A stretch of 63,444 nucleotides of DNA, from NCBI RefSeq assembly GCF_018219815.1, contig NZ_JADMKU010000023.1, forward strand, positions 1-63,444. The letters run 5' to 3'. The position numbers and the translations under genes are program-made. Every line of letters starts with the position of its first letter. The first letter of the stretch is position 1. The notes beneath the pieces are model-generated. The model was not told where the DNA came from and did no database searches. It was given only the letters and a program-made list of their open reading frames with translations. This stretch comes from Thalassovita aquimarina (GTDB lineage Bacteria; Pseudomonadota; Alphaproteobacteria; Rhodobacterales; Rhodobacteraceae). Positions 1 to 63,444 of this stretch are shown here, piece by piece.

Positions 1-13
1 ATCTGCGTTTCAT
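1..13 (-). CDS. Possible first codons of a gene running off the left edge
   Basis: On the minus strand an ATG at 13 is preceded by AAGGA with a six-base spacer, and only four codons (Met-Lys-Arg-Arg) are visible before the window ends. A Met-Lys-Arg-Arg start would suit a signal peptide. Too little is present to name a product. Confidence 0.3.
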
Positions 14-379
14 GGTCCATCCTTTACTTGGACGGATCACTAACACCGCAATGGCCTGAATTCAGGGGGCAACGTCACAACCCAAAGCAATGGCTCAGTG
101 TTCGGGCAACCAGTTGCGACACAAGGTGGAGCGCTCCACCTGTTGGCTGTCGGCATAGCTGGGCCTTTGTCGCCACGGTGTTTTCTACTTTCGCTGCCCC
201 CTGCCCCGAACAGACCCGGCACACCGCTGGGCACGACACTCCCGTCAGACGGCGTTCATCGCGCGGCTTCCAGAGCCCGGTCGTCTTGGAGCGAAGGGCT
301 TTTCATCGAAAAGCGGCAAACCCGGGGCATTGATATGCCTCTCTGGCACTTGGGAATCGGATCGCCACGAACGCGGATT
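14..379. other. Intergenic stretch with short palindromes
   Basis: No gene could be supported here. The stretch holds a perfect 18-bp palindrome at 124-141 (AGGTGGAGC then GCTCCACCT), a smaller inverted repeat GCAAC-ca-GTTGC at 106-117, and a 7-bp hairpin GCTTTTC-atc-GAAAAGC at 298-314. The last lies downstream of the NAD(P)-binding gene and may help end its transcript, although no T-run follows. Confidence 0.5.
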
Positions 380-1111
380 TCAGTCCTTGCCGCCGAGTTT
401 TTCCAGTCCTGCAATCAGATCATCGCTCATGTTGTTTTGCACCATGTGGTCGCGCAATCTCTGGTTATAACCGCCGGGCGTATCCAGCGCCTTGAGCAGC
501 GGCGCGCAGTCGGAACCTGCTAGGCTGGAACTGACCAGATGGCGCAGGAACGCTTCGCCCTGATCCGGGTCGGACACCCGCGCGCCCAGCCATTCGGCGG
601 CATCCGCAACCAGCTTCACCGCCGGCGAAAGCACCGCCTGCGCGGCAAGGTAGGCGGCCATTTCCCCGGCATCCTGCAATTCGTAGACGGTGTTGCGCAC
701 GCCAAAGATCGCATTCACCAATCCGGTATCGCCCTGCGCCATGATCGGCGATCCGCCGCGGGCAATGCCCGGAAACGGCATCATGATCGCCGCGGCGCGG
801 GCCGGGGCGACCAGCGCCGCCACGTCTTCCAATGACGCCCCCGCCATCAGGGTGATCACCTGCCGATCGGCGCGGAATGGAAGCCCCGTCAGGACTTCGG
901 CCGCAGTTTCGGCCAGCAGGCCGAGAACAACCACGTCGCTGTCAGCCACCACCTGCGGATTGTCGGCGACGGAAACATTGGCGAACGCGCCCGACAACCG
1001 CGCCGCATGGGCCGCGCTGCGCCTGGAAACGGTGATGTCATGGCCGTCGCCCGCGATCCCCTCGACCAGAGCCGAGGCGATGGTGCCCAGTCCCAATACT
1101 CCGATTTTCAT
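380..1111 (-). CDS. NAD(P)-binding protein of the pyrroline-5-carboxylate reductase/F420-dependent type
   Basis: A 243-residue protein begins with a Rossmann fold (GVLGLGTIASALVEGI, glycine-rich loop at residues 4-14) and continues with the helical part typical of ProC-like dimers. It was probably derived from a pyrroline-5-carboxylate reductase ancestor, but nothing shows that it makes proline. It lies 109 bases downstream of the MttB-family gene on the same strand, which suggests a redox step in the same methylated-amine pathway. The ATG is preceded by GGAG at a normal distance. The protein family is fairly certain; the substrate is unknown. Confidence 0.75.
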   Translation of the reverse strand: MKIGVLGLGTIASALVEGIAGDGHDITVSRRSAAHAARLSGAFANVSVADNPQVVADSDVVVLGLLAETAAEVLTGLPFRADRQVITLMAGASLEDVAALVAPARAAAIMMPFPGIARGGSPIMAQGDTGLVNAIFGVRNTVYELQDAGEMAAYLAAQAVLSPAVKLVADAAEWLGARVSDPDQGEAFLRHLVSSSLAGSDCAPLLKALDTPGGYNQRLRDHMVQNNMSDDLIAGLEKLGGKD

Positions 1112-1220
1112 GCCGTTCTCCGTCTGTCACCACGTTCCGTATCGTCATCCCCAGCATGTGCCGCTCGAGGCCGGCGATCCAGCCCCATCCGCACACGACC
1201 GGATTTCCCCGGCCGGGCGG

Positions 1221-2798
1221 TCAGTACCACGCGTCCAGCATGGAGGTCTTTTTGCGCGCGATGAAGTCCTTCAGCGCCAGGTCGGTGTCTTCCGCCATCG
1301 GCGGCGGCTGATAATTGGCCAGCAATTCCTTCCAGCGCCGGTTGGCGCGGATGGCGGAATCCGCACCGCCCTGTTCGGACCAGGTCTCGTATGGCTGATC
1401 GTCGTTCAGCGCGCTGTCCCAATAGGCGGCCTTGTAATGGCGCAGCGTGTGGGCGGTGCCGAAAAGGTGTTCGCCCGGCCCCTGCTCGGCCAGCGCGTCG
1501 ATCCCCAGCGTTTCGTCATCCACCGCAATTCCGTTCAGATAGGCATGCAGCGCACCGCACATGTCGCAATCCATGACGAATTTTTCATAGGACATCGACA
1601 ACAGCCCATCCAGAAATCCGGCCGAATGCAGGATGAAATTCGCCCCGCCCTGCACCGCCGACATCATTGACATCATCGCCTGCTGCATCGCCTGCCCGTC
1701 CGGCATTTTCGAGGTGGCGAAATTCCCCGCGCAGCGCAGCGGCAGCTTGAACCGCCGCGCCATCTGCCCCATCACGAGCGAACCAAGCGCCGGTTCAGGG
1801 GTGCCGAAGGTGGGCGACCCCGTCCTCAGCGCCATCGAGCTGAGGAACCCGCCCAGCACGACCGGCGCGCCGGGGCGCACCAGTTGGGTCAGCGCGCAGG
1901 CCGTCATCGATTCGGCAAGACATTGCGCGATGGCCCCCGCCATGGTCAACGGTGCCACCGCCCCGCCCAGCAGGAACGGCACGTGGATCGACCCCTGCCC
2001 AGCGCGGGCATAAGCGGTGATCGCCTGCGTCGTCACCCCATCCAGAACCAGCGGCGAGGTGGTGTTGAAATTGCCCATGATCACGCAATGACTGTCGACG
2101 AAATCCGACCCGAACAGGATGCGGCACATCTCGATCGAATCCTCTGCCCTTTCGGGCGCGGTGATCGACCCGAGAAAGGGCCGGTCGGAATAGCGCATAT
2201 GGGCATAAACCATGTCGAGATGCCGCTTGTTCACCGCGATGTCGGTCGGTTCGCAGATGGTGCCGCCGGAATGGTGCAGCCAGGGCGAGGACTGGCCCAG
2301 CTTCACGAGGTTTTCGAAATCCGCGATGGTGCCGTAACGCCGACCGTTGTCCAGATCCATCACGAAAGGCGATCCGTAGGAGGGCGCGAAAACCATCGCA
2401 TCGCCGCCGATTTCCACCGAATTGGCCGGATTTCGGGCATGCTGGGTGAACCGTTCGGGGGCGGTTTTTACAAGGTCCCGGATCATTCCCGGTTCGAACT
2501 TGATATTCCAGACGGTGCGGCTGACCTCGGTCACCTTGCCGCCTGCCACGCGGAACAGATCCACCGTCGTGGGGTCATCGCGGAACTCGATGCCGATTTC
2601 GGACAGGATGCGGTCCATTCCCGCCTCGATCCGGTCCAGCGCCCCCTCGCCCAGCAGGTCGTAGGTCGGAATAGCACGGGTGATATAGGGCACCTGCAAA
2701 TGCGGGTTCTGTCCGGGGCCGTCGGTCCTGTCCGCCCCCGCCGCGCCGCGCCGCGCCCGCCGCCCGGCCCGTGCCGGTCTGGATCCCTCTGCCAACAT
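1221..2798 (-). CDS. Trimethylamine methyltransferase family protein (MttB superfamily, non-pyrrolysine type)
   Basis: A 525-residue member of the MttB superfamily, which demethylates quaternary or tertiary amines and passes the methyl group to a corrinoid protein. The frame runs through the region holding the amber-encoded pyrrolysine in archaeal MttB without any in-frame TAG, so it belongs to the non-pyrrolysine group that includes the glycine-betaine methyltransferase MtgB. The start chosen at 2798 has AAGGGGAAGG upstream; an earlier in-frame start at 2879 would add 27 unlikely residues. The N terminus is rich in Ala, Arg and Gly. No corrinoid protein is encoded beside it. It diverges from a LysR gene that probably controls it. 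Substrate unresolved (glycine betaine, proline betaine, carnitine and similar are candidates). Confidence 0.85.
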   Translation of the reverse strand: MLAEGSRPARAGRRARRGAAGADRTDGPGQNPHLQVPYITRAIPTYDLLGEGALDRIEAGMDRILSEIGIEFRDDPTTVDLFRVAGGKVTEVSRTVWNIKFEPGMIRDLVKTAPERFTQHARNPANSVEIGGDAMVFAPSYGSPFVMDLDNGRRYGTIADFENLVKLGQSSPWLHHSGGTICEPTDIAVNKRHLDMVYAHMRYSDRPFLGSITAPERAEDSIEMCRILFGSDFVDSHCVIMGNFNTTSPLVLDGVTTQAITAYARAGQGSIHVPFLLGGAVAPLTMAGAIAQCLAESMTACALTQLVRPGAPVVLGGFLSSMALRTGSPTFGTPEPALGSLVMGQMARRFKLPLRCAGNFATSKMPDGQAMQQAMMSMMSAVQGGANFILHSAGFLDGLLSMSYEKFVMDCDMCGALHAYLNGIAVDDETLGIDALAEQGPGEHLFGTAHTLRHYKAAYWDSALNDDQPYETWSEQGGADSAIRANRRWKELLANYQPPPMAEDTDLALKDFIARKKTSMLDAWY

Positions 2799-2882
2799 GG
2801 CCTTCCCCTTCTGTTTTCCATCCGATGGCAAATCCTGCGAAGGGCGGGCTGCATTGACAACGGCAATTAGACTCACCAAGGA

Positions 2883-2895
2883 TTAACTCAGCTAA
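2883..2895. promoter_or_regulatory. Candidate LysR operator (T-N11-A dyad)
   Basis: TTAACTCAGCTAA fits the T-N11-A form of LysR boxes with an imperfect dyad (TTAaC and GcTAA). It lies in the 161-base gap between the divergent mttB-like and lysR genes, where a regulator that controls both itself and its neighbour normally binds. Such short dyads occur by chance, so this is a position-supported guess. Confidence 0.4.
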
Positions 2896-2959
2896 GCCTG
2901 AATGCCGCAATCGGCACACATCCAGCGGCCCGAACGGCCCAGCTCAGGACAATCATTCT

Positions 2960-3871
2960 ATGGCACAGCGCCCCTACAACCTGCCCCCGATGAGCGCCCT
3001 TGTCAGCTTCGAGGCGGCGGCGCGCCATGTCAGTTTCAAGGCGGCCGCGCAGGAACTGAACGTCACCCCGGCGGCGGTCAGCCACCAGGTCAAGGCGCTG
3101 GAAACCGAGCTCCGGCAGGTGCTGTTCCGGCGCAATCACCGCGGGGTGGAACTGACCGAAACCGGGGCCTACATGCTGGTCGCGCTGCAACGCGGGTTCG
3201 AGGAAATTTCCGACGCGGTTGCGCAGCTGCGCTCGGACGCGGCCAGCGCCACCGTCACCATCCGGGCCTCGACCGCAGTCAGTTCGCTGTGGCTTGCGCC
3301 GAAACTGGCCGAGTTCTGGAAGACCTACCCGCATATCCCGGTATCGCAGAATGTCACCGACTTTCCCGATCACGCCCCCGCCTGCGACCTGAGCATCAAT
3401 TATGGCCACATGGACCGCGACAAGGGCGATGTGCGGTTCCTGTTCCGAGACCGGATCGCGGCGCTCGGCAGCCCGCGCTTCGCCGAAAGGCATCCGATTG
3501 ACGCCATTGCGGATTTCGCCCGCACGCCGCTCATCCACATGGAGATGCCGACATCGGAATGGACACATTGGGGCGATTGGTGCCGGGAACTGGGCTATGA
3601 CGGACCGGTGGGCGGCGGCTACCGGGTCAATAATTACGTCATCGCGCTGCAGGCGGCGCAGGACGATGTCGGCGCAGTTCTGGGCTGGGGCGGCCTGACC
3701 GGGCCGCTGGTGGGATCGGGCGCGCTGGTCAAGCTCTGGCCCGAGGAAGTGGCGTCACCGCGGGATTTCTACATCAAGCTGCACCCGGGCGCCTCGGATC
3801 ATGCGGCGATCGTGCGCGACTGGCTGCTGAGCTTTGCCGACCGCGACGAAGCACAGCCGTTTTCAATGTAA
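2960..3871 (+). CDS. LysR-family transcriptional regulator (GcvA-like)
   Basis: A 303-residue protein with an N-terminal winged helix-turn-helix (residues about 10-70, containing SFEAAARHVSFKAAAQELNV and TPAAVSHQVKALE) and a C-terminal substrate-binding-like effector domain. The sequence pattern is that of the GcvA group. It is transcribed divergently from the MttB-family gene and is the obvious regulator of that operon. Its effector would be the methylated amine or a breakdown product, which is inference from position only. Confidence 0.9.
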   Translation: MAQRPYNLPPMSALVSFEAAARHVSFKAAAQELNVTPAAVSHQVKALETELRQVLFRRNHRGVELTETGAYMLVALQRGFEEISDAVAQLRSDAASATVTIRASTAVSSLWLAPKLAEFWKTYPHIPVSQNVTDFPDHAPACDLSINYGHMDRDKGDVRFLFRDRIAALGSPRFAERHPIDAIADFARTPLIHMEMPTSEWTHWGDWCRELGYDGPVGGGYRVNNYVIALQAAQDDVGAVLGWGGLTGPLVGSGALVKLWPEEVASPRDFYIKLHPGASDHAAIVRDWLLSFADRDEAQPFSM

Positions 3872-3896
3872 AACGCGCCCCCGAAGAGGCGCGCTT
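3870..3896 (-). terminator. Rho-independent terminator of the acyl-CoA ligase gene
   Basis: A 6-bp GC stem (CGCGCC at 3874-3879 with GGCGCG at 3888-3893) is followed on the minus strand by TTTT. It sits between the convergent lysR and acyl-CoA ligase genes; the T-run serves the minus-strand gene. Confidence 0.7.
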
Positions 3897-3916
3897 CCCA
3901 TCCTATCGGGGCCGGA

Positions 3917-5800
3917 TCAGTCGGCCCATTCCCACGGCCGGGTATAGGCGCCCAGCACATGGCCCACCTCTTCGTCATGCACCACGCCGGTGCGTTCGAC
4001 CCGGGCGACAAGGCCGCGCTTCTTGTCGTCGATGACCTCGACCACCTTCGCGTTCAGCTTCGCCTCGTCCAGCGCGGCGTTGTAGATGCGGGTGATCGCC
4101 CGCTTGCGCAGGTCGGGCTTGAACACCTTGCCGACGGCGGTCTTGGGCAGTTCGTCCAGCACCTCGACATGTTTCGGGATGGCCGCGCGTTCGTGGATAT
4201 GAACCTTGCAGTGCTTCAGCAGTTCCTCGCCGGTCACGCCGGCCCCCTCGACCAGTTCGACATAGGCGCAGGGAATTTCCCCCGAATGGGCGTCGGGCTG
4301 ACCGATGGCACCGGCGAAGGCGACGTCGTGATGCGCAAGCAGCGCCTCTTCGATCTCGGCCGGGTCGATATTGTGGCCGCCGCGGATGATCAGATCCTTC
4401 GCCCGCCCGGTGATCCAGATGTAGTTGTCGCCGTCGATCCGGCCCAGATCACCGGTGCGCAGGTATTTGTCAAAGTGGTAGAGGTTCTTGTTCTTGTCCG
4501 CCTCGGTATAGGTATTATCCGGCCAGACGCCCGGATTGGACACGCAGATTTCGCCGACCTCGTCGGTGTCGCATTCAACCGGTTCGCCGTTCACTTCCTT
4601 GAAGATGCGCACATCGGAATAGGGGAAGCGGACGCCGACCGACCCGACCTTCTTGTCCCCGTCGACCGGGTTGCAGGACACAAGGCAGGTCGCCTCGGTC
4701 AGGCCGTAGCCTTCGACGATTGACACCCCGGTGGCGCTTTCGAACCGATTGAAAAGTTCCAGCGGCAGCGGCGCCGACCCCGAGAACGAGGTTTTCACGC
4801 TGCTGACATCGGCATCCACAGGCCGCTGCATCAGCGCCGAAATGGCGGTAGGCACGGTGATGATGAAGGTGATCTTCCAGCGCTCGATCAGTTTCCAGAA
4901 ATTGTCGAACACGCCGTCGCCGCGATATCCGGCCGGGGTCGGGAACACCACATGCGCGCCCGAGAAGATCACCGCCATCAGGATCACATGGCAGGCGAAG
5001 ACGTGGAATAGCGGCAGCGGGCAGATCACGTTGTCTTCGGGCGTGTAAAGCAAGGTACCACCAAGCCAGCCGTTATAGATGATGCCGGAATAGCGGTGCT
5101 GCGCCACTTTGGGCATGCCGGTGGTACCGCCGGTGTGGAAATAGGCCGCCACCCGGTCCTCGGTGGCGTCGGCAAAGGACAACGAGCGGGGGTATTTGCG
5201 CATCGTCTTGTTGAAATCCAGAACATCGGCGTGATGGTTCCCAGGATTCTTCGGCCGCACCAGCGGCACGATCAGGCTTTTCGGCGGGGTCAGGTAGCGG
5301 TTCAGGTCGATTTCCAGCACCGTGTGCACCCCGGGGGCATGGCGCACCGCCTCGGCGGTCTTCTGTGCCACGTCGGTTTTCGGAAAGGCCTTCAGCGTGA
5401 CCACCACCTTAGCGCCGGTTTCGCGCAGGATGGCACCGATCTGTTCGGGTTCCAGCAGCGGATTGATCGGGTTGACGATCCCGGCGATGGCGCCGCCCAG
5501 GATGGTCAAGATGGTTTCGTTGCAGTTGGGCAGGACGCAGGCCACCACGTCGGTTTCACCGATGCCAAGGTCGCGGAACATGTTGGCCGCCTGGCAGGTG
5601 CGGGCGTGCAGTTCGGTCCAGCTCAGCGTTTCGGCCTTGTCTGTGGGGCCGCTCAGCAACTGGAACGTCACCGCGTCGCGATCCCCGTGCAGATCCTTGG
5701 TCCGGGTCAGCATCTGGTACAGCGTTTTAGGTGTATCACGGCCTTCCCAGGGCATTTCCTGTTCGATGGCGATGGTGTCGTCGATTGACGCGAATGGCAT
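3917..5800 (-). CDS. AMP-dependent acyl-CoA synthetase/ligase
   Basis: A 627-residue ANL-superfamily enzyme that activates a carboxylic acid with ATP and joins it to CoA. Visible motifs are the P-loop-like YFHTGGTTGMPK, the adenylate-binding EGYGLTEAT, and the hinge region YLRTGDLGRID with GRAKDLIIRGGHNIDP. The C-terminal catalytic lysine lies in PKTAVGKVFKPDLRK. It is longer than usual because of about 60 extra C-terminal residues. It stands alone, between convergent lysR and the ABC exporter. Substrate class (medium or long fatty acid, or aromatic acid) cannot be set from sequence alone. Confidence 0.85.
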   Translation of the reverse strand: MPFASIDDTIAIEQEMPWEGRDTPKTLYQMLTRTKDLHGDRDAVTFQLLSGPTDKAETLSWTELHARTCQAANMFRDLGIGETDVVACVLPNCNETILTILGGAIAGIVNPINPLLEPEQIGAILRETGAKVVVTLKAFPKTDVAQKTAEAVRHAPGVHTVLEIDLNRYLTPPKSLIVPLVRPKNPGNHHADVLDFNKTMRKYPRSLSFADATEDRVAAYFHTGGTTGMPKVAQHRYSGIIYNGWLGGTLLYTPEDNVICPLPLFHVFACHVILMAVIFSGAHVVFPTPAGYRGDGVFDNFWKLIERWKITFIITVPTAISALMQRPVDADVSSVKTSFSGSAPLPLELFNRFESATGVSIVEGYGLTEATCLVSCNPVDGDKKVGSVGVRFPYSDVRIFKEVNGEPVECDTDEVGEICVSNPGVWPDNTYTEADKNKNLYHFDKYLRTGDLGRIDGDNYIWITGRAKDLIIRGGHNIDPAEIEEALLAHHDVAFAGAIGQPDAHSGEIPCAYVELVEGAGVTGEELLKHCKVHIHERAAIPKHVEVLDELPKTAVGKVFKPDLRKRAITRIYNAALDEAKLNAKVVEVIDDKKRGLVARVERTGVVHDEEVGHVLGAYTRPWEWAD

Positions 5801-5970
5801 CTTGATGTCCTCCCTCCGTCGGCCCCCTCCGGCCGGCTTGCCTTGCTAGACAATCTGAAAGGGTTTGCAGCCACACACAAGTCAGGCAGCACCCTCTTGC
5901 GCAACGTCAACCTGCAAAAAGGACGCCGAAAGCGCCCTTTTCATGCATTTCCGGATGACCTCGGATCAGC

Positions 5971-7767
5971 TCAGGCCGCGTCGACGGCCCCGTCGGTGAA
6001 TTGCAGACGCGCCAGCCGCGCGTAAAGCCCGCCCTCGGCCACCAGTTCGTCATGGGTGCCCTGCGCCACGATCCGGCCGTCTTCCATCACCACGATTCGG
6101 TCGGCCTTTTTCACCGTGGCAAGGCGGTGCGCCACGATGATCGTGGTGCGGTCCTTCGACAACTCGTCGACCGCGGCCTGCACCGCGCGTTCGCTTTCGG
6201 CATCCAGCGCGCTGGTCGCTTCGTCCAGCAACAGAACCGGCGCGTCGCGCAGGATCGCGCGGGCGATGGCGATACGCTGCTTCTGCCCGCCCGACAGCAT
6301 CACGCCGCGCTCGCCCACCTGACTGTCATAGCCTTCGGGCAGCTTCATGATGAAATCATGCGCCGCGGCGGCATTGGCGGCGGCCTCGACCTCGGCATCG
6401 GAGGCGCCGGGACGGCCAAAGCGGATGTTTTCACGCGCCGTCGTGGCAAAGATCACCGGATCCTGCGGCACCAGCGCAAGGTTCTTGCGGAACTCGGACC
6501 GCGCCATGCCCTTCAGATCCGCCCCATCGAGCAGGATGCGCCCCGCCTGCGGGTCATAGAACCGCAGGATGATCTGGATGATCGTGGTCTTGCCCGCCCC
6601 CGACGGCCCGACCAGCGCCACGGTTTCGCCCGGCCGGATATCCAGATCGACCCCGTCCAGCGCCGACACGTCGGGGCGCGAAGGATAGCGGAAACTCACG
6701 TTTTCGAACCGGATATGGCCGCTGACCGGCGCCGGTACCGGCGCGGGGCTGGCCGGATCGGCAACGCTGTCCTCGGCCCGCAGCAGTTCGACCAACCGTT
6801 CGGTCGCCCCCGCCGCGCGCTGCAATTCGCCCCAGATTTCCGACAGCGCGGCGACCGACCCGGCGACCATCACCGAATAGATCACGAACTGCACCAGGGC
6901 TCCCGCGCTCATGCTGCCCGCGCGCACATCGTTGGCACCGATCCACAGAACGCCGACCACGCCGGCGAAGACGAGAAAGATCACGATCACCGTCATCACC
7001 GCACGGGTGGTGATCCGGCGCTTGGCCGAGCCATAGCTGGCCTCGGTCACATTGGCGAAATCGCGCCGGGCGCCGGTTTCATTGGTAAACGCCTGCACCG
7101 TCTGCACGCTCAAGAGCGCCTCGGACGCATTGCCAGAACTCTCGGCGATCCAGTCCTGGTTTTCCCGGCTCAGCTTGCGCAGCTTGCGGCCCAGCGTCAG
7201 GATCGGCACGATCACCAGCGGCACGATCAGAAGCACCAGCCCGGTCAGCTTGGCCGAGGTCAACAGCATCAGCCCCAGCCCGCCAATACCGATCAGCACG
7301 TTGCGCAGCGCTACCGATATCGACGATCCGATCACCGACAGGATCAGCGTGGTGTCGGTTGTGATCCGGCTCAGCACCTCGCCGGTCATGATGTTTTCGA
7401 AGAAGGCCGGACTCATGCCGATGACGCGGTCGAACACGGCCTTGCGGATATCGGCAACCACCCGTTCGCCCAGCCGCGTGACCAGCGCGTAACGCAGCCC
7501 GGTGCCAATCGCCAGCAGAGCCGCCAACGCCATCGCAGCGCCGAAATACTGATCCAGCAGCGCGCCGTCGGCGCCGCTGAAATTGTCCACCACCCGGCGC
7601 ACCGCCAGGGGCAGGGTCAGCGACACGCTGGCGGTCAGCACCAGCGCCAGACCGGCACCAACGACCATCCATTTGTAGGGGCTCAGAAACGGCCAAAGTT
7701 CGCGCAACGCGCCGACCTTCTTGGATTTCTCGCGATCCTCAGTGACCGTTGTCGGGGTCCGGGCCAT
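5971..7767 (-). CDS. ABC exporter, fused membrane and ATPase domains (MsbA/BmrA type)
   Basis: A 598-residue half-transporter that would work as a homodimer in the inner membrane. Residues about 30-310 form the six-helix type I exporter domain; residues about 350-595 form the ATPase with Walker A LVGPSGAGKTT, signature LSGGQKQRIAIARA, Walker B VLLLDEATSALD and the H-loop in IVAHRLATVKKADRI. The start at 7767 is chosen because AAAGGA sits six bases before it; ATG 7773 lies too close to that site and a start further upstream adds low-complexity residues. It diverges from the AsnC gene. The cargo (lipid or drug) is unknown. Confidence 0.88.
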   Translation of the reverse strand: MARTPTTVTEDREKSKKVGALRELWPFLSPYKWMVVGAGLALVLTASVSLTLPLAVRRVVDNFSGADGALLDQYFGAAMALAALLAIGTGLRYALVTRLGERVVADIRKAVFDRVIGMSPAFFENIMTGEVLSRITTDTTLILSVIGSSISVALRNVLIGIGGLGLMLLTSAKLTGLVLLIVPLVIVPILTLGRKLRKLSRENQDWIAESSGNASEALLSVQTVQAFTNETGARRDFANVTEASYGSAKRRITTRAVMTVIVIFLVFAGVVGVLWIGANDVRAGSMSAGALVQFVIYSVMVAGSVAALSEIWGELQRAAGATERLVELLRAEDSVADPASPAPVPAPVSGHIRFENVSFRYPSRPDVSALDGVDLDIRPGETVALVGPSGAGKTTIIQIILRFYDPQAGRILLDGADLKGMARSEFRKNLALVPQDPVIFATTARENIRFGRPGASDAEVEAAANAAAAHDFIMKLPEGYDSQVGERGVMLSGGQKQRIAIARAILRDAPVLLLDEATSALDAESERAVQAAVDELSKDRTTIIVAHRLATVKKADRIVVMEDGRIVAQGTHDELVAEGGLYARLARLQFTDGAVDAA

Positions 7768-8011
7768 CGGCATTCCTTTCCTGTCCTGCGCATTCGGGTT
7801 TATGCGACGCCGTCCGCAGGAGCAAGCGGCAGGACTGTCGCGGGTGGGTCGACGCCCGGCGAAACCGTTTGCGCCGGCCAGTATGCGGCGCGTCCCTTCA
7901 TTTGCCGCAAGACTTGCAGCCTTACCGGAAAAACGCAGGTTCCGGACTTGATTTACCACACCATCACGACAACAATCATTGCAACCAAATCGCTTCTCCG
8001 GACTTCTTCCC

Positions 8012-8476
8012 ATGATCGACGCCATTGACCGCAAAATATGCGCCCTCCTGCAGGACAACGCCCGCGCCTCAAGCACCGAGGTCGCGCAGGCCGTATCGCT
8101 GTCGGTATCGGCGGCGAATGAACGGATCCGGCGCCTGTCGTCGAGTGGCGCGATCCGGGGCTGGCACGCGTCCTTGTCGCCCGATCTGTTCGGGGCTTCC
8201 TTCTGTGCCTTCGTTCTGATCGACATGGATTTCGACGGCGAAGCCGAAGCAGTGGCGGAGCTGAGCGCGCGGCAAGAGGTGCAGGAACTGCATCACGTCA
8301 GCGGCCCGCATTCCTACCTGATGAAGCTGCGGCTGGCCGACACCAAGGCGCTGCAGTCCTTTCTGACCGAAGTGGTGAAACCGCTGCCTGCCGTGTCGCG
8401 GACGGAAACCATCATTGCGCTGGATACGGCAAAGGAAACGCCTGCCATCGCCCTGCGGGGGAGTGCCGATGCTTGA
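8012..8476 (+). CDS. Lrp/AsnC-family transcriptional regulator
   Basis: A 154-residue regulator with an N-terminal helix-turn-helix (IDRKICALLQDNARASSTEV onward) and a C-terminal RAM ligand-binding domain. It overlaps the LysE-type exporter gene downstream by eight bases, the common pairing in which an Lrp-like protein senses an amino acid and controls its export. ATG 8012 has no clear ribosome site; an in-frame TTG at 7979 is the alternative. It diverges from the ABC exporter gene with a 244-base gap. Confidence 0.88.
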   Translation: MIDAIDRKICALLQDNARASSTEVAQAVSLSVSAANERIRRLSSSGAIRGWHASLSPDLFGASFCAFVLIDMDFDGEAEAVAELSARQEVQELHHVSGPHSYLMKLRLADTKALQSFLTEVVKPLPAVSRTETIIALDTAKETPAIALRGSADA

Positions 8477-9092
8477 TGTCTTCGTGAAGGGTCTGGGCGT
8501 CGGGCTGGCCATCGCCGCGCCGGTGGGGCCGATCGGGGTGCTGTGCATCCGGCGCAGCGTCGCCGAGGGCCGCGCGGCGGGACTGGCCACCGGCTTCGGC
8601 GCGGCGGCGGCGGACGGCACTTACGGATTACTGGTGGCGGCAGGGGTGTCGGCCAGCGGGTTGTTGACCCGATACGCCACGCCGATGCAGCTTTTCGGCG
8701 GGCTGCTGATCGCATGGCTGGGCGTGATGACGCTGCGCGGTTTCTTCGCCGACCGCCCCGGCGAAGCCGCCGCCCCGCCCGCCAAGTCGGTACTCGGCGC
8801 CTTCGGCACCACCTATGTGCTGACGCTGTCCAACCCGATGACCATCCTGGCCTTCGCCGGCATGATCGCCGGGCTCGGGGCCAGCGCGGCGGGCACGCCG
8901 AATGCGGCCTATTGGCTGGTGACCGGGGTGTTTCTGGGATCGGCGCTGTGGTGGCTGATTCTTGTGCATGCGGCGCTTTGGGCGCGGGCGCGGATTGCGG
9001 CGGACATGCTCAAGTGGCTCGACCTCATCGCGGGCACGATCCTGACCGGTTGGGGTATCAGCCTGGCGCTTGGCGCGATGTCGGGGGGATAG
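8469..9092 (+). CDS. LysE/RhtB-family amino-acid exporter
   Basis: A 207-residue inner-membrane protein with about six hydrophobic segments and the family hallmark near the N terminus (GVGLAIAAPVGPIGVLCIRR). It should export an amino acid or similar metabolite. The ATG at 8469 lies inside the end of the asnC gene, so translation is probably coupled. The substrate cannot be read from the sequence. Confidence 0.88.
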   Translation: MLDVFVKGLGVGLAIAAPVGPIGVLCIRRSVAEGRAAGLATGFGAAAADGTYGLLVAAGVSASGLLTRYATPMQLFGGLLIAWLGVMTLRGFFADRPGEAAAPPAKSVLGAFGTTYVLTLSNPMTILAFAGMIAGLGASAAGTPNAAYWLVTGVFLGSALWWLILVHAALWARARIAADMLKWLDLIAGTILTGWGISLALGAMSGG

Positions 9093-9097
9093 AATGT

Positions 9098-9171
9098 TGG
9101 AGCGGGCGGCGGGAATCGAACCCGCGTCATTAGCTTGGAAGGCTAAGGTCTTACCACTACACAACGCCCGC
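9098..9171 (-). tRNA. tRNA-Gly(UCC)
   Basis: The minus strand folds as a complete cloverleaf of 74 bases. The acceptor stem GCGGGCG (from 9171) pairs with CGCCCGC, the anticodon loop CTTCCAA has anticodon TCC, the T-arm carries GGGTTCGATTCCC, the discriminator is T, and CCA is encoded at 9100-9098. U73 is usual for bacterial tRNA-Gly. Confidence 0.97.
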
Positions 9172-9184
9172 TCAACAGGTGTAC

Positions 9185-9213
9185 TTCCTATGACATCGGA
9201 ATTTTGAGGTCAA
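9185..9213 (-). promoter_or_regulatory. Likely promoter of tRNA-Gly
   Basis: On the minus strand TTGACC (9213-9208) and TAGGAA (9190-9185) are separated by exactly 17 bases and lie 14 bases before the tRNA. The -35 is near consensus and the -10 is weak. Confidence 0.6.
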
Positions 9214-9293
9214 GGCCGCTCGGACACAGTTTCTGTCGATTGCCGCATCCGTTTCCGACCCCGCCCCGCGACGCCGATTGCCCGGCGTGACGA

Positions 9294-9611
9294 TCACCCC
9301 GCAGGCACCCGGATCACCGCCCCGTCCAGATCGGGCGACACCTGCACCTGGCAGGCCAGACGGCTGCAATCCTGCCGTTCGGTTTCGGCGAATTCCAGCA
9401 TGTCATCCTCATGGGACATGGGCGCGCCCAGCTTGTCGAACAGATCCTGCGGCAGGACGACGTGGCAGGTGGCGCAGGCCAGCGACCCGTTGCATTCGGC
9501 AGTAATCCCGATGACGCCGCTGTTCACCGCATTTTCCATCAGGCTCAACCCGTTCTTGGCCTCGACCGGCTTTTCGCTGCCATCGGGTTGGATGAATGTA
9601 ATCCTGGTCAT
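9294..9611 (-). CDS. [2Fe-2S] ferredoxin, adrenodoxin/ISC-like
   Basis: A 105-residue electron carrier. Cluster ligands are visible as C-x5-C-x2-C in ECNGSLACATCHV plus a downstream Cys in RLACQ, the adrenodoxin-type pattern. GGAGG lies directly before the ATG at 9611, which rules out the longer reading from 9656. It is a single gene, not in an isc cluster, so it may feed a cytochrome P450 or ring-hydroxylating enzyme elsewhere. Confidence 0.9.
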   Translation of the reverse strand: MTRITFIQPDGSEKPVEAKNGLSLMENAVNSGVIGITAECNGSLACATCHVVLPQDLFDKLGAPMSHEDDMLEFAETERQDCSRLACQVQVSPDLDGAVIRVPAG

Positions 9612-9699
9612 GTTTCCTCCGTTCAGGCTGACCCAATTGCGATCGCGACGGACCATAAGAAAACGGAAACATTGAGCAATGCGATGGATTGAATGATTT

Positions 9700-9718
9700 G
9701 GATCGAAATATTCGATCC
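9700..9718. promoter_or_regulatory. Perfect 8-bp dyad upstream of the ferredoxin gene
   Basis: GGATCGAA and TTCGATCC are perfect inverted arms around ATA, 89 bases before the ferredoxin start. This has the look of a dimeric repressor operator (TetR or Rrf2 size), but no known motif was matched. Confidence 0.35.
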
Positions 9719-9746
9719 GCCCAGAGAACCACTTCGGAACAAACGA

Positions 9747-9772
9747 AAACGGGGCCCGCCGGGCCCCGTTTC
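9747..9772 (-). terminator. Terminator of the bioMNY operon
   Basis: A 9-bp stem (ACGGGGCCC with GGGCCCCGT, 9749-9769) and a 3-base loop are followed on the minus strand by TTTTCGTTT. It lies 20 bases after bioY. Confidence 0.85.
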
Positions 9773-9792
9773 ATCCGTGTTTCAGGCGCCGA

Positions 9793-10332
9793 TCAGGCCT
9801 GCAGCAGCCCCGGGCGGGCCTTTTGCAGCCCCTGGGTGATCAACCCGGCCAACACGCATTTCAGCACATCCCCCGGTATGAAGGGCGTCGCCAGCAGCGA
9901 TGCCTCGACCAAGGTCTTGTCCAGCTTCACCGCCATGCCGGCGATGCCGAGGATGTTCATCACCACGACGCCGCCGATCAGCGCCGCCACCGACGGGAAA
10001 ATCCAGCCGCCGCGATCACGCCAGGCCTGCGCCAGCGCCCCGGTGACGAATGCCGCCACGGGGAACCCGATCAGGTAACCGACGGTCACGCCGTTGAACA
10101 CGCCCAGACCGCCGCGGCCGCCCGCCAGAAGCGGCAGCCCAAGCGCGACGAGGCCGAGAAACAGCAGCACCGCCAGCGTGCCGCGCTTTGCGCCCAGAAC
10201 GGTGCCGCACAGCATGATGCCAAGCGATTGCGCTGAAATCGGCACGCCGCTGGCCAAGGTGAATTTCGGGATCAGCCCGAGCGCGGCAATCAGCGCCGCG
10301 AACAGGGCAATCAGGGTCAAGTTGCGTTCCAT
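9793..10332 (-). CDS. bioY: Biotin transporter S component BioY
   Basis: A 179-residue integral membrane protein with about six helices that binds biotin as the substrate-specific unit of an ECF transporter. Family segments are visible (KFTLASGVPISAQSLGIML near the N terminus and GVFNGVTVGYLIGFPVAAF in the middle). It is the last gene of bioM-bioN-bioY, 34 bases after bioN. With BioM and BioN it forms the full high-affinity biotin importer. Confidence 0.95.
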   Translation of the reverse strand: MERNLTLIALFAALIAALGLIPKFTLASGVPISAQSLGIMLCGTVLGAKRGTLAVLLFLGLVALGLPLLAGGRGGLGVFNGVTVGYLIGFPVAAFVTGALAQAWRDRGGWIFPSVAALIGGVVVMNILGIAGMAVKLDKTLVEASLLATPFIPGDVLKCVLAGLITQGLQKARPGLLQA

Positions 10333-10366
10333 AGCAGGGGTCCTTCCGTGAGATTCTATTAGCTTA

Positions 10367-10966
10367 TCATAGTCCGCCGCTGCGCGCCTTCAGCGCCTCG
10401 GCCACCCGGTCGGCATCGTCCACCGCCAGCAGTGCGATGGGCAGCACCAGCCGCCAGCCGGGCCGTTTCACGCTGCGCGCGCGCCACGCTTCGATCAGCC
10501 GCGCGCCCTTCTGCGCCAGAACCGGGGTGAACCGGATCACCAGCGCCACCGCCAGCGCCAGCCGCCGCCGCGCCCGTTCCGACACGCCGATCCGGGCCAG
10601 CATCCGTTCAATCACCGCAAGCATGTCGTCGAGCCGCGTCGTCATCGTCACCAGATTGGCCAGCCCCACCGCCGCGATCAGCCGCAGCACCACGATCGCC
10701 CCTTCGGCCCATTCACGGATCGCAAGGTGATAGGCCAGAATGATCAGCGCCATCCAGAACACCGGCCGCATCATCCGCAATCCCTGCCGCGCGAAACGCA
10801 TCCCGCCAATGCCATAGGCCACGGCCACCGCACCGGTCACCGCCAACGCCGCCGCGACGGTATCGAGGTAAAACACCGCGAAGGTGAACAGGCACAGCGC
10901 CAACAACTTGCCCCCGGCGGGCAAGGCGTGAAACGGTGTGCGGTATTCAGAGGTCAGCGAAATCAT
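10367..10966 (-). CDS. bioN: ECF transporter T component BioN
   Basis: A 199-residue transmembrane coupling protein. It carries two Ala-Arg-Ser motifs (AWRARS and ALKARS near the C terminus), the coupling signatures by which T components bind the ATPase. The ATG at 10966 overlaps the end of bioM by 20 bases, which points to coupled translation; a longer reading frame starting inside bioM is not used. Confidence 0.93.
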   Translation of the reverse strand: MISLTSEYRTPFHALPAGGKLLALCLFTFAVFYLDTVAAALAVTGAVAVAYGIGGMRFARQGLRMMRPVFWMALIILAYHLAIREWAEGAIVVLRLIAAVGLANLVTMTTRLDDMLAVIERMLARIGVSERARRRLALAVALVIRFTPVLAQKGARLIEAWRARSVKRPGWRLVLPIALLAVDDADRVAEALKARSGGL

Positions 10967-11681
10967 CGCGCCCTCCCCTGTCGCGCATTTCCGCCTCATA
11001 GACGGGCAATACGGCATCCGGCCTGCCGTCCATGCGAATTGTGCCCTGATCCAGCCAGACCACCCGGTCATAGCCCCGGATACTGTCGAGGTCATGAGTG
11101 ATATGGACCAGCCCCGGATCCAGCGCGTCGAGGTAGCGGCTCAACCGTACGGTCGTGGCAAGGTCGAGCCCGGCAAAGGGTTCGTCGAGCACGATCAGCT
11201 TGGGCGCCATCACCAGCACCGCCATCAGGCAGACCAGGTGCCGCTGCCCTTGGCTCAGCCCGTGGATGGGCCGGTCGTACCAGTCCGGCCGGTTGAACCG
11301 GGCGAGGATGTCCAGCGCCCGTTGCCGTGCCGCGGCCTTGTCCAGCCCCTGCGAGGTCAGGCCGAATCCCAGCTCCTCGCCAACGGTGGGGAAAATGATC
11401 TGATGATCGGGATTCTGGAACAGGATGCCGACGGTCGACAGCGCCGCCTTGCGGTCGGTGGCGACCTCGACACCGCCCACCGTGATCGTGCCCGCATCCG
11501 GGGCGGCCAGCCCGGCGATGAGCCGCGCCATCTGGGTCTTGCCCGACCCGTTGCGTCCGATGATGCCGACGCGGTGGTCCGACAAGTCAAGGTTCAGCCC
11601 GGCAAAGACCTGATGCCCTTCGCGGGCATAGGACAGGTCGCGCATAATCACGCTGCATATTTCCGATGCTGGCTGCTGCAT
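10947..11681 (-). CDS. bioM: Biotin ECF transporter ATPase BioM
   Basis: A 244-residue ABC ATPase that energises biotin uptake. Walker A is GRNGSGKTQ, Walker B KLIVLDEPFAGLD, and the H-loop lies in HITHDLDSI. The signature loop LSQGQRHLV departs from the usual LSGGQ, which is common in ECF ATPases. It is the first gene of the operon. No BioR-type TTATMKATAA box was seen ahead of it. Confidence 0.93.
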   Translation of the reverse strand: MQQPASEICSVIMRDLSYAREGHQVFAGLNLDLSDHRVGIIGRNGSGKTQMARLIAGLAAPDAGTITVGGVEVATDRKAALSTVGILFQNPDHQIIFPTVGEELGFGLTSQGLDKAAARQRALDILARFNRPDWYDRPIHGLSQGQRHLVCLMAVLVMAPKLIVLDEPFAGLDLATTVRLSRYLDALDPGLVHITHDLDSIRGYDRVVWLDQGTIRMDGRPDAVLPVYEAEMRDRGGRDDFADL

Positions 11682-11783
11682 GGCGGCGCCCCGTCCGTTT
11701 CACTGGCCGAGGGGCATACAGTTAAAATCCCCCGCAAACAAGCGACGCTGCGACAGCGCGCTTCGCGGGGAAGGCCCGACGCC

Positions 11784-11812
11784 TAAACAAAAGCGCATTT
11801 TGTCCGTATGAT
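11784..11812 (+). promoter_or_regulatory. Promoter of the candidate small RNA
   Basis: TAAACA (11784-11789) and TATGAT (11807-11812) are 17 bases apart, matching the sigma-70 -35 and -10 at four and five of six positions. Transcription would begin near 11819. Confidence 0.5.
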
Positions 11813-11818
11813 TAAGAT

Positions 11819-11938
11819 ACAGATGATCGCTCCATCGAGCCCACGCTTGCCGCGGTGGTTTATCCTCCTCCCTGGCCGCGGCCGGATCGATCTCTCCCCG
11901 TACGACTGGCCGCGCGACGTTTCGCGCGGTCTTTTTTT
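11819..11938 (+). ncRNA. Candidate CcsR/cuckoo-type small RNA with anti-Shine-Dalgarno loop
   Basis: A transcript of about 120 bases with no reading frame is bounded by a sigma-70-like promoter and a strong terminator. A 7-bp stem, GCCGCGG (11849-11855) with CCGCGGC (11876-11882), holds a 20-base loop containing CCTCCTCCC (11864-11872). That motif defines the CcsR or cuckoo RNAs of alphaproteobacteria, which are stress-induced in Rhodobacter sphaeroides. Known members are often next to a DUF1127 gene and may show two such loops; here there is one full motif and no DUF1127 gene, so this would be a lone, variant member. It lies divergent from bioM and upstream of the pirin gene. Confidence 0.55.
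11909..11938 (+). terminator. Rho-independent terminator of the small RNA
   Basis: An 8-bp stem CCGCGCGA (11910-11917) and TCGCGCGG (11922-11929) with loop CGTT is followed by TC and seven Ts. No plus-strand protein gene lies upstream of it, which is the main argument for a small RNA. Confidence 0.85.
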
Positions 11939-12104
11939 GCCACCGCAATCGCGCCGCCCGTTAGGTAGACCCGAGGATTGCGGCTGCGCCGGGCGCGATG
12001 GCCGGTGTCGCGCAGTCCCTGTGCGCGGCTGCCCGATGCGATGCCGGGCGTTTCACGCTATCTTCTTTGCAGACCCGACGTATGCGCAAAACAGGAGTTC
12101 GGTC
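11939..12104. other. Leader region of the pirin gene
   Basis: There are 166 bases between the small-RNA terminator and the pirin start. AGGAG precedes the ATG. Nothing else could be recognised. Confidence 0.4.
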
Positions 12105-13079
12105 ATGAGTTGGAATCCGACACAATCCCCCGAAGGTCCGGGCGGTACCGGAGCGAACGGCATCGACACCCTGATCGTCCCGCGCGCCCGCGACATCGGC
12201 GGTTTCGAGGTGCGGCGCGCCCTGCCCGCCCCGGCCCGCCAGATGGTCGGCCCGTTTATTTTCTTCGACCAGATGGGGCCGGCGGAATTCATCACGGATG
12301 GCGGCATCGACGTGCGCCCGCATCCGCATATCGGGTTGGGGACGGTCACCTATCTCTTCCAGGGCGAATTCGAACACCGTGACAGCCTCGGCACCCACCA
12401 GATGATCCATCCCGGCGAGGTGAACTGGATGCTGGCGGGCCGCGGCGTGACCCATTCCGAACGCACCAGCGCGCAAACACGGACTTCCCGGCACAAGCTG
12501 TTCGGCATCCAGACATGGGTTGCGCTGCCGGAGGACCGCGAGGATATGGCTCCGGATTTCGAGCATCACAAGCAGGACGCCCTGCCGGTGCTGGAGGATG
12601 ACGGCAGCCATGCGCGGCTGATCCTGGGGACCGCGTGGGGCGCGCGCGCGCCCGTCACGATGCAGTCGGAAATCTTCTATGCCGACGTGACCCTTGCCCC
12701 GGGCGGCCAGCTGCCCTTGCCTGACGATCACGAAGACCGCGGCCTCTATATCACCGAAGGATCGGTCGAAATCGCCGGGGAACGCTTCGAAGCCGGGCGC
12801 ATGATGGTGTTCCGCCCCGGCGACCGGATCAGCGTCAAGGCGGGGCCGCAGGGCGCCCGGCTGATGGCCCTGGGCGGTGAAACACTGAACGGCCCGCGCT
12901 ACATCTGGTGGAATTTCGTGTCTTCGTCACCCGAACGGATCGAAGCGGCCAAGGCGGCGTGGAAGGCGGCGGACTGGGAAACGGGGCCGTTTCGGCTGCC
13001 GCCGGGCGACAGCGACGAATTCATTCCGATCACCAAGGAAATGGACCGGATGAAGATCAAGAAACGGCCGCGCCCCTAG
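12105..13079 (+). CDS. Pirin family protein
   Basis: A 324-residue bicupin protein. The N-terminal cupin shows the metal-binding pattern of pirins: HPHIGL for the first two histidines and THSER for the later His and Glu. Bacterial pirins act as metal-dependent dioxygenases (quercetinase) or as regulators of central metabolism. The start at 12105 follows AGGAG; the open frame extends upstream through the small RNA, but those residues have no cupin character. The C terminus is basic (MKIKKRPRP). Confidence 0.9.
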   Translation: MSWNPTQSPEGPGGTGANGIDTLIVPRARDIGGFEVRRALPAPARQMVGPFIFFDQMGPAEFITDGGIDVRPHPHIGLGTVTYLFQGEFEHRDSLGTHQMIHPGEVNWMLAGRGVTHSERTSAQTRTSRHKLFGIQTWVALPEDREDMAPDFEHHKQDALPVLEDDGSHARLILGTAWGARAPVTMQSEIFYADVTLAPGGQLPLPDDHEDRGLYITEGSVEIAGERFEAGRMMVFRPGDRISVKAGPQGARLMALGGETLNGPRYIWWNFVSSSPERIEAAKAAWKAADWETGPFRLPPGDSDEFIPITKEMDRMKIKKRPRP

Positions 13080-13117
13080 GGTATGGCAGCAAGGACGCCG
13101 ACGGACCGGCGGCATGA

Positions 13118-13423
13118 TCAGCGATACGCCTTGCGCGCAAGTTCGATCCGCGTCTCCATCATCGATATGTCCTTGAGGATATCGCGGCGGCGGACGCGGT
13201 CGCCGGTTTCGCGCAATTCCTCGCGCAGTTTCTGCAATTCGCGTGACACGCTGACGAATTCCGGCACCCCGCCCGCTTCCTTCACCAGCCGGTTCAGCAG
13301 CGCGTTTTCGGGGTCGTCGCAACTGGGCAAGGGTTTGCCCGCCCCTTCGAGATTGTCGAAGGCGCCCTCGGCTTCGGCCTGTTCGATCTTGGCGTTGATC
13401 AGGTCAATCAGCGGGTGGTCCAT
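13118..13423 (-). CDS. DUF1992 (DnaJ-homologue C28) domain protein
   Basis: A 101-residue protein made almost entirely of the DUF1992 domain. Its pattern is visible as an early acidic IEQAEAEGAF, then GAGKPL, then a long helical region. Function is unknown; the domain also occurs in DNAJC28 of eukaryotes. The gene converges on the pirin gene and is 70 bases downstream of the GlxA-type regulator. The start at 13423 has a weak ribosome site. Confidence 0.8.
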   Translation of the reverse strand: MDHPLIDLINAKIEQAEAEGAFDNLEGAGKPLPSCDDPENALLNRLVKEAGGVPEFVSVSRELQKLREELRETGDRVRRRDILKDISMMETRIELARKAYR

Positions 13424-13492
13424 GCGGGAATGATACCGCTGCAGCGGCCGATTGAAAACACGCGGCGGTCCGGCAACCGGACGCAACCGTGA

Positions 13493-14440
13493 TCAGCCCC
13501 TTTGCGCCATCCCGCGCAACCCGAAACGGCGCCGATAGTCACCGGCGGAAAGGCCGGTGACCGCCTTGAAAACACGGGCAAAGGCCGACGGATCGGCATA
13601 GCCCACATCCCACGCGATCTGCGACACCGGCAAGCGGCTGCGTTCCAGCAGCCCGCGCGCCTTTTCCACCCGCAACTGCTGCAGATAGGCCGAGGGCGAC
13701 AGCCCGGTCGCCGCTTGGAAACGGCGCAGGAAGGTTCGTGCGCTCAGCCCGGCGTGCGCGGCCATGTCGTCAACCGTCACCGCGTCTCCGACGCGCGTTT
13801 CCAGCCAGGTCTGAACCTGCAGGATCGCCGCCTCGCCATGCTGGCGCCGGGGCCGGAAACTGCGATAATTGCGCTGTTCGCGGCCCGACGGATCGACCAG
13901 CAAGTGCCGCGAGACCTGAGACACCAGGTGCGGGCCGCCCCACAACCCGACCAGGAACAATCCCAGATCGAGCCAAGCCATCAAACCGCCCGCCGTCACG
14001 ATGTCGTGGTCATCGACCAGGATCAGTTCGGGGAACAACCGGGCCGTTGGGAATGTATCGCGGAACTCGTCTTCCAGCGCCCAATGGGTGGTGGCCGAAC
14101 GCCCGTCCAGAAGCCCCGCATGCCCCAGCCAGAACGCCCCGGCGCAGACCGAACAGGCCCGCGCGCCGCGCCGGTGCTGATCCGCGGCCCACCGCACCAG
14201 CGGATGATCGGGCGCGCCGCGCGCGCCCTCCAGGTTGGGCGGGAAGAGGAACGCATCGAATGGCTGCGCCACCGGATCCGCGACCGTGGTCACCACGATC
14301 CTGCCCTGCCCTTCGGCATAGCGATTGGCGACCTTGAACAGGTCGCTTAGCCCATACAGGGCGGCGGCCTGCGCCCCGGGATAATCCACCAGCGCAATGT
14401 TTTGATCAGATTTTGGCGCGTTCTGCATAGCATTGGTCAT
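13493..14440 (-). CDS. GlxA-type transcriptional regulator (DJ-1/PfpI plus AraC helix-turn-helix)
   Basis: A 315-residue regulator. Residues about 10-190 form a DJ-1/PfpI-like domain with the nucleophile-elbow cysteine in SVCAGAFWLG, used here for sensing. The C-terminal 100 residues form an AraC DNA-binding domain (VDDMAAHAGLSARTFLRRFQ and ISQIAWDVGYADPSAFARVF-like segments). It diverges from the isochorismatase-like gene by 65 bases and probably controls it, as is usual for this pair. The ATG at 14440 is preferred to the TTG at 14449. Confidence 0.88.
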   Translation of the reverse strand: MTNAMQNAPKSDQNIALVDYPGAQAAALYGLSDLFKVANRYAEGQGRIVVTTVADPVAQPFDAFLFPPNLEGARGAPDHPLVRWAADQHRRGARACSVCAGAFWLGHAGLLDGRSATTHWALEDEFRDTFPTARLFPELILVDDHDIVTAGGLMAWLDLGLFLVGLWGGPHLVSQVSRHLLVDPSGREQRNYRSFRPRRQHGEAAILQVQTWLETRVGDAVTVDDMAAHAGLSARTFLRRFQAATGLSPSAYLQQLRVEKARGLLERSRLPVSQIAWDVGYADPSAFARVFKAVTGLSAGDYRRRFGLRGMAQRG

Positions 14441-14505
14441 ATTCGCCAATCGGCCTGACGGTCAAGCGCGGGCATAATTGCCGATATGTTGGAAAGGAGC
14501 CGATG

Positions 14506-15054
14506 ATGAGTAAAACCGCCCTGATCCTGGTGGATATCCAGAACGACTATTTCGCAACCGGGGCATGGCCCGTCGCCCTGATGAACGAGGTCGCCGAAAA
14601 CGCCGCCCACCTGCTGGCGCATGCCCGCGCGACCGGTATGACGGTGGTCCATATCCGGCACGAAACGCCGCCCGGCGCGCCGTTTTTCCAGCCCGGCACG
14701 GAAGGGGCGGAAATTCATACCCGAGTCGCCCCGGCCGGAAACGAAACGGTGCTGACCAAGCACCGCCCCAACAGTTTCCATGAAACCGAGCTGCTGGACC
14801 TGCTGCGCGAAGCCGGGACCGAAACGCTGATCATCTGCGGCGCGCAAAGCCAGATGTGCATCGACGCCACGACGCGGGCGGCGGTGGATTACGGATTTAA
14901 GGTGATCCTGCCGCATGACGCCTGCGGCGCGAAAGAGGCCACTTTCGGCGACATCACCGTGCCGCCCGAACTGGTGCAGGCCGCCTTCATGGCGCCGCTG
15001 GCGGCGTCCTATGCCAAGGTGGCGGCGACCGAAGATGTTCTGACGCTGATCTGA
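14506..15054 (+). CDS. Cysteine hydrolase of the isochorismatase superfamily
   Basis: A 182-residue enzyme with the complete triad of the family: Asp in LVDIQNDYF, Lys in TKHRPNSF and Cys in QSQMCIDATTRAAVDYG. Related enzymes hydrolyse nicotinamide, peroxyureidoacrylate or other amides. AAGGAG fits the second of two adjacent ATGs (14506) better than 14503. It diverges from the GlxA-type regulator, so expression is likely induced by its substrate. Confidence 0.87.
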   Translation: MSKTALILVDIQNDYFATGAWPVALMNEVAENAAHLLAHARATGMTVVHIRHETPPGAPFFQPGTEGAEIHTRVAPAGNETVLTKHRPNSFHETELLDLLREAGTETLIICGAQSQMCIDATTRAAVDYGFKVILPHDACGAKEATFGDITVPPELVQAAFMAPLAASYAKVAATEDVLTLI

Positions 15055-15080
15055 CACACCACGCCGCATGGCCCAAATAA

Positions 15081-15110
15081 AAAACGCGCGCGGGAGACCG
15101 CGCGCGTTTT
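15081..15110. terminator. Bidirectional terminator
   Basis: A 13-bp perfect stem with a GAGA loop has A-runs on one side and T-runs on the other (AAAACGCGCGCGG with its complement). It separates the convergent isochorismatase and 5'-nucleotidase genes and should work both ways. Confidence 0.92.
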
Positions 15111-15129
15111 CATATTGGCCGGGCCGCAG

Positions 15130-16689
15130 TTACTTCGCGGTGATCCGGCCGTCTTTGTAAGGTTTGAACGGGCTGTGCTTGGCGATGTATTCGGCGGTCA
15201 CATCGGCCAGGTCGGGGCCGAAATCGTAGACGTTCATCGCATCGCGGAACATCCCGTAACCGTCACCGCCATTGCGGACGAAGTTGTTCGACACCACGCC
15301 ATAGACCTTTTCCATCTGCAACGGTTCGCCGCCGACCATCACGTCGGAAATCCGGCTGCCCGCAGGCTGCGACTTGTCGAAGGCAAAGGTCATCCCCGCC
15401 ACCTGGGGGAACCGGCCGGCGCCGTCCTCGATCTGGCTGACGCCGTTTTCAAGCGCCTCCAGGATCGTCGCGCCGGTGACTTGGAAGGTCGACAACGTGT
15501 TCTGGAATGGCAGCACGGTCAACACTTCGCCCATCGTCACCGGCCCCGCGTCGATCGAGGCGCGGATGCCCCCGCCATTCTGGATCGCGATCTCGATGCC
15601 CTGATCCTTCACCCGGTCCAGCATCGCGTCGGCAATCAGGTTGCCCATCGCGCATTCCACCGCGCGGCATTCCGTTTTCACGCCGATGATTTCCTCGGCG
15701 GTTTCGGCGACGACCTTGTTGCGGATTTCCTCCAGCGGAATGGCGGCCTCGGTGATGCGGGCCTTGGTGGCTTCTTCCTCGGCCACGCTGGCATCCATGA
15801 TGATCGGCTCGCCCTTGGCCTCCACGACCTTGCCGGCATCATCGAAGGTGACGTTCAATTCACCGAGGAACTTGCCATAGGCATACGCCGATACGATCGC
15901 CGTGTCGCCCACCATCGTCGGGTACGGCCCTTCGGCCCGGTCTGAGGTGTTGGAAAGATAGGTGTTGGAATGGCCGCCGACGATCACGTCCACGCCGGTG
16001 GTGCCGGCAGCGACCTTCTGGTCGACGTGATAGCCCGAATGCGACAGCACGATGATCTTGTTGACGCCCATTTCGGTCAGCTTGTCGACCTCGCCCTGCA
16101 CCGCCTGCACCGGATCGGTGAAGATGATGTTGGGGCCCGGGCTGGACAGTTCGGGGGTGTCGTGCGGGGTCAGGCCGATCAGTCCCAGCTTTTCGCCGCC
16201 GCGTTCGATCACCATCGATTTCGCCAGCTTGCCGGCAAGCATTTCCTCGCCCGACACGTCGGCATTGGACATCAGGACCGGGAAATCGACCGCGTCCATG
16301 AAACCGCGCAGGACCTCGGGGCCGTCATCGAATTCGTGGTTGCCCACGGTCATCGCGTCATAGCGCATCTTGTTCATCATCTCGGCCGCCAGTTTACCCT
16401 TGTAGTAGGTGTAAAACAGCGTGCCCTGGAATTGATCGCCGCCATCGACCAGAATCGAATTGTTGCTCCGCGCCCGGGCCGCGTCGATCGCGGTCACCAG
16501 ACGCGCCGAACCGCCGAAGCACTTGCCTTCGGTGTTGTCTTCGGCCGAACAACCGGAATCATACTTGCTGATCGGTTCGAACCGGGCGTGAAAATCGTTG
16601 GTGTGCAGGATGGTCAGCGAATAGTCGGCCTGGACCATCCCGGCGGACAGCGCGACAACGGCTGCCCCAGACAGTAAACGAGCAAACAT
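15130..16689 (-). CDS. Secreted 5'-nucleotidase / UshA-type metallophosphatase
   Basis: A 519-residue periplasmic enzyme that removes phosphate from nucleotides. It opens with a signal peptide (cleavage near GMVQA). Its metallophosphatase domain has the metal motifs HTNDFHAR, DGGDQFQGT, GNHEFD, SHSGYH and GGHSN. The C-terminal substrate domain has QNGGGIRASI, VLPFQNTL and the nucleoside-binding SNNFVRNGGDGY. GGAGGTAA lies before the ATG. It probably gathers phosphate and nucleosides from outside nucleotides, which suits the nucleoside-salvage operon further right. Confidence 0.92.
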   Translation of the reverse strand: MFARLLSGAAVVALSAGMVQADYSLTILHTNDFHARFEPISKYDSGCSAEDNTEGKCFGGSARLVTAIDAARARSNNSILVDGGDQFQGTLFYTYYKGKLAAEMMNKMRYDAMTVGNHEFDDGPEVLRGFMDAVDFPVLMSNADVSGEEMLAGKLAKSMVIERGGEKLGLIGLTPHDTPELSSPGPNIIFTDPVQAVQGEVDKLTEMGVNKIIVLSHSGYHVDQKVAAGTTGVDVIVGGHSNTYLSNTSDRAEGPYPTMVGDTAIVSAYAYGKFLGELNVTFDDAGKVVEAKGEPIIMDASVAEEEATKARITEAAIPLEEIRNKVVAETAEEIIGVKTECRAVECAMGNLIADAMLDRVKDQGIEIAIQNGGGIRASIDAGPVTMGEVLTVLPFQNTLSTFQVTGATILEALENGVSQIEDGAGRFPQVAGMTFAFDKSQPAGSRISDVMVGGEPLQMEKVYGVVSNNFVRNGGDGYGMFRDAMNVYDFGPDLADVTAEYIAKHSPFKPYKDGRITAK

Positions 16690-16810
16690 TGGAAATTACC
16701 TCCATGGAGTCGAAATAAATGGATGCTGAGTGATCCAGTTGGCGTTTGTCAAACTCCATGTGACAGTTCGGGCGCTTGACCGGAGGTCACGTTGAAGGCA
16801 CAGAGCGCGC

Positions 16811-17149
16811 ATGCTGATTTTCAAAATATTCCGCGCCGATGAATGGCAGGACCTGGTCGATCAAGGCGAAACCGACGGCGCGGCCGTCGATGTCGCCGAT
16901 GGCTTCGTGCATTTTTCCACCGCCGGACAGGTGGCCGAAACCGCCGCGAAACATTTCGCAGGCGAAGACGGGCTGGTTCTGCTGGCGCTTGAAAGCGAAA
17001 CCTTGGGCGAGGCCCTGAAATGGGAAGCGTCGCGCGGCAACGCGCTGTTCCCGCATCTCTACCGCAAACTGCGCTTCGAGGATGTGCTGTGGTCCAAACC
17101 GCTGCCACTGTTTGAAGGCGAACACCAGTTTCCCGAGGGCGTGTTATGA
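16811..17149 (+). CDS. DUF952 family protein
   Basis: A 112-residue protein of the DUF952 fold (related to ADP-ribosyltransferase-like small domains). Typical features are FKIFRADEW near the start, the conserved FVHFST and the C-terminal [13 protein letters not shown]. It overlaps pyrD by four bases (ATGA). Function unknown. Confidence 0.85.
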
Positions 17150-18204
17150 ATCTGATCGAAAAACTGGGACTGACCGCGCTGCACCGGATCGATCCCGAAA
17201 CTGCGCATGGGCTGGCGATCAAGGCTCTGCGATTGGGGGCAACCCCGCTGCCCGGGCTGGTCACCTCGCCCCGGCTTCGTACGCGGGTTGCGGGGCTGAG
17301 CATGACCAACCCGGTGGGACTTGCCGCCGGGTTCGACAAGAACGCCAGCGCGCTGCTGCCGCTGTCGCGGGCCGGTTTCGGTTTCGTCGAGGTCGGCGCC
17401 GCCACGCCCCGGCCGCAGCCGGGCAATCCGAAACCGCGACTGTTCCGGCTGTCCGAAGACCGCGCCGCGATCAACCGGTTCGGCTTCAACAATGACGGCA
17501 TGGAAAAGATCGGCGCGCGGCTGGCCAAGCGCCCGCGCGACATGGTTCTGGGCCTGAACCTTGGTGCAAACAAAGACAGCGACGACCGCGCCGGAGATTT
17601 CGCCCGGGTGCTGACCCATTGCGGTGCGCATCTGGATTTCGCCACCGTCAACGTGTCCTCGCCCAACACCGAGAAACTGCGCGACCTGCAGGGCGCGGCG
17701 GCGCTGACCGGGCTTCTGTCCGGCGTGATCGAGGCGCGCAACGCGCTGGAACACCCGATCCCGGTGTTCTTGAAAATCGCCCCCGACCTGACCGACGCGG
17801 AAATCGGCGACATCGCCGAAGTGGCCCTGTCCACCGGCATCGACGCGGTGATCGCCACCAACACCACGCTGGACCGGACCGGGCTGCATGGCCCGCACGC
17901 GAATGAGGCCGGCGGGCTGTCCGGCGCGCCCTTGTTCGAAAAATCCACCCGGGTTCTGGCGAAAATGTCGCAACGGCTCGACGGGCGGTTGCCGCTGATC
18001 GGTGTCGGCGGCATTTCCAGCGCCGAGGACGCCTATGCCAAGATCCGCGCCGGGGCCTCTGCGGTCCAGCTTTACACCGCGATGATCTATCACGGGCTGA
18101 GCCTGGGGTCCGAGATCGCCCGCGGCCTCGACCGGCTGCTGGACCGCGACGGTTTCAGCAATGTGGCCGACGCGGTGGGCACCAAAAGGGAGGACTGGCT
18201 ATGA
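17146..18204 (+). CDS. pyrD: Dihydroorotate dehydrogenase (quinone), class 2
   Basis: A 352-residue flavoprotein that oxidises dihydroorotate to orotate in pyrimidine synthesis and passes electrons to quinone. Class 2 marks are the N-terminal membrane-associating helices, the FMN site [12 protein letters not shown], the motif [20 protein letters not shown] and the catalytic loop NVSSPNT with Ser as base. The C terminus has [19 protein letters not shown] and [11 protein letters not shown]. It overlaps both neighbours by four bases, so the three genes form one tightly coupled operon. Confidence 0.97.
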
Positions 18205-18536
18205 TCACCATCTGGCACAATCCGCGCTGTTCGAAATCGCGCCAAACGCTGGCGCTGATCGAGGATCGCGGCGTGACCATCCGCAAATATCTCGAAGACG
18301 CGCCAAGCGCCGATGAAATCCGCGCCGCGCGCGATGCTCTGGGCGTTGAAGCGATCGAGATGATGCGGGTGAAGGAAGCGCGTTTCAAGGATCTCGGCTT
18401 GTCCAAAAACGATGATGACGAGGCGTTGATCGCTGCAATGGCTGAAAATCCTGTCCTGATCGAACGTCCCATCGTTTTCAGCGGCGACAAGGCCGCCATC
18501 GGACGGCCGCCCGAGGCGGTACTGGATATTCTCTAG
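18201..18536 (+). CDS. ArsC/Spx-like thioredoxin-fold reductase
   Basis: A 111-residue protein of the ArsC family. The active-site cysteine is in [11 protein letters not shown], and the later motif [17 protein letters not shown] carries the conserved arginine. Family members reduce arsenate with glutathione and glutaredoxin, but many (YfgD type) have no proven arsenate role. Translation is coupled to pyrD by ATGA, and no ars genes are nearby. Confidence 0.85.
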
Positions 18537-18591
18537 CGTAGTGCGCAACCGGGGCGGCTCCGATCGCGCCGTCCCGGTTCTCCACATCTTA

Positions 18592-18613
18592 TCCACAGGG
18601 CAAGCCCTGTGGA
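18592..18613. terminator. Hairpin between convergent arsC-like and MATE genes
   Basis: A 9-bp perfect stem (TCCACAGGG with CCCTGTGGA, loop CAAG) lies three bases beyond the MATE stop codon. It lacks a T-run, so termination would be weak. Its left arm contains most of a DnaA box (TTATCCACA at 18589-18597), probably by chance. Confidence 0.45.
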
Positions 18614-18615
18614 AA

Positions 18616-19959
18616 TCATCCCCCCGCCACGCCGGCAGGCATCGCCCGGCGTTCCAGGGACGGGTAACGCAGGCCCAGCGTCACGCCTCGCGCCACGAAG
18701 GATATCAACAGGGATATCCACAGGCCATGATTCCCGAAAATCGGCAAAAGCACAGCCAGCGCAATCAGATAGACGGCGAAGCTGACCAGCATCATGTTGC
18801 GCATGTCGCGCCCGCCGGTGGCGCCGATGAAAATCCCGTCCAGCATCCAGGCCGCGACGCCGGAAACCGGCGCCAGCACCATGTAGAACAGGAACACCCG
18901 CGCCTCGGCCCGCACGGGTTCGGATGTGGTCATGATGTCGATGATAGCGCCCCCCGCGATGGCGAAGAACAGCGTCATCACCAGCCCCACCATCAGCCCC
19001 CAGAAACTGCTCAGCAGCGCGGCGCGGCGCATCTTCAGATGGTCGCGCGCGCCCATGTAGCCGCCCACCAGCGCCTCGGCGGCGAAGGCGAACCCGTCCA
19101 TCCCGTAGGCGGTGATGTAGAGGAATTGCAGCAGCACCTGGTTCGCCGCCAGCGTGGTGTCGCCGAAATCCGCGCCCAGCATCACGAAGGACAGGAACAT
19201 CAGCTGCAACAGGGCCGAGCGGATCAGGATATTGGTGTTGAGCGCCATCATGTGGCGCAGGCGTTCGCCGTCGAACACCCGTGGCCAGTCGCGCCAAGCC
19301 GGCACAGCGAAGGCGCCGCGGCACAGGTAGAGGGCCAGCCCGAAGGCGCTCCATTCCGACAGGAATGTGGCCCAGGCTACCCCTTGCACGCCCCAATCCA
19401 GCCCCAAAACGAAGACGAGGTCGAGAAGGATGTTCAAGCCGTTCATCCAGAACTGGATCAGGAACATGCTCTTTGCCCGTTCCTGAGCGATCAGCCAGCC
19501 GGTCAGCCCGTAAATGGAAATCGCCGCCGGGGCGCTGAACACGCGGATCTGCATGTATTCGCGCGCCAGAGATTCGACCTCCGACGTGGCCGGCGACATC
19601 CAGAACGCGGCGGCGAAGATCGGCAGTTGCAGAAGGATGATGGCCAGCCCGGCCGTCCACGCGATCAGCAGCGCCCGGGTCAGAAGCGCCGCGACCTCGC
19701 CGGTCTGCCCGGCGCCGTGCGCCTGGCTGACTAGGCCGGTCGTGCCCATGCGCAGGAAGCCGAAGATCCAGTAGATCGCGGTCAGGATGATGGCACCTAC
19801 GCCCACCGCGCCGATCGGCGCGGCCTGCCCCATCTGCCCCACCACGCCGGTGTCGACCGCGCCCAGCAGCGGCACGGTTGCGTTCGACAACACGATGGGC
19901 AGGGCGATTTTCAGCACCCTGCGATGCGTCAACGGACGCGCCGCCGCGGCCTCAGCCAT
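18616..19959 (-). CDS. MATE-family efflux transporter (DinF-like)
   Basis: A 447-residue inner-membrane antiporter with about 12 helices and the two-fold repeat of the MATE family (N half starts ALPIVLSNATVPLLGAVDTG). It should expel a cationic or organic compound in exchange for protons or sodium. It overlaps the thioesterase gene upstream by eight bases and is the third gene of an operon with two thioesterases. The cargo is unknown. Confidence 0.88.
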   Translation of the reverse strand: MAEAAAARPLTHRRVLKIALPIVLSNATVPLLGAVDTGVVGQMGQAAPIGAVGVGAIILTAIYWIFGFLRMGTTGLVSQAHGAGQTGEVAALLTRALLIAWTAGLAIILLQLPIFAAAFWMSPATSEVESLAREYMQIRVFSAPAAISIYGLTGWLIAQERAKSMFLIQFWMNGLNILLDLVFVLGLDWGVQGVAWATFLSEWSAFGLALYLCRGAFAVPAWRDWPRVFDGERLRHMMALNTNILIRSALLQLMFLSFVMLGADFGDTTLAANQVLLQFLYITAYGMDGFAFAAEALVGGYMGARDHLKMRRAALLSSFWGLMVGLVMTLFFAIAGGAIIDIMTTSEPVRAEARVFLFYMVLAPVSGVAAWMLDGIFIGATGGRDMRNMMLVSFAVYLIALAVLLPIFGNHGLWISLLISFVARGVTLGLRYPSLERRAMPAGVAGG

Positions 19960-20461
19960 CGCTTTGCGGCATCAGGAAATGCCCGGTCGCCTGGGCGAAG
20001 GGGCGGCCGCGATTGTCCTGCCAGGCTTCGACATGCACAGAGGCATAGCGCCGCCCCGACCGGTTCACCCGGGCGCGCGCATAGGCATCGCGCGGCAGGC
20101 CGGAACGCAGGTAATCGACGGTGAAATCGATCGTCTTCGGCAGGCTGGGCAAGTTGCCCGCGACCAACGCTTCGGCATCGATTTCGCCGCTTTCGATCTT
20201 TTCCCACAGAATCGACCAGCTCAGCCCGATGATCGACGTCACTTCCAGAAACGCCGCGGTCGCGCCGCCGTGGATCGCCGGCAACATCGGGTTGCCGATC
20301 AGCATTTCCTTGAACGGCATGATCGCGGTCAGTTCGTCGCCACGGCGGTCGAATTCGATTCCGAGGAACTGGATATAGGGCACGCCGTTGACCAGCGCGT
20401 TGAGCGCGGCATCGCGGCGCTGCTTGACCACCTGAACGGGTTCCATCGGTTTGCGGCCCAT
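19952..20461 (-). CDS. PaaI-family hotdog thioesterase
   Basis: A 169-residue hotdog-fold protein with the family core motif around HGGATAAFLEVTSIIGL (residues about 64-80). It should hydrolyse an acyl-CoA. The start at 20461 shares one base with the stop of the first thioesterase gene (TGATG), a strong sign of coupled translation. The two thioesterases may act as a heteromer. Confidence 0.85.
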   Translation of the reverse strand: MGRKPMEPVQVVKQRRDAALNALVNGVPYIQFLGIEFDRRGDELTAIMPFKEMLIGNPMLPAIHGGATAAFLEVTSIIGLSWSILWEKIESGEIDAEALVAGNLPSLPKTIDFTVDYLRSGLPRDAYARARVNRSGRRYASVHVEAWQDNRGRPFAQATGHFLMPQSDG

Positions 20462-20883
20462 CAGTTGCCCCCCACGGTGAAGGTTCCCGTGGCGGTCGCC
20501 ACCGGGTTTTCGTCATTGTCGTCGAGCGCCTCGGCCCGCACGAAGGCGACCGAGCGCGTCATGCGGTAGCAGGTCGCGCGGGTGCGGATGGTCTGGCCGG
20601 GGGCGGCCGGGCGCATATAGTCGATTCGCAGGTCGATGGTGGCGGTATGCCCCTTCATCTTGGGATGGCTCATCACCGCAGCGCCGCAGGTGGTATCGAG
20701 CAATGCGAATACCGCGCCGCCGTGAATCACCTTGGTCTGGGGATCGCCAACGAAGCGTTCGTCATAGGGCATCTGCATCGCGGCATAGCCTTCGGCCACC
20801 TCGGTATACTCCATCCCCAGTTCCTTGGAATGGGGAATGGCTGCAATGAATTGCTGAGCCATTTTCGTCTGATCGCCCGACAT
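20461..20883 (-). CDS. PaaI-family hotdog thioesterase
   Basis: A 140-residue acyl-CoA thioesterase-like protein. The core motif is VIHGGAVFALLDTTCG, where the Asp or Glu of the helix supports catalysis. AGGAG precedes ATG 20883; the longer frame from 20940 is not used. It is the first gene of the thioesterase-thioesterase-MATE operon and is divergent from the MerR regulator, so it may belong to the same acyl-CoA regulon. Confidence 0.85.
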   Translation of the reverse strand: MSGDQTKMAQQFIAAIPHSKELGMEYTEVAEGYAAMQMPYDERFVGDPQTKVIHGGAVFALLDTTCGAAVMSHPKMKGHTATIDLRIDYMRPAAPGQTIRTRATCYRMTRSVAFVRAEALDDNDENPVATATGTFTVGGN

Positions 20884-20896
20884 CGGCTGCTCCTGA

Positions 20897-20914
20897 TTTT
20901 TCACGTAACGTTTA
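20897..20914. promoter_or_regulatory. Candidate MerR operator with ACGT half-sites
   Basis: The sequence around ACGTAACGT (20903-20911) holds two ACGT half-sites between the divergent thioesterase and merR genes. A similar pair occurs before the second merR gene at 21531-21545, so one regulator may read both. Confidence 0.4.
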
Positions 20915-20999
20915 TGGGCTTCAAACGCCGGAATCCGCAAGGGCGGCGGTTGCCCTCGCCGAATCTTGATCCTACCCTATGCGCCAAGGGAGCGATGCA

Positions 21000-21374
21000 A
21001 TGTCCGAAACTCGACTATCATTCAAGGAAATGTGCGCAAAGTTCGACGTAACGCCGCGCACTCTGCGGTATTACGAATATATCGAACTGTTACAGCCTGA
21101 TCGCGAAGGTCGGGCGCGGTTTTACGGCCCGCGCGAAGTTGCCCGAATGACCCTTATCCTGCGCGGGCGGAAGTGGGGCTATTCGCTGGAAGGCATGCGC
21201 CAGTGGCTGCTGATCTACGATCAGGAAGGGTCCAAGGCACAGATGGAAGCCTGGGTCGAAAGTGCGACCAAGCAGCTGTCGGAACTGATCGAGCAGCGCC
21301 ACCAGCTGGACGAGGCGATCGCGGAACTGACCAAGTCCCGCGACGATACGGTCGAAGCGCTGAAATCCATGTGA
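21000..21374 (+). CDS. MerR-family transcriptional regulator (first of a tandem pair)
   Basis: A 124-residue regulator with an N-terminal MerR winged helix (FKEMCAKFDVTPRTLRYYE) and a C-terminal coiled coil for dimerisation. It lacks the cysteines of metal-sensing members, so it most likely senses a metabolite, as LiuR-type regulators of acyl-CoA breakdown do. AAGGGAG fits ATG 21000. It is a paralogue of the next gene, with closely similar recognition helices. Confidence 0.88.
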   Translation: MSETRLSFKEMCAKFDVTPRTLRYYEYIELLQPDREGRARFYGPREVARMTLILRGRKWGYSLEGMRQWLLIYDQEGSKAQMEAWVESATKQLSELIEQRHQLDEAIAELTKSRDDTVEALKSM

Positions 21375-21398
21375 TCCGAGTGAAGGATCAGCATGTGC

Positions 21399-21431
21399 AG
21401 GGCCGGATTTTTCCGGCCCTTTTATTTTTTT
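21399..21431 (+). terminator. Terminator after the first merR gene
   Basis: A 9-bp stem AGGGCCGGA (21399-21407) and TCCGGCCCT (21412-21420) with a TTTT loop is followed by TTTATTTTTTT. Confidence 0.92.
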
Positions 21432-21490
21432 GACCAAGCATTCGAAATTTTTTCTCGAAAAGATTTTTCGTTCCGCTAAGGTTACCTTGG

Positions 21491-21545
21491 TTGATCTTAC
21501 GTCAAGCTGGAAAGTGACGCAACGTACCGCTTACGTAAACGTCAA
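21491..21545. promoter_or_regulatory. Candidate operator region of the acyl-CoA oxidation operon
   Basis: TTACGTCAA (21497-21505) and the extended TTACGTAAACGTCAA (21531-21545) lie between the terminator and the second merR gene. ACGT half-site pairs of this kind resemble operators of LiuR-like MerR regulators. The match was made from memory of the motif, not calculated. Confidence 0.45.
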
Positions 21546-21611
21546 CCACTGGTGTAACCACCGGTCAGAGGTCCAAACTTTGATCCGGTGACGCAATCCG
21601 CGAGCGATAAA

Positions 21612-22013
21612 ATGACCGAAAAGACAATGACGATCCGTGAAATGTGCGATGCATTTCAGGTCACACCGCGCACCTTGCGCTTTTACGAAGCCAAGGAATT
21701 GCTGTTCCCGATCCGCGAGGGTCAGAAACGGCTGTTCACCCGGCGCGACCGGGCGCGGCTGAAACTGATTTTGCGGGGCAAGCGGTTTGGCTTCAGCCTC
21801 GAAGAAATCCGGCAATTGCTGGACCTCTACAACATGGGCGACGCACAGCTGACCCAGCTGAGCCGCACCTTTGAAGTCGCAAAGGATCGGCTGCGCGACA
21901 TGGAAGAACAACGCGATGAGCTGAACAAGGCCATCGCTGAATTGAAAGAGCAGATGAAATGGGGCGAAGAGATGATTGCTTCGCTCCGCCAGGAGAAGAA
22001 AGCCGCCGAATGA
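21612..22013 (+). CDS. MerR-family transcriptional regulator (second of a tandem pair)
   Basis: A 133-residue MerR regulator (IREMCDAFQVTPRTLRFYEA at the N terminus; a long C-terminal coiled coil). It lies 24 bases upstream of the acyl-CoA dehydrogenase and is probably the first gene of the operon, thus autoregulated. A GTG at 21588 and an ATG at 21627 are other possible starts. It has no metal-binding cysteine pattern. Confidence 0.87.
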   Translation: MTEKTMTIREMCDAFQVTPRTLRFYEAKELLFPIREGQKRLFTRRDRARLKLILRGKRFGFSLEEIRQLLDLYNMGDAQLTQLSRTFEVAKDRLRDMEEQRDELNKAIAELKEQMKWGEEMIASLRQEKKAAE

Positions 22014-22037
22014 CGGTGGCCTGAAAGGGAGACAGAA

Positions 22038-23816
22038 ATGCCCAGCTACACCGCCCCCACCAAGGACATGCAGTTCGTGCTGCACGAATTGCTGAAGGTC
22101 AGCCAGACGGATATTCCCGGCTATGCCGATCTTGAGGCCGACTTCACCTCGGCGGTACTGGAAGAAGCGGGCAAGATCACTTCCGAGGTTCTGGCGCCGC
22201 TGAACGTCGTCGGCGACACCGAGGGCTGCGTGCTGGAAAACGGCGTGGTGCGCACGCCGACCGGGTTCCAGGAAGCCTTCGACCAGGTCCGCGAAGGAGG
22301 CTGGACCGGGCTCGACATGCCGGAAGATTTCGGCGGCCAGGGCCTTCCTTACGTGATGGGCACGGCGACCGGTGAGATGTTCAGCGCGGCCAACCAGGCC
22401 TTCACCATGTATCAGGGCCTGACCCACGGCGCGGCTTCGGCGATCCTTGCCCATGGCAGCGACGAACAGAAGGCCACCTATCTGCCCAAGATGGTCAGCT
22501 GCGAATGGACCGGCACCATGAACCTGACCGAACCGCATTGCGGCACCGACCTGGGCCTGATGCGCACAAAGGCCGTGCCGCAGGACGATGGCAGCTACAA
22601 GATTTCCGGTCAGAAGATCTTCATCTCGGCCGGTGAACACGAAATGTCGTCCAACATCATTCATCTGGTGCTGGCCAAGATTCCCGGAGGCCCCGAGGGC
22701 ATCAAGGGCGTGTCGCTGTTCATCGTGCCCAAGTTCATGGTGAACGAAGACGGCACCCCCGGCGCGCGCAACGGCGTCAGCTGCGGCAAGATCGAAGAAA
22801 AGATGGGCATCCACGGCAATTCCACCTGCGTCATGAACTATGACGAAGCGACCGGCTACCTGCTGGGCGAGGAACACAAGGGCATGCGCGCCATGTTCAC
22901 CATGATGAACGAAGCCCGCATCGGCGTCGGCATGCAGGGTCTCGCGCAGGCCGAGGCGGCCTATCAGAACGCGCTGATCTACGCCAAGGACCGGCTGCAG
23001 GGCCGCGACGTGACCGGGGTGAAGAACCCCGATGGGCCGGCCGACCCGCTGATCGTGCATCCCGATATCCGCCGCAGCCTGATGGACCAGAAGAGCTTCA
23101 TCGAGGGCGCGCGCGCCTTCATGCTGTGGGGCGCGATGATGATCGACCGGGCGCACCGGATGGGCGACAAGGATGCCGACGGGCTGATCAGTCTGCTGAC
23201 CCCGGTGATCAAGGGTTTCCTGACCGACGAAGGCTACGACATGACCGTGCAGGCACAGCAGGTCTATGGCGGTCACGGCTACATCGAGGAATGGGGCATG
23301 TCGCAGTTCACCCGCGACGCCCGCATCGCGATGATCTACGAAGGCGCCAACGGCGTTCAGGCGCTCGACCTGGTGGGCCGGAAACTGGCCCAGGACGGCG
23401 GCAAGCACGTGATGGCCTTCTTCGACATGGTGAAGAACTTCATCAAGGACAACGCCGACAACGAAGCGCTGAAGGCCAATTTCCTCGACCCGCTGAAACA
23501 GGCGTCGAAGGACCTGCAGGCCGCTGGCATGTTCTTCATGCAGAACGGCATGAAGAACCCCAACGCGGCGCTGTCGGGCTCGTACGACTTCATGCACCTC
23601 TTCGGTCATGTCTGCCTCGGCCTGATGTGGGCGCAGATGGCCAAGGCAGCGCAGGAAGCGTTGGATGCAGGCGCCTCGGACAAGGCGTTCTATGAAACCA
23701 AGCTGGCGACCGGGCGCTACTACATGGCGCGCCGCCTGCCCGCTACGGCGATGCACCTCGCCCGCATCAACAGCGGCGCGGATCCGGTGATGGCGCTGGA
23801 CGCCGGCCAGTTCTGA
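22038..23816 (+). CDS. Acyl-CoA dehydrogenase, long (about 590-residue) type
   Basis: A 592-residue FAD enzyme that makes the 2,3-double bond in an acyl-CoA. It has the FAD-site motif [19 protein letters not shown], the catalytic Glu in [18 protein letters not shown] and the C-terminal extra domain of the long group that includes DmdC (methylmercaptopropionyl-CoA dehydrogenase of the DMSP pathway). Its place ahead of thiolase and FadJ genes favours general beta-oxidation over the DMSP role. GGGAGA lies before the ATG. Confidence 0.9.
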
Positions 23817-23851
23817 GCACGGGGACCAACCCGCGCCTTGACTTACCGACA

Positions 23852-23899
23852 GGGGCGGTGCCCCGCTCGCGGCGCCGGCGCGCAGGGGATGCGCGCCGG
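23852..23899 (+). other. Two hairpins between acyl-CoA dehydrogenase and the small gene
   Basis: GGGGC-ggt-GCCCC (23852-23864) and CCGGCGCGC-N7-GCGCGCCGG (23875-23899) follow the acyl-CoA dehydrogenase. Without T-runs they are more likely RNA-stability or partial-termination structures that set the level of the downstream genes. Confidence 0.5.
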
Positions 23900-23923
23900 T
23901 TGACCCCGGCAAGGAGGACCGAC

Positions 23924-24136
23924 ATGCCCAAACGTTTCCGACTGACCCGGCGTATGCCGATCGCGATGACCGAGGATGCCTATCGGCGGCTGAGGAAATT
24001 CGCGGCCGAGGCCGGGCTGGACGAGGGCGAGGCGATTTCCTTCGTCTTCGAGAATTTCGACGGGATCATCGATCACGAGAATTTCGGCCACAAGCTGCGG
24101 CTGTTCAATTCGACGTTGGACGCGCGGAAACGCTAA
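23924..24136 (+). CDS. Small conserved protein in the beta-oxidation operon
   Basis: A 70-residue protein with a basic start (MPKRFRLTRRMPIAMTEDAY) and an acidic middle (GLDEGEAISFVFENFDGIID). The central part looks like a short amphipathic helix pair. AAGGAGG stands at the best distance before the ATG, so it is surely translated. No known domain was recognised. It sits between the acyl-CoA dehydrogenase and the GST gene. Confidence 0.75.
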   Translation: MPKRFRLTRRMPIAMTEDAYRRLRKFAAEAGLDEGEAISFVFENFDGIIDHENFGHKLRLFNSTLDARKR

Positions 24137-24297
24137 GCAAAGCGGGAGGCCGGAATTGACGCGACGATCGATCACCAAGATTTGCATCGAAGCGGTCGTA
24201 GCGGAACTGTGGACGCAAGCGAACGTTGCGCGCATCTATTGGGGGAACACCGCGCCGGGCCTGGCCCCGCGGAGAACAAACTGAGGAGGACCCCGAA

Positions 24298-24936
24298 ATG
24301 ACGATCAAACTCTACTGCTTCGGCGAAAGCGGCAATTCCTACAAGGCCGCGCTGGCGCTGCAGCTCAGCGGGCTGGAGTGGGAACCGGTTTTTGTCGATT
24401 TCTTCAACGGCGAAGGCCGCAGCCCGGAATACCTGCAAAACGTCAACGAGCTGGGCGAAGCCCCGGCGATGATCGACGGCGACCTGAAACTCAGCCAGTC
24501 GGGCGTGATCCAGCAATATGTCAGCGACAAGACCGGCAAGTTCGCGGGCCAGACCCAAGAAGAGAAATACGAGGTTCTGCGGTGGATTCTGTGGGACAAC
24601 CACAAGCTCAGCTCGCAAGCCGGAATGACCCGCTTCCTGATGAATTTCCTGCCCGAGGACAAGCGCCCGGCCGAAGTGATCGGCTTCATGCAGGGTCGCC
24701 TGAAAGCCGCTTACAAGACGCTGGATCACCACCTCGAGGGCCGTGACTGGATCGTCGGCGATGGCATCACCAATGCCGATCTGTCCTGCTGCGGCTACCT
24801 CTATTATCCGGAACCCTTCGGGTTCGACCGCGCCGACTGGCCCAATATCGACCGCTGGCTAAGCAACATCAGCGACCAGCCCGGTTGGAAACACCCCTAT
24901 GACCTGATGCCCGGATCGCCTGCCGATCGGGCCTGA
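24298..24936 (+). CDS. Glutathione S-transferase family protein
   Basis: A 212-residue GST-fold protein: thioredoxin-like N-terminal domain (residues 1-80, glutathione-binding GEAPAMIDGDLKLSQSGVI) and all-helical C-terminal domain. It lies 20 bases before the thiolase gene within the operon. Possible roles are detoxifying reactive enoyl compounds or a thiol-linked step on an unusual acyl group. GAGGAGGA precedes the ATG at 24298; the longer frame from 24226 is not used. Confidence 0.87.
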   Translation: MTIKLYCFGESGNSYKAALALQLSGLEWEPVFVDFFNGEGRSPEYLQNVNELGEAPAMIDGDLKLSQSGVIQQYVSDKTGKFAGQTQEEKYEVLRWILWDNHKLSSQAGMTRFLMNFLPEDKRPAEVIGFMQGRLKAAYKTLDHHLEGRDWIVGDGITNADLSCCGYLYYPEPFGFDRADWPNIDRWLSNISDQPGWKHPYDLMPGSPADRA

Positions 24937-24956
24937 AACGAAAAGGAAGGCATGAG

Positions 24957-26168
24957 ATGACCGACGCCTACATCTATGACGCCGTGCGCACCCCGCGCGG
25001 CAAGGGCCGCCCCGACGGCAGCCTGCACGAAGTGACCTCGGTGCGGATGTCCAGCACCGTTCTGAACGCGCTGAAGGACCGCAACGGCCTGGACGGTCAC
25101 GCGGTCGAGGACGTGATCTGGGGCAACGTCACCCAGGTGATGGAACAGGGCGCCTGCCTGGCGCGGACCGCCGTTCTGGCCTCGGATCTGGATGAATCGA
25201 TCCCCGGCCTGGCGATCAACCGGTTCTGTGCATCCGGCATGGAAGCGGTGAACCTGGCCGCCAACCAGGTCAAGGGCGGGGCCGGTGAGGCCTATATCGC
25301 CGGCGGCGTGGAAATGATGAGCCGCGTGCCGATGGGCAGCGATGGCGCCGCCGTGGCCGCCGATCCTTCCGTCGCGCTGGACCAGTATTTCGTACCGCAG
25401 GGCATTTCCGCCGACATCATCGCCACCGAATACGGCTTCACCCGCGATCAGGCCGACGCGCTGGCGGTGGAATCGCAGCGCCGCGCCAAGGCCGCGTGGG
25501 ACGACAACCGGTTCGCAAAATCGGTGATCCCGGTCACCGACGTGAACGGTCTGACCATTCTGGATCACGACGAATTCATCCGCCCCGGCACCGACATGCA
25601 GACGCTTGGCGCGCTGAAGGCTTCGTTCAAGGACATGGGCGAGGTGATGCCGGGCTTCGACAAGGTGGCGCTTCTGAAATACCCGCACCTGGAAAAGGTC
25701 AACCACATCCACCATGCCGGCAACTCCTCGGGCATCGTGGACGGATCGGCCGGCGTTCTGGTCGGCAACGCGGAATTCGGCAAGAAATACGGGTTGAAAC
25801 CGCGCGCCCGCATCCGCGCGACCGCCAAGATCGGCACCGACCCGACCATCATGCTGACCGGCCCGGTTCCGGCGACGCAGAAGATTCTTGCCGAAAGCGG
25901 CCTGTCGATTTCCGATATCGACCTCTTCGAGGTGAACGAAGCCTTCGCCTCGGTGGTGCTGCGCTTCCAGCAGGCCTTCGACGTCGACCCCGAGGTGATC
26001 AACGTCAACGGCGGTTCGATCGCGATGGGCCACCCGCTGGGCGCCACCGGCGCGATCATCATCGGCACGCTCTTGGACGAACTGGAACGGTCGGACAAGG
26101 AAATGGGCCTTGCCACGCTGTGCATCGCGTCCGGCATGGGCGCGGCGACCATCATCGAACGCGTGTAA
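24957..26168 (+). CDS. Acetyl-CoA C-acyltransferase (thiolase)
   Basis: A 403-residue degradative thiolase that cleaves 3-ketoacyl-CoA to acetyl-CoA. The nucleophile Cys is in NRFCASGMEAVNLA, the catalytic His in GGSIAMGHPLGATGA and the second Cys in LCIASGMGAATI. It is the beta subunit partner (FadA/FadI role) of the FadJ-type protein encoded 21 bases downstream. Confidence 0.93.
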   Translation: MTDAYIYDAVRTPRGKGRPDGSLHEVTSVRMSSTVLNALKDRNGLDGHAVEDVIWGNVTQVMEQGACLARTAVLASDLDESIPGLAINRFCASGMEAVNLAANQVKGGAGEAYIAGGVEMMSRVPMGSDGAAVAADPSVALDQYFVPQGISADIIATEYGFTRDQADALAVESQRRAKAAWDDNRFAKSVIPVTDVNGLTILDHDEFIRPGTDMQTLGALKASFKDMGEVMPGFDKVALLKYPHLEKVNHIHHAGNSSGIVDGSAGVLVGNAEFGKKYGLKPRARIRATAKIGTDPTIMLTGPVPATQKILAESGLSISDIDLFEVNEAFASVVLRFQQAFDVDPEVINVNGGSIAMGHPLGATGAIIIGTLLDELERSDKEMGLATLCIASGMGAATIIERV

Positions 26169-26189
26169 GCAGGGGCAGGAGTGAGAGAC

Positions 26190-28397
26190 ATGACTGATTT
26201 CACCATGAAAAAGGACGCCGACGGCGTCGCCATCGTCACCTGGGACTGCCCCGGCAAATCGATGAACGTGATGAGCGGCGAAGCCCTGGAAGAGCTGAGC
26301 AGCCTGATCGACGACGCGCTGGCCGATGAGGCCGTCAAGGGCATCGTGATCACGTCCGGAAAGAAAGACTTCGCCGGCGGCATGGACCTGAACGTGCTGG
26401 CCGACATGAAATCCGCAGCCGGTGACAACCCGGCGCAGGGCCTGTTCGATGGCATCATGCAGATGCACGGTCTGCTGCGGAAAATCGAGCTGGCGGGGAT
26501 GGATTTCAAGACCAAGAAAGGCGGCAAGCCGATCGCATCCGCCCTGCCCGGTACCGCCGTTGGCATCGGGCTGGAACTGCCCTTGTCGACCCACCGCATC
26601 TTCGCCGCCGACAATTCCAAGGCCAAGATCGGCCTGCCGGAAATCATGGTCGGCATCTTCCCCGGCGCGGGCGGCACCACCCGTCTGGTGCGCAAGATGG
26701 GCGCGATGGCAGCCTCGCCCTTCCTGCTGCAGGGCAAGCTGGTCGATCCGAAGAAGGCCAAGGGCGCGGGCATCATCGACGAAGTGGTCGACGATCCGGT
26801 CGCCGCGGCCAAGGACTGGGTGCTGAACGCCAAGGACGCCGACCTGGTGAAACCGTGGGACGCCAAGGGCTACAAGATGCCCGGCGGCGCGCCCTACCAC
26901 CCGGCCGGTTTCCAGACCTTCGTCGGCGCCTCGGCGATGGTCAACGCCAACACCAACGGCGCCTTCCCGGCGGCAAAGGACCTGCTGAGCGCAGTCTATG
27001 AAGGCGCGATGGTCCCCTTCGACACCGCGCTGAAGGTCGAGGCGCGCTGGTTCACCCATATCCTGATGAACCCGTCGTCGGCGGCGATGATCCGGTCGCT
27101 GTTCCTCAACAAAGAAGCGCTGGAAAAAGGCGCTGTTCGTCCCAAGGGCATCGAGGACCAGTCGGTCAAGAAAGTCGGCGTGCTGGGCGCGGGCATGATG
27201 GGCGCGGGCATCGCGCTTGTGTCGGCCATGGCCGGGATCGAGGTCGTGCTGATCGACCAGAAGCAGGAAGCCGCGGACAAGGGCAAGGCCTATACCGAGA
27301 CCTTCATGAACAAGGGCATCAAGCGCGGCAAGGCGACGGCGGAGAAGAAGGAAAAGGTCCTGGGCCTGATCACCGCCACCACCGATTACGACGCGCTGAA
27401 AGACGCCGACCTGATCATCGAGGCGGTGTTCGAAGATCCGGGCATCAAGGCCGAGGTGACCAAGAACGTCGAAGCGGTGATCCCTGAGGATTGCATCTTC
27501 GCGTCGAACACCTCGACCCTGCCGATCACCGGGCTGGCCAAGGCATCGTCCCGCCCCGAGCAGTTCATCGGCATCCACTTCTTCTCGCCGGTCGAGAAGA
27601 TGCTGCTGGTGGAAATCATCAAGGGCAAGGAAACCGGTGACCGAGCGGTGGCCAAGGCGCTCGATTACGTGCGCCAGATCCGCAAGACCCCGATCGTGGT
27701 CAACGACGCGCGGTTCTTCTACGCCAACCGCTGCATCATCCCCTACCTGAACGAAGGCGCGCGGATGGTGGCCGAGGGCGTCGCACCGGCGCTGATCGAG
27801 AACGCCGCGAAACAGCTCGGCATGCCGCTTGGCCCGCTGCAGCTGGTGGATGAAACCTCGCTCGATCTGGGCGTGAAGATCGCCAAGGCGACCAAGGCGG
27901 CGATGGGCGATGCCTATCCGGCCGACATGAAGCCGGTGGACGACCTGATGTTCTCGATGGTCGATGAGGGCCGGTTGGGCCGCAAGTCGAAGGCAGGGTT
28001 CTACAGCTACGACGAAAAGGGAAAGCGGACCGGTCTTTGGGAAGGTCTGGCCGAAAAATGTCCGGTCGCGGACGAACAGCCCGACCTGATCGAGGTGCAG
28101 CACCGGCTGATGTTCTCGCAGGTGCTCGAAGCGGTGCGCGCGCTGGAAGAAGGCGTGCTGGAAGACATCCGCGAAGGCGATGTCGGCGCCATCCTGGGCT
28201 GGGGCTTCGCGCCGTGGTCGGGCGGCCCGTTCAGCTGGCTCGACATCCTCGGCACGCCTTATGCGGCGGAACGCTGCGATCAGCTGACAGAGGCTTATGG
28301 CGATCGTTTCGCCTGCCCGGCTCTGCTGCGCGAAATGGGCGAGAAGGGTCAGACCTTCTATGGCCGCTTCGGCAAGCAGGACAAGGCGGCGGCGTAA
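26190..28397 (+). CDS. fadJ: FadJ-type fusion: enoyl-CoA hydratase and 3-hydroxyacyl-CoA dehydrogenase
   Basis: A 735-residue two-enzyme protein. Residues about 1-190 form the crotonase domain, with the catalytic segment GLPEIMVGIFPGAGGTTRL; the oxyanion-hole segment reads FAGGMDLN rather than the usual AGAD. From about residue 327 a Rossmann domain (GVLGAGMMGAGIALVSAMAG) leads into the dehydrogenase with HFFSPVEKM. The ATG at 26190 fits AGGAG; a GTG nine bases earlier is less likely. It completes beta-oxidation with the thiolase. Confidence 0.93.
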   Translation: MTDFTMKKDADGVAIVTWDCPGKSMNVMSGEALEELSSLIDDALADEAVKGIVITSGKKDFAGGMDLNVLADMKSAAGDNPAQGLFDGIMQMHGLLRKIELAGMDFKTKKGGKPIASALPGTAVGIGLELPLSTHRIFAADNSKAKIGLPEIMVGIFPGAGGTTRLVRKMGAMAASPFLLQGKLVDPKKAKGAGIIDEVVDDPVAAAKDWVLNAKDADLVKPWDAKGYKMPGGAPYHPAGFQTFVGASAMVNANTNGAFPAAKDLLSAVYEGAMVPFDTALKVEARWFTHILMNPSSAAMIRSLFLNKEALEKGAVRPKGIEDQSVKKVGVLGAGMMGAGIALVSAMAGIEVVLIDQKQEAADKGKAYTETFMNKGIKRGKATAEKKEKVLGLITATTDYDALKDADLIIEAVFEDPGIKAEVTKNVEAVIPEDCIFASNTSTLPITGLAKASSRPEQFIGIHFFSPVEKMLLVEIIKGKETGDRAVAKALDYVRQIRKTPIVVNDARFFYANRCIIPYLNEGARMVAEGVAPALIENAAKQLGMPLGPLQLVDETSLDLGVKIAKATKAAMGDAYPADMKPVDDLMFSMVDEGRLGRKSKAGFYSYDEKGKRTGLWEGLAEKCPVADEQPDLIEVQHRLMFSQVLEAVRALEEGVLEDIREGDVGAILGWGFAPWSGGPFSWLDILGTPYAAERCDQLTEAYGDRFACPALLREMGEKGQTFYGRFGKQDKAAA

Positions 28398-28420
28398 GCC
28401 GCAGCCCATCGGAAGAGCTC

Positions 28421-28452
28421 AGCGCGTCCCTTCGGGGGCGCGCTTTTCTTTT
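28421..28452 (+). terminator. Terminator of the beta-oxidation operon
   Basis: A 10-bp stem with one G-T pair (AGCGCGTCCC, loop TTCG, GGGGCGCGCT) is followed by TTTCTTTT. Confidence 0.9.
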
Positions 28453-28460
28453 GCAGGGAA

Positions 28461-28498
28461 AGAAAAAGAGGCCGGCGCCTGACCGCGGGCGGGCGCCG
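28461..28498 (-). terminator. Probable terminator of the sulfotransferase gene
   Basis: On the minus strand CGGCGCC and GGCGCCG form a 7-bp stem around 12 bases, followed after a few bases by TTTTTCTTT. It lies 46 bases beyond the sulfotransferase stop. Confidence 0.55.
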
Positions 28499-28543
28499 CT
28501 GTTCGGTCTGGGTGAGAATGTGAAGAATGGCTCCCGCCCTTGT

Positions 28544-29215
28544 TCAAATCGCAGCGCGCATATCCACCGGATCAAAGGCATACCCGAACCGCTCGATATC
28601 CTCGGCGCAGATATCGGCCAGAAACGCTGCGTCGCTGTCGCTGTAATAACTGCGGTAATCCGTCCGCCGCGCCGATGCATTCACCCGCGGCAGGCTCAGC
28701 TTGAATCCCAGGTGATCGGCCAGCGGCGCCGCGTCCTCCTCCGCCCGTTCCAGCCGGATATAGAGATCGCACACCTCGTTGCCGCGCGCATCGGTCATAT
28801 AGGACCGCGCCGGGCTTTCCTTCAGCGACCGCCAGGTCTGCGGATGGCTGAGAAAGCCGCTGAAATCCTCGCCCCGCGCCAGCGTCACCGCCGGGTGGTC
28901 GAATACCTGATCACGCAGCCAGTGATAGTAGCTCACCGCCCGGTCCCAGGGATTGCGCACCATGGTGAAGGTGAAATAACGCTCGATCTCGTCAGCGCCG
29001 ACCAGGCCCTCGATATCGGCCAGGGTGGAATGTTTCCACAACCGCCCGCGCGTATCCGCCGCCTGAAACTTGCGCCGCCGCTTCGCCGCCTTGGGCGTAT
29101 CGCCGATCAGGATATCGTCCTTCTTCCCACGGTCCTCCAGCGCCAGCGCCATCGAGGTACCGCCGGTTTTCGGGATGTGGATGAAGATGTATTGCCGCCC
29201 GTGCGAAATGAACAT
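28544..29215 (-). CDS. Sulfotransferase family protein
   Basis: A 223-residue protein with the PAPS-binding motifs of the sulfotransferase-2 family: the 5'-phosphosulfate loop FIHIPKTGGTS near the N terminus and the 3'-phosphate site VRNPWDRAVSYYHW at about residue 110. It would transfer sulfate to a sugar or other hydroxyl group, perhaps on surface polysaccharide. The start at 29215 is chosen since the family motif follows closely. It is a lone gene, divergent from the acyl-CoA ligase. Confidence 0.83.
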   Translation of the reverse strand: MFISHGRQYIFIHIPKTGGTSMALALEDRGKKDDILIGDTPKAAKRRRKFQAADTRGRLWKHSTLADIEGLVGADEIERYFTFTMVRNPWDRAVSYYHWLRDQVFDHPAVTLARGEDFSGFLSHPQTWRSLKESPARSYMTDARGNEVCDLYIRLERAEEDAAPLADHLGFKLSLPRVNASARRTDYRSYYSDSDAAFLADICAEDIERFGYAFDPVDMRAAI

Positions 29216-29344
29216 GGCCGCGACGCTAGCGCAAACTGCGCGACGGGAAAAGTCCCCCGCGCCCCGCGCCAGATTGGTAGTCATACGGACTTTTCAACGC
29301 TGCGATTGCCGCGCAATATGCGCCACGAAAGAGGAGGATATTTC

Positions 29345-30970
29345 ATGGGTTGGATGGCTGACGAAACCGGTCTGGGCAAGACGGACGCGAATTACGTGCC
29401 GCTGACGCCGCTGTCCTGGCTGAACCGCGCCGCGGCTGTGTTCCCCGATCACCCGGCGGTGGTCTATGGGACGCATCGCAAGACTTACGTGGAATACCGC
29501 GAACGGGTGACGCGGCTGGCCTCGGCGCTGACCAAGCTGGGGGTGGAACCGGGCAACGTGGTCGCCACCATCCTGCCCAATATCCCGGCCCAGGCCGAGG
29601 CGCATTTCGGCGTGCCCGCCTGCGGTGCCGTATTGAACACGATCAACACCCGGCTCGAAGCCGACACCATCGCCTACATCCTCGATCACGGCGAAGCCAA
29701 GGTCGTGCTGGCCGATCCACAATTCCTGCCGGTGCTGGCCGAGGCCGTCGAAATCATGGACGGCCCCGCCCCTATCGTGATCGAGGTGGCCGACGATCAG
29801 GCCGGCGTCCACGCGATGAGTGACCATATGGAATACGAGGCCCTGCTGGCGACCGGCGACCCGGATTTCGAATGGATCATGCCCGAGGACGAATGGGAAT
29901 CCATCGCGCTCAACTACACCTCCGGCACCACCGGGCGGCCCAAGGGCGTGGTGTACCACCATCGCGGTGCTTACCTGAACGCGATGGGACAGGTGATCAG
30001 CTGGCGGATGACGCTTCATCCGCGCTACCTGACCATCGTGCCTCTGTTCCACTGCAACGGCTGGTGCCACACTTGGATGATGCCGGTTCTGGGCGGTACC
30101 GTGGTGTGCTGCCGCGACATCACGGCACGCGCGATCTTCGACGCCATCGCGGATGAAAAAGTGACCCATTTCGGCGGCGCGCCGATCGTGCTGAACACGC
30201 TGGTCAATTCGCCCGAATCCGACCGCCGCGAATTCGATCACGTGGTCGAGGTCTTCACCGCCGGCGCCCCGCCCGCCCCCGCGACCCTGGCCAAGATCGA
30301 ACCGATGGGGTTCAACGTAACGCAGGTCTATGGCCTGACCGAGGTCTACGGCCCGGCCACCGAATGCACCTGGGGCGACCGCTGGGACGATCTGCAGGGC
30401 GACGACCGCGCCGCGATCAAGGCGCGCCAGGGCGTGGCGATGCCGATCTATGAACACATCACCGTGGTCGACGAAAAAATGCAGCAGATCCCGATGGACG
30501 GGGTAACGCAGGGCGAAATCGTGATGCGCGGCAACGGGGTGATGAAGGGATACCTGAAGAACCCCGACGCCACGGCCGAGGCCTTCGCCGGCGGCTATTT
30601 CCATTCCGGCGACATCGCGGTGCAGCACCCAGACACCTACGTGCAGATCGCCGACCGGGCCAAGGACATCATCATTTCAGGCGGTGAAAACATCAGTTCG
30701 GTCGAAGTCGAGGGCGTACTGATGGCACATCCCGACGTGCTGCTGTGTGCGGTGGTAGCGAAGCCGGACGAAAAATGGGGCGAGGTGCCCTGCGCCTTCG
30801 TCGAGCTGAAGGATGGCCATTCGGCGGAGGAGGCCGACCTGATCGCCTTTGCCCGCGAACGTCTGGCCGGGTTCAAGACGCCGAAGAAGGTGGTGTTCCA
30901 GGAACTGCCCAAGACCTCGACCGGCAAGATCCAGAAATTCGAGCTGAGGACGATTGCCAAAGGGCTATGA
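29345..30970 (+). CDS. Acyl-CoA synthetase (AlkK-like medium-chain fatty-acid ligase type)
   Basis: A 541-residue ANL-superfamily ligase. Motifs are YTSGTTGRPKGVVYHH, QVYGLTEVYGPATEC, FHSGDIAV and DRAKDIIISGGENISSVEVE; the catalytic Lys lies in PKTSTGKIQKFELR. It follows the domain order of AlkK-type ligases. GAGGAGGATA precedes ATG 29345. The frame stays open upstream into the fadJ gene, but those codons are not coding. It may feed the beta-oxidation operon next door. Confidence 0.9.
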   Translation: MGWMADETGLGKTDANYVPLTPLSWLNRAAAVFPDHPAVVYGTHRKTYVEYRERVTRLASALTKLGVEPGNVVATILPNIPAQAEAHFGVPACGAVLNTINTRLEADTIAYILDHGEAKVVLADPQFLPVLAEAVEIMDGPAPIVIEVADDQAGVHAMSDHMEYEALLATGDPDFEWIMPEDEWESIALNYTSGTTGRPKGVVYHHRGAYLNAMGQVISWRMTLHPRYLTIVPLFHCNGWCHTWMMPVLGGTVVCCRDITARAIFDAIADEKVTHFGGAPIVLNTLVNSPESDRREFDHVVEVFTAGAPPAPATLAKIEPMGFNVTQVYGLTEVYGPATECTWGDRWDDLQGDDRAAIKARQGVAMPIYEHITVVDEKMQQIPMDGVTQGEIVMRGNGVMKGYLKNPDATAEAFAGGYFHSGDIAVQHPDTYVQIADRAKDIIISGGENISSVEVEGVLMAHPDVLLCAVVAKPDEKWGEVPCAFVELKDGHSAEEADLIAFARERLAGFKTPKKVVFQELPKTSTGKIQKFELRTIAKGL

Positions 30971-30982
30971 TCGGCCCGCCTC

Positions 30983-31015
30983 TTGTATTGCAGAAAAACA
31001 TTCCATATATGGAAT
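30983..31015 (+). promoter_or_regulatory. Promoter overlapped by an ATTC-N8-GAAT operator (SqrR-like)
   Basis: TTGTAT (30983-30988) and TATATG (31006-31011), 17 bases apart, form a sigma-70 promoter. Its -10 lies inside a perfect 16-bp palindrome at 31000-31015, ATTCCATATATGGAAT. That has the ATTC-N8-GAAT form of the operator of SqrR, the persulfide-responsive ArsR-family repressor of Rhodobacter (BigR relatives elsewhere). Repressor binding here would block the promoter of the DUF2892 gene. Confidence 0.6.
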
Positions 31016-31024
31016 ATCAATACA

Positions 31025-31073
31025 CGCACCGGGTCTGCGCAAACACCGTTTTGCGGTTTCTTCGCCCGGTGCG
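31025..31073 (+). other. Nested hairpins in the DUF2892 leader RNA
   Basis: A 9-bp perfect stem (CGCACCGGG at 31025-31033 with CCCGGTGCG at 31065-31073) encloses a second 6-bp hairpin (CGCAAA with TTTGCG, 31038-31055). The ribosome site AGAGGA at 31083 is outside the fold. The structure probably protects the short mRNA. Confidence 0.5.
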
Positions 31074-31095
31074 CCCCACACAAGAGGATATAGAA

Positions 31096-31287
31096 ATGAC
31101 CGTCAATCAAGCCGTTACCGCCTTTGCGGGCTTCATGGTTCTGCTGTCGCTGGTGCTGACCTACTTTGTTCACCCGGGCTTCGTCTGGTTCACCGCCTTC
31201 GTCGGCGCCAACCTGTTCCAGTCGGCCTTCACCGGGATGTGCCCGGCCGCGTCCATCTTCCGCAAGATCGGCCTGAAAAACGCCTGA
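31096..31287 (+). CDS. DUF2892 (YgaP-like) small membrane protein
   Basis: A 63-residue protein with two hydrophobic helices (TAFAGFMVLLSLVLTYFV and WFTAFVGANLFQSAFTG) and a conserved late cysteine (GMCPAASIFRKIGL). This is the DUF2892 domain found at the membrane end of the rhodanese YgaP and in sulfide-stress operons. It stands alone behind its own promoter. The SqrR-like operator and the family together suggest a role in persulfide or sulfide handling, which is inference. Confidence 0.85.
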   Translation: MTVNQAVTAFAGFMVLLSLVLTYFVHPGFVWFTAFVGANLFQSAFTGMCPAASIFRKIGLKNA

Positions 31288-31292
31288 TCCGC

Positions 31293-31323
31293 GCTAGGCA
31301 GGTGTCACGTCACCTGTCCTAGC
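31293..31323 (+). terminator. Long hairpin after the DUF2892 gene
   Basis: GCTAGGCAGGTG and its complement (with one bulged base) surround the loop TCACGT, six bases after the stop. The stem is 12 bp long. No T-run follows, so it may stabilise the 3' end as much as stop transcription. Confidence 0.5.
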
Positions 31324-31352
31324 CGATGGACGCCCCACCCCACGCCATGTTA

Positions 31353-31389
31353 TTCAGGGGCCAAAGCACTAGGCAGAGCAGCCCCTGAA
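31353..31389 (+). promoter_or_regulatory. Inverted repeat overlapping the start codon of the next gene
   Basis: TTCAGGGGC (31353-31361) and GCCCCTGAA (31381-31389) are perfect 9-bp arms, the second ending on the A of the ATG. In RNA this would bury the start region, and no Shine-Dalgarno sequence is visible, so translation may be controlled or weak. It could also be an operator. Confidence 0.45.
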
Positions 31390-32408
31390 TGACAGCCCTG
31401 ACGAAATACCAGCGGATCGAGGCATCCGGGCTCTGGCGCGCGACGCCCGAGGATCAGCGCCGCGAGGTGATCGTGTCGATCGGCGACGCGACGCTGATGA
31501 TTTCCGACCTGCGCGACCGGGCGCTGACCCACTGGTCGCTGCCAGCCTTGGTGCGGGTCAATCCCGGCGACTGGCCGGCGATCTATCACCCCGACGGCGA
31601 TCCCGGCGAAACGCTGGAACTGACCGAAGACGAAAGCGAAATGGTCGCGGCGATCGAAAAGCTGCGCCAGGCGATCGAACGGCGCAGACCGAAACCGGGG
31701 CGGCTCAGGACGGTGATGATGGCGGCCTCGCTTGCCTCGGTGCTGGCGGTGGGGGTGTTCTGGCTGCCCGGTGCGATGATCGATCACGCGCTGTCCGTGG
31801 TCCCCGAGGTCAAGCGACAGCAAATCGGGCAGCGCCTGCTGGCCGATATTGAACGCGTGGCCGGCCCCGCCTGCAACGCAGCGGGATCACGCCCGGCACT
31901 GGACCGGCTGGCCAGGCGTCTGACCGGGGACGGATTGCGGCTGAACGTGGTGCAGACCTCGGTTTTCGACGCCGCGATGCTGCCCGGCAACCTGATGGTG
32001 CTCAGCAGCAGCCTGTTCGAGGATTACGAAGAACCCGATGTCGCCGCCGGGCACATCATCGCCGAACGGCTGCGCGCGCGCGAAATCGATCCACTGGAAC
32101 GACTGCTGAGCGAAAGCGGCATGTTCAGCAGCCTCAGGCTGCTGACCACAGGCCGGTTGCCCGACGAAGTGCTGAAAGCCTATGCCGAAACGCTGCTGAC
32201 CCGTCCCGCGACCGATCTGTCCAGCGAGGTGCTGCTCAACGGTTTTAACGAGGCGGGAGTGAAATCGACGCCCTATGCCTATGCGCTGGACGTATCGGGG
32301 GAAGCCACCCTGCCGCTGATCGAAGCCGATCCTTTCCCCGGCCAGGCGCCCAGCCCGGTGTTGTCGGATAGCGACTGGATCAGGCTGCAGGGGATTTGCG
32401 AAGGCTAG
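31389..32408 (+). CDS. Membrane protein resembling an M48 peptidase without its zinc motif
   Basis: A 339-residue protein. Residues 1-100 are soluble; one helix (MMAASLASVLAVGVFWLPG) lies at about 110-128. The rest recalls M48 peptidases, where 'LPGG..FV..GLL' is followed by HExxH. Here the segment reads MLPGNLMVLSSSLFEDY and then AGHIIAERLRARE, with HIIAE in place of HEIAH. It is probably an inactive relative with a structural role. No other domain was recognised. The start overlaps an inverted repeat. Confidence 0.65.
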   Translation: MTALTKYQRIEASGLWRATPEDQRREVIVSIGDATLMISDLRDRALTHWSLPALVRVNPGDWPAIYHPDGDPGETLELTEDESEMVAAIEKLRQAIERRRPKPGRLRTVMMAASLASVLAVGVFWLPGAMIDHALSVVPEVKRQQIGQRLLADIERVAGPACNAAGSRPALDRLARRLTGDGLRLNVVQTSVFDAAMLPGNLMVLSSSLFEDYEEPDVAAGHIIAERLRAREIDPLERLLSESGMFSSLRLLTTGRLPDEVLKAYAETLLTRPATDLSSEVLLNGFNEAGVKSTPYAYALDVSGEATLPLIEADPFPGQAPSPVLSDSDWIRLQGICEG

Positions 32409-32500
32409 AAGGTTGTGGGCGACCAGTCATCGCCGGATCGTCGCCTGAGGAACAGTTGTGCAGCGCAACATGAAAGCACCGCCCCCCAATCGGAGTTCAG

Positions 32501-33337
32501 CTATCTGGTGAAGGAAATCGACAAGGTGAAGCGATAGATGCCCGCCTCAATTCCCTTGGGGGCCCGGGGCAACGCGGCGCGGCGGACGGTATGGAGCGCA
32601 GCACTGTCGAAGGCCGGGTTGCCCGACGACTGAACGATTCCGACATCATGCAATTTCCCGGCGGCCGAAACCCTGAGCCAAAGCTGGGTTCTGCCCTGCC
32701 CGGTCGCCCCTCCCGGATATTGCTTGCGTCTCTCGACCCGGGCGCGGATCGCGCTGCTCCAGCGTGACATTAGGCTGGCACTGGATTTCACGGCGGTCTC
32801 GCTCGCCGCGGATATGTCCGACTGACCTGCAACCGATCGCCCGCCGGTTCCTGCGGCTTTCTGTATGGCTGCGGCGGGCGCAGGGGCCGGATTCGCTGCG
32901 GCCTGCTGCTTCGGCCGTTGCGGTTGTGCCCGGCGCGGTTTCGGCCGCGGAGATGTTTCAGGGGCAAGCCGCGAAAGTGGCGCGGGTGGTGTCGCATCGT
33001 CGATCCGGGGCAGCACGGGTAAAGTGCCTGACGCCAGCGGAACTGCTGCGGGCGGAGTCGCCACCGGGACCGCTTGGCGCGCGGACAGGACCGGCGCCGG
33101 CCTGGTAGCATCCGGCACAGGCAGACCCGCGGGTACCGGCGACAGGTCCAGCTCGGGCGACCGGTCCCATTCCGCGACCAGGGCCTGCAGCGCTGGCGTG
33201 CCGCCGATCACGGTGACCGATGCCATCCCTTCCTCCCCGGCCGAGCCGTGCACGCCACCTGCCGTGCCCTGCCAGAAGGCCAGATGCGCGGCCACCGACA
33301 GGCCGAGAAAGCCTATGAACTCGACCACGGGTTTCAT
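32501..33337 (-). CDS. tonB: TonB-type energy transducer
   Basis: A 278-residue protein: an N-terminal membrane helix (FIGFLGLSVAAHLAFWQG), a long Pro/Ala-rich and basic linker across the periplasm, and a C-terminal TonB domain (LWLRVSAAGKLHDVGIVQSS and later NPAFDSAALHTVRRA) that contacts outer-membrane receptors. It is the last gene of the riboswitch-led corrinoid operon and overlaps the second exbD by four bases, so it most probably serves BtuB. Confidence 0.9.
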   Translation of the reverse strand: MKPVVEFIGFLGLSVAAHLAFWQGTAGGVHGSAGEEGMASVTVIGGTPALQALVAEWDRSPELDLSPVPAGLPVPDATRPAPVLSARQAVPVATPPAAVPLASGTLPVLPRIDDATPPAPLSRLAPETSPRPKPRRAQPQRPKQQAAANPAPAPAAAIQKAAGTGGRSVAGQSDISAASETAVKSSASLMSRWSSAIRARVERRKQYPGGATGQGRTQLWLRVSAAGKLHDVGIVQSSGNPAFDSAALHTVRRAALPRAPKGIEAGIYRFTLSISFTR

Positions 33338-33711
33338 TTCGACCGCACCGCAAGCGTGACCTCGGTGATCCCCACGGCGGCCAGCCGGCCAAGCGTTTTG
33401 GCCAGCACGGGCGCCGGCAGATCCAGATCGGCCCGCAGGATCAGCGGGCCGCTCCCTGCGGCCGACAGCGCCGGCCAGACGGCATCGCCGAGCAACGGAC
33501 CAAAGGCCAGTTCGCCCTGCTTCGACAGGTAAAGCACACGCTGACGGTCAAGCGCCCTCTCGCTTTCCGCTTGCGGAGGGGTCAGGTCGAAGGGCCGCGG
33601 CGGCGCGATCCGCGCCGTCATCATGAAGAAGATTAGCAACAGGAATACCACGTTGATCATCGGCACGATGCTTTCCGTGGGGCGCCTGCGGGAGGGTGTG
33701 GCAAAACGCAT
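33334..33711 (-). CDS. exbD: ExbD/TolR-family protein (second copy)
   Basis: A 125-residue inner-membrane protein with one N-terminal helix carrying the family motif around PMINVVFLLLIFFMM. The usual proton-pathway Asp of the helix (D25 of E. coli ExbD) is Asn here (MIN instead of MID). The first copy keeps Asp. The pair may thus form a mixed dimer with only one proton-active helix. It overlaps tonB by four bases. Confidence 0.88.
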   Translation of the reverse strand: MRFATPSRRRPTESIVPMINVVFLLLIFFMMTARIAPPRPFDLTPPQAESERALDRQRVLYLSKQGELAFGPLLGDAVWPALSAAGSGPLILRADLDLPAPVLAKTLGRLAAVGITEVTLAVRSK

Positions 33712-33716
33712 CGCTT

Positions 33717-34094
33717 CTACTCCACGATTGCCAGCGACCCGAAGCCGGCGGCGCGCAGGCTGTCGGTCACGTCGATCAGCCGTTGCAGGCTCACCCCTGC
33801 TTCGGAGCGCAGAACGATGATGTCATCCGGCGTTGCGGTGAGATCCGCCAAGGCCCCGGCCAGCCCGTCCTGTGCCACCGGGGCGCCGTTGAGCGTCAGG
33901 CCTTCGGCGGCGATCTCGATCAGGCGCGGCGGGCCGCTGTAATCGGTCCCCGATCCGCCCGTCGACAGGGGCAGCGCCGCCTCGCGCCCGAACTGCGATG
34001 CCAGCATGAAGAACACCAGCAACAGGAACACCACGTCGATCATTGGTGTCAGGCTGGGCCTTCGGCGCGGGCGCGTGGTGGCGAAGGAAAACAT
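33717..34094 (-). CDS. exbD: ExbD/TolR-family protein (first copy)
   Basis: A 125-residue protein with the helix motif PMIDVVFLLLVFFMLAS, which keeps the proton-pathway aspartate, and a periplasmic C-terminal domain. It shares one base with exbB (TGATG) and lies five bases before the second copy. With ExbB it makes the proton-driven motor for TonB. Confidence 0.92.
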   Translation of the reverse strand: MFSFATTRPRRRPSLTPMIDVVFLLLVFFMLASQFGREAALPLSTGGSGTDYSGPPRLIEIAAEGLTLNGAPVAQDGLAGALADLTATPDDIIVLRSEAGVSLQRLIDVTDSLRAAGFGSLAIVE

Positions 34095-34723
34095 CAGGCG
34101 GCCTCGTCACCTTGGGCACGGCTGGTGAAGAACCGCGTCGCCATCTGTTCCAGGTCGGCCTGCACGCGCTCGCCGATGCCTTCGAACCAGCTCAGCGCGA
34201 CGGCGGCGGGGATTGCCACCGCCATCCCGGCGGCAGTGGTCAGAAGCGCCTCCCAGATGCCGCCCGCAAGGACCGACGGATCGGCCTGACCGCCGCTTGT
34301 TTCCAATGCCTGGAACGCCTCGATCATGCCAAGAACCGTGCCGAGAAGCCCGATCAGCGGCGCGATCGTCATGATCAGTTCCAGCGGGCGCAGCCCCGCG
34401 CGCAGTTGTCCCAGTTCCCGTTGCGCAACGCTGGTGATCTGTTCACGCGCCAAGGCATTAGGCAGGTCACGCCCGGATTGCAACGCCGCGACAAAGCGCA
34501 GATGCAGGTTTCGTGTGCCGGGGCGCGCGGCGCCCGGTTCTCCGGCCAGCGCGTCCCGCAGGGCGCGTTCCGCCCGCCCCTTGGCCCAGACCCCGTCCAG
34601 CGTCAGGCGCCAGATCTTCCAAAGCACGATGGCGACGGTCAGCACCGACAGCGCCGCGATCGCCCAAAGCGCCGGGCCACCGGTATCGAGAAATCCTCGC
34701 AGGGCAATCATGTCGAGGGTCAT
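34094..34723 (-). CDS. exbB: ExbB/MotA/TolQ-family proton channel protein
   Basis: A 209-residue inner-membrane protein with three helices: residues about 15-35, and the pair LELIMTIAPLIGLLGTVLGM and LLTTAAGMAVAIPAAVALSW that lines the channel. It forms the pentamer of the TonB motor. It follows cbiZ after 45 bases, the only notable gap inside the operon. Confidence 0.92.
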   Translation of the reverse strand: MTLDMIALRGFLDTGGPALWAIAALSVLTVAIVLWKIWRLTLDGVWAKGRAERALRDALAGEPGAARPGTRNLHLRFVAALQSGRDLPNALAREQITSVAQRELGQLRAGLRPLELIMTIAPLIGLLGTVLGMIEAFQALETSGGQADPSVLAGGIWEALLTTAAGMAVAIPAAVALSWFEGIGERVQADLEQMATRFFTSRAQGDEAA

Positions 34724-34768
34724 TGTTCCGTCCCCTTGGTTGCGGCACCGACCGGCATCGCATTCACG

Positions 34769-35440
34769 TCACGCATCCAGTGCCATCCCGTTCAATCGCG
34801 GTTCCATATTGGCACGCCAATCGCGCGCCCCGGCCAGCGTCGCGTCATAGACCGCCGCGCCGATCGCTTCGCCCGTTTCGGTGTGCAGCCCGGCATAGTC
34901 CTGCGCGCCGTGCGGGGCGGCGATGGCGATGCAATCGGTGCCGGTACCGGTCGCGATGCCGGTGGGCAGGGCGAGGCCGACCTCGATCACCGCCGCCGTC
35001 CGGGCCTGCGTGGCGATGCTCATCGCCTCGATCAACCCGGCCTGCGTCAGCCCGCAATCCAATTGTACCGCGATATTGATGGTTCCGAAATCGCCCGGTT
35101 TGCGCAGCACCCTGCGGCCGACACGTTCGGCGTTCGACAGGCCCACGGTGGCGACGCAATGCGCGCTGCAGCCCCCGGCGCTGGCGGTCGCCTCGGTAAA
35201 GCTGCCGACATCGCGCGAGGTCAGCAGCGCCACCGCATCCTGCGCCTGCACCCTATCCAGTTCGCCCGACAGCCAATTGCGCACATCCAGGTCGGGGGTC
35301 AGGTCGGCATTGCGCACCTCGCGCCAAAGGATGCGGCGGGCGGAAGCGAAACCGGGGCGGTTGAGGCTCCAGCTCAGCACCTGATGCTCGGCCCCCAGGT
35401 CGAATTCGAGCCAGGGGCGGGTCAGCGTGACGCGCGTCAT
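34769..35440 (-). CDS. cbiZ: Adenosylcobinamide amidohydrolase CbiZ
   Basis: A 223-residue enzyme that cuts the aminopropanol arm from adenosylcobinamide or pseudocobalamin to give adenosylcobyric acid, so that foreign corrinoids can be rebuilt. Conserved segments are TASAGGCSAHCVATVGLSNA and GTGTDCIAIAAP, followed by YAGLHTETGEAIG. It overlaps btuD by four bases. CbiZ is archaeal in origin and known from Rhodobacter sphaeroides, so lateral gain in an ancestor is likely. Confidence 0.92.
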   Translation of the reverse strand: MTRVTLTRPWLEFDLGAEHQVLSWSLNRPGFASARRILWREVRNADLTPDLDVRNWLSGELDRVQAQDAVALLTSRDVGSFTEATASAGGCSAHCVATVGLSNAERVGRRVLRKPGDFGTINIAVQLDCGLTQAGLIEAMSIATQARTAAVIEVGLALPTGIATGTGTDCIAIAAPHGAQDYAGLHTETGEAIGAAVYDATLAGARDWRANMEPRLNGMALDA

Positions 35441-36207
35441 TCAAGCACCTCCAGCGGTTGGAACACCGGGCCCTGGTCGGTGTGTTCGAACCAGGCGGTG
35501 ATTCCGAAAACGTCGCGGATCAGGCTGGGGGTCAGCACCGTGTCCGGTGCGCCATCGGCCACGATGCCGCCCGCGTCCAGAACGATCAGCCGCGTGCAAT
35601 GGCGCGCCGCCAGCCCCAGATCGTGCAGCGACACGATGACCGAACGGCCCGCTTCGGCCAGCCGGGCGAAACTTTGCATGGTGGCGATCTGATGCGCCGG
35701 ATCGAGCCCGGCAATCGGTTCGTCCGCCAACAGCAGCGGCGTGTCCTGCGCCATCGCGCGGGCCAGCAGCGCGCGCGCCTGTTCGCCGCCGGACAGGCGG
35801 GTGGCGGTGCGTTGGCGGAAGGCTTCCAGCCCCATCTCTTTCAGCGCGTGGTACACCGCCAGCCGGTCGGTTTCGGAAGCGCGCTGGCGCGGGCCCAGAT
35901 GCGGAATACGCCCCAGCATCACCAGCGTTTCAACCGTCACCGGCCAGGCGATTTCGCGCGCCTGCGGCATCCATGCCGCCCTGCGGCTGCGATCCTGCGG
36001 CGGCAGATCGGCAAGGCTGGATCGCCCCTGATACGGGATCAGGCCGAGACAGGCGCGCATCAACGTGGTCTTGCCCGCGCCGTTGGCCCCGATCAATCCG
36101 ATCAGTTCGCGCCGCCCCACCTCGAAGGACAACTCCGACAGAACCGGGCGCCCGCGCAGGGTCACGCTGAGTTCGGACACGGCAAGAAGAGTTTCATCGC
36201 CGGTCAT
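35437..36207 (-). CDS. btuD: Cobalamin/corrinoid ABC transporter ATPase
   Basis: A 256-residue ABC ATPase with Walker A GANGAGKTTLM, signature LSGGEQARALLARA, Walker B PLLLADEPIAGLD and H-loop VSLHDLGLA. It overlaps btuC and cbiZ by four bases each. Its family (FecE/BtuD) is shared by iron-siderophore importers; the riboswitch, btuB and cbiZ assign it to corrinoids. Confidence 0.92.
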   Translation of the reverse strand: MTGDETLLAVSELSVTLRGRPVLSELSFEVGRRELIGLIGANGAGKTTLMRACLGLIPYQGRSSLADLPPQDRSRRAAWMPQAREIAWPVTVETLVMLGRIPHLGPRQRASETDRLAVYHALKEMGLEAFRQRTATRLSGGEQARALLARAMAQDTPLLLADEPIAGLDPAHQIATMQSFARLAEAGRSVIVSLHDLGLAARHCTRLIVLDAGGIVADGAPDTVLTPSLIRDVFGITAWFEHTDQGPVFQPLEVLE

Positions 36208-37193
36208 AGCCCTTCCCTCCGTGTCCGGTAGATCATGTGCAGGAACAGCGGCGCACCGACCAGCGCGGTCAGCACGCCGAGCTTCAGGTCCTTCGACGGC
36301 ACCACGATCCGCACCGCGATGTCGGCGGCCAGAACCATCGCCGCGCCACCCAGTGCCGATGCCCCAAGCAAGCGACCGGGACGGGCATCCACCCAGCGGC
36401 GCAGGATGTGCGGCACCACCAGCCCGACGAAGCCGATGCTACCGGCCACGGCGGTCGAGGCACCGATGACGCAGGCGGTGCCGAAGACCAGCGTCAGCCG
36501 CAGCCGGGACAGGCCGATGCCCATCGCCGCAGCGCTGTCTTCGCCCAGCGTCAGCGCGTCCAGACCGCGCCGCAGGCTGGCCAGCAGGACCGCGCCCAGC
36601 AGGGCGAAGGGCAGCGCGATCCAGACATGGGTCATCGACCGGTCGGCCAGCGACCCCATCATCCAGAACACGATTTCATTGGCCGCGAACGGGTTGGGCG
36701 ACAGGTTCAGCACCAACGAAATCAGCGCCCCGGTCAGCGATGAAATGGCGATCCCGGCAAGGATCAGCGTCAGCGACGTGCCGCGCGGCCCGGCCAGCGC
36801 CAGCACCACAAAGACGCCCGCCAGCGCCCCGGCCAGCGCCGCCAGCGGCAGGCCAAGCGCGAAACCGGCGGCAAATCCGGTCTGGATCGCCAGAACCGCG
36901 CCCAGGGCCGCCGATCCCGACACCCCGATCAGCCCGGGATCGGCCAGCGGGTTGCGCAGATAGCCCTGCATCGCCGCCCCCGCCAGCCCGAGGCTGCCAC
37001 CGACCAGCAGCGCCAGCAGCGCGCGCGGCAGGCGGATTTCGCGCATCACCAATGTAAGCGGCCCGCCGTCACCGGCGATCAGAGAGCGCAGGCTCTCCAT
37101 CGGGCCGATCTGCGCGGGACCGATCACCAGAGACACCGTGAACAGGACCAGAACGGCCAGGATCAGGCCGGAAAAAAAAACCCGCCCGCGCAT
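36204..37193 (-). CDS. btuC: Cobalamin/corrinoid ABC transporter permease
   Basis: A 329-residue FecCD/BtuC-family permease with about ten helices. Family segments are IRLPRALLALLVGGSLGLAG, MQGYLRNPLADPGLIGVSG and GFVGLVVPHILRRWV. The start at 37193 shares one base with the stop of btuF (TAATG). A run of nine As in the plus strand (37172-37180) codes for the N-terminal FF region and would be prone to slippage. Confidence 0.92.
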   Translation of the reverse strand: MRGRVFFSGLILAVLVLFTVSLVIGPAQIGPMESLRSLIAGDGGPLTLVMREIRLPRALLALLVGGSLGLAGAAMQGYLRNPLADPGLIGVSGSAALGAVLAIQTGFAAGFALGLPLAALAGALAGVFVVLALAGPRGTSLTLILAGIAISSLTGALISLVLNLSPNPFAANEIVFWMMGSLADRSMTHVWIALPFALLGAVLLASLRRGLDALTLGEDSAAAMGIGLSRLRLTLVFGTACVIGASTAVAGSIGFVGLVVPHILRRWVDARPGRLLGASALGGAAMVLAADIAVRIVVPSKDLKLGVLTALVGAPLFLHMIYRTRREGL

Positions 37194-38044
37194 TATTGCC
37201 CCTCCTGTTCGATACGGCGGCGCAGCGCGGCGATGTCTTCGATCGCGCGCAGCACATAGGGCGTGCCGCACAGCCAGTCGTGATCGGCGATCCGGGTTCC
37301 CGGCAGGGTGTGGCGCAGGGTTTCGACCACCGGGTGGTCGAGAATTTCCTCGGACCGGGACGCCCCGGGATAGGGGGTACCGGTGACCAGCGCCTCGGGC
37401 GCGGCCAACGCCAATACCTCCAGCGGCATCACGCCGCCCGAACTCAGACCGGCTTCGGACGCGACATTCGCCAATCCGGCGGCCAGCAGGATTTGCCCAG
37501 ACAGGGTGCGGTCGCCGGTGGTATAGCCGTTGGCGTGGTAAATCGCGGTGCGTGGGCGGCGAGTGACCTCGGCCTGCAGGTCGGCCAGCCGGGTATCGAA
37601 ATCGCGCAGCATCGCGGCGGCCCGTTCCTGTTGCCGCAGCGCCGCCCCCATTTCGGTGATCCGGGCGCGCACATCGTCGAGCGAATAGGCCGGATCGAAT
37701 ACCGCAACGGGAATGCCCAGCCGTTTCAGCATCGATACCGTGGCCCGGTCCGAATAGCGCCCGGCAAGCACCAGACCGGGGTCGAGCAGATAAATCTCTT
37801 CCGCCAATTCATGGTTCTTGTGGTAGCCCCTGGCGTCTTCCGCCATTGCCGAACTGCGCGGATCATAGGCCAGATGCGAAACGGAAAGAAGCTGGCCGTC
37901 CCCGGCCAGCATCATCGCAAGCTGATCCGTGCACAGGTTCAAAGACACGACACGGGCGGGCCGGGCCGGGTCTTCGCCCGCCACGGCCATGGCCCCCGCC
38001 AGCAAAAGGGCGGGGACAAGGGATATCAGCCTAGAACTCCGCAC
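37193..38044 (-). CDS. btuF: Periplasmic cobalamin-binding protein BtuF
   Basis: A 283-residue helical-backbone binding protein. A GTG at 38044 gives a clean signal peptide (LISLVPALLLAGAMAVA) and overlaps the end of btuB by 14 bases; the only upstream ATG, at 38122, would add 26 residues overlapping btuB and is rejected. The mature protein starts with ARVVSLNLCTDQLAMMLAG, typical of the family, and a middle segment DDVRARITEMGAAL precedes the linking helix. Confidence 0.85.
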   Translation of the reverse strand: MRSSRLISLVPALLLAGAMAVAGEDPARPARVVSLNLCTDQLAMMLAGDGQLLSVSHLAYDPRSSAMAEDARGYHKNHELAEEIYLLDPGLVLAGRYSDRATVSMLKRLGIPVAVFDPAYSLDDVRARITEMGAALRQQERAAAMLRDFDTRLADLQAEVTRRPRTAIYHANGYTTGDRTLSGQILLAAGLANVASEAGLSSGGVMPLEVLALAAPEALVTGTPYPGASRSEEILDHPVVETLRHTLPGTRIADHDWLCGTPYVLRAIEDIAALRRRIEQEGQ

Positions 38045-39848
38045 GAAGCCCGAATGCGAAGCTGCGGCCCGGCATGTTGTAACCGCCCGCGGTTTCGTAG
38101 TCTTCGTCGAGCGCGTTTTCAATCCGCAGATAGGCCTTGGCGGTATCGGTCACGTCATAGCTGGCCGACAGGTTCACCAGCGTGTAATCGCCCACCTTGT
38201 GACCTGCGGGCGCATAGGGGCTTGGCACGATGTCGGCGGTGCGCTGCAACTCGAGGCTGCCCGAAGCGCGGTTCCCGATTGCGGCTTCGACGCCCAGCAC
38301 CAGATCATGGCGCGGCACCCGAGTCAGCCGCTCGCCGCTGTTGCGTGCGTCGGTGTAGGTGTAGTTGCCGTAAACCGAAACGCGGTCATTCAGGTCGTAT
38401 TGACCGGCCAGCTCCACGCCCTTGCTGACCGTGGTGCCCGGCACTTGGGCATAGCAGCCCCAGCCGCTGCTGCAAGCGGTGGAGGTGCCGTCGAATTCGA
38501 TCAGGTCATCGACCTCGGTGTAGAAGGCGGTGACCTTGAGCATCCCCATTCCGCCGAAATCGTGTTCGACGCCCAGCTCGGCATTGCGACTTTGTTCCGG
38601 CTGCAGGGCCGAATTGCCGTAGGGGCTGAAAAGTTCGTAAAGCGACGGCGCGCGGAACCCGGTGCCGATGACGGCGCGCAGGGTGGTGGCGTCGGTCACC
38701 CGCCAGACCCCGGCTACACGCCCCCCGAAATTGTCGCCGAAGATGGAATGATCATCGTAGCGGGCGGTCAGCGACAGGTCGACGTTCCCCGCCGGGGCCA
38801 GCTGCAGTTCGGCGAAGGCCGAATTGGTGTCATATGCACCGCTATCGGTATCGGTGGCGAAGCTTTCCTCGGTCCGGTCGAGGCCGAAATTCAACGTCGC
38901 GCCATTGTTCAGGTCGGCATTGGCCAGATAGGAGAACTGTTTCCGGTCTCCGTCGAACATCGTCGTCCAGCCGCCCGGGTCACGCCGTTCGGAGGTGAAT
39001 TTGGAAAAGCTCAGCGTGTGTTTGACAGCGCCGGTCGCCAGTTCGGCAAAGACGCGCGCGCCCGTCTGATCGGTAAAGTTTTCACCGCTGTTGTCGGTGG
39101 GAGAGCGGTCGATTTCGGCCTCGGCGTCGCGCCACAGGGCCGAGCCGCCGAGGGTCAGAACGTCGCTGACCTCGTGCCGTGCCGACAGGGTCAGCATGTG
39201 CTGTTCGAACCCGTCCTTTTCACTGTCGCCGGACCGCGCCGAAATACCTTCGGAGGTGACGGCGGAATAGGTCAGGGCAACCTCGCCCCGGTCGGATTTC
39301 TGCGCCAGGCTCAGGCTGCCGGTATAGGTGCCGAAGCTGCCCGCTTCCAGCGCGGTGCTGCCCGAAAAGCCCAGTTCCTGCGCGCGCGGAGTGGTGATAT
39401 CGATCACGCCGCCGATCGCTTCGGACCCGTAAAGCGCCGATTGCGACCCTTTCAGAACCTCGATCCGGCCCAACGCCCCGGTGGTGAAGCCGCCGAAATC
39501 GAAACTGGTCTGGGTGCCGGACGGGTCGGTCACGTCGATCCCGTCGATCCGCACCCCGATATAGCTGTTGTTGAAGCCCCGGATGCGTAGATTGGTGGTG
39601 CTGCCAAGACCGCCATTGGCCGACAGGCTGACCCCCGGCACCCGGGTCAGCGCCCGGGCCAGCGAACTCGATTTATCAAGGTCTTCGGCGTCCACGACAT
39701 CGACGCTGGCGCCACTACGCGACAGCGGCAATGGTGTCAGGTTGCCCGATACGGTGATTTCACCGAGATCATAGGTATCTTCGGACAGGGCCGGGGTGGA
39801 TAGAAGCGCGAAACCGGCCACCGAGGCCAAAAGCATAGAGCGGGTCAT
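38031..39848 (-). CDS. btuB: TonB-dependent outer-membrane cobalamin receptor BtuB
   Basis: A 605-residue receptor. A signal peptide (cleavage near STPALS) precedes the TonB box region (DLGEITVSGN), a plug domain (residues about 35-150, with LRIRGFNNSYIGVRIDGID and VLKGSQSALYGSEAIGGVID) and a 22-strand barrel ending in Phe (RSFAFGLRAEF). GAGGGA lies before the start. It is the first gene of the operon under the cobalamin riboswitch. Confidence 0.95.
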   Translation of the reverse strand: MTRSMLLASVAGFALLSTPALSEDTYDLGEITVSGNLTPLPLSRSGASVDVVDAEDLDKSSSLARALTRVPGVSLSANGGLGSTTNLRIRGFNNSYIGVRIDGIDVTDPSGTQTSFDFGGFTTGALGRIEVLKGSQSALYGSEAIGGVIDITTPRAQELGFSGSTALEAGSFGTYTGSLSLAQKSDRGEVALTYSAVTSEGISARSGDSEKDGFEQHMLTLSARHEVSDVLTLGGSALWRDAEAEIDRSPTDNSGENFTDQTGARVFAELATGAVKHTLSFSKFTSERRDPGGWTTMFDGDRKQFSYLANADLNNGATLNFGLDRTEESFATDTDSGAYDTNSAFAELQLAPAGNVDLSLTARYDDHSIFGDNFGGRVAGVWRVTDATTLRAVIGTGFRAPSLYELFSPYGNSALQPEQSRNAELGVEHDFGGMGMLKVTAFYTEVDDLIEFDGTSTACSSGWGCYAQVPGTTVSKGVELAGQYDLNDRVSVYGNYTYTDARNSGERLTRVPRHDLVLGVEAAIGNRASGSLELQRTADIVPSPYAPAGHKVGDYTLVNLSASYDVTDTAKAYLRIENALDEDYETAGGYNMPGRSFAFGLRAEF

Positions 39849-39989
39849 TTCAAGTCCCTCATGGACGGCCCTGCGGGCCGGTCGTTCTTGTCATGTCCTT
39901 GGGGGAACGCTTGTCCTCCGCAGACGGTGGACACCACGACGGAAGGATTCCGCAGCCCATGACGCCCCTCGCGCACGGACAGGGTGTTG
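39849..39989 (-). promoter_or_regulatory. Leader between riboswitch and btuB (expression platform)
   Basis: These 141 bases hold a hairpin CGGCCC-gca-GGGCCG near the btuB ribosome site and no T-run that would signal a terminator, so control is probably at translation start. Confidence 0.5.
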
Positions 39990-40178
39990 GCTTCGGCAGG
40001 TCTCCTGACTTGCGGGTCTCGGTTCAGCCGGGCCTTCCCGCCGTGTTTTGCACAGCAGTGGCATTTGCCGGCTTCACTCGCCGCTCACAGTTGCGGGGGC
40101 AGTCGCGGAATTGGCGCCTGTTGGCTACACCTCACCACGTTCCCTATTATCCGGGCGACTCATTGCCCAGACCGAAGC
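39990..40178 (-). promoter_or_regulatory. Cobalamin riboswitch
   Basis: All core elements are present in order on the minus strand. P1 is GCTTCGG (40178-40172) with CCGAAGC (39996-39990). Inside are GGGAACGTGGTGAGG, CTGCCCCCGCAACTGT, the B12-responsive GCCACTG, CGGGAAGG and the B12 box AAGTCAGGAGACCTGCC. When adenosylcobalamin is plentiful it should reduce expression of the whole btuB-tonB operon. Confidence 0.96.
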
Positions 40179-40184
40179 GGGGTC

Positions 40185-40213
40185 CAATTAATCATGGCCA
40201 GCGACGTTGTAAA
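40185..40213 (-). promoter_or_regulatory. Possible promoter of the corrinoid operon
   Basis: On the minus strand TTTACA (40213-40208) and TAATTG (40190-40185) are 17 bases apart. Transcription would begin near 40178, exactly at P1 of the riboswitch. The -10 match is poor. Confidence 0.4.
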
Positions 40214-40232
40214 GCGCGCCGACGGATAGAAA

Positions 40233-40259
40233 GACCCCCCGCCCTGAGGGCGGGGGGTC
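40233..40259 (-). terminator. Terminator after the SPOR-domain gene
   Basis: A 12-bp perfect stem (GACCCCCCGCCC with GGGCGGGGGGTC, loop TGA) is followed on the minus strand by TTTCTAT. It isolates the gene from the corrinoid operon. Confidence 0.88.
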
Positions 40260-40282
40260 GCGGGAACTTTGTTCGTGTCACG

Positions 40283-41617
40283 TCAGCGGCGCAGGAATGC
40301 GTCCGCGAATCCGGCCTTGCGAACGGTGCCGAGCGCCTGCTGCGCACCGGACGCCGACGGGAAAGGACCGGCCACCACGACCTGATAGGGTTTGCCCTTG
40401 CGCTTCGTGGTCCAGACCCGCACAGGCAACCCGGCGCCTTTCAGACGCAGCGCGGTATTGCGGGCATTGTCCGGCACTCCGAAGGTGCCGACCTGCACGT
40501 AGGTTCGGCCATTGGCCTGCTCCGTCCGGGCCGTCTTCGCCGCCGGGGCCGATCTGACCGGCGCCCGCGATTTCGTCGACATCACCCCTTGGGTCTTCTT
40601 CTCGGCCTTGACGCGCTCGGCCGCGGCGACCGTTCTGACCTGCGTGGTCAGGTCGGTGAAGGGATAGCGAAGGTTCGGATGCTGACGGGTCACGTCGCGG
40701 CCGCTGGTCCGGTCGATCAACTGGCGCGGCACGGTCCGGGTCCACACCAGATCCATCTGCGCCATGCCACGGGCGTCCCGGCCACCCCGATAGGGATTGA
40801 GCCGGTCGTCGTCCCAGACCGGTCGATAGCCCTCGGGGATTGGATTGGCATCCCGGACGTGGACCGGGTTGTCATAGACGCGGCCCAGCATGATCCGGGA
40901 TTTGGCGGAGGCACTGACGGCCACCGGCCTTGCCGACACGGGGCGCGCGGCAGGGGCGGCCGCCGGAAAAGAGGGGGCGACGCGACCCTGCCCGGTGCCG
41001 CGGGTGGCGCTGAACGGCGATTCCGCCTGCGGGCCACAGCGCAGCCCGGAACCGGTCATGTATTTCCGACCGATTTCAGAAATGTTCCGACAAGTGGTTG
41101 CAGCGGGGGCCGGGGCCGGGTTCGCCGCCGGACGGGCTTGCGGCGCAGGCCGCACCGGCTTGATCATCTTGGGCGGCGTGAAGATCGACGCGATGGTCGT
41201 CATCGGTTTGCGGGTTGTTCGCGGCTTCGAAGCCGGTTCGGTTTGCCGAACCACTTTCACCCGTTTTTTAACCGGCTGCGACGCGGCCGTCACCTTTTCC
41301 GCAGCAGCCGGTTGCGTCGGCTGGGCGGGTTTGTCGGCGATCACCGGCAGGTTCTTCGCTGCGGGCTTGGCGAATGTCGGCTGGGCATCGCAAATATGCT
41401 TGCGCCCGCGGGTCACCCGCGGCACCCAGGTGACGTTGCCGTCGATACCCGCACGGATGTAAACGCAGCCGCGGCTGTCGACGTAATGCTGCCCCTTGTA
41501 ACTGGCCGGAGGGAATTCCGCCGGTTCATCGGCATTGCGCAGGGTGGCTGTTTGACCGGCCCCTGCCGCCGCGCAGGCGAGGAAAGCGGCGCTGGCGAAA
41601 ACTCTGGTAAATTTCAT
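40283..41617 (-). CDS. SPOR-domain protein, exported
   Basis: A 444-residue protein. A signal peptide (cleavage near AAAGAG) is followed by a short Cys-containing N-terminal domain (VDSRGCVYIRAGIDGNVTW and later HICDAQP), a long Pro/Ala-rich linker, and a C-terminal SPOR domain (TYVQVGTFGVPDNARNTALR then VVAGPFPSASGAQQALGTVR). SPOR domains bind denuded peptidoglycan at the division site. This two-domain form with the N-terminal RGC motif is typical of Rhodobacterales. It is 68 bases after upp, but probably has its own promoter. Confidence 0.87.
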   Translation of the reverse strand: MKFTRVFASAAFLACAAAGAGQTATLRNADEPAEFPPASYKGQHYVDSRGCVYIRAGIDGNVTWVPRVTRGRKHICDAQPTFAKPAAKNLPVIADKPAQPTQPAAAEKVTAASQPVKKRVKVVRQTEPASKPRTTRKPMTTIASIFTPPKMIKPVRPAPQARPAANPAPAPAATTCRNISEIGRKYMTGSGLRCGPQAESPFSATRGTGQGRVAPSFPAAAPAARPVSARPVAVSASAKSRIMLGRVYDNPVHVRDANPIPEGYRPVWDDDRLNPYRGGRDARGMAQMDLVWTRTVPRQLIDRTSGRDVTRQHPNLRYPFTDLTTQVRTVAAAERVKAEKKTQGVMSTKSRAPVRSAPAAKTARTEQANGRTYVQVGTFGVPDNARNTALRLKGAGLPVRVWTTKRKGKPYQVVVAGPFPSASGAQQALGTVRKAGFADAFLRR

Positions 41618-41657
41618 TTGTGCCCCCACACGAAATGTGAGGACACTGTGCACGAAT

Positions 41658-41681
41658 TGATTCGACGAGTAAAGCGAATCA
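41658..41681. repeat. Inverted repeat between upp and the SPOR gene
   Basis: TGATTCG (41658-41664) and CGAATCA (41675-41681) are perfect arms 10 bases apart, directly after the upp stop codon and 41 bases before the SPOR start. No T-run follows, so it is either a weak terminator or an operator. Confidence 0.4.
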
Positions 41682-41685
41682 CAGC

Positions 41686-42318
41686 CTATTTTGTGCCGAA
41701 CATGCGGTCACCCGCATCCCCTAGTCCCGGAACAATATAGCCTTTGTCGTTCAGCTTCTCGTCGACGGCGGCGGTAATGATCGGCACATCCGGGTGTGCT
41801 TCCTTCATCCGCGCCACCCCTTCGGGAGCCGCCAGAAGGCACATGAAACGGATATTTGTAGCGCCCGCTTCCTTCAGCAGATCGATCGCGGCGGCCGAAC
41901 TGTTGCCGGTGGCCAGCATCGGGTCAACGACGATGACCAGCCGGTCGTCGAGCCCTTCGGGAACCTTGAAGTAGTACCGCACCGGCTTCAGCGTTTCCTC
42001 GTCGCGGTAAAGCCCGACGAAACCGACCCGGGCCGAGGGGATCAATTCCATCACCCCGTCCAGCAGGCCGTTGCCTGCGCGCAGGATCGAAATCAGGGCC
42101 AGCTTCTTGCCCTTCAGAACCGGGGCTTCCATTTCCTGCATCGGGGTTTCAATGGCGCGCGTCGTCAGCTCCATATCGCGGGTGACCTCATAGGCCAGCA
42201 GCAGGCTGATTTCGCGCAGCAGGTGGCGGAATTCCCCGGTCGAGGCGTTTTTGTCGCGCATCAGGGTCAGTTTGTGCTGTACCAGCGGGTGGTCGACGAT
42301 GGTCAGGTGATTGGTCAT
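41686..42318 (-). CDS. upp: Uracil phosphoribosyltransferase
   Basis: A 210-residue enzyme that turns uracil and PRPP into UMP. The PRPP loop [20 protein letters not shown] and the uracil-binding C-terminal [14 protein letters not shown] are both present. It overlaps add by four bases and is the last gene of the salvage operon. Confidence 0.97.
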
Positions 42319-43301
42319 GCTCGCTCCAGTCTTTCCTTGATGCGATTTCGTGTGTCATCGTCACAAAAGGCCGCTTCGATGGCAACTCTATTCAGTTCCG
42401 CGAAGTCCTCCGCGCCCCAGCCGAAGGCGCGTTCCAGTGCTTCGTATTCGCGGGTCATGGTGGTGTTGAAAAAGGGCGGATCGTCGGTCGATACCGTCAC
42501 CTTGACGCCGGCATCGCGCAGCTTGGCGATGGGATGGGCCCCAATGCCAGGATAGAGCCCCAGAACCACGTTCGATCCCGGACAGACCTCGAGCACGATT
42601 TCCCGTTCGGCCAGGATGTCGACCAGGGCCGGGTCCTCGATGGCGCGCACCCCGTGGCCGATCCGTTCCACCCGCAGGTCCTCGACCGCCTGCCGCACCG
42701 AGGCGGGGCCTGCGAATTCGCCGGCATGGGTGGTCAGCCGCAGCCCCGCTTCGCGGGCGCAATCGAAGGCCCAGGCGAAATCGCCCTGCCTGCCCATGCC
42801 TTCGTTGCCGCCCATGCCGAAGCCGGTGATCCAGTCGCCGGCGGTTTCGGCGGCGCAGATCGCCGTCTGCTTGGCCTTGTCCGGGCCAAAATGGCGGATG
42901 CAGGTGACGATGCCGCGCAGGGTGATGCCCATTTGCGTTTCGGCCGCGTCAGCGGCTTCCTGCATCGCGTGCAGGTATTCCTTCCAGGCCGTCACGTCAC
43001 GGCCGCCGCAGAATTCTGGGCTGAGGAAGCTTTCGGCATAGACGACGCCGTTTTCGGCACATTGTTCCAGCACGGCCAGCGTCAGGCGGCGGTAGTCGTC
43101 GGGCGTTTTCAACACCTGCGTCGCGGCTTCGTAAACCTGCAGGAAATGGGGGAAATCGCGGAAGGTGTAATTGCCCCGCTCGTCGAACACCCCCGTCAGG
43201 TCAATGCTCTTTTCCTGCGCCAAGCCGCGGACGAAAGCAGGCGGCGCCGCACCTTCCAGGTGCATGTGCAGCTCGACCTTGGGAAAATCCTTCCAACTCA
43301 T
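42315..43301 (-). CDS. add: Adenosine deaminase
   Basis: A 328-residue metallo-hydrolase that converts adenosine and deoxyadenosine to inosine forms. Zinc and catalytic residues appear in [26 protein letters not shown] and [11 protein letters not shown]. It overlaps deoB and upp by four bases each. Confidence 0.95.
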
Positions 43302-44512
43302 AAAAAGCTCCGTCCCGGCCCCTGCGCGGGCACATTCAAATGATCGGCCACGCTGGCCGCGACATCGACATATTGGACCAACCCGCAGCTGCCCGCGCCC
43401 TTGCCCGCGATCAGCACCGGCACCCGTTCGCGGGTGTGGTCGGTGCCGCTCCAGCTGGGGTCATTTCCGTGATCGGCGGTGATCAGCAACATGTCGTCCG
43501 GGCGCAACCTCGGCAGGACCTTGGCCAGTTCCGCGTCGAACCATTCCAGCGCCCGGGCATAGCCCGATATGTCTCGCCGGTGACCGTAAAGGCTGTCGAA
43601 CTCGACGAAATTGGCGAAGGTCAGGCTGCCGTCTTCGGCCTCGTCGACCAGATCGTTCAGATGGGTCATCAGCTGCGCGTCGCTGCCCTTGCGCACCTCG
43701 TCGATGCCGTGCATGGAAAAGATGTCGCCGATCTTGCCGATGGCATAGACGCGGCGCCCCTGCCCCTGCACCCAATCACACAGCGTCAGTTCGGGCGGGG
43801 CGATGGCGTAATCGTGGCGGTTGGTGGTGCGGGTGAAACCGTTCTCCACCGTGCCGACAAAGGGCCGCGCGATGACGCGGCCCACCTTCATCTCGTGCAC
43901 GATGGGGGCGACGTCCTGGCAGAGCTTCAGCAACCGGTCGAGCCCGAAATGCTCCTCGTGTGCTGCGATCTGCAACACGCTGTCGGCGGAGGTATAGCAG
44001 ATCGGCCAGCCGCTGCGGATATGTTCGGCGCCGAGGTCGGCGATGATCTTCGTTCCGCTTGCATGACAATCGCCGAGGATGCCATCGGTGCCCGCCAGTT
44101 CGGCCACCTTGGCCGACAGATCGGGCGGGAAGGACGGTTTCGTATCGGGGAAGTAATGCCAGTCCCAAGGCACCGGCACGCCCGCCAGTTCCCAATGGCC
44201 CGAGGGCGTGTCCTTGCCCGGACTGACTTCGGACGCCGCGCCCCAGAAGCCGGTGGGGGCACCCGCCCCCAACCCCGGGGCGGCCTCGCCTGAGGCCAGC
44301 TCGACCGTCGCGCCAAGCCCCAAGGCGTCGAGCGTCGGCAGATGCAACGGGCCGCTGCGCCCGTCCTCGGCCCGCCCCTCGGCGCAGGCGCGGGCGATAT
44401 GGCCGACGGTGTTGGCGCCGGTATCGGGCTTGTCGCCGTTGAAAAATTGGTCGGCATCCGGCGCACCGCCGATGCCGACGCTGTCGATCACGATCACGAA
44501 GGCGCGCGCCAT
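43298..44512 (-). CDS. deoB: Phosphopentomutase
   Basis: A 404-residue alkaline-phosphatase-fold enzyme that interconverts ribose/deoxyribose 1- and 5-phosphates. The metal site is visible as [13 protein letters not shown] at the start and [19 protein letters not shown] near the end. It shares one base with deoA. Confidence 0.96.
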
Positions 44513-45816
44513 CAGCCGATCCTTTCATGCACAAGCGGCGGCAGATCGGGTGCCTTTGGCGCCAGCGTCACCGCCGACAGGACCGAGGCGCAGGCCGCAT
44601 CCGCCGCCGCTTCGCGCGCCGCGTGGACTCGCGCCAAAGGTTGGCCTTTCTGCACCTTGGTCCCCAGCGGCAGAACGTCCGAAATGCCCACCGCGGGGTC
44701 GACGACATCGCTTTCCACCTGTCGGCCGCCGCCCAGTTCGACCACGGCAAGGCCCAGTTCCTGACCGTCCATCGCCGCGACATAGCCATCGCATCGCGCC
44801 AGAACTTCGCGGATCACCGGCGCTTCGGGCAGGAAACGCTGCCAGTTGTCGACGAATTGCACCGGCCCGCCCTGCGCCGCGACCATGCGGCCGAAACACT
44901 CCGCGGCGCGGCCGTCGGCAATCGTGCCGACGATCATTTTCGCGCCGGCCTCGGCATCCTTGGCCAGCCCCGCATTGGCCAGCGCCACGCCGCCCAGTTG
45001 CGCCGTCAGTTCCAGCAGAGGCCCCTGCGCCTGTCCGGTCAGCACCCGCATGGAGCTTGCCACTTCCAGCGCGTTGCCCAGTTCGGGCGCCAGCGGCTGG
45101 TTCATGTCGGTGATCAGCGCCGAGGTCTGGCACCCGGCGGCATTGGCGGTGGTGACAAGCGCCTGCGCCAGCGCGCGCGCCTCTTCGGGAGTTTTCATGA
45201 AGGCACCGGTGCCGACCTTCACGTCCAGCACCAGCCCTTCCAGACCGGCCGCAAGTTTCTTGGACAGGATCGAGGCGGTGATCAGATCAAGGCTTTCCAC
45301 CGTGGCGCTGACATCGCGGATCGCATAAAGCCGCTTGTCGGCGGGCGCGATATCGCCGCTGGCCGACACGATGGAACAGCCGACCTTGCCGACCACGTCG
45401 CGGAACTGCGCCTCGCTCAGGTCGGTGCGGTAGCCGGGGATCGCTTCGAGCTTGTCGAGCGTGCCGCCGGTATGGCCCAGACCGCGGCCCGAAATCATCG
45501 GCACGCAGGCGCCGCAGACCACCAAGGCCGGGGCCAGCACCAAAGACACGCAATCGCCGACGCCGCCGGTGGAATGCTTGTCCAGCACCGGGCGATCCAT
45601 GTTCCATTTCAGAACATCGCCGGAATCGCGCATCGCGAGCGTCAGCCCGACCCGCCCTTCTTCGTCCAACCCGTTCAGCAGCGCGGCCATGGCAAAAGCC
45701 CCGGCCTGCGCGTCGCTGACCGTGCGGTCGGCCAGACCTTGGGCGAACCAGTTCAATTCGTCGCGACTGACGGCTTTCTTGTCGCGGACCTTGGCGATGA
45801 TGGCACGGGCATCCAT
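44512..45816 (-). CDS. deoA: Thymidine phosphorylase
   Basis: A 434-residue enzyme that splits thymidine (and deoxyuridine) with phosphate. The phosphate-binding segment [17 protein letters not shown] and the family signature around [20 protein letters not shown] are present. It lies six bases after cdd, so the deaminated product of cytidine deaminase passes on to phosphorolysis. Confidence 0.96.
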
Positions 45817-45822
45817 CGCGGA

Positions 45823-46215
45823 TCAGCTCCGTTCCATCTGGGACTTCTTGAACGCCCCAGGCAGCAGTTCCTCCAAGGTCACGGTAACCTCGGGCCCGTC
45901 CGTCGTCGCCATGCGCACCGGTACGTCGCCCTTGCCGAACTCCGACAGTTTCTGCCGGCAACCGCCGCAGGGGGTGACGGGTGTGGGGGAGTCCGCGATC
46001 ACGCAGACCTCGATCAGTTCGGTTTCGCCGGCCGCCACCATCGCGGCAATCGCCCCGGCCTCGGCGCAGGTGCCTTCGGGATAGGCGGCGTTTTCGACGT
46101 TGCAGCCTTTATAGATCGCACCCGATTTCGACCGGATCGCCGCGCCGACCTTGAAATTGGAATAAGGTGCATAGGCCCTTTCGCGCACATCGCGTGCCGC
46201 ATCCAGCAATGACAT
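45823..46215 (-). CDS. cdd: Cytidine deaminase
   Basis: A 130-residue homotetrameric-type zinc enzyme. Zinc ligands and the catalytic Glu are in CNVENAAYPEGTCAE and PCGGCRQ. A strong AGGAGG lies before the ATG, so this is the head of cdd-deoA-deoB-add-upp, a complete route from outside nucleosides to bases and pentose phosphates. Confidence 0.96.
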   Translation of the reverse strand: MSLLDAARDVRERAYAPYSNFKVGAAIRSKSGAIYKGCNVENAAYPEGTCAEAGAIAAMVAAGETELIEVCVIADSPTPVTPCGGCRQKLSEFGKGDVPVRMATTDGPEVTVTLEELLPGAFKKSQMERS

Positions 46216-46361
46216 ATTGATACCTCCTGACCGGATCGCAGGCCCGGATCGCGCCCGCTTTCGCTTTTTACCTTTTGGAAAACTCTGACCTGCCCCGCGG
46301 CCATTTGCAAGCTCGGCCCTGACGCCAACGAAAAAACATCATCTTTCATCCCCTCAAAAAG

Positions 46362-46379
46362 TAGTTTAACGCTAAACTA
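46362..46379. promoter_or_regulatory. 18-bp palindrome upstream of maeB
   Basis: TAGTTTAACGCTAAACTA has 7-bp perfect arms and a central CG, the form of LacI-family operators. It lies 18 bases before the maeB start. CceR, a LacI-family regulator of central carbon metabolism in Rhodobacter, is a natural candidate to bind it. Confidence 0.5.
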
Positions 46380-46397
46380 ACCCGAGCGGAGGATCCC

Positions 46398-48677
46398 ATG
46401 AGTGACAACCAGAATGAATCCCTGCGCCAGGCGGCGCTGTTTTACCATGAACACCCCAAGCCCGGTAAGCTGGAGGTCCGTGCAACTAAACCCCTGGCCA
46501 ATGGCCGCGACCTGAGCCGCGCCTACAGCCCCGGCGTCGCCGAGGCCTGCCTCGAGATCAAATCCGACCCGGCCAATGCCAGCCGCTATACCGCGCGCGG
46601 CAACCTGGTGGCGGTGGTGTCGAATGGCACCGCCGTTCTGGGGCTGGGCAATATCGGTGCGCTGGCGTCCAAGCCGGTGATGGAAGGCAAGGCGGTTCTG
46701 TTCAAGAAATTCGCCAATATCGACTGTTTCGACATCGAGGTGGATGAAAGCGATCCGGAAAAGCTGGCCGATATCGTCTGTGCGCTTGGCCCAACCTTCG
46801 GGGCGATCAACCTGGAAGACATCAAGGCGCCCGATTGCTTCATCGTCGAAAAGATCTGCCGCGAACGGATGAACATCCCCGTTTTCCACGACGATCAGCA
46901 CGGCACCGCCATCGTCGTGGGAGCTGCCGCCACCAACGCGCTCCGGGTGGCGGGCAAGGCCTTCGAGGATATCAAGATCGTGTCCACCGGTGGCGGCGCG
47001 GCTGGCATCGCCTGCCTCAACATGCTGCTGAAACTGGGGGTGAAGCGGGAAAACGTCTGGCTCTGCGATATTCACGGGCTTGTCTACGAGGGCCGAAGCG
47101 AAGACATTACCCCGCAAAAGGCGGAATTCGCCCAAGCCAGCGACAAACGTACGCTGGACGATGTGATCGACGATGCCGACATGTTCCTTGGCCTGTCCGG
47201 TCCCGGCGTCCTGACCCCCGACATGGTGGCCAAGATGGCCAAGCGGCCGATCATCTTCGCGCTGGCCAACCCGACCCCGGAAATCATGCCCGACGCGGCG
47301 CGCGCGGTCGCCCCCGACGCGATCATCGCGACGGGGCGGTCGGATTTCCCGAACCAGGTCAACAACGTGCTGTGCTTCCCCTTCATCTTCCGCGGTGCGC
47401 TGGATGTCGGTGCGACCGAGATCAACGACGACATGTCGCTGGCCTGCGTCGCCGGGATCGCGGAACTGGCCCGCGCAACCACCAGCGCCGAGGCCGCGGC
47501 GGCCTACAAGGGCGAGCAATTGACCTTCGGCGCCGATTACCTGATCCCGAAGCCCTTCGATCCGCGCCTTGTCGGCGTGGTGTCGGCCTCGGTCGCCAAG
47601 GCCGCGATGGACAGCGGCGTCGCCACAAGACCGATCGAGGATCTGGACGCCTACAAGCACAAGCTGAACCAGTCGGTGTTCAAATCCGCGCTGCTGATGC
47701 GCCCCGTCTTCGATGCCGCCCGCGCCGCCGCGCGCCGGATCGTCTTTGCCGAGGGCGAAGACGAACGGGTGCTGCGCACCGCGCAGGCGGTGCTGGAGGA
47801 AACCACCGAAACCCCGATCCTGATCGGTCGCCCGGACGTGATCGAAACCCGCTGCGAACGCGCCGGGCTGACCATCCGTCCCGACAAGGATTTCGAAGTG
47901 GTGAACCCCGAAAGCGATTCCCGCTACCGCGATTACTGGCAGTCCTATCACGAACTGATGCAACGCCGGGGCGTCACGCCGGATATCGCTAAGGCGATCA
48001 TGCGCACCAACACCACCGCCATCGGCGCGGTGGCGGTGCATCGCGGCGACGCCGACAGCCTGATCTGCGGCACTTTCGGCGAATATCGCTGGCACCTGAA
48101 CTACGTCACACAGATCCTGGGCAGCGATGAGCTGTCGCCGCACGGCGCGCTTTCGTTGATGATCCTCGAGGGCGGCCCGCTGTTCATCGCCGATACTCAG
48201 GTGCATGAACTTCCCAGCCCCGAAAGCATCGCCAGGATCACCGAAGGCGCCGCGCGCCACGTGCGCCGGTTCGGGCTGGAACCCAAGATCGCGCTGTGTT
48301 CGCAATCGCAGTTCGGCAATCACAGCGAAGGATCGGGCAAGCGCCTGCGCGAGGCACTGGCGATCCTCGACAGCAAGCCCTGCGATTTCACCTATGAGGG
48401 CGAAATGAACCTCGAAACCGCGCTGGATCCGGAGCTGTGCAACCGCATCTTCCCCAATTCGCGCCTGCGCGAAGCGGCCAACGTTCTGGTCTTTGCCCAT
48501 GCCGACGCCGCGTCGGGCGTACGCAACATCCTGAAGATGCGTGCCGACGGGCTGGAGGTCGGGCCGATCCTGATGGGCATGGGCAACCGCGCCCATATCG
48601 TGTCGCCTTCGATCACCGCGCGGGGGCTTTTGAACATGGCCGCCATCGCCGGAACCCCGGTGGCGCATTACGGCTGA
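46398..48677 (+). CDS. maeB: NADP-dependent malic enzyme, MaeB type with phosphotransacetylase-like domain
   Basis: A 759-residue enzyme that makes pyruvate from malate. Residues about 1-430 are the catalytic part ([32 protein letters not shown], then a Rossmann fold with [16 protein letters not shown]). Residues about 430-759 are the phosphotransacetylase-like domain ([17 protein letters not shown]), which in this family regulates rather than catalyses, often via acetyl-CoA. GGAGGA precedes the ATG. Confidence 0.95.
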
Positions 48678-48920
48678 GACACAGGAGGCCGGGCGGTTCG
48701 CGCTGCCCGGCCGAATCCCAAAGTTTGCAAATCTAAGATAATTTCCAAAGTTTCGCGAATAATTACGGAAGGTTTGCAAAGGATTTCCGGTCATATTTTG
48801 CAATTTCTGCAAATATTCGGGCTAATCCGCGTAAATCGGCCACTGTGACCGGTAACGCGCTTGCGGGAAAACTTGTCGCTCCGATACACCTGTTTCCACC
48901 GATGCAGGAGGAGGCATGTG
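48678..48920 (+). promoter_or_regulatory. prpE upstream region with four TTTGCAAA-type boxes (PccR/ScfR)
   Basis: Two perfect TTTGCAAA boxes lie at 48724-48731 and 48773-48780; near-matches TTTGCAAT (48797-48804) and TCTGCAAA (48806-48813) form a close pair. TTTGCAAA is the operator motif of PccR, a short-chain acyl-CoA-responsive regulator of propionyl-CoA use in Rhodobacter sphaeroides. The stretch is markedly AT-rich for this genome, as expected of a promoter. Confidence 0.7.
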
Positions 48921-50813
48921 ATGGCGTATAAGGACGTTTACCAGGGGTGGCAGAAGGATCCCGAAGCATTCTGGCTGGATGCGGCAAAGGCGATCGACTG
49001 GGTCGAGCCCCCGAAAAAGGCGCTCTCGGACGAAAACGCACCGCTGTACGAATGGTTCAAGGACACGAAGGTCAACACCTGCTGGAACGCCGTTGACCGC
49101 CATGTGGAAAACGGGCGCGGCGATCAGGTCGCCATCATCCATGACAGCCCCGTCACCGGGTCGAAGAAATGGATCACCTATGTCGAATTACGCAACCGCG
49201 TGGCCAGCCTGGCCGGCGCGCTGCGCGCCAAGGGCGTCGAAAAGGGCGACCGCGTCATCATCTACATGCCGATGATGCCCGAAGCGCTGGAGGCGATGCT
49301 GGCCTGTGCCCGACTGGGAGCGATCCACTCGGTCGTGTTCGGGGGCTTTGCCAGCAACGAACTGGCGGTGCGGATCGACGACGCGAAACCCAAATGCATC
49401 ATCGCCGCGTCCTGCGGTATCGAACCGGGCCGGGTGGTGCATTACAAACCGCTGCTTGACGGGGCCATCGACCTGGCCGAGCACAAGCCCGAATTCACCG
49501 TCATCTTCCAGCGCGAAAACGAGGTCGCGCATCTGGAAGAGGGCCGCGACTTCAACTGGCACGGCTTCCAGTACGGCGTCGATCCGGCAGACTGCGTCCC
49601 GGTCGAAGGCGATCACCCCGCCTATATCCTCTACACCTCGGGCACCACCGGCCAGCCCAAGGGCGTCGTCCGCCCGACCGCGGGGCATCTGGTGGCGCTG
49701 AACTGGACGATGAAGAACGTCTACAATGTCGATCCGGGCGACGTGTTCTGGGCGGCTTCCGATGTCGGCTGGGTCGTCGGGCACAGCTATATCTGCTACG
49801 CCCCGCTGGTGCATGGAAACACCACCATCGTGTTCGAGGGCAAACCCATCGGCACCCCGGATGCGGGCACCTTCTGGCGGGTAATTTCCGAACATAAGGT
49901 GAAAAGCTTCTTCACCGCCCCCACCGCCTTCCGCGCGGTGAAGCGCGAGGATCCGAAGGGCGAATTCGTCAAAAAATACGACCTCAGCGGCCTGAAGCAG
50001 GTCTACCTCGCCGGTGAACGCGCCGATCCCGACACCATCGAATGGGCGCAGGCTCAGCTGGGCGTGCCGGTGATCGACCACTGGTGGCAGACCGAAACCG
50101 GCTGGGCCATCGCCGCCAGCCCGCTGGGGATCGAGGAATTGCCGATCAAGCTCGGCAGCCCCTCGGTGCCGATGCCGGGCTACGACGTGCAGATCCTCGA
50201 CGAGGGCGGCCACCCGGTGAAGGACGGAGAACTGGGCGCCATCGCGATCAAGCTGCCGCTGCCGCCGGGCACCCTGCCGACCCTGTGGAACGCCGAGGAG
50301 AGGTTCCGCAAATCCTACCTGAATACCTTCCCCGGTTATTACGAGACCGGCGATGCGGGAATGAAGGACGAAGACGGCTATCTCTACATCATGGCGCGCA
50401 CCGATGATGTCATCAACGTCGCCGGGCACCGGCTGTCGACGGGCGGCATGGAGGAGGTTCTGGCCGGCCATCCCGACGTTGCCGAATGCGCGGTGATCGG
50501 AGTCAGCGACGACCTGAAGGGGCAATTGCCGGTGGGCTTCCTGTGCCTCAACGCCGGATCGAACCGCCCGCATGAGGACGTGGTCAAGGAAGTGGTACAG
50601 CTGGTGCGCGACAAGATCGGCCCGGTGGCGGCATTCAAGCTGGCCGTGGTGGTCGACCGGTTGCCGAAAACCCGGTCGGGCAAGATTCTGCGCGGCACCA
50701 TGGTGTCGATCGCCGACGGCAAGGATTTCAAGATGCCCGCGACCATCGACGACCCGGCGATCCTCGATGAAATCAAGGACGCGCTGCAGTCCATCGGTTA
50801 CGCCAAGGCATAA
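48921..50813 (+). CDS. prpE: Propionyl-CoA synthetase
   Basis: A 630-residue AMP-forming ligase that activates propionate. The N terminus YKDVYQGWQKDPEAFW is typical of PrpE and close to acetyl-CoA synthetase. Motifs are YTSGTTGQPKGVVRPTAGH, DHWWQTETGWAIA and the hinge YIMARTDDVINVAGHRLSTG; the catalytic Lys is in PKTRSGKILRGTM. GGAGGAGG precedes ATG 48921. The PccR-type boxes upstream support propionate rather than acetate as the substrate. Confidence 0.92.
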   Translation: MAYKDVYQGWQKDPEAFWLDAAKAIDWVEPPKKALSDENAPLYEWFKDTKVNTCWNAVDRHVENGRGDQVAIIHDSPVTGSKKWITYVELRNRVASLAGALRAKGVEKGDRVIIYMPMMPEALEAMLACARLGAIHSVVFGGFASNELAVRIDDAKPKCIIAASCGIEPGRVVHYKPLLDGAIDLAEHKPEFTVIFQRENEVAHLEEGRDFNWHGFQYGVDPADCVPVEGDHPAYILYTSGTTGQPKGVVRPTAGHLVALNWTMKNVYNVDPGDVFWAASDVGWVVGHSYICYAPLVHGNTTIVFEGKPIGTPDAGTFWRVISEHKVKSFFTAPTAFRAVKREDPKGEFVKKYDLSGLKQVYLAGERADPDTIEWAQAQLGVPVIDHWWQTETGWAIAASPLGIEELPIKLGSPSVPMPGYDVQILDEGGHPVKDGELGAIAIKLPLPPGTLPTLWNAEERFRKSYLNTFPGYYETGDAGMKDEDGYLYIMARTDDVINVAGHRLSTGGMEEVLAGHPDVAECAVIGVSDDLKGQLPVGFLCLNAGSNRPHEDVVKEVVQLVRDKIGPVAAFKLAVVVDRLPKTRSGKILRGTMVSIADGKDFKMPATIDDPAILDEIKDALQSIGYAKA

Positions 50814-50846
50814 TTCCGCGGCAACGTGCCTGACCTGATTTGAATC

Positions 50847-50887
50847 AAGCCCAGACCTCGCCCTTTCGGCTAGTCTGGGCTTAATTT
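50847..50887 (+). terminator. Terminator of prpE
   Basis: A 10-bp stem AAGCCCAGAC (50847-50856) and GTCTGGGCTT (50873-50882) with a 16-base loop is followed by AATTTT. Confidence 0.82.
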
Positions 50888-50908
50888 TGTCATTCAGAGG
50901 GTACGGAC

Positions 50909-51211
50909 ATGACTGAAGAGTCCCAAGACAGGAAAACCTGGAAGGAAGAGATCGAAATTTCCAGCGAGGCCCTGATCGCCAAGATCAAGGAACTCGCCGC
51001 CGAGACGCAGGTGCGCCGGGTGCGCATCATCGAACCGGACGGCGATGTGGCCGTCGACATCCCGCTTTCGGTCGGCGCGATCGCTGGCGGTGTCGTGGTC
51101 CTTGCCGCCCCCGTGCTGGCGATCATCGGCGCCATCGCGGCCTTTGCCAGCAAGGTAAAGATCGAAATCGTCCGCGAGGAAGACGAGGAAGGCGAAGACA
51201 CCTCTGCTTAA
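50909..51211 (+). CDS. DUF4342 domain protein
   Basis: A 100-residue protein: an acidic, helical N terminus (WKEEIEISSEALIAKIKELA), a short beta-rich part (VRRVRIIEPDGDVAVDIPL), a hydrophobic segment (VGAIAGGVVVLAAPVLAIIG) and an acidic tail. This fits the DUF4342 family of small membrane-associated proteins of unknown role. GAGGG stands before the ATG. It is a lone gene. Confidence 0.75.
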   Translation: MTEESQDRKTWKEEIEISSEALIAKIKELAAETQVRRVRIIEPDGDVAVDIPLSVGAIAGGVVVLAAPVLAIIGAIAAFASKVKIEIVREEDEEGEDTSA

Positions 51212-51265
51212 AACAGGGCCTGAAACCAGGCCGCGCAGGATTGCCGGGCGACGCGATGACGGGGC

Positions 51266-53203
51266 CTATTCGGCCACTTCGTAGCGTCGCGCCTCCTCCG
51301 CCCGGCCCGCGGCATTGAGATGGGCGCGGAATTCGTCGCGCAGCGCGCGCGCGCCCGGTTCGATGTCAAGCGCCCGCAGATATGCGTCGATCGCAGCCTC
51401 TCCCTCGTCCGCGCGCACCGCGATGCGGGCCAGCAGCCGCCAGGCGTGCCAATGGGTGCTTTGCAGCCGGATCGCCTCCTGCGCCTGTTGCCGCGCCTCT
51501 ATCATCCGGTCGGTGCCGAAGTAGAACAGCGCCAGGTCATAGCGCGCATGGGCGTAGTCGGGAAAATCCGTCACCAGGCGCTCGGTTTCGCCGATCGCCT
51601 CGTCGCGCCGCCCCGCGGCGAACAGCGCCGCCGCATGTTGCAGCCGCAACTGGGCAATATCGGGGGCAAGCGCCAACCCTTGCTCCGCCGCATCCGCCGC
51701 TTTCTCGAAGTTCTTCTGCTGGTAATAGGCCCGTGACAGGGCCATCCAGGGCTCGTAGTGCTGCACCTCGCCCGAGGCCATGACATTCGCTATCGCGGCG
51801 GCCGCATAATCCGCCTTGTAACCCTGGTTGACCAGAACGCCATGCGCCTTGGCCAGCAGCTTTTCCGCCTCGTTGAGCGGTGTGTCGGGATAAAGCAGGC
51901 TGACCTCGATCACCTCGGCCGGAACTTTTGTCAGCGGCCGGGTCAGCGCCTGCAACGGGCCGGGATCGCGCACGATCCGATGATCGGTCATGGTGGCATG
52001 GATCACGTCCTGGGTGCGGCGTGCGGGCATGTGGCAGGTGGTGCAATCGGCATCCGCGGCGATATCGGGGTGCGGATCGCCGCCCTGCATGACCGGCAGC
52101 CCCCGGTCGTCGCTGTCGTGACAGCTCAGGCAGGCGGCACGGTAATGCGCGGCGCGTTCCTGCGGTTTGATCTTCACATGCGGGTCGTGGCAGGTCAGGC
52201 ATCCCAGCTGCCCTTCGCTTTCGATGAAACACCGGCTTTGTTCCATGCGGAAGGGATGGTGGTTGATGTCGAACCGGTCCTCGCGCATCCGCAGGGCGTC
52301 GTCGATATCAAGGAAGACCTTGTAGTCAGACAAGCGCTGCCCGGGCCGGAAGGAATAGACCGAGCGGCCGAGCCTGAGTTCGGGCGTCACCGCAACGCTG
52401 GGCTGCATGTGGCAGCCATAGCAGATGCCATACAGGCGATCATCGGGCAGCTTGCCGGGCTGCACGATGGCCGCCCGGATTTCTTCCAGTTCGCTTTCGC
52501 CCGCCAGCACCTTTTCGACATGGTCCGCCCCCGGCCCGTGGCAGCGCTGGCAACCGATCCCTTCGGGCAGGTGGGCCGTGAAAACCTCGGGCATGCCGGG
52601 ACGATCGCTGCCCTCGGGGACGTCGGGAAAGGCGTTGTGGCAGGCCATGCAGCGTTTGCGCACTGCCCGGTTCACACCAAGATGGTCGGCGAATTCGAAC
52701 CCCGGCGCCATTTCCCATTTGCCCGCGCCCTGACTGTACCAGGCCAGCGGCAACTGAAACAGCGCACCATTCGCGGTCTGGTAAAGGTAGATCCGGCTGT
52801 GATGCCCAGATCCGAGGATCCAGTCGACTTTCTGTTCGAACATGTGGATGCGGTCGCCATCGGCATTCAGCTGGTAGCGGACGAACCAGTATTCGCCGTC
52901 GCGCAGTTGCATTTCGTAATGCCGCCGGGACGGTTCATGAAAGAAATGCGCGTTATCGAAATCTTCGATGACCTTGTCTGGCGATGGCCGGTAGAAACTT
53001 TTCGCCATGCCCATTTCGGCAAAGCTTTCCGCCTTGTCCTGATGGCAATCGGCGCAGGTTTCATCCGGGACGTATCCGGCTGCCGCGCCTTCGGTGACGG
53101 CAATGCCGTAGTCGCCCAGAACATCCGAAGCCCTGGCAGAGGCCACAAGCTGCACCGTCAGGCCAAGCGCCGCCACAAGGTTAAAAAAGCGTTTCGGAAG
53201 CAT
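51266..53203 (-). CDS. Exported seven-haem cytochrome c fused to TPR repeats
   Basis: A 645-residue periplasmic protein. After a signal peptide (cleavage near SARAS) seven CxxCH haem sites occur at residues about 50, 185, 218, 261, 335, 358 and 387. The spacing and the HEPSRRHYEM and GIGCQRCHGPGADHV segments recall cytochrome c554/NrfA-like multihaem proteins. From about residue 430 the chain consists of TPR-like helical repeats (YYQQKNFEKAADAAEQGLAL and similar). No quinone-oxidising partner or other cytochrome is adjacent. Its redox partner is unknown; the TPR part should dock another protein. ATG 53203 is preferred to TTG 53209. Confidence 0.85.
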   Translation of the reverse strand: MLPKRFFNLVAALGLTVQLVASARASDVLGDYGIAVTEGAAAGYVPDETCADCHQDKAESFAEMGMAKSFYRPSPDKVIEDFDNAHFFHEPSRRHYEMQLRDGEYWFVRYQLNADGDRIHMFEQKVDWILGSGHHSRIYLYQTANGALFQLPLAWYSQGAGKWEMAPGFEFADHLGVNRAVRKRCMACHNAFPDVPEGSDRPGMPEVFTAHLPEGIGCQRCHGPGADHVEKVLAGESELEEIRAAIVQPGKLPDDRLYGICYGCHMQPSVAVTPELRLGRSVYSFRPGQRLSDYKVFLDIDDALRMREDRFDINHHPFRMEQSRCFIESEGQLGCLTCHDPHVKIKPQERAAHYRAACLSCHDSDDRGLPVMQGGDPHPDIAADADCTTCHMPARRTQDVIHATMTDHRIVRDPGPLQALTRPLTKVPAEVIEVSLLYPDTPLNEAEKLLAKAHGVLVNQGYKADYAAAAIANVMASGEVQHYEPWMALSRAYYQQKNFEKAADAAEQGLALAPDIAQLRLQHAAALFAAGRRDEAIGETERLVTDFPDYAHARYDLALFYFGTDRMIEARQQAQEAIRLQSTHWHAWRLLARIAVRADEGEAAIDAYLRALDIEPGARALRDEFRAHLNAAGRAEEARRYEVAE

Positions 53204-53302
53204 GGCCAAGCCTTGAATGGGATCAATGAAATCGCGGCCATGCTAGGCGAGCGCCGCCTGCCGGACAAGCATCTGCAGCGCCGCGAAACCCACCCCCACC
53301 GG

Positions 53303-54064
53303 TCAGACGAATTGTTCGCGGATCAGCCGCTCTTCCAGCCCGTGACCGGGATCGAACAGAATGCGGTGTTCGATGCCGGGTTCCGAACGGATTTCGACAC
53401 TGACCACATCGGCGACAAGGTTGCTGTCGGCCTCGGCCATCACCGGGCGCTTGTCAGCCTCCAGAACGTCGAATCGCACATGCGCCGTCTTCGGTAGCAG
53501 CGCCCCGCGCCAGCGGCGCGGCCGGAACGGCGCGATCGCGGTCAGCGCCAGAACGTCCGACCCGATCGGCAGGATCGGCCCGTGGGCGGAATAGTTATAG
53601 GCGGTCGATCCGGCCGGCGTCGCCAGCAGCGCGCCGTCACAGACCAGTTCATCCATCCTGAGCCGGCCATCCACGGTGATCTTCAGCTTGGCCGCCTGCG
53701 GCCCGCTGCGCAGCACCGACACCTCGTTCAGCGCCAACGCTTCGTGCACGGTGCCGTCGGCGCAGGTGGCGCGCATCGACAGCGGGTTGATGACCTCTTC
53801 CTCGGCCGCCTTCAGCCGGTCCTTCAGGTCGGATTCGGAATATTCGTTCATCAGAAACCCGACCGTACCGCGGTTCATACCATAGACCGGGATATCCAGA
53901 TGCTGTGTCCGGTGCAGCGTGCTCAGCATGAACCCGTCGCCGCCTAGAGCCACGATCACGTCGGCCTCTTCCTCGGGGACCTGGCCGTAACGGCCGACAA
54001 GCGCGGCGTGGGCTGTTCGGGCCGTCGGGCTGTCGCTGGCGACGAAGGCGATACGGAGTGACAT
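53303..54064 (-). CDS. nadK: NAD kinase
   Basis: A 253-residue enzyme that phosphorylates NAD to NADP. The conserved [20 protein letters not shown] and [18 protein letters not shown] segments are present. It is the short alphaproteobacterial form. The start at 54064 is chosen because the family begins with such a strand (RIAFVASDS); its ribosome site is weak. It diverges from glyA. Confidence 0.95.
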
Positions 54065-54234
54065 GCGGCGGCCCTGTTTCCGATTGGGGTCAATTCGCGC
54101 CAATCGAACCACAAGTTGCGGGGAGGCGCCACCCCTGCCGCACGTGTTCGCCGTTGCGTCGCAATAGGGCCTTCCCCAATCGTCGTATTTCCTTTACCTA
54201 GCGGCCAATCCAACTTCCCATGACGGAGTACCCG
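54065..54234. other. Divergent gap between nadK and glyA
   Basis: There are 170 bases that must hold both promoters. No glycine riboswitch or clear operator could be recognised. Confidence 0.4.
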
Positions 54235-55518
54235 ATGTCCGATACCGGTTTCTTCACCGAAGCACTGTCTTCCCGCGATCCCGAGCTGTTCAACTCGATC
54301 ACCCACGAGCTTGACCGCCAGCGTAACGAGATCGAGCTGATCGCCTCCGAAAACATCGTCTCCGCGGCGGTGATGGAAGCGCAGGGTTCCGTCATGACGA
54401 ACAAGTACGCCGAAGGCTATCCCGGGCGGCGTTATTACGGCGGTTGCCAATATGTCGACGTGGCCGAAAACCTGGCCATCGAACGGGCCAAGCAACTGTT
54501 CGGCTGCGGTTTCGCCAACGTGCAGCCCAATTCCGGGTCGCAGGCCAACCAGGGCGCCTTCATGGCGCTGATCAAGCCGGGCGACACCATCCTGGGCATG
54601 AACCTGGCCTCGGGCGGTCACCTGACCCACGGCGCCGCCCCGAACCAGTCGGGCAAGTGGTTCAACGCGGTCCAGTACGGCGTGCGCAAGCAGGACAGCC
54701 TGATCGATTATGACGAGGTCGCGGCGCTGGCCAAGGAACACCAGCCCAAGCTGATCATCGCCGGCGGTTCCGCCATCCCGCGCCAGATCGATTTCGCCAA
54801 GTTCCGCGAAATCGCCGACAGCGTCGGCGCGTTCCTGATGGTCGACATGGCACACTTCGCCGGTCTGGTCGCGGCGGGCGAACATCCCTCGCCCTTCCCC
54901 TATGCCGACATTGCCACCACCACCACGCACAAGACCCTGCGCGGCCCGCGCGGCGGCATGATCCTGACCAATGACGAAGCGATCGCCAAGAAGGTCAACT
55001 CGGCCATCTTCCCCGGCATCCAGGGCGGCCCTCTGATGCATGTGATCGCCGCCAAGGCAGTGGCCTTCGGCGAAGCGCTGCGCCCCGAGTTCAAGACCTA
55101 CCAGAAGCAGGTTCGTGCAAACGCCGTGGCGCTGGCCGATCAGCTGATGAAGGGCGGCCTGGACATGGTCACCGGCGGCACCGACACCCACGTGATGCTG
55201 GTCGACCTGCGTCCCAAGGGCGTGAAGGGCAACGCCACCGAAAAGGCCCTGGGCCGTGCCCATATCACCTGCAACAAGAACGGCATTCCGTTCGACCCGG
55301 AAAAGCCGATGGTGACCTCGGGCATCCGCCTCGGCACCCCGGCCGGCACCACCCGCGGCTTCGGCGAGGCCGAGTTCCGCCAGATCGCCGACTGGATCGT
55401 CGAAGTGGTCGACGGGCTGGCCGCAAATGGCGAAGAGGGCAACGGTGAGGTCGAGGCCAAGGTGAAAGCCGAGGTCGAGGCGCTCTGCGCGAAGTTCCCG
55501 CTCTATCCCGAGCTGTAA
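54235..55518 (+). CDS. glyA: Serine hydroxymethyltransferase
   Basis: A 427-residue PLP enzyme that swaps serine and glycine while charging tetrahydrofolate. The PLP lysine is in [17 protein letters not shown]; the N-terminal [16 protein letters not shown] and [16 protein letters not shown] are typical. GGAG seven bases before supports ATG 54235 over an in-frame ATG at 54220. It lies 10 bases ahead of the saccharopine-dehydrogenase-like gene. Confidence 0.97.
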
Positions 55519-55528
55519 GGCCGGAACG

Positions 55529-56626
55529 ATGAAACAACCGCGTGCCCCCAAGATCCTGATCCTTGGGGGCACCGGCGTTTTCGGATCGAAACTGGCCCAC
55601 ATGCTATTGCAGGACGGCTGGGACTTTTCCGTCACCAGCCGTTCTTTTTCCACGGCGCAGCGCTTCACCGACGCCCACGGCGGCACCCCGGTCGAATGGG
55701 ACCGGGCACAGAATCCCGCACCTCTTTTCAAAGACCACCAGATCGTAGTCGACGCCGCCGGTCCATTTCAGGACTATGGCGAGGATCGGTGTCGCATTGC
55801 GCTACAGGCGATCGACGCCGGGCTGCATTACCTGGACCTGTCCGACGATGGCGCTTTTACCGCCGGTATCACTTCTTTGGATGATCTTGCCCGTAGCAAG
55901 GGCGTGACGGCCCTGTCCGGCGTGTCCTCTGTTCCCGCGCTATCCTCGGCGGCGGTTTCGGCACTGGCCCGGGATCTGGCCCGGATCGAACATATCGAGG
56001 CCGCCATCCTTCCCGGGAACCGCGCACCGCGTGGCCGGTCCGTTATGCAGGCCATTCTTGGGCAGGTCGGCGCGCCAATTCGATTGTGGCGCGACGGGGC
56101 CTGGCAATCGGCGCGAGGCTGGTCCGGGTCGAAAACCTACGAACTTGCACCGGGGCTTTCGCGCCGTGCCGCGCTGATAGGTGCGCCGGACCTGCTTCTG
56201 TTTCCCGATTATTTCGGCGCGCGAACGGTTGAATTCCGTGCCGGGCTGGAACTTGGCTGGATGCAGTCCTCCCTGGCGCTGCTGTCCTGGTTCCGCGCCC
56301 GGGGGCTGATGCCCTCGGTCGCACGGTTCACCCCTGTGTTCCATCGCGTCGCAACCTGGTTCGAAGGGGCAGGCACCGACCGGGGCGGGATGGTGGTCGA
56401 AATCCGTGGCGAGATCGACGGTTCTCCGGCGACCCGTCGCTGGACATTGATCGCCGAAGCGGGCGACGGCCCTTTCATCCCGGCCATTCCCGCCCTCATC
56501 GCGATCAACAAGCTCGTCGCAGGGCAATATACCACGGGCGCGCGGCCTGCCTTGGCGATATTTTCGCTGGAAGAGGCGGAGAAGGCCCTTTCCCGACTGA
56601 AGGTTACAACGCGACGTGATGCGTAA
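55529..56626 (+). CDS. Saccharopine dehydrogenase-like NAD(P)-binding protein
   Basis: A 365-residue protein with an N-terminal Rossmann fold (KILILGGTGVFGSKLAHMLL) and the general pattern of saccharopine-dehydrogenase-like oxidoreductases (VVDAAGPFQDYGEDRCRIAL, LHYLDLSDD). The C-terminal half binds an unknown substrate. Such proteins occur in lipid or amino-acid metabolism; no lysine genes are near. Probably co-transcribed with glyA. Confidence 0.8.
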   Translation: MKQPRAPKILILGGTGVFGSKLAHMLLQDGWDFSVTSRSFSTAQRFTDAHGGTPVEWDRAQNPAPLFKDHQIVVDAAGPFQDYGEDRCRIALQAIDAGLHYLDLSDDGAFTAGITSLDDLARSKGVTALSGVSSVPALSSAAVSALARDLARIEHIEAAILPGNRAPRGRSVMQAILGQVGAPIRLWRDGAWQSARGWSGSKTYELAPGLSRRAALIGAPDLLLFPDYFGARTVEFRAGLELGWMQSSLALLSWFRARGLMPSVARFTPVFHRVATWFEGAGTDRGGMVVEIRGEIDGSPATRRWTLIAEAGDGPFIPAIPALIAINKLVAGQYTTGARPALAIFSLEEAEKALSRLKVTTRRDA

Positions 56627-56669
56627 TTTCAGTGGTGGGGCGGGGCTGACGCCCCCTCTGCGGCAGCCC

Positions 56670-57044
56670 CTATAAAAGCCCCCGCCACATCAGGACACCC
56701 AGCAGCAGCGCCAACGCCATCAGCAGGTTGAAGGACAATCCGCCCAGTACGCCCAGCACCGCACCCTTGCGCCGGTAGGCCACGTCGATGGTTTTCAGGT
56801 GGCGACGGATGTCGACATAGGCCCGGTTCACCGCCGAGACGTCGATAAATTGCCGCAGCTTCGGATGCTGTTCCTGCAGCCGGGCCTCGCTCAGCACCCT
56901 CGCGGCTGCATGGATCCGTTTCGGCACCCGACGCCCGACCTTGCGCATGCGGGCGCGCAGATCGCCTGAGGCGGCGCCGAATTTTTCCTCCAGCAGCCGT
57001 TCCAGTTCCGCCTGTTTGCGTTCAAGCTCCTTCGCGTCGATCAC
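56670..57044 (-). CDS. Small membrane protein with a basic helical domain
   Basis: A 124-residue protein: an N-terminal charged coiled coil (DAKELERKQAELERLLEEKF), a basic middle rich in Arg and Lys, and one C-terminal membrane segment or hairpin (GVLGGLSFNLLMALALLLGV). GTG 57044 with GGAG ahead is the best start. No known domain was recognised. It diverges from the hydrolase gene. Confidence 0.65.
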   Translation of the reverse strand: MIDAKELERKQAELERLLEEKFGAASGDLRARMRKVGRRVPKRIHAAARVLSEARLQEQHPKLRQFIDVSAVNRAYVDIRRHLKTIDVAYRRKGAVLGVLGGLSFNLLMALALLLGVLMWRGLL

Positions 57045-57106
57045 CGCTCCGCTCCGACTTGGCAAGGGCTCTGGCCTATTCCGTACCCCTGTTCTATTGA
57101 GACACC

Positions 57107-57862
57107 ATGCTGAACCAGATTGTCCACGGTGAAAAAACCGACCGTCCTTCGCTTCTGATCGTTCACGGCCTTTACGGGTCCGGGCGCAATTGGGGCGTGA
57201 TCGCCAAGCGCCTGTCGGATGAACGCCAGGTGATTGCCGTCGATCAGCGCAACCACGGCTTCAGCCCGTGGCACGATAGCCACGGATACGAAGACATGGC
57301 CGACGACCTGGCCGAGGTGATCCGCGCGCAAGGCGCCCCGATGGACGTGCTGGGCCATTCCATGGGCGGCAAGGCGGCGATGGTGCTGGCCCTGAAATAT
57401 CCCAACCTTGTCAATCGGTTGATCGTGGCCGACATCGCGCCGGTCGGCTATGGCCATTCGCAGCTCCAATACATCAAGGCGATGCGGGCGGTGGATCTGA
57501 GCAAGGTCGAGAAACGTTCGGACGCCGAGGCGCAACTGCGCGAGATCGTCGACGATCCGGTGTTGCCGACGTTCTTCACCCAATCGCTCGACGTGGCCGA
57601 GAAACGCTGGCGGCTGAACCTCGACGCGCTGGAACGCGACATGGAAAAAATCCTGGACTTCCCGCCGGTTGGCGGGCGGTTCGACGGGTCCACCCTGTTC
57701 CTGTCGGGGGCCGATTCCGATTACGTCAAATCGGAGCATCGCCCCGTGATCAAAGGATTTTTTCCCGCCGCGAAGTTCGCCAAGATCCCCGGCGCGGGAC
57801 ATTGGCTTCATGCCGAGAAACCGCGCGAATTCGAAGCGGCGGTGCGCGCCTTCCTGGGCTGA
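57107..57862 (+). CDS. Alpha/beta hydrolase (YbfF-type esterase)
   Basis: A 251-residue alpha/beta hydrolase with the nucleophile elbow GHSMGG, oxyanion segment LLIVHGLYGSGRNW, catalytic Asp in LSGADSDYV and His in GAGHWLHAEKP. The VDQRNHGFSPW segment is a mark of the YbfF esterases, whose natural substrate is uncertain (short acyl esters or acyl-CoA). Confidence 0.9.
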   Translation: MLNQIVHGEKTDRPSLLIVHGLYGSGRNWGVIAKRLSDERQVIAVDQRNHGFSPWHDSHGYEDMADDLAEVIRAQGAPMDVLGHSMGGKAAMVLALKYPNLVNRLIVADIAPVGYGHSQLQYIKAMRAVDLSKVEKRSDAEAQLREIVDDPVLPTFFTQSLDVAEKRWRLNLDALERDMEKILDFPPVGGRFDGSTLFLSGADSDYVKSEHRPVIKGFFPAAKFAKIPGAGHWLHAEKPREFEAAVRAFLG

Positions 57863-57945
57863 GATTTACGGTGGTGACGGCCCTGTCGGGGACCCCTTCC
57901 CTTCCTGGCCGCCACCCCCTGAACCCGCTTTTGGCGGGCATTCCG

Positions 57946-58128
57946 TCATTCGTTGTACAGCGCCTTGGCGACGAAGTAAGTCACTGGGAAAGCTGCAACA
58001 AATCCAACCAAGGCCGACAGGACGATCGGCTGTAGCGTGCCATAGCCCATCACCAGAGCCACGATCATCGCCGACCCGGCAAGGGCGGAACCGATGAAAA
58101 GATGCAGGATGAAGCCGAGCCGTAACAT
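57946..58128 (-). CDS. Small two-helix membrane protein
   Basis: A 60-residue protein of two hydrophobic helices (FILHLFIGSALAGSAMIVAL and a second of similar length ending in VAKALYNE). GAGGATC precedes ATG 58128. Similar small proteins are common in Rhodobacterales and are sometimes mislabelled as CTP synthetase in databases, a label this sequence does not support. Function unknown. Confidence 0.75.
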   Translation of the reverse strand: MLRLGFILHLFIGSALAGSAMIVALVMGYGTLQPIVLSALVGFVAAFPVTYFVAKALYNE

Positions 58129-58274
58129 GTGATCCTCGCGAGCCTGTGCTGTCCGATGGGTTTTTGCTAGCAACGGCGCGAATTGGCATCCTTGATTTGC
58201 ATCAATTGTGCGGCGGTGCCGGGGTGCGACATAATTTCATCCACATTTGCGGCTTTTGCAGCCCCAAACGCTAC

Positions 58275-58314
58275 GTATCCCCCGCGCCTTTGCGGTATCC
58301 TCCGCGCCTTTGCG
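58275..58314 (+). repeat. 20-bp tandem repeat, two copies
   Basis: GTATCC(C/T)CCGCGCCTTTGCG occurs at 58275-58294 and again directly at 58295-58314, differing at one base. It lies in the gap upstream of the Phd/YefM-like gene, where it could change promoter spacing by slippage. Confidence 0.85.
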
Positions 58315-58374
58315 CGCGGTGGCGCAGGGCACCGTTAACCGGCCCGCGCGATGATGGCTGCGAAAAGATCGCAC

Positions 58375-58671
58375 ATGGCCCAGCTATCCCCCTATCGCAT
58401 CGTCCCCGTCACCGAATTCCGCCGCGACGCCACCAAGCTGACCAACTGGGTTCTGCAAAGCGGCGGCCGGGTCTGGATCACCAAGCACGGGACCGCGAGC
58501 TGCGCGGTGGTGCCGATGTTCCAATGCGAATTGCTGGAAAAATGGGAAGGCCGAAGCCTGGCCGAGGAACGCCGCCGGCTGGACCGGCTGTATGCGCGAT
58601 GGAAGGCGGTCAAGGCGAGCGAACCCGGGACCGACCTGCCGCTGCCGTGGGATTGGGAACGGGAGTGGTGA
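58375..58671 (+). CDS. Phd/YefM-like (antitoxin-fold) protein without adjacent toxin
   Basis: A 98-residue protein whose N terminus (YRIVPVTEFRRDATKLTNWV) has the pattern of the Phd/YefM DNA-binding fold. The rest is a helical tail (SLAEERRRLDRLYARWKAVK) where an antitoxin would wrap its toxin. No RelE-, Doc- or PIN-like gene follows. It may be an orphan antitoxin used as a regulator. A start at 58351 is also possible; neither has a good ribosome site. Confidence 0.65.
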   Translation: MAQLSPYRIVPVTEFRRDATKLTNWVLQSGGRVWITKHGTASCAVVPMFQCELLEKWEGRSLAEERRRLDRLYARWKAVKASEPGTDLPLPWDWEREW

Positions 58672-58690
58672 AGGCCCGGAAAGGCGCGGG

Positions 58691-58729
58691 CCAGAATCAC
58701 CGGCCAAAATCACGGACCAGAATCACCGG
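58691..58729 (+). repeat. 13-bp tandem repeat, three copies
   Basis: CCAGAATCACCGG (58691-58703), CCAAAATCACGGA (58704-58716) and CCAGAATCACCGG (58717-58729) stand head to tail between the Phd/YefM-like gene and cutA. The outer copies are identical. Confidence 0.85.
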
Positions 58730-58786
58730 GGCTTGACCACGGCCCGCGCGCTGCCATTCTGGCCCGGACCAATCCCGGAGAACCCG

Positions 58787-59101
58787 TTGTCCATTCTCGT
58801 CTTCACCGTCACCTGCCCCGACCCAGATGCCGCCTCGGATATCGCCGATGACCTGCTTGTCCGCCGGCTGGCCGCCCGTGCCACGCTGCACCCGCCGGTC
58901 GAATCGCATTACCGCGCTCTGGACGGGGTGGATTACAGCGAGGAAATCACGCTGACGCTGATCACCCGACCCGAGCTGGAAACCGCGGTCGAATTCGCCA
59001 TCCGCGGGCTGCACCCCTATGACATGCCGCCGATCCTGCGACACGAGGAACGCGCCAACGCCGATTACGAAGCCTGGGTCATGGCCGAAACCGGCGGCTG
59101 A
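58787..59101 (+). CDS. cutA: CutA family protein (divalent-ion tolerance type)
   Basis: A 104-residue trimeric CutA1-type protein. It has the early pattern TCPDPDAASDIADDLLVRRLAA, the middle YRALDGVDYSEEITLTLIT and the late LHPYDMPPIL. The usual ACVN motif reads ARATLH, so the cysteine is missing and metal binding may be altered. It appears to start with TTG 58787, which has GGAG seven bases ahead; no ATG is placed correctly. Confidence 0.75.
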   Translation: MSILVFTVTCPDPDAASDIADDLLVRRLAARATLHPPVESHYRALDGVDYSEEITLTLITRPELETAVEFAIRGLHPYDMPPILRHEERANADYEAWVMAETGG

Positions 59102-59132
59102 CCGTTTCGGCCCCCGGTTCGACCGATGGCGA

Positions 59133-59522
59133 TCAATGGCTGTTGAACAGGTTCTTGAGCCAGTTGCCGCGGCTGTAGCAATAGGCCGACAGCGTCATTT
59201 CCTGCTTTGCGGGATAGGACGGCAGCGACAGTTCCGCCCCCGTGGCCGCGTAGCGCGGCGCGAATTCGATCCGCAGCCGGTTGCGTTCCACCGTCCTGAG
59301 CTTGGCCACCCCCTGCCGGAAGAAGGCGTAGCTGCCGGTGTCAATATCCCGCACCACGAAGCTGCGTTCCTGCAGTTTGCACCGATTGTCGAGCTGGATT
59401 TCGGCCTGGATCCGTTCCGGCGACACGGTCAACAGGTCCCCGATTTCATGGCGCAGAAGAATCGCGGCGGCCAAGCAGGACAAGGCGATGCCCCAAACGA
59501 CAAAAAACGGGTTCATATACAT
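59133..59522 (-). CDS. Hypothetical membrane-anchored protein
   Basis: A 129-residue protein with an N-terminal membrane helix (FFVVWGIALSCLAAAILLRH) and a beta-rich extracytoplasmic part with two or three Cys residues (NRCKLQ and SAYCYSRGNW). AAAGG fits ATG 59522; a second ATG is two codons on. No domain was recognised. It diverges from the universal stress protein gene. Confidence 0.65.
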   Translation of the reverse strand: MYMNPFFVVWGIALSCLAAAILLRHEIGDLLTVSPERIQAEIQLDNRCKLQERSFVVRDIDTGSYAFFRQGVAKLRTVERNRLRIEFAPRYAATGAELSLPSYPAKQEMTLSAYCYSRGNWLKNLFNSH

Positions 59523-59725
59523 CGAAAACCTTTCGTCGAGGTCGCGTTTACTCGCAAAAAACACACAGAAAATTCCCGCTGCTTTCGGGTCGTTAAAGAT
59601 AGAAACGGCTTAAGGGGGTAAATTTTAGGAGGTTTTCCGAAAACCTTCTCATGTCGACCCTGACATGCATCAAAGTGGGACGTTTCGCGCTATGCCAAAG
59701 TGAGCCCAGCAAAGGAGGAAACGTG

Positions 59726-60133
59726 ATGTACAAAAATGTCCTGGTCCCGGTGTCGTTCGAGGAAGGCCGCGATTCAACGGGGGCTCTCGAGATTGCCGAG
59801 GCGATCCGCACGGATGACGGCAAGATCACCCTGCTGCACGTAATGGAAGAAGTGCCGGGGTATGCGCTGACCTATATCCCGCAGGATTTCCATGACAACG
59901 CGCAGAAGTCGATCGCCGAGGAACTGGTGAAGATCGCCGGCGACATGAAGGACGCCGATGTGCGGGTGGTCGACGGTCATTCGGGCCGTACCATCGTCGA
60001 TTATGCCGAGGATAACGGCATCGATTGCATCGTGATCGCCTCGCACCGGCCGGGCATGCAGAACCTGCTGCTGGGCAGCACCGCGACCCAGGTGGTGCGG
60101 CACGCCAAATGCGCGGTGCACGTGCTGCGCTGA
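59726..60133 (+). CDS. Universal stress protein (UspA family)
   Basis: A 135-residue single-domain UspA protein. It begins with YKNVLVPVSFEEGRDSTGAL, and the nucleotide-binding motif is VIASHRPGMQNLLLGSTATQVVRHAKCAVHVLR, which keeps the G-x2-x9-G-S/T pattern of ATP-binding members. AAAGGAGGAAAC precedes the ATG. It is a lone gene with its own terminator. Confidence 0.92.
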   Translation: MYKNVLVPVSFEEGRDSTGALEIAEAIRTDDGKITLLHVMEEVPGYALTYIPQDFHDNAQKSIAEELVKIAGDMKDADVRVVDGHSGRTIVDYAEDNGIDCIVIASHRPGMQNLLLGSTATQVVRHAKCAVHVLR

Positions 60134-60155
60134 GCGGCGTTTGGCAAAGCAACCG

Positions 60156-60182
60156 GGCCCGCCCTTCGCGGCGGGCCTTTTT
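60156..60182 (+). terminator. Terminator of the universal stress protein gene
   Basis: An 8-bp stem GGCCCGCC with GGCGGGCC and a 6-base loop is followed by five Ts. Confidence 0.92.
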
Positions 60183-60290
60183 GTGGCGCAGTTTGTTGCG
60201 AAGGCAGGCCTCGGTCGCCCCCGCAACCCGGGACAAGGCCGAAAGCGCCGGGGGCACTTGTCCGGCTTGTGCGCGCCGGGACCTTCGCCC

Positions 60291-61085
60291 CTATCTCGGA
60301 AACGCCCCGTCCGGTTCGGCGCAGGGATAGGGCGTACCGTCGGGCAGACGGCAAAGTTGCTCGAAATAATCCGGCGGCACCAGTTGGTACCGGGGCAAGG
60401 CCTTGCTTTCCTCGACCCGCGCCAGGTAATCGCTGCAGATGCTCAGGTAATACTGTTCGACCCGTTCGGGCGACCGGTACCATTGATCGAAGGCGGCGCT
60501 CGCCGCGCTTCTCGGCGTGTCGCTCGCGGCCATTTCCTCGGCGAAGCGCGCGGCGATATCGCGGGCCGAGGGCCAATCCTCGATCGCCCGCCACGGCCCG
60601 GGATCGCCCTGCTGCCGCAGCCACCACGCCCCCAGCAGCATGACGGCCGAGGCATCGGCCTCCAGCGCCATGACCGACCGTGCCGTTTCCTGCATCGACA
60701 GGTCGGGGGAGGGGCAGACCGAGGTGGCAAACTGGTCCAGGTGCCGCAGTTCGTGCAGCAGGATCGCCAGCAGGATGTCGTCGTCCAGCCGCGCGTTCAG
60801 GACGATCCGGCCGCCATCGGCCTCCATGTAGCCATGTTCCTCGAAAAGATGCGCCGACAGGCAGATGTCGGGTCCCTGCCCGCCGAGCGCCGCCTGCAGG
60901 GATGGCAGGACCTCAAGCACCGGGGCCAGCCGCCGCAGCAGCCCGGACACCCGCCGCTGCGGCGGCGTGTGCGGATCCGTCCCGGCGGCAAGGCAATCGC
61001 CGGGCGTCGCGATACCCGGCTGCGCCGCCGCCCCGGCGCAGAGCGCGAACACCCACAGAACTGCAATCCCCAGGACCCGTGTCAT
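60291..61085 (-). CDS. Exported putative zinc peptidase with HExxH motif
   Basis: A 264-residue protein with a signal peptide ([19 protein letters not shown]) and the motif [13 protein letters not shown] at about residue 125. The HExxH pattern is followed about 25 residues later by [16 protein letters not shown], where the Glu and Asp could be further ligands as in gluzincins. Family not recognised with certainty (it resembles DUF6782 metallopeptidase-like proteins). ATG 61085 gives the best signal peptide; 61097 is possible. It diverges from lepA. Confidence 0.7.
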
Positions 61086-61240
61086 GCCGGTCAGCATGCC
61101 GCCGGAATGCCCCGTCGGGCAAGGGATCAGTGCCGATTTTTCGCCCTCGGGCCACGAATCCCGCGAAACCAGCGCCCACAGCGCCCCCGACCGCACGCGC
61201 CCCATTGACCAATCCGTATTTCCACCGCATATCCCGGTTC

Positions 61241-63040
61241 ATGACCGACCTTGATCATATCCGCAATTTCTCCATCGTGGCTCATATCGACCACGGCAAA
61301 TCCACCTTGGCCGACCGGCTGATCCAGTCCACCAACACGGTGGCGGACCGGGACATGAAGGAACAGCTGCTCGACAGCATGGATATCGAACGCGAACGCG
61401 GCATCACGATCAAGGCCAACACGGTCCGCATCGATTACACCGCGCAGAACGGCGAAACCTACGTTCTGAACCTGATCGACACCCCCGGCCACGTCGACTT
61501 CGCCTACGAGGTCTCCCGCTCCATGCGCGCGGTCGAGGGCTCGCTGCTGGTGGTCGACAGCACCCAGGGGGTCGAGGCGCAGACGCTCGCCAACGTCTAT
61601 CAGGCGATCGAGGCCGATCACGAGATCGTCCCGGTGCTGAACAAGATCGACCTGCCGGCATCCGACTGCGACCGGGTGGCGGAACAGATCGAGGACGTGA
61701 TCGGCATCGACGCCACCGACGCGATCCAGGTTTCGGCCAAGTCCGGCATCGGGATCGAGGACACGCTGGAAGCCATCGTGCACCGCCTGCCCGCCCCCAC
61801 CGGCGACCGTGACGCGCCGCTGAAGGCGATGCTGGTGGACAGCTGGTATGACGCTTACCTCGGCGTCGTCGTCCTCGTCCGCATCATGGACGGCGTGCTG
61901 AAGAAGGGCCAGCGCATCAAGATGATGCAGACCAACGCCGTTTACCCGGTCGACCGCGTCGGCGTCTTCCGCCCCGCCATGACCACGGTGGATGAACTGG
62001 GCCCGGGCGAGATTGGCTTCATCACCGCCTCGATCAAGCAGGTGCGCGACACCAAGGTCGGCGACACCATCACGACCGAGAAGAAGGGCACCGACACGCC
62101 GCTGCCGGGCTTCAAACCGTCCGTACCGGTGGTGTTCTGCGGCCTGTTCCCGGTCGACAGCGCCGAATTCGAGGACCTGCGCGACGCGATCGAGAAACTG
62201 GCGCTGAACGACGCCTCGTTCAGCTACGAGATGGAAACCTCCGCCGCGCTCGGCTTCGGCTTCCGCTGCGGCTTCCTCGGTCTCTTGCACCTCGAGGTGA
62301 TCCGCGACCGGATCGAGCGCGAATACGATATCGACCTGATCACCACCGCGCCGTCGGTGATCTACAACATCTACATGAAAGACGGCTCGATGATCGAGCT
62401 GCACAACCCCGCCGACATGCCCGACCCCTCCACCGTCGATCATATCGAGGAACCGCGCATCAAGGCCACCATCATGGTGCCCGACGAATACCTGGGCGAC
62501 GTTCTGAAACTCTGCCAGGACCGCCGCGGCATCCAGATGGACCTGACCTATGCCGGCACCCGCGCCATGGTGGTCTATGACCTGCCGCTGAACGAGGTGG
62601 TGTTCGATTTCTACGACCGGCTGAAATCGGTGACCAAGGGCTATGCCAGCTTCGATTACCAGATGACCGGCTACCGCGAAGACAACCTGGTCAAGATGCA
62701 AGTGCTGGTGAACGACGAACCGGTCGATGCGCTCTCCACCATGGTCCATCGCGACCGGGCCGAAATGCGCGGCCGCGCCATGTGCGAAAAGCTGAAAGAG
62801 CTGATCCCGCGCCACATGTTCAAGATCCCGATCCAGGCCGCCATCGGCGGCAAGGTGATCGCCCGCGAAACCCTGTCGGCGCTGCGCAAGGACGTGACCG
62901 CGAAATGCTACGGCGGCGACGCCACGCGGAAGAAGAAGCTGTTGGAAAAGCAGAAGGCGGGCAAGAAGAAGATGCGCCAGTTCGGCAAGGTCGACATCCC
63001 GCAGGAAGCGTTTATCTCGGCGCTCAAGATGGACGATTGA
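61241..63040 (+). CDS. lepA: Elongation factor 4 (LepA)
   Basis: A 599-residue GTPase that acts on stalled or back-moved ribosomes. The G-domain has [32 protein letters not shown] and NKIDLPASD, followed by domains II, III and V. The C-terminal LepA-specific domain ends with [15 protein letters not shown]. The ATG at 61241 begins the family-conserved [15 protein letters not shown]; the frame is open upstream but not coding. Confidence 0.97.
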
Positions 63041-63046
63041 GGAACA

Positions 63047-63070
63047 GCCCGCCGCATGGCGGGCTTTTTT
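63047..63070 (+). terminator. Terminator of lepA
   Basis: A 7-bp stem GCCCGCC with GGCGGGC and loop GCAT is followed by six Ts. Confidence 0.92.
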
Positions 63071-63157
63071 ATTTTGAGGCAACATCTCTCGGCAGTTCAT
63101 CCAAATCGAAGATTTGGCCAGTGCCCGTGCCGTACTGACCTACAAGTGCCGTTCCTA
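63069..63157 (-). pseudogene. Possible 3' remnant of a gene cut by the insertion sequence
   Basis: On the minus strand an open frame enters from the IS end and runs to TAA at 63069, reading ALVGQYGTGTGQIFDLDELP and a few more residues. Its composition looks coding, and it stops just at the lepA terminator as a convergent gene would. The rest should lie on the far side of the IS, outside the window. No family could be named. Confidence 0.35.
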
Positions 63158-63444
63158 GGGTCAGGACCCATTGATTTCCGCCGGGTGGCGTGATTCACCG
63201 TTCGAAAAACGAGCGGTAAAATGTCTGACCTTTTCTGGCTGACCGAGGCGCAGATGGCGCGCCTTGAGCCCTATTTTCCGAAGTCTCACGGCAAGCCACG
63301 CGTCGATGATCGGCGTGTGTTGAGCGGGATTATCTTCATCAATCGCAATGGGTTGCGTTGGCGCGATGCGCCTGCGGAATACGGTCCGCACAAAACGCTC
63401 TACAACCGCTGGAAGCGATGGAGCGACAAGGGTGTCTTCGGCCG
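63158..63444 (+). mobile_element. IS5-family insertion sequence, left end (partial)
   Basis: The likely terminal inverted repeat starts at 63158 with GGGTCAGGACCCATTGATTT, the form seen at ends of IS427/IS1031-group elements. It follows CCTA, in line with the TA/CTAG-type targets of this group. The right end and the second target copy lie outside the window. Confidence 0.75.
63221..63444 (+). CDS. IS5-family transposase, N-terminal part
   Basis: The first 74 or so codons of a transposase: MSDLFWLTEAQMARLEPYFP, then DDRRVLSGIIFINRNGLRWR and APAEYGPHKTLYNRWKRWSD. This is the DUF4096-type N-terminal domain of IS5-family (IS427 group) transposases, whose catalytic part is often in a second, frameshift-joined frame. 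It runs off the right edge. Confidence 0.88.
   Translation, partial: MSDLFWLTEAQMARLEPYFPKSHGKPRVDDRRVLSGIIFINRNGLRWRDAPAEYGPHKTLYNRWKRWSDKGVFG

Follow-up and report, generated by a model that had tools for sequence, protein, structure and literature searches.

What kind of RNA gene, if any, lies between bioM and a pirin gene of Thalassovita aquimarina? In the window (by which we mean the whole stretch of 63,444 nucleotides analysed), this intergenic region carries a terminator together with a hairpin that presents an anti-Shine-Dalgarno motif, and an earlier note, made from the sequence alone, had read it as a lone small RNA of the CcsR/cuckoo type beside biotin uptake genes. The question thus has several parts: whether the element is a discrete gene, to which group of RNAs it belongs, and what it might pair with. 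We refer to the small RNA gene as the window RNA (Table 1); the family means the one to which GTDB assigns the window's genome. NCBI places Thalassovita in Roseobacteraceae, and we use the name Rhodobacteraceae broadly.

A terminated RNA conserved in Thalassovita gelatinovora

The basic architecture described in the earlier note holds up. Both the terminator, with its seven Ts, and the 8-bp hairpin that displays the anti-Shine-Dalgarno motif are recovered by folding, and no credible plus-strand protein gene ends upstream: bioM is on the minus strand, and the open reading frame at 10938-11786 (+) is bioM antisense. Pfam bears out the identities of the pirin, BioY and ABC ATPase genes in the vicinity. 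The predicted fold of the window RNA has an energy of -48.8 kcal/mol, matched by 4 of 200 shuffles (z -2.3), and its parts follow one another in the order loop hairpin with CCUCCUCCC, a mostly unpaired CUCCCCGUAC, GACUGGCC and terminator. In silico, the motif in the loop is unpaired with a probability of 0.57-0.99. A second C-rich segment at 11894-11911, which the earlier note overlooked, is likewise largely accessible, with unpaired probabilities of 0.72-1.0 at 11896-11907, while the free RNA has base pairs at 11894-11895 and 11908-11911.

Table 1. Positions of the window RNA, its parts and neighbours, and of the related RNAs A and B
Feature	Position	Strand	Description and basis
Small RNA gene (window RNA)	11819-11938	+	About 110-120 nt; conservation with T. 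gelatinovora, fold against shuffles
Putative promoter region	11784-11818	+	Sigma-70-like TAAACA-17-TATGAT at 11784-11812; alternative -10 TAAGAT at 11813-11818; pattern scan
Outer stem	~11825-11895	+	GATCG.TCC with GGA.CGATC, encloses the motif hairpin; predicted fold
Motif hairpin	11849-11882	+	8-bp stem, 11849-11856 with 11875-11882; loop ~11857-11874; centroid fold
Anti-Shine-Dalgarno motif CCTCCTCCC	11864-11872	+	In the hairpin loop; predicted fold
B-complementary segment CTCCCCGTACGACTGGCC	11894-11911	+	Complementary to leader RNA B at 16/18 positions; common to A-type and SorX RNAs
Intrinsic terminator	11908-11938	+	10-bp stem 11908-11931, seven T 11932-11938; terminator scan, fold
bioM	10947-11681	-	Gene upstream of the window RNA, opposite strand
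Pirin gene	12105-13079	+	Downstream of the window RNA; Pfam
A-type RNA (examples)	L003:1455-1545; L004:1455-1545; L074:1018-1106		herA-ialB loci
Leader RNA B	L035:2511-2590 (G000:C11)		Upstream of ialB; hairpin GTCGGCNNGTCCGAC, RGGGAG, terminator

Comparison with relatives shows how narrowly the RNA is distributed and how well it is kept. A pattern of the loop plus the second C-rich segment was run against one genome per species (84,980 species, a collection that may omit the window's own or a near-identical record), yielding three matching stretches; the sole alphaproteobacterial one is in Thalassovita gelatinovora CECT 4357, and the two others, both non-alphaproteobacterial, were taken as chance. 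Among nine genomes of the genus, the RNA was found in the window's genome and T. gelatinovora only (E 5.7e-29). The two copies are identical at 98 of 119 positions (82.4%) over 11819-11937, with a blastn block spanning 11800-11948, whereas the 150-bp flanks reach only 42.7% and 41.3%. On account of this difference we regard the window RNA as a discrete element; the earlier reading of a small RNA that stands alone and carries its terminator is supported. The loop TCCTCCTCCCTGG is identical in T. gelatinovora, as is the segment GATCTCTCCCCGTAC..CGACTGGCCGCGCG save for a 2-nt insertion there; the terminator stem is preserved, as is the outer stem with two one-sided changes (C-G to U-G and G-C to G-U). 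The counterpart's fold has a z of -3.2, with 0 of 200 shuffles as good. As just two sequences are available, the stems have no covariation proof: of 26 pairs compared between them, none changed on both sides.

The promoter fares less well. The sigma-70-like promoter of the earlier note matches at 9 of 12 positions (a scan of 2 kb returned three sites of this quality, against a shuffle mean of 0.4), and its first hexamer, TAAACA, is preserved in T. gelatinovora; the second, TATGAT, reads TTGTTT there by eye, with 25 of 37 positions matching over 11782-11818. Because this second hexamer has changed, the start site of the window RNA is unsure.

The neighbouring genes also differ. In T. gelatinovora the counterpart is flanked by a tRNA-Gly gene and, next downstream, a convergent AraC-type gene. 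The latter is common to both species, but bioYNM and pirin are absent from the T. gelatinovora interval, which makes the proximity to biotin uptake genes incidental; the link drawn in the earlier note falls away. A third genome of the genus (G006) also carries the AraC-type gene, and no such RNA was seen next to it. The same comparison decides on a reading in which the element is not a free small RNA but a 5' leader or attenuator of the pirin gene, whose start codon lies on the same strand 167 bases beyond the end of the T run. Since T. gelatinovora preserves the RNA without a downstream pirin gene, we reject this reading as highly improbable; the drop in downstream identity to 41% also speaks against it.

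Affinity with A-type and SorX RNAs

Display of CCUCCUCCC in a hairpin loop is a trait that the window RNA shares with CcsR1-4/cuckoo (RF02791) and with NfeR1/alpha-r14 (RF02344). CcsR/cuckoo RNAs are induced by RpoHI/RpoHII under stress. Many of them are associated with a short DUF1127 gene (the CIN1 locus), as a passage of PMC10253847 describes. The window RNA has no adjoining DUF1127 gene and folds with a single CCUCCUCCC hairpin, as had been correctly observed, but its assignment to CcsR/cuckoo did not withstand the Rfam search that the earlier note proposed: within 11600-12200, the CcsR1 covariance model matched nothing at E<=10. In a positive control it scored 35.5-40.5 bits (E 2.8e-5 to 8.8e-7, sub-gathering) on four stretches of the genuine CcsR cluster of the window's genome (G000). 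Since CcsR1 is silent at the window RNA yet detects this cluster, CcsR membership is not supported. In the cluster, at about 122,600-122,960 of G000:C2 (L092:1260-1860) and some 5 kb from mraZ, eight CCTCC hairpins (a count by eye) come after a DUF1127 gene (Pfam E 1.5e-12).

One could still suppose a diverged CcsR/cuckoo or alpha-r14 RNA, in which one hairpin unit escaped a DUF1127-linked cluster and CCUCCUCCC alone acts. The motif CCTCCTCCCT occurs nine times in the 4.33 Mb of the window's genome, six of these in the CcsR locus (the reversed pattern occurs eight times); of the three copies beyond the cluster two are in coding sequence by eye, and the third is in the hairpin loop of the window RNA. 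The motif alone is thus at chance level, and rises above it because of its conservation in T. gelatinovora. A weak alpha-r14 match does extend to the terminator, at 16.3 bits against a gathering threshold of 58.8; alpha-r14/NfeR1 has three hairpins, each with CCUCCUCCC (described in part of PMC10746234), in contrast to the one of the window RNA. With CcsR1 silent, no DUF1127 gene, one motif hairpin and a 3' half of another type, we consider such an origin improbable.

That 3' half fits a different group. In Rfam, the window RNA matches SorX best (RF02784; 26.3 bits, E 0.00038, gathering 46.6); genuine SorX copies elsewhere in the window's genome score 77.6 and 54.4 bits. In Rhodobacter sphaeroides, SorX is a 3'-UTR-derived small RNA cut from the ompR-1 mRNA, according to a section of PMC8625941. 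The window RNA shares with it the 3' module CUCCC-GU-(n)-GAC-UGG and a GC-rich terminator; unlike SorX it is stand-alone, with no credible plus-strand gene upstream, and it has CCTCCTCCC, which the SorX copies of its own genome do not. A further SorX-like candidate, with TTACCTCCCTGTTGAAC and a terminator, lies at G000:C1:70954-71039 (L088:1493-1586; 21.1 bits to SorX, sub-gathering).

A closer match emerged when 394 family genomes were searched with the window RNA: of the 20 non-self matches at E<=0.001, 12 neighbour a herA-like ATPase gene and/or ialB (identified by Pfam IalB). The small RNA between herA and ialB, here called the A-type RNA or A, has a hairpin followed by CUUCCUCCCUGUC, GACUGGCC and a GC-rich terminator, and its Rfam matches are sub-gathering only. 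A recurrent promoter-like block, ATACA-N3-TTAACC-N6-TGCCAGT, is visible by eye at A and was not seen ahead of the window RNA. We built a covariance model, R1, from 28 A copies, excluding the window RNA and its T. gelatinovora counterpart and omitting an eroded T. gelatinovora A copy and one near-duplicate; its E-value calibration is rough. On the window's genome the top match of R1 is the window RNA, at 43.8 bits (E 5.7e-9), the best terminator-only match reaching 25.2 bits. On T. gelatinovora the counterpart is fourth (33.3 bits, E 4.1e-6), below three other group members. In the genus genomes R1 also matches SorX-type and other RNAs with CCTCCCTGTYRGACT, making the A/SorX-like RNAs a multi-copy group.

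All A-type features tested (hairpin, C-rich single strand, GACTGGCC and GC-rich terminator) are present in the window RNA, and they come in the order seen in A, with the C-rich stretch unpaired and GACUGGCC before the terminator. The two differ in location, the window RNA being on a different contig without adjoining herA or ialB, and in three further respects: CCUCCUCCC in the loop, CUCUCCCC replacing CUUCCUCCCU, and an extra outer stem. Two other R1 relatives, L121 and L118 (G008:C28 and G001:C1), start by eye just past an apparent CDS end and are perhaps 3'-UTR-derived members of the CCTCCC group.

Leader RNA B and its predicted pairing

Just downstream of A, and ahead of ialB, is a second short RNA, the leader RNA B. 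The 80 loci sampled, one per genus, were drawn from 158 B-positive genomes; A is upstream of B in 67 of them, and about five of the 13 counted as lacking A still carry an eroded A by eye. B is headed by a promoter-like TTGAC and then a TAGCGT-like hexamer in 71 of the 80 loci, and its terminator hairpin was seen in both loci folded. The comparison has brought to light a putative partner that is highly conserved: an exact match to the pattern GTCGGCNNGTCCGACRGGGAG is present in 158 of 295 genomes, once per genome among the matches listed, where the reversed control has 0 matches. As B has no Rfam match (E-value limits 0.5 and 0.1), it is a candidate new RNA family. An open-access literature search, of which papers on StsR, SorX, CcsR and cuckoo formed no part, turned up no published account naming A or B, and no B-centred two-RNA circuit is named in the literature found.

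The second C-rich segment of the window RNA is predicted to pair with B over 8+8 bp, with CTCCCCGT and GACTGG on the B-pairing side. The energy for 11891-11911 with B is -34.7 kcal/mol, a value not reached in any of 5000 shuffles, whichever side was shuffled, and B is the best non-self site for this segment among 53,814 sites sampled in 16 genome stretches. A short A segment gives -35.2 kcal/mol with B (0 of 5000 shuffles), and two SorX-type RNAs of the window's genome give -32.5 (again 0 of 5000) and -28.7 kcal/mol; as these are also predicted to pair with B, the window RNA need not replace A. GTCYRACRGGGAG is present three times in the window's genome, once in B and twice as the antisense of SorX-type RNAs. 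Complementarity to B is 17 or 18 of 18 positions in 42 of 55 A copies, compared with 16 in the window RNA, where six of the 18 bases are already base-paired in the unbound molecule; much of B's side is inside a hairpin. These values come from short segments, used instead of long-duplex energies, which ignore internal folding and are hence uninformative: per test, 2 to 76 of 1000 shuffles attain the long-duplex energy (none in the case of one A copy), and a decayed A still scores -44.6 kcal/mol.

Do A and B evolve together? For the 55 of 67 A copies that fit one register, pairing with the own partner averages 16.82 of 18 against 16.81 for shuffled partners, a value reached in 716 of 2000 shuffles, so there is no co-variation. 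The pairing is near-invariant, and is therefore allowed but not proven. This result, and the predicted ability of SorX-type RNAs to pair with B as well, would suit a real small RNA that acts through anti-Shine-Dalgarno pairing with mRNAs alone, its match to B being a passive leftover of A ancestry. Such a reading leaves unexplained that the complement to B survives in both species despite a changed middle (the 2-nt insertion in T. gelatinovora), and that a U facing a G of B was replaced by C, which pairs more strongly; we judge it unlikely, though slightly less so than descent from CcsR or alpha-r14.

A precedent for a small RNA with a leader partner exists in R. sphaeroides, where StsR pairs with UpsM, a small RNA arising from termination within an mRNA leader (treated in parts of PMC8625941 and PMC8307010). 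The window RNA and B would be a functional analogue of this pair, the difference being that B precedes ialB and UpsM precedes mraZ. We also considered whether the A loci are StsR beside UpsM/mraZ, and rejected that placement: the downstream gene is ialB, and the mraZ leader of the window's genome is missing the B element. A itself may yet prove to be StsR. With that leader the window RNA reaches -19.1 kcal/mol, well short of its value with B.

Origin and proposed function

In seven of the nine genus genomes an intact A at herA-ialB is the best R1 match (six of these seven copies are in R1). In T. gelatinovora the A at this site is eroded, with GACTGGCC lost (29.9 bits), and in the window's genome none of the 13 R1 matches at E<=0.1 is at the native herA-ialB site. 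The carriers of the window RNA are thus exactly the two genus genomes without intact A. HerA of the window's genome is 93% identical to that of T. gelatinovora and 84-90% to those of the other seven. The simplest reading of these sequences is that an A-type RNA was moved or copied in a common ancestor and gained the CCUCCUCCC loop, and that the native copy decayed. Even so, the disappearance of A and the arrival of the window RNA amount to one correlated event shared by sister species, and may coincide by chance. Presence in two of nine genomes and a poorly conserved promoter might also suggest a silent remnant of an A-type RNA, but the degree of identity, both motifs, both stems and an intact terminator, set within flanks at background identity, make this very hard to credit.

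Taken together, these observations lead us to favour, with some confidence, a small RNA of about 115 nt that stands alone and acts in trans: an A-type/SorX-like member, relocated and altered, which combines an anti-Shine-Dalgarno loop with predicted pairing to B. An apparent orphan CcsR RNA is thereby re-filed as a relocated branch of another group of small RNAs. By analogy, the window RNA probably blocks ribosome-binding sites: its loop and C-rich stretch would base-pair with such sites, rich in purines, on several mRNAs and so prevent translation, as does NfeR1 of Sinorhizobium, for which anti-Shine-Dalgarno silencing is described in part of PMC10746234. Its 3' segment would pair with B, and from this pairing we propose B as a sponge or decoy, or as a regulated target. 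On the model of StsR-UpsM, B may act as a sponge that titrates the window RNA and its siblings, or may itself be the target; with the A copy beside B decayed in this lineage, the window RNA would be the one to retain the A-type match.

A broader version of this proposal, to which we give somewhat less than even weight, is a family-wide circuit in which single-copy B serves as a dedicated sponge or hub for the multi-copy CCUCCC small RNAs, which include A and SorX. Here the window RNA would be a lineage-specific member that has changed site, acquired a CcsR-like loop and stepped in for A as the latter decayed. Should B be a sponge, several known stress small RNAs of phototrophic and marine alphaproteobacteria, SorX included, would come under one control point, and such shared control, if true, is directly testable in R. 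sphaeroides and relatives.

Elsewhere in the window, a cobalamin riboswitch (39978-40191, minus strand; Rfam, 129.3 bits) precedes an open reading frame at 38031-39848 (-) that by eye resembles a TonB-dependent receptor.
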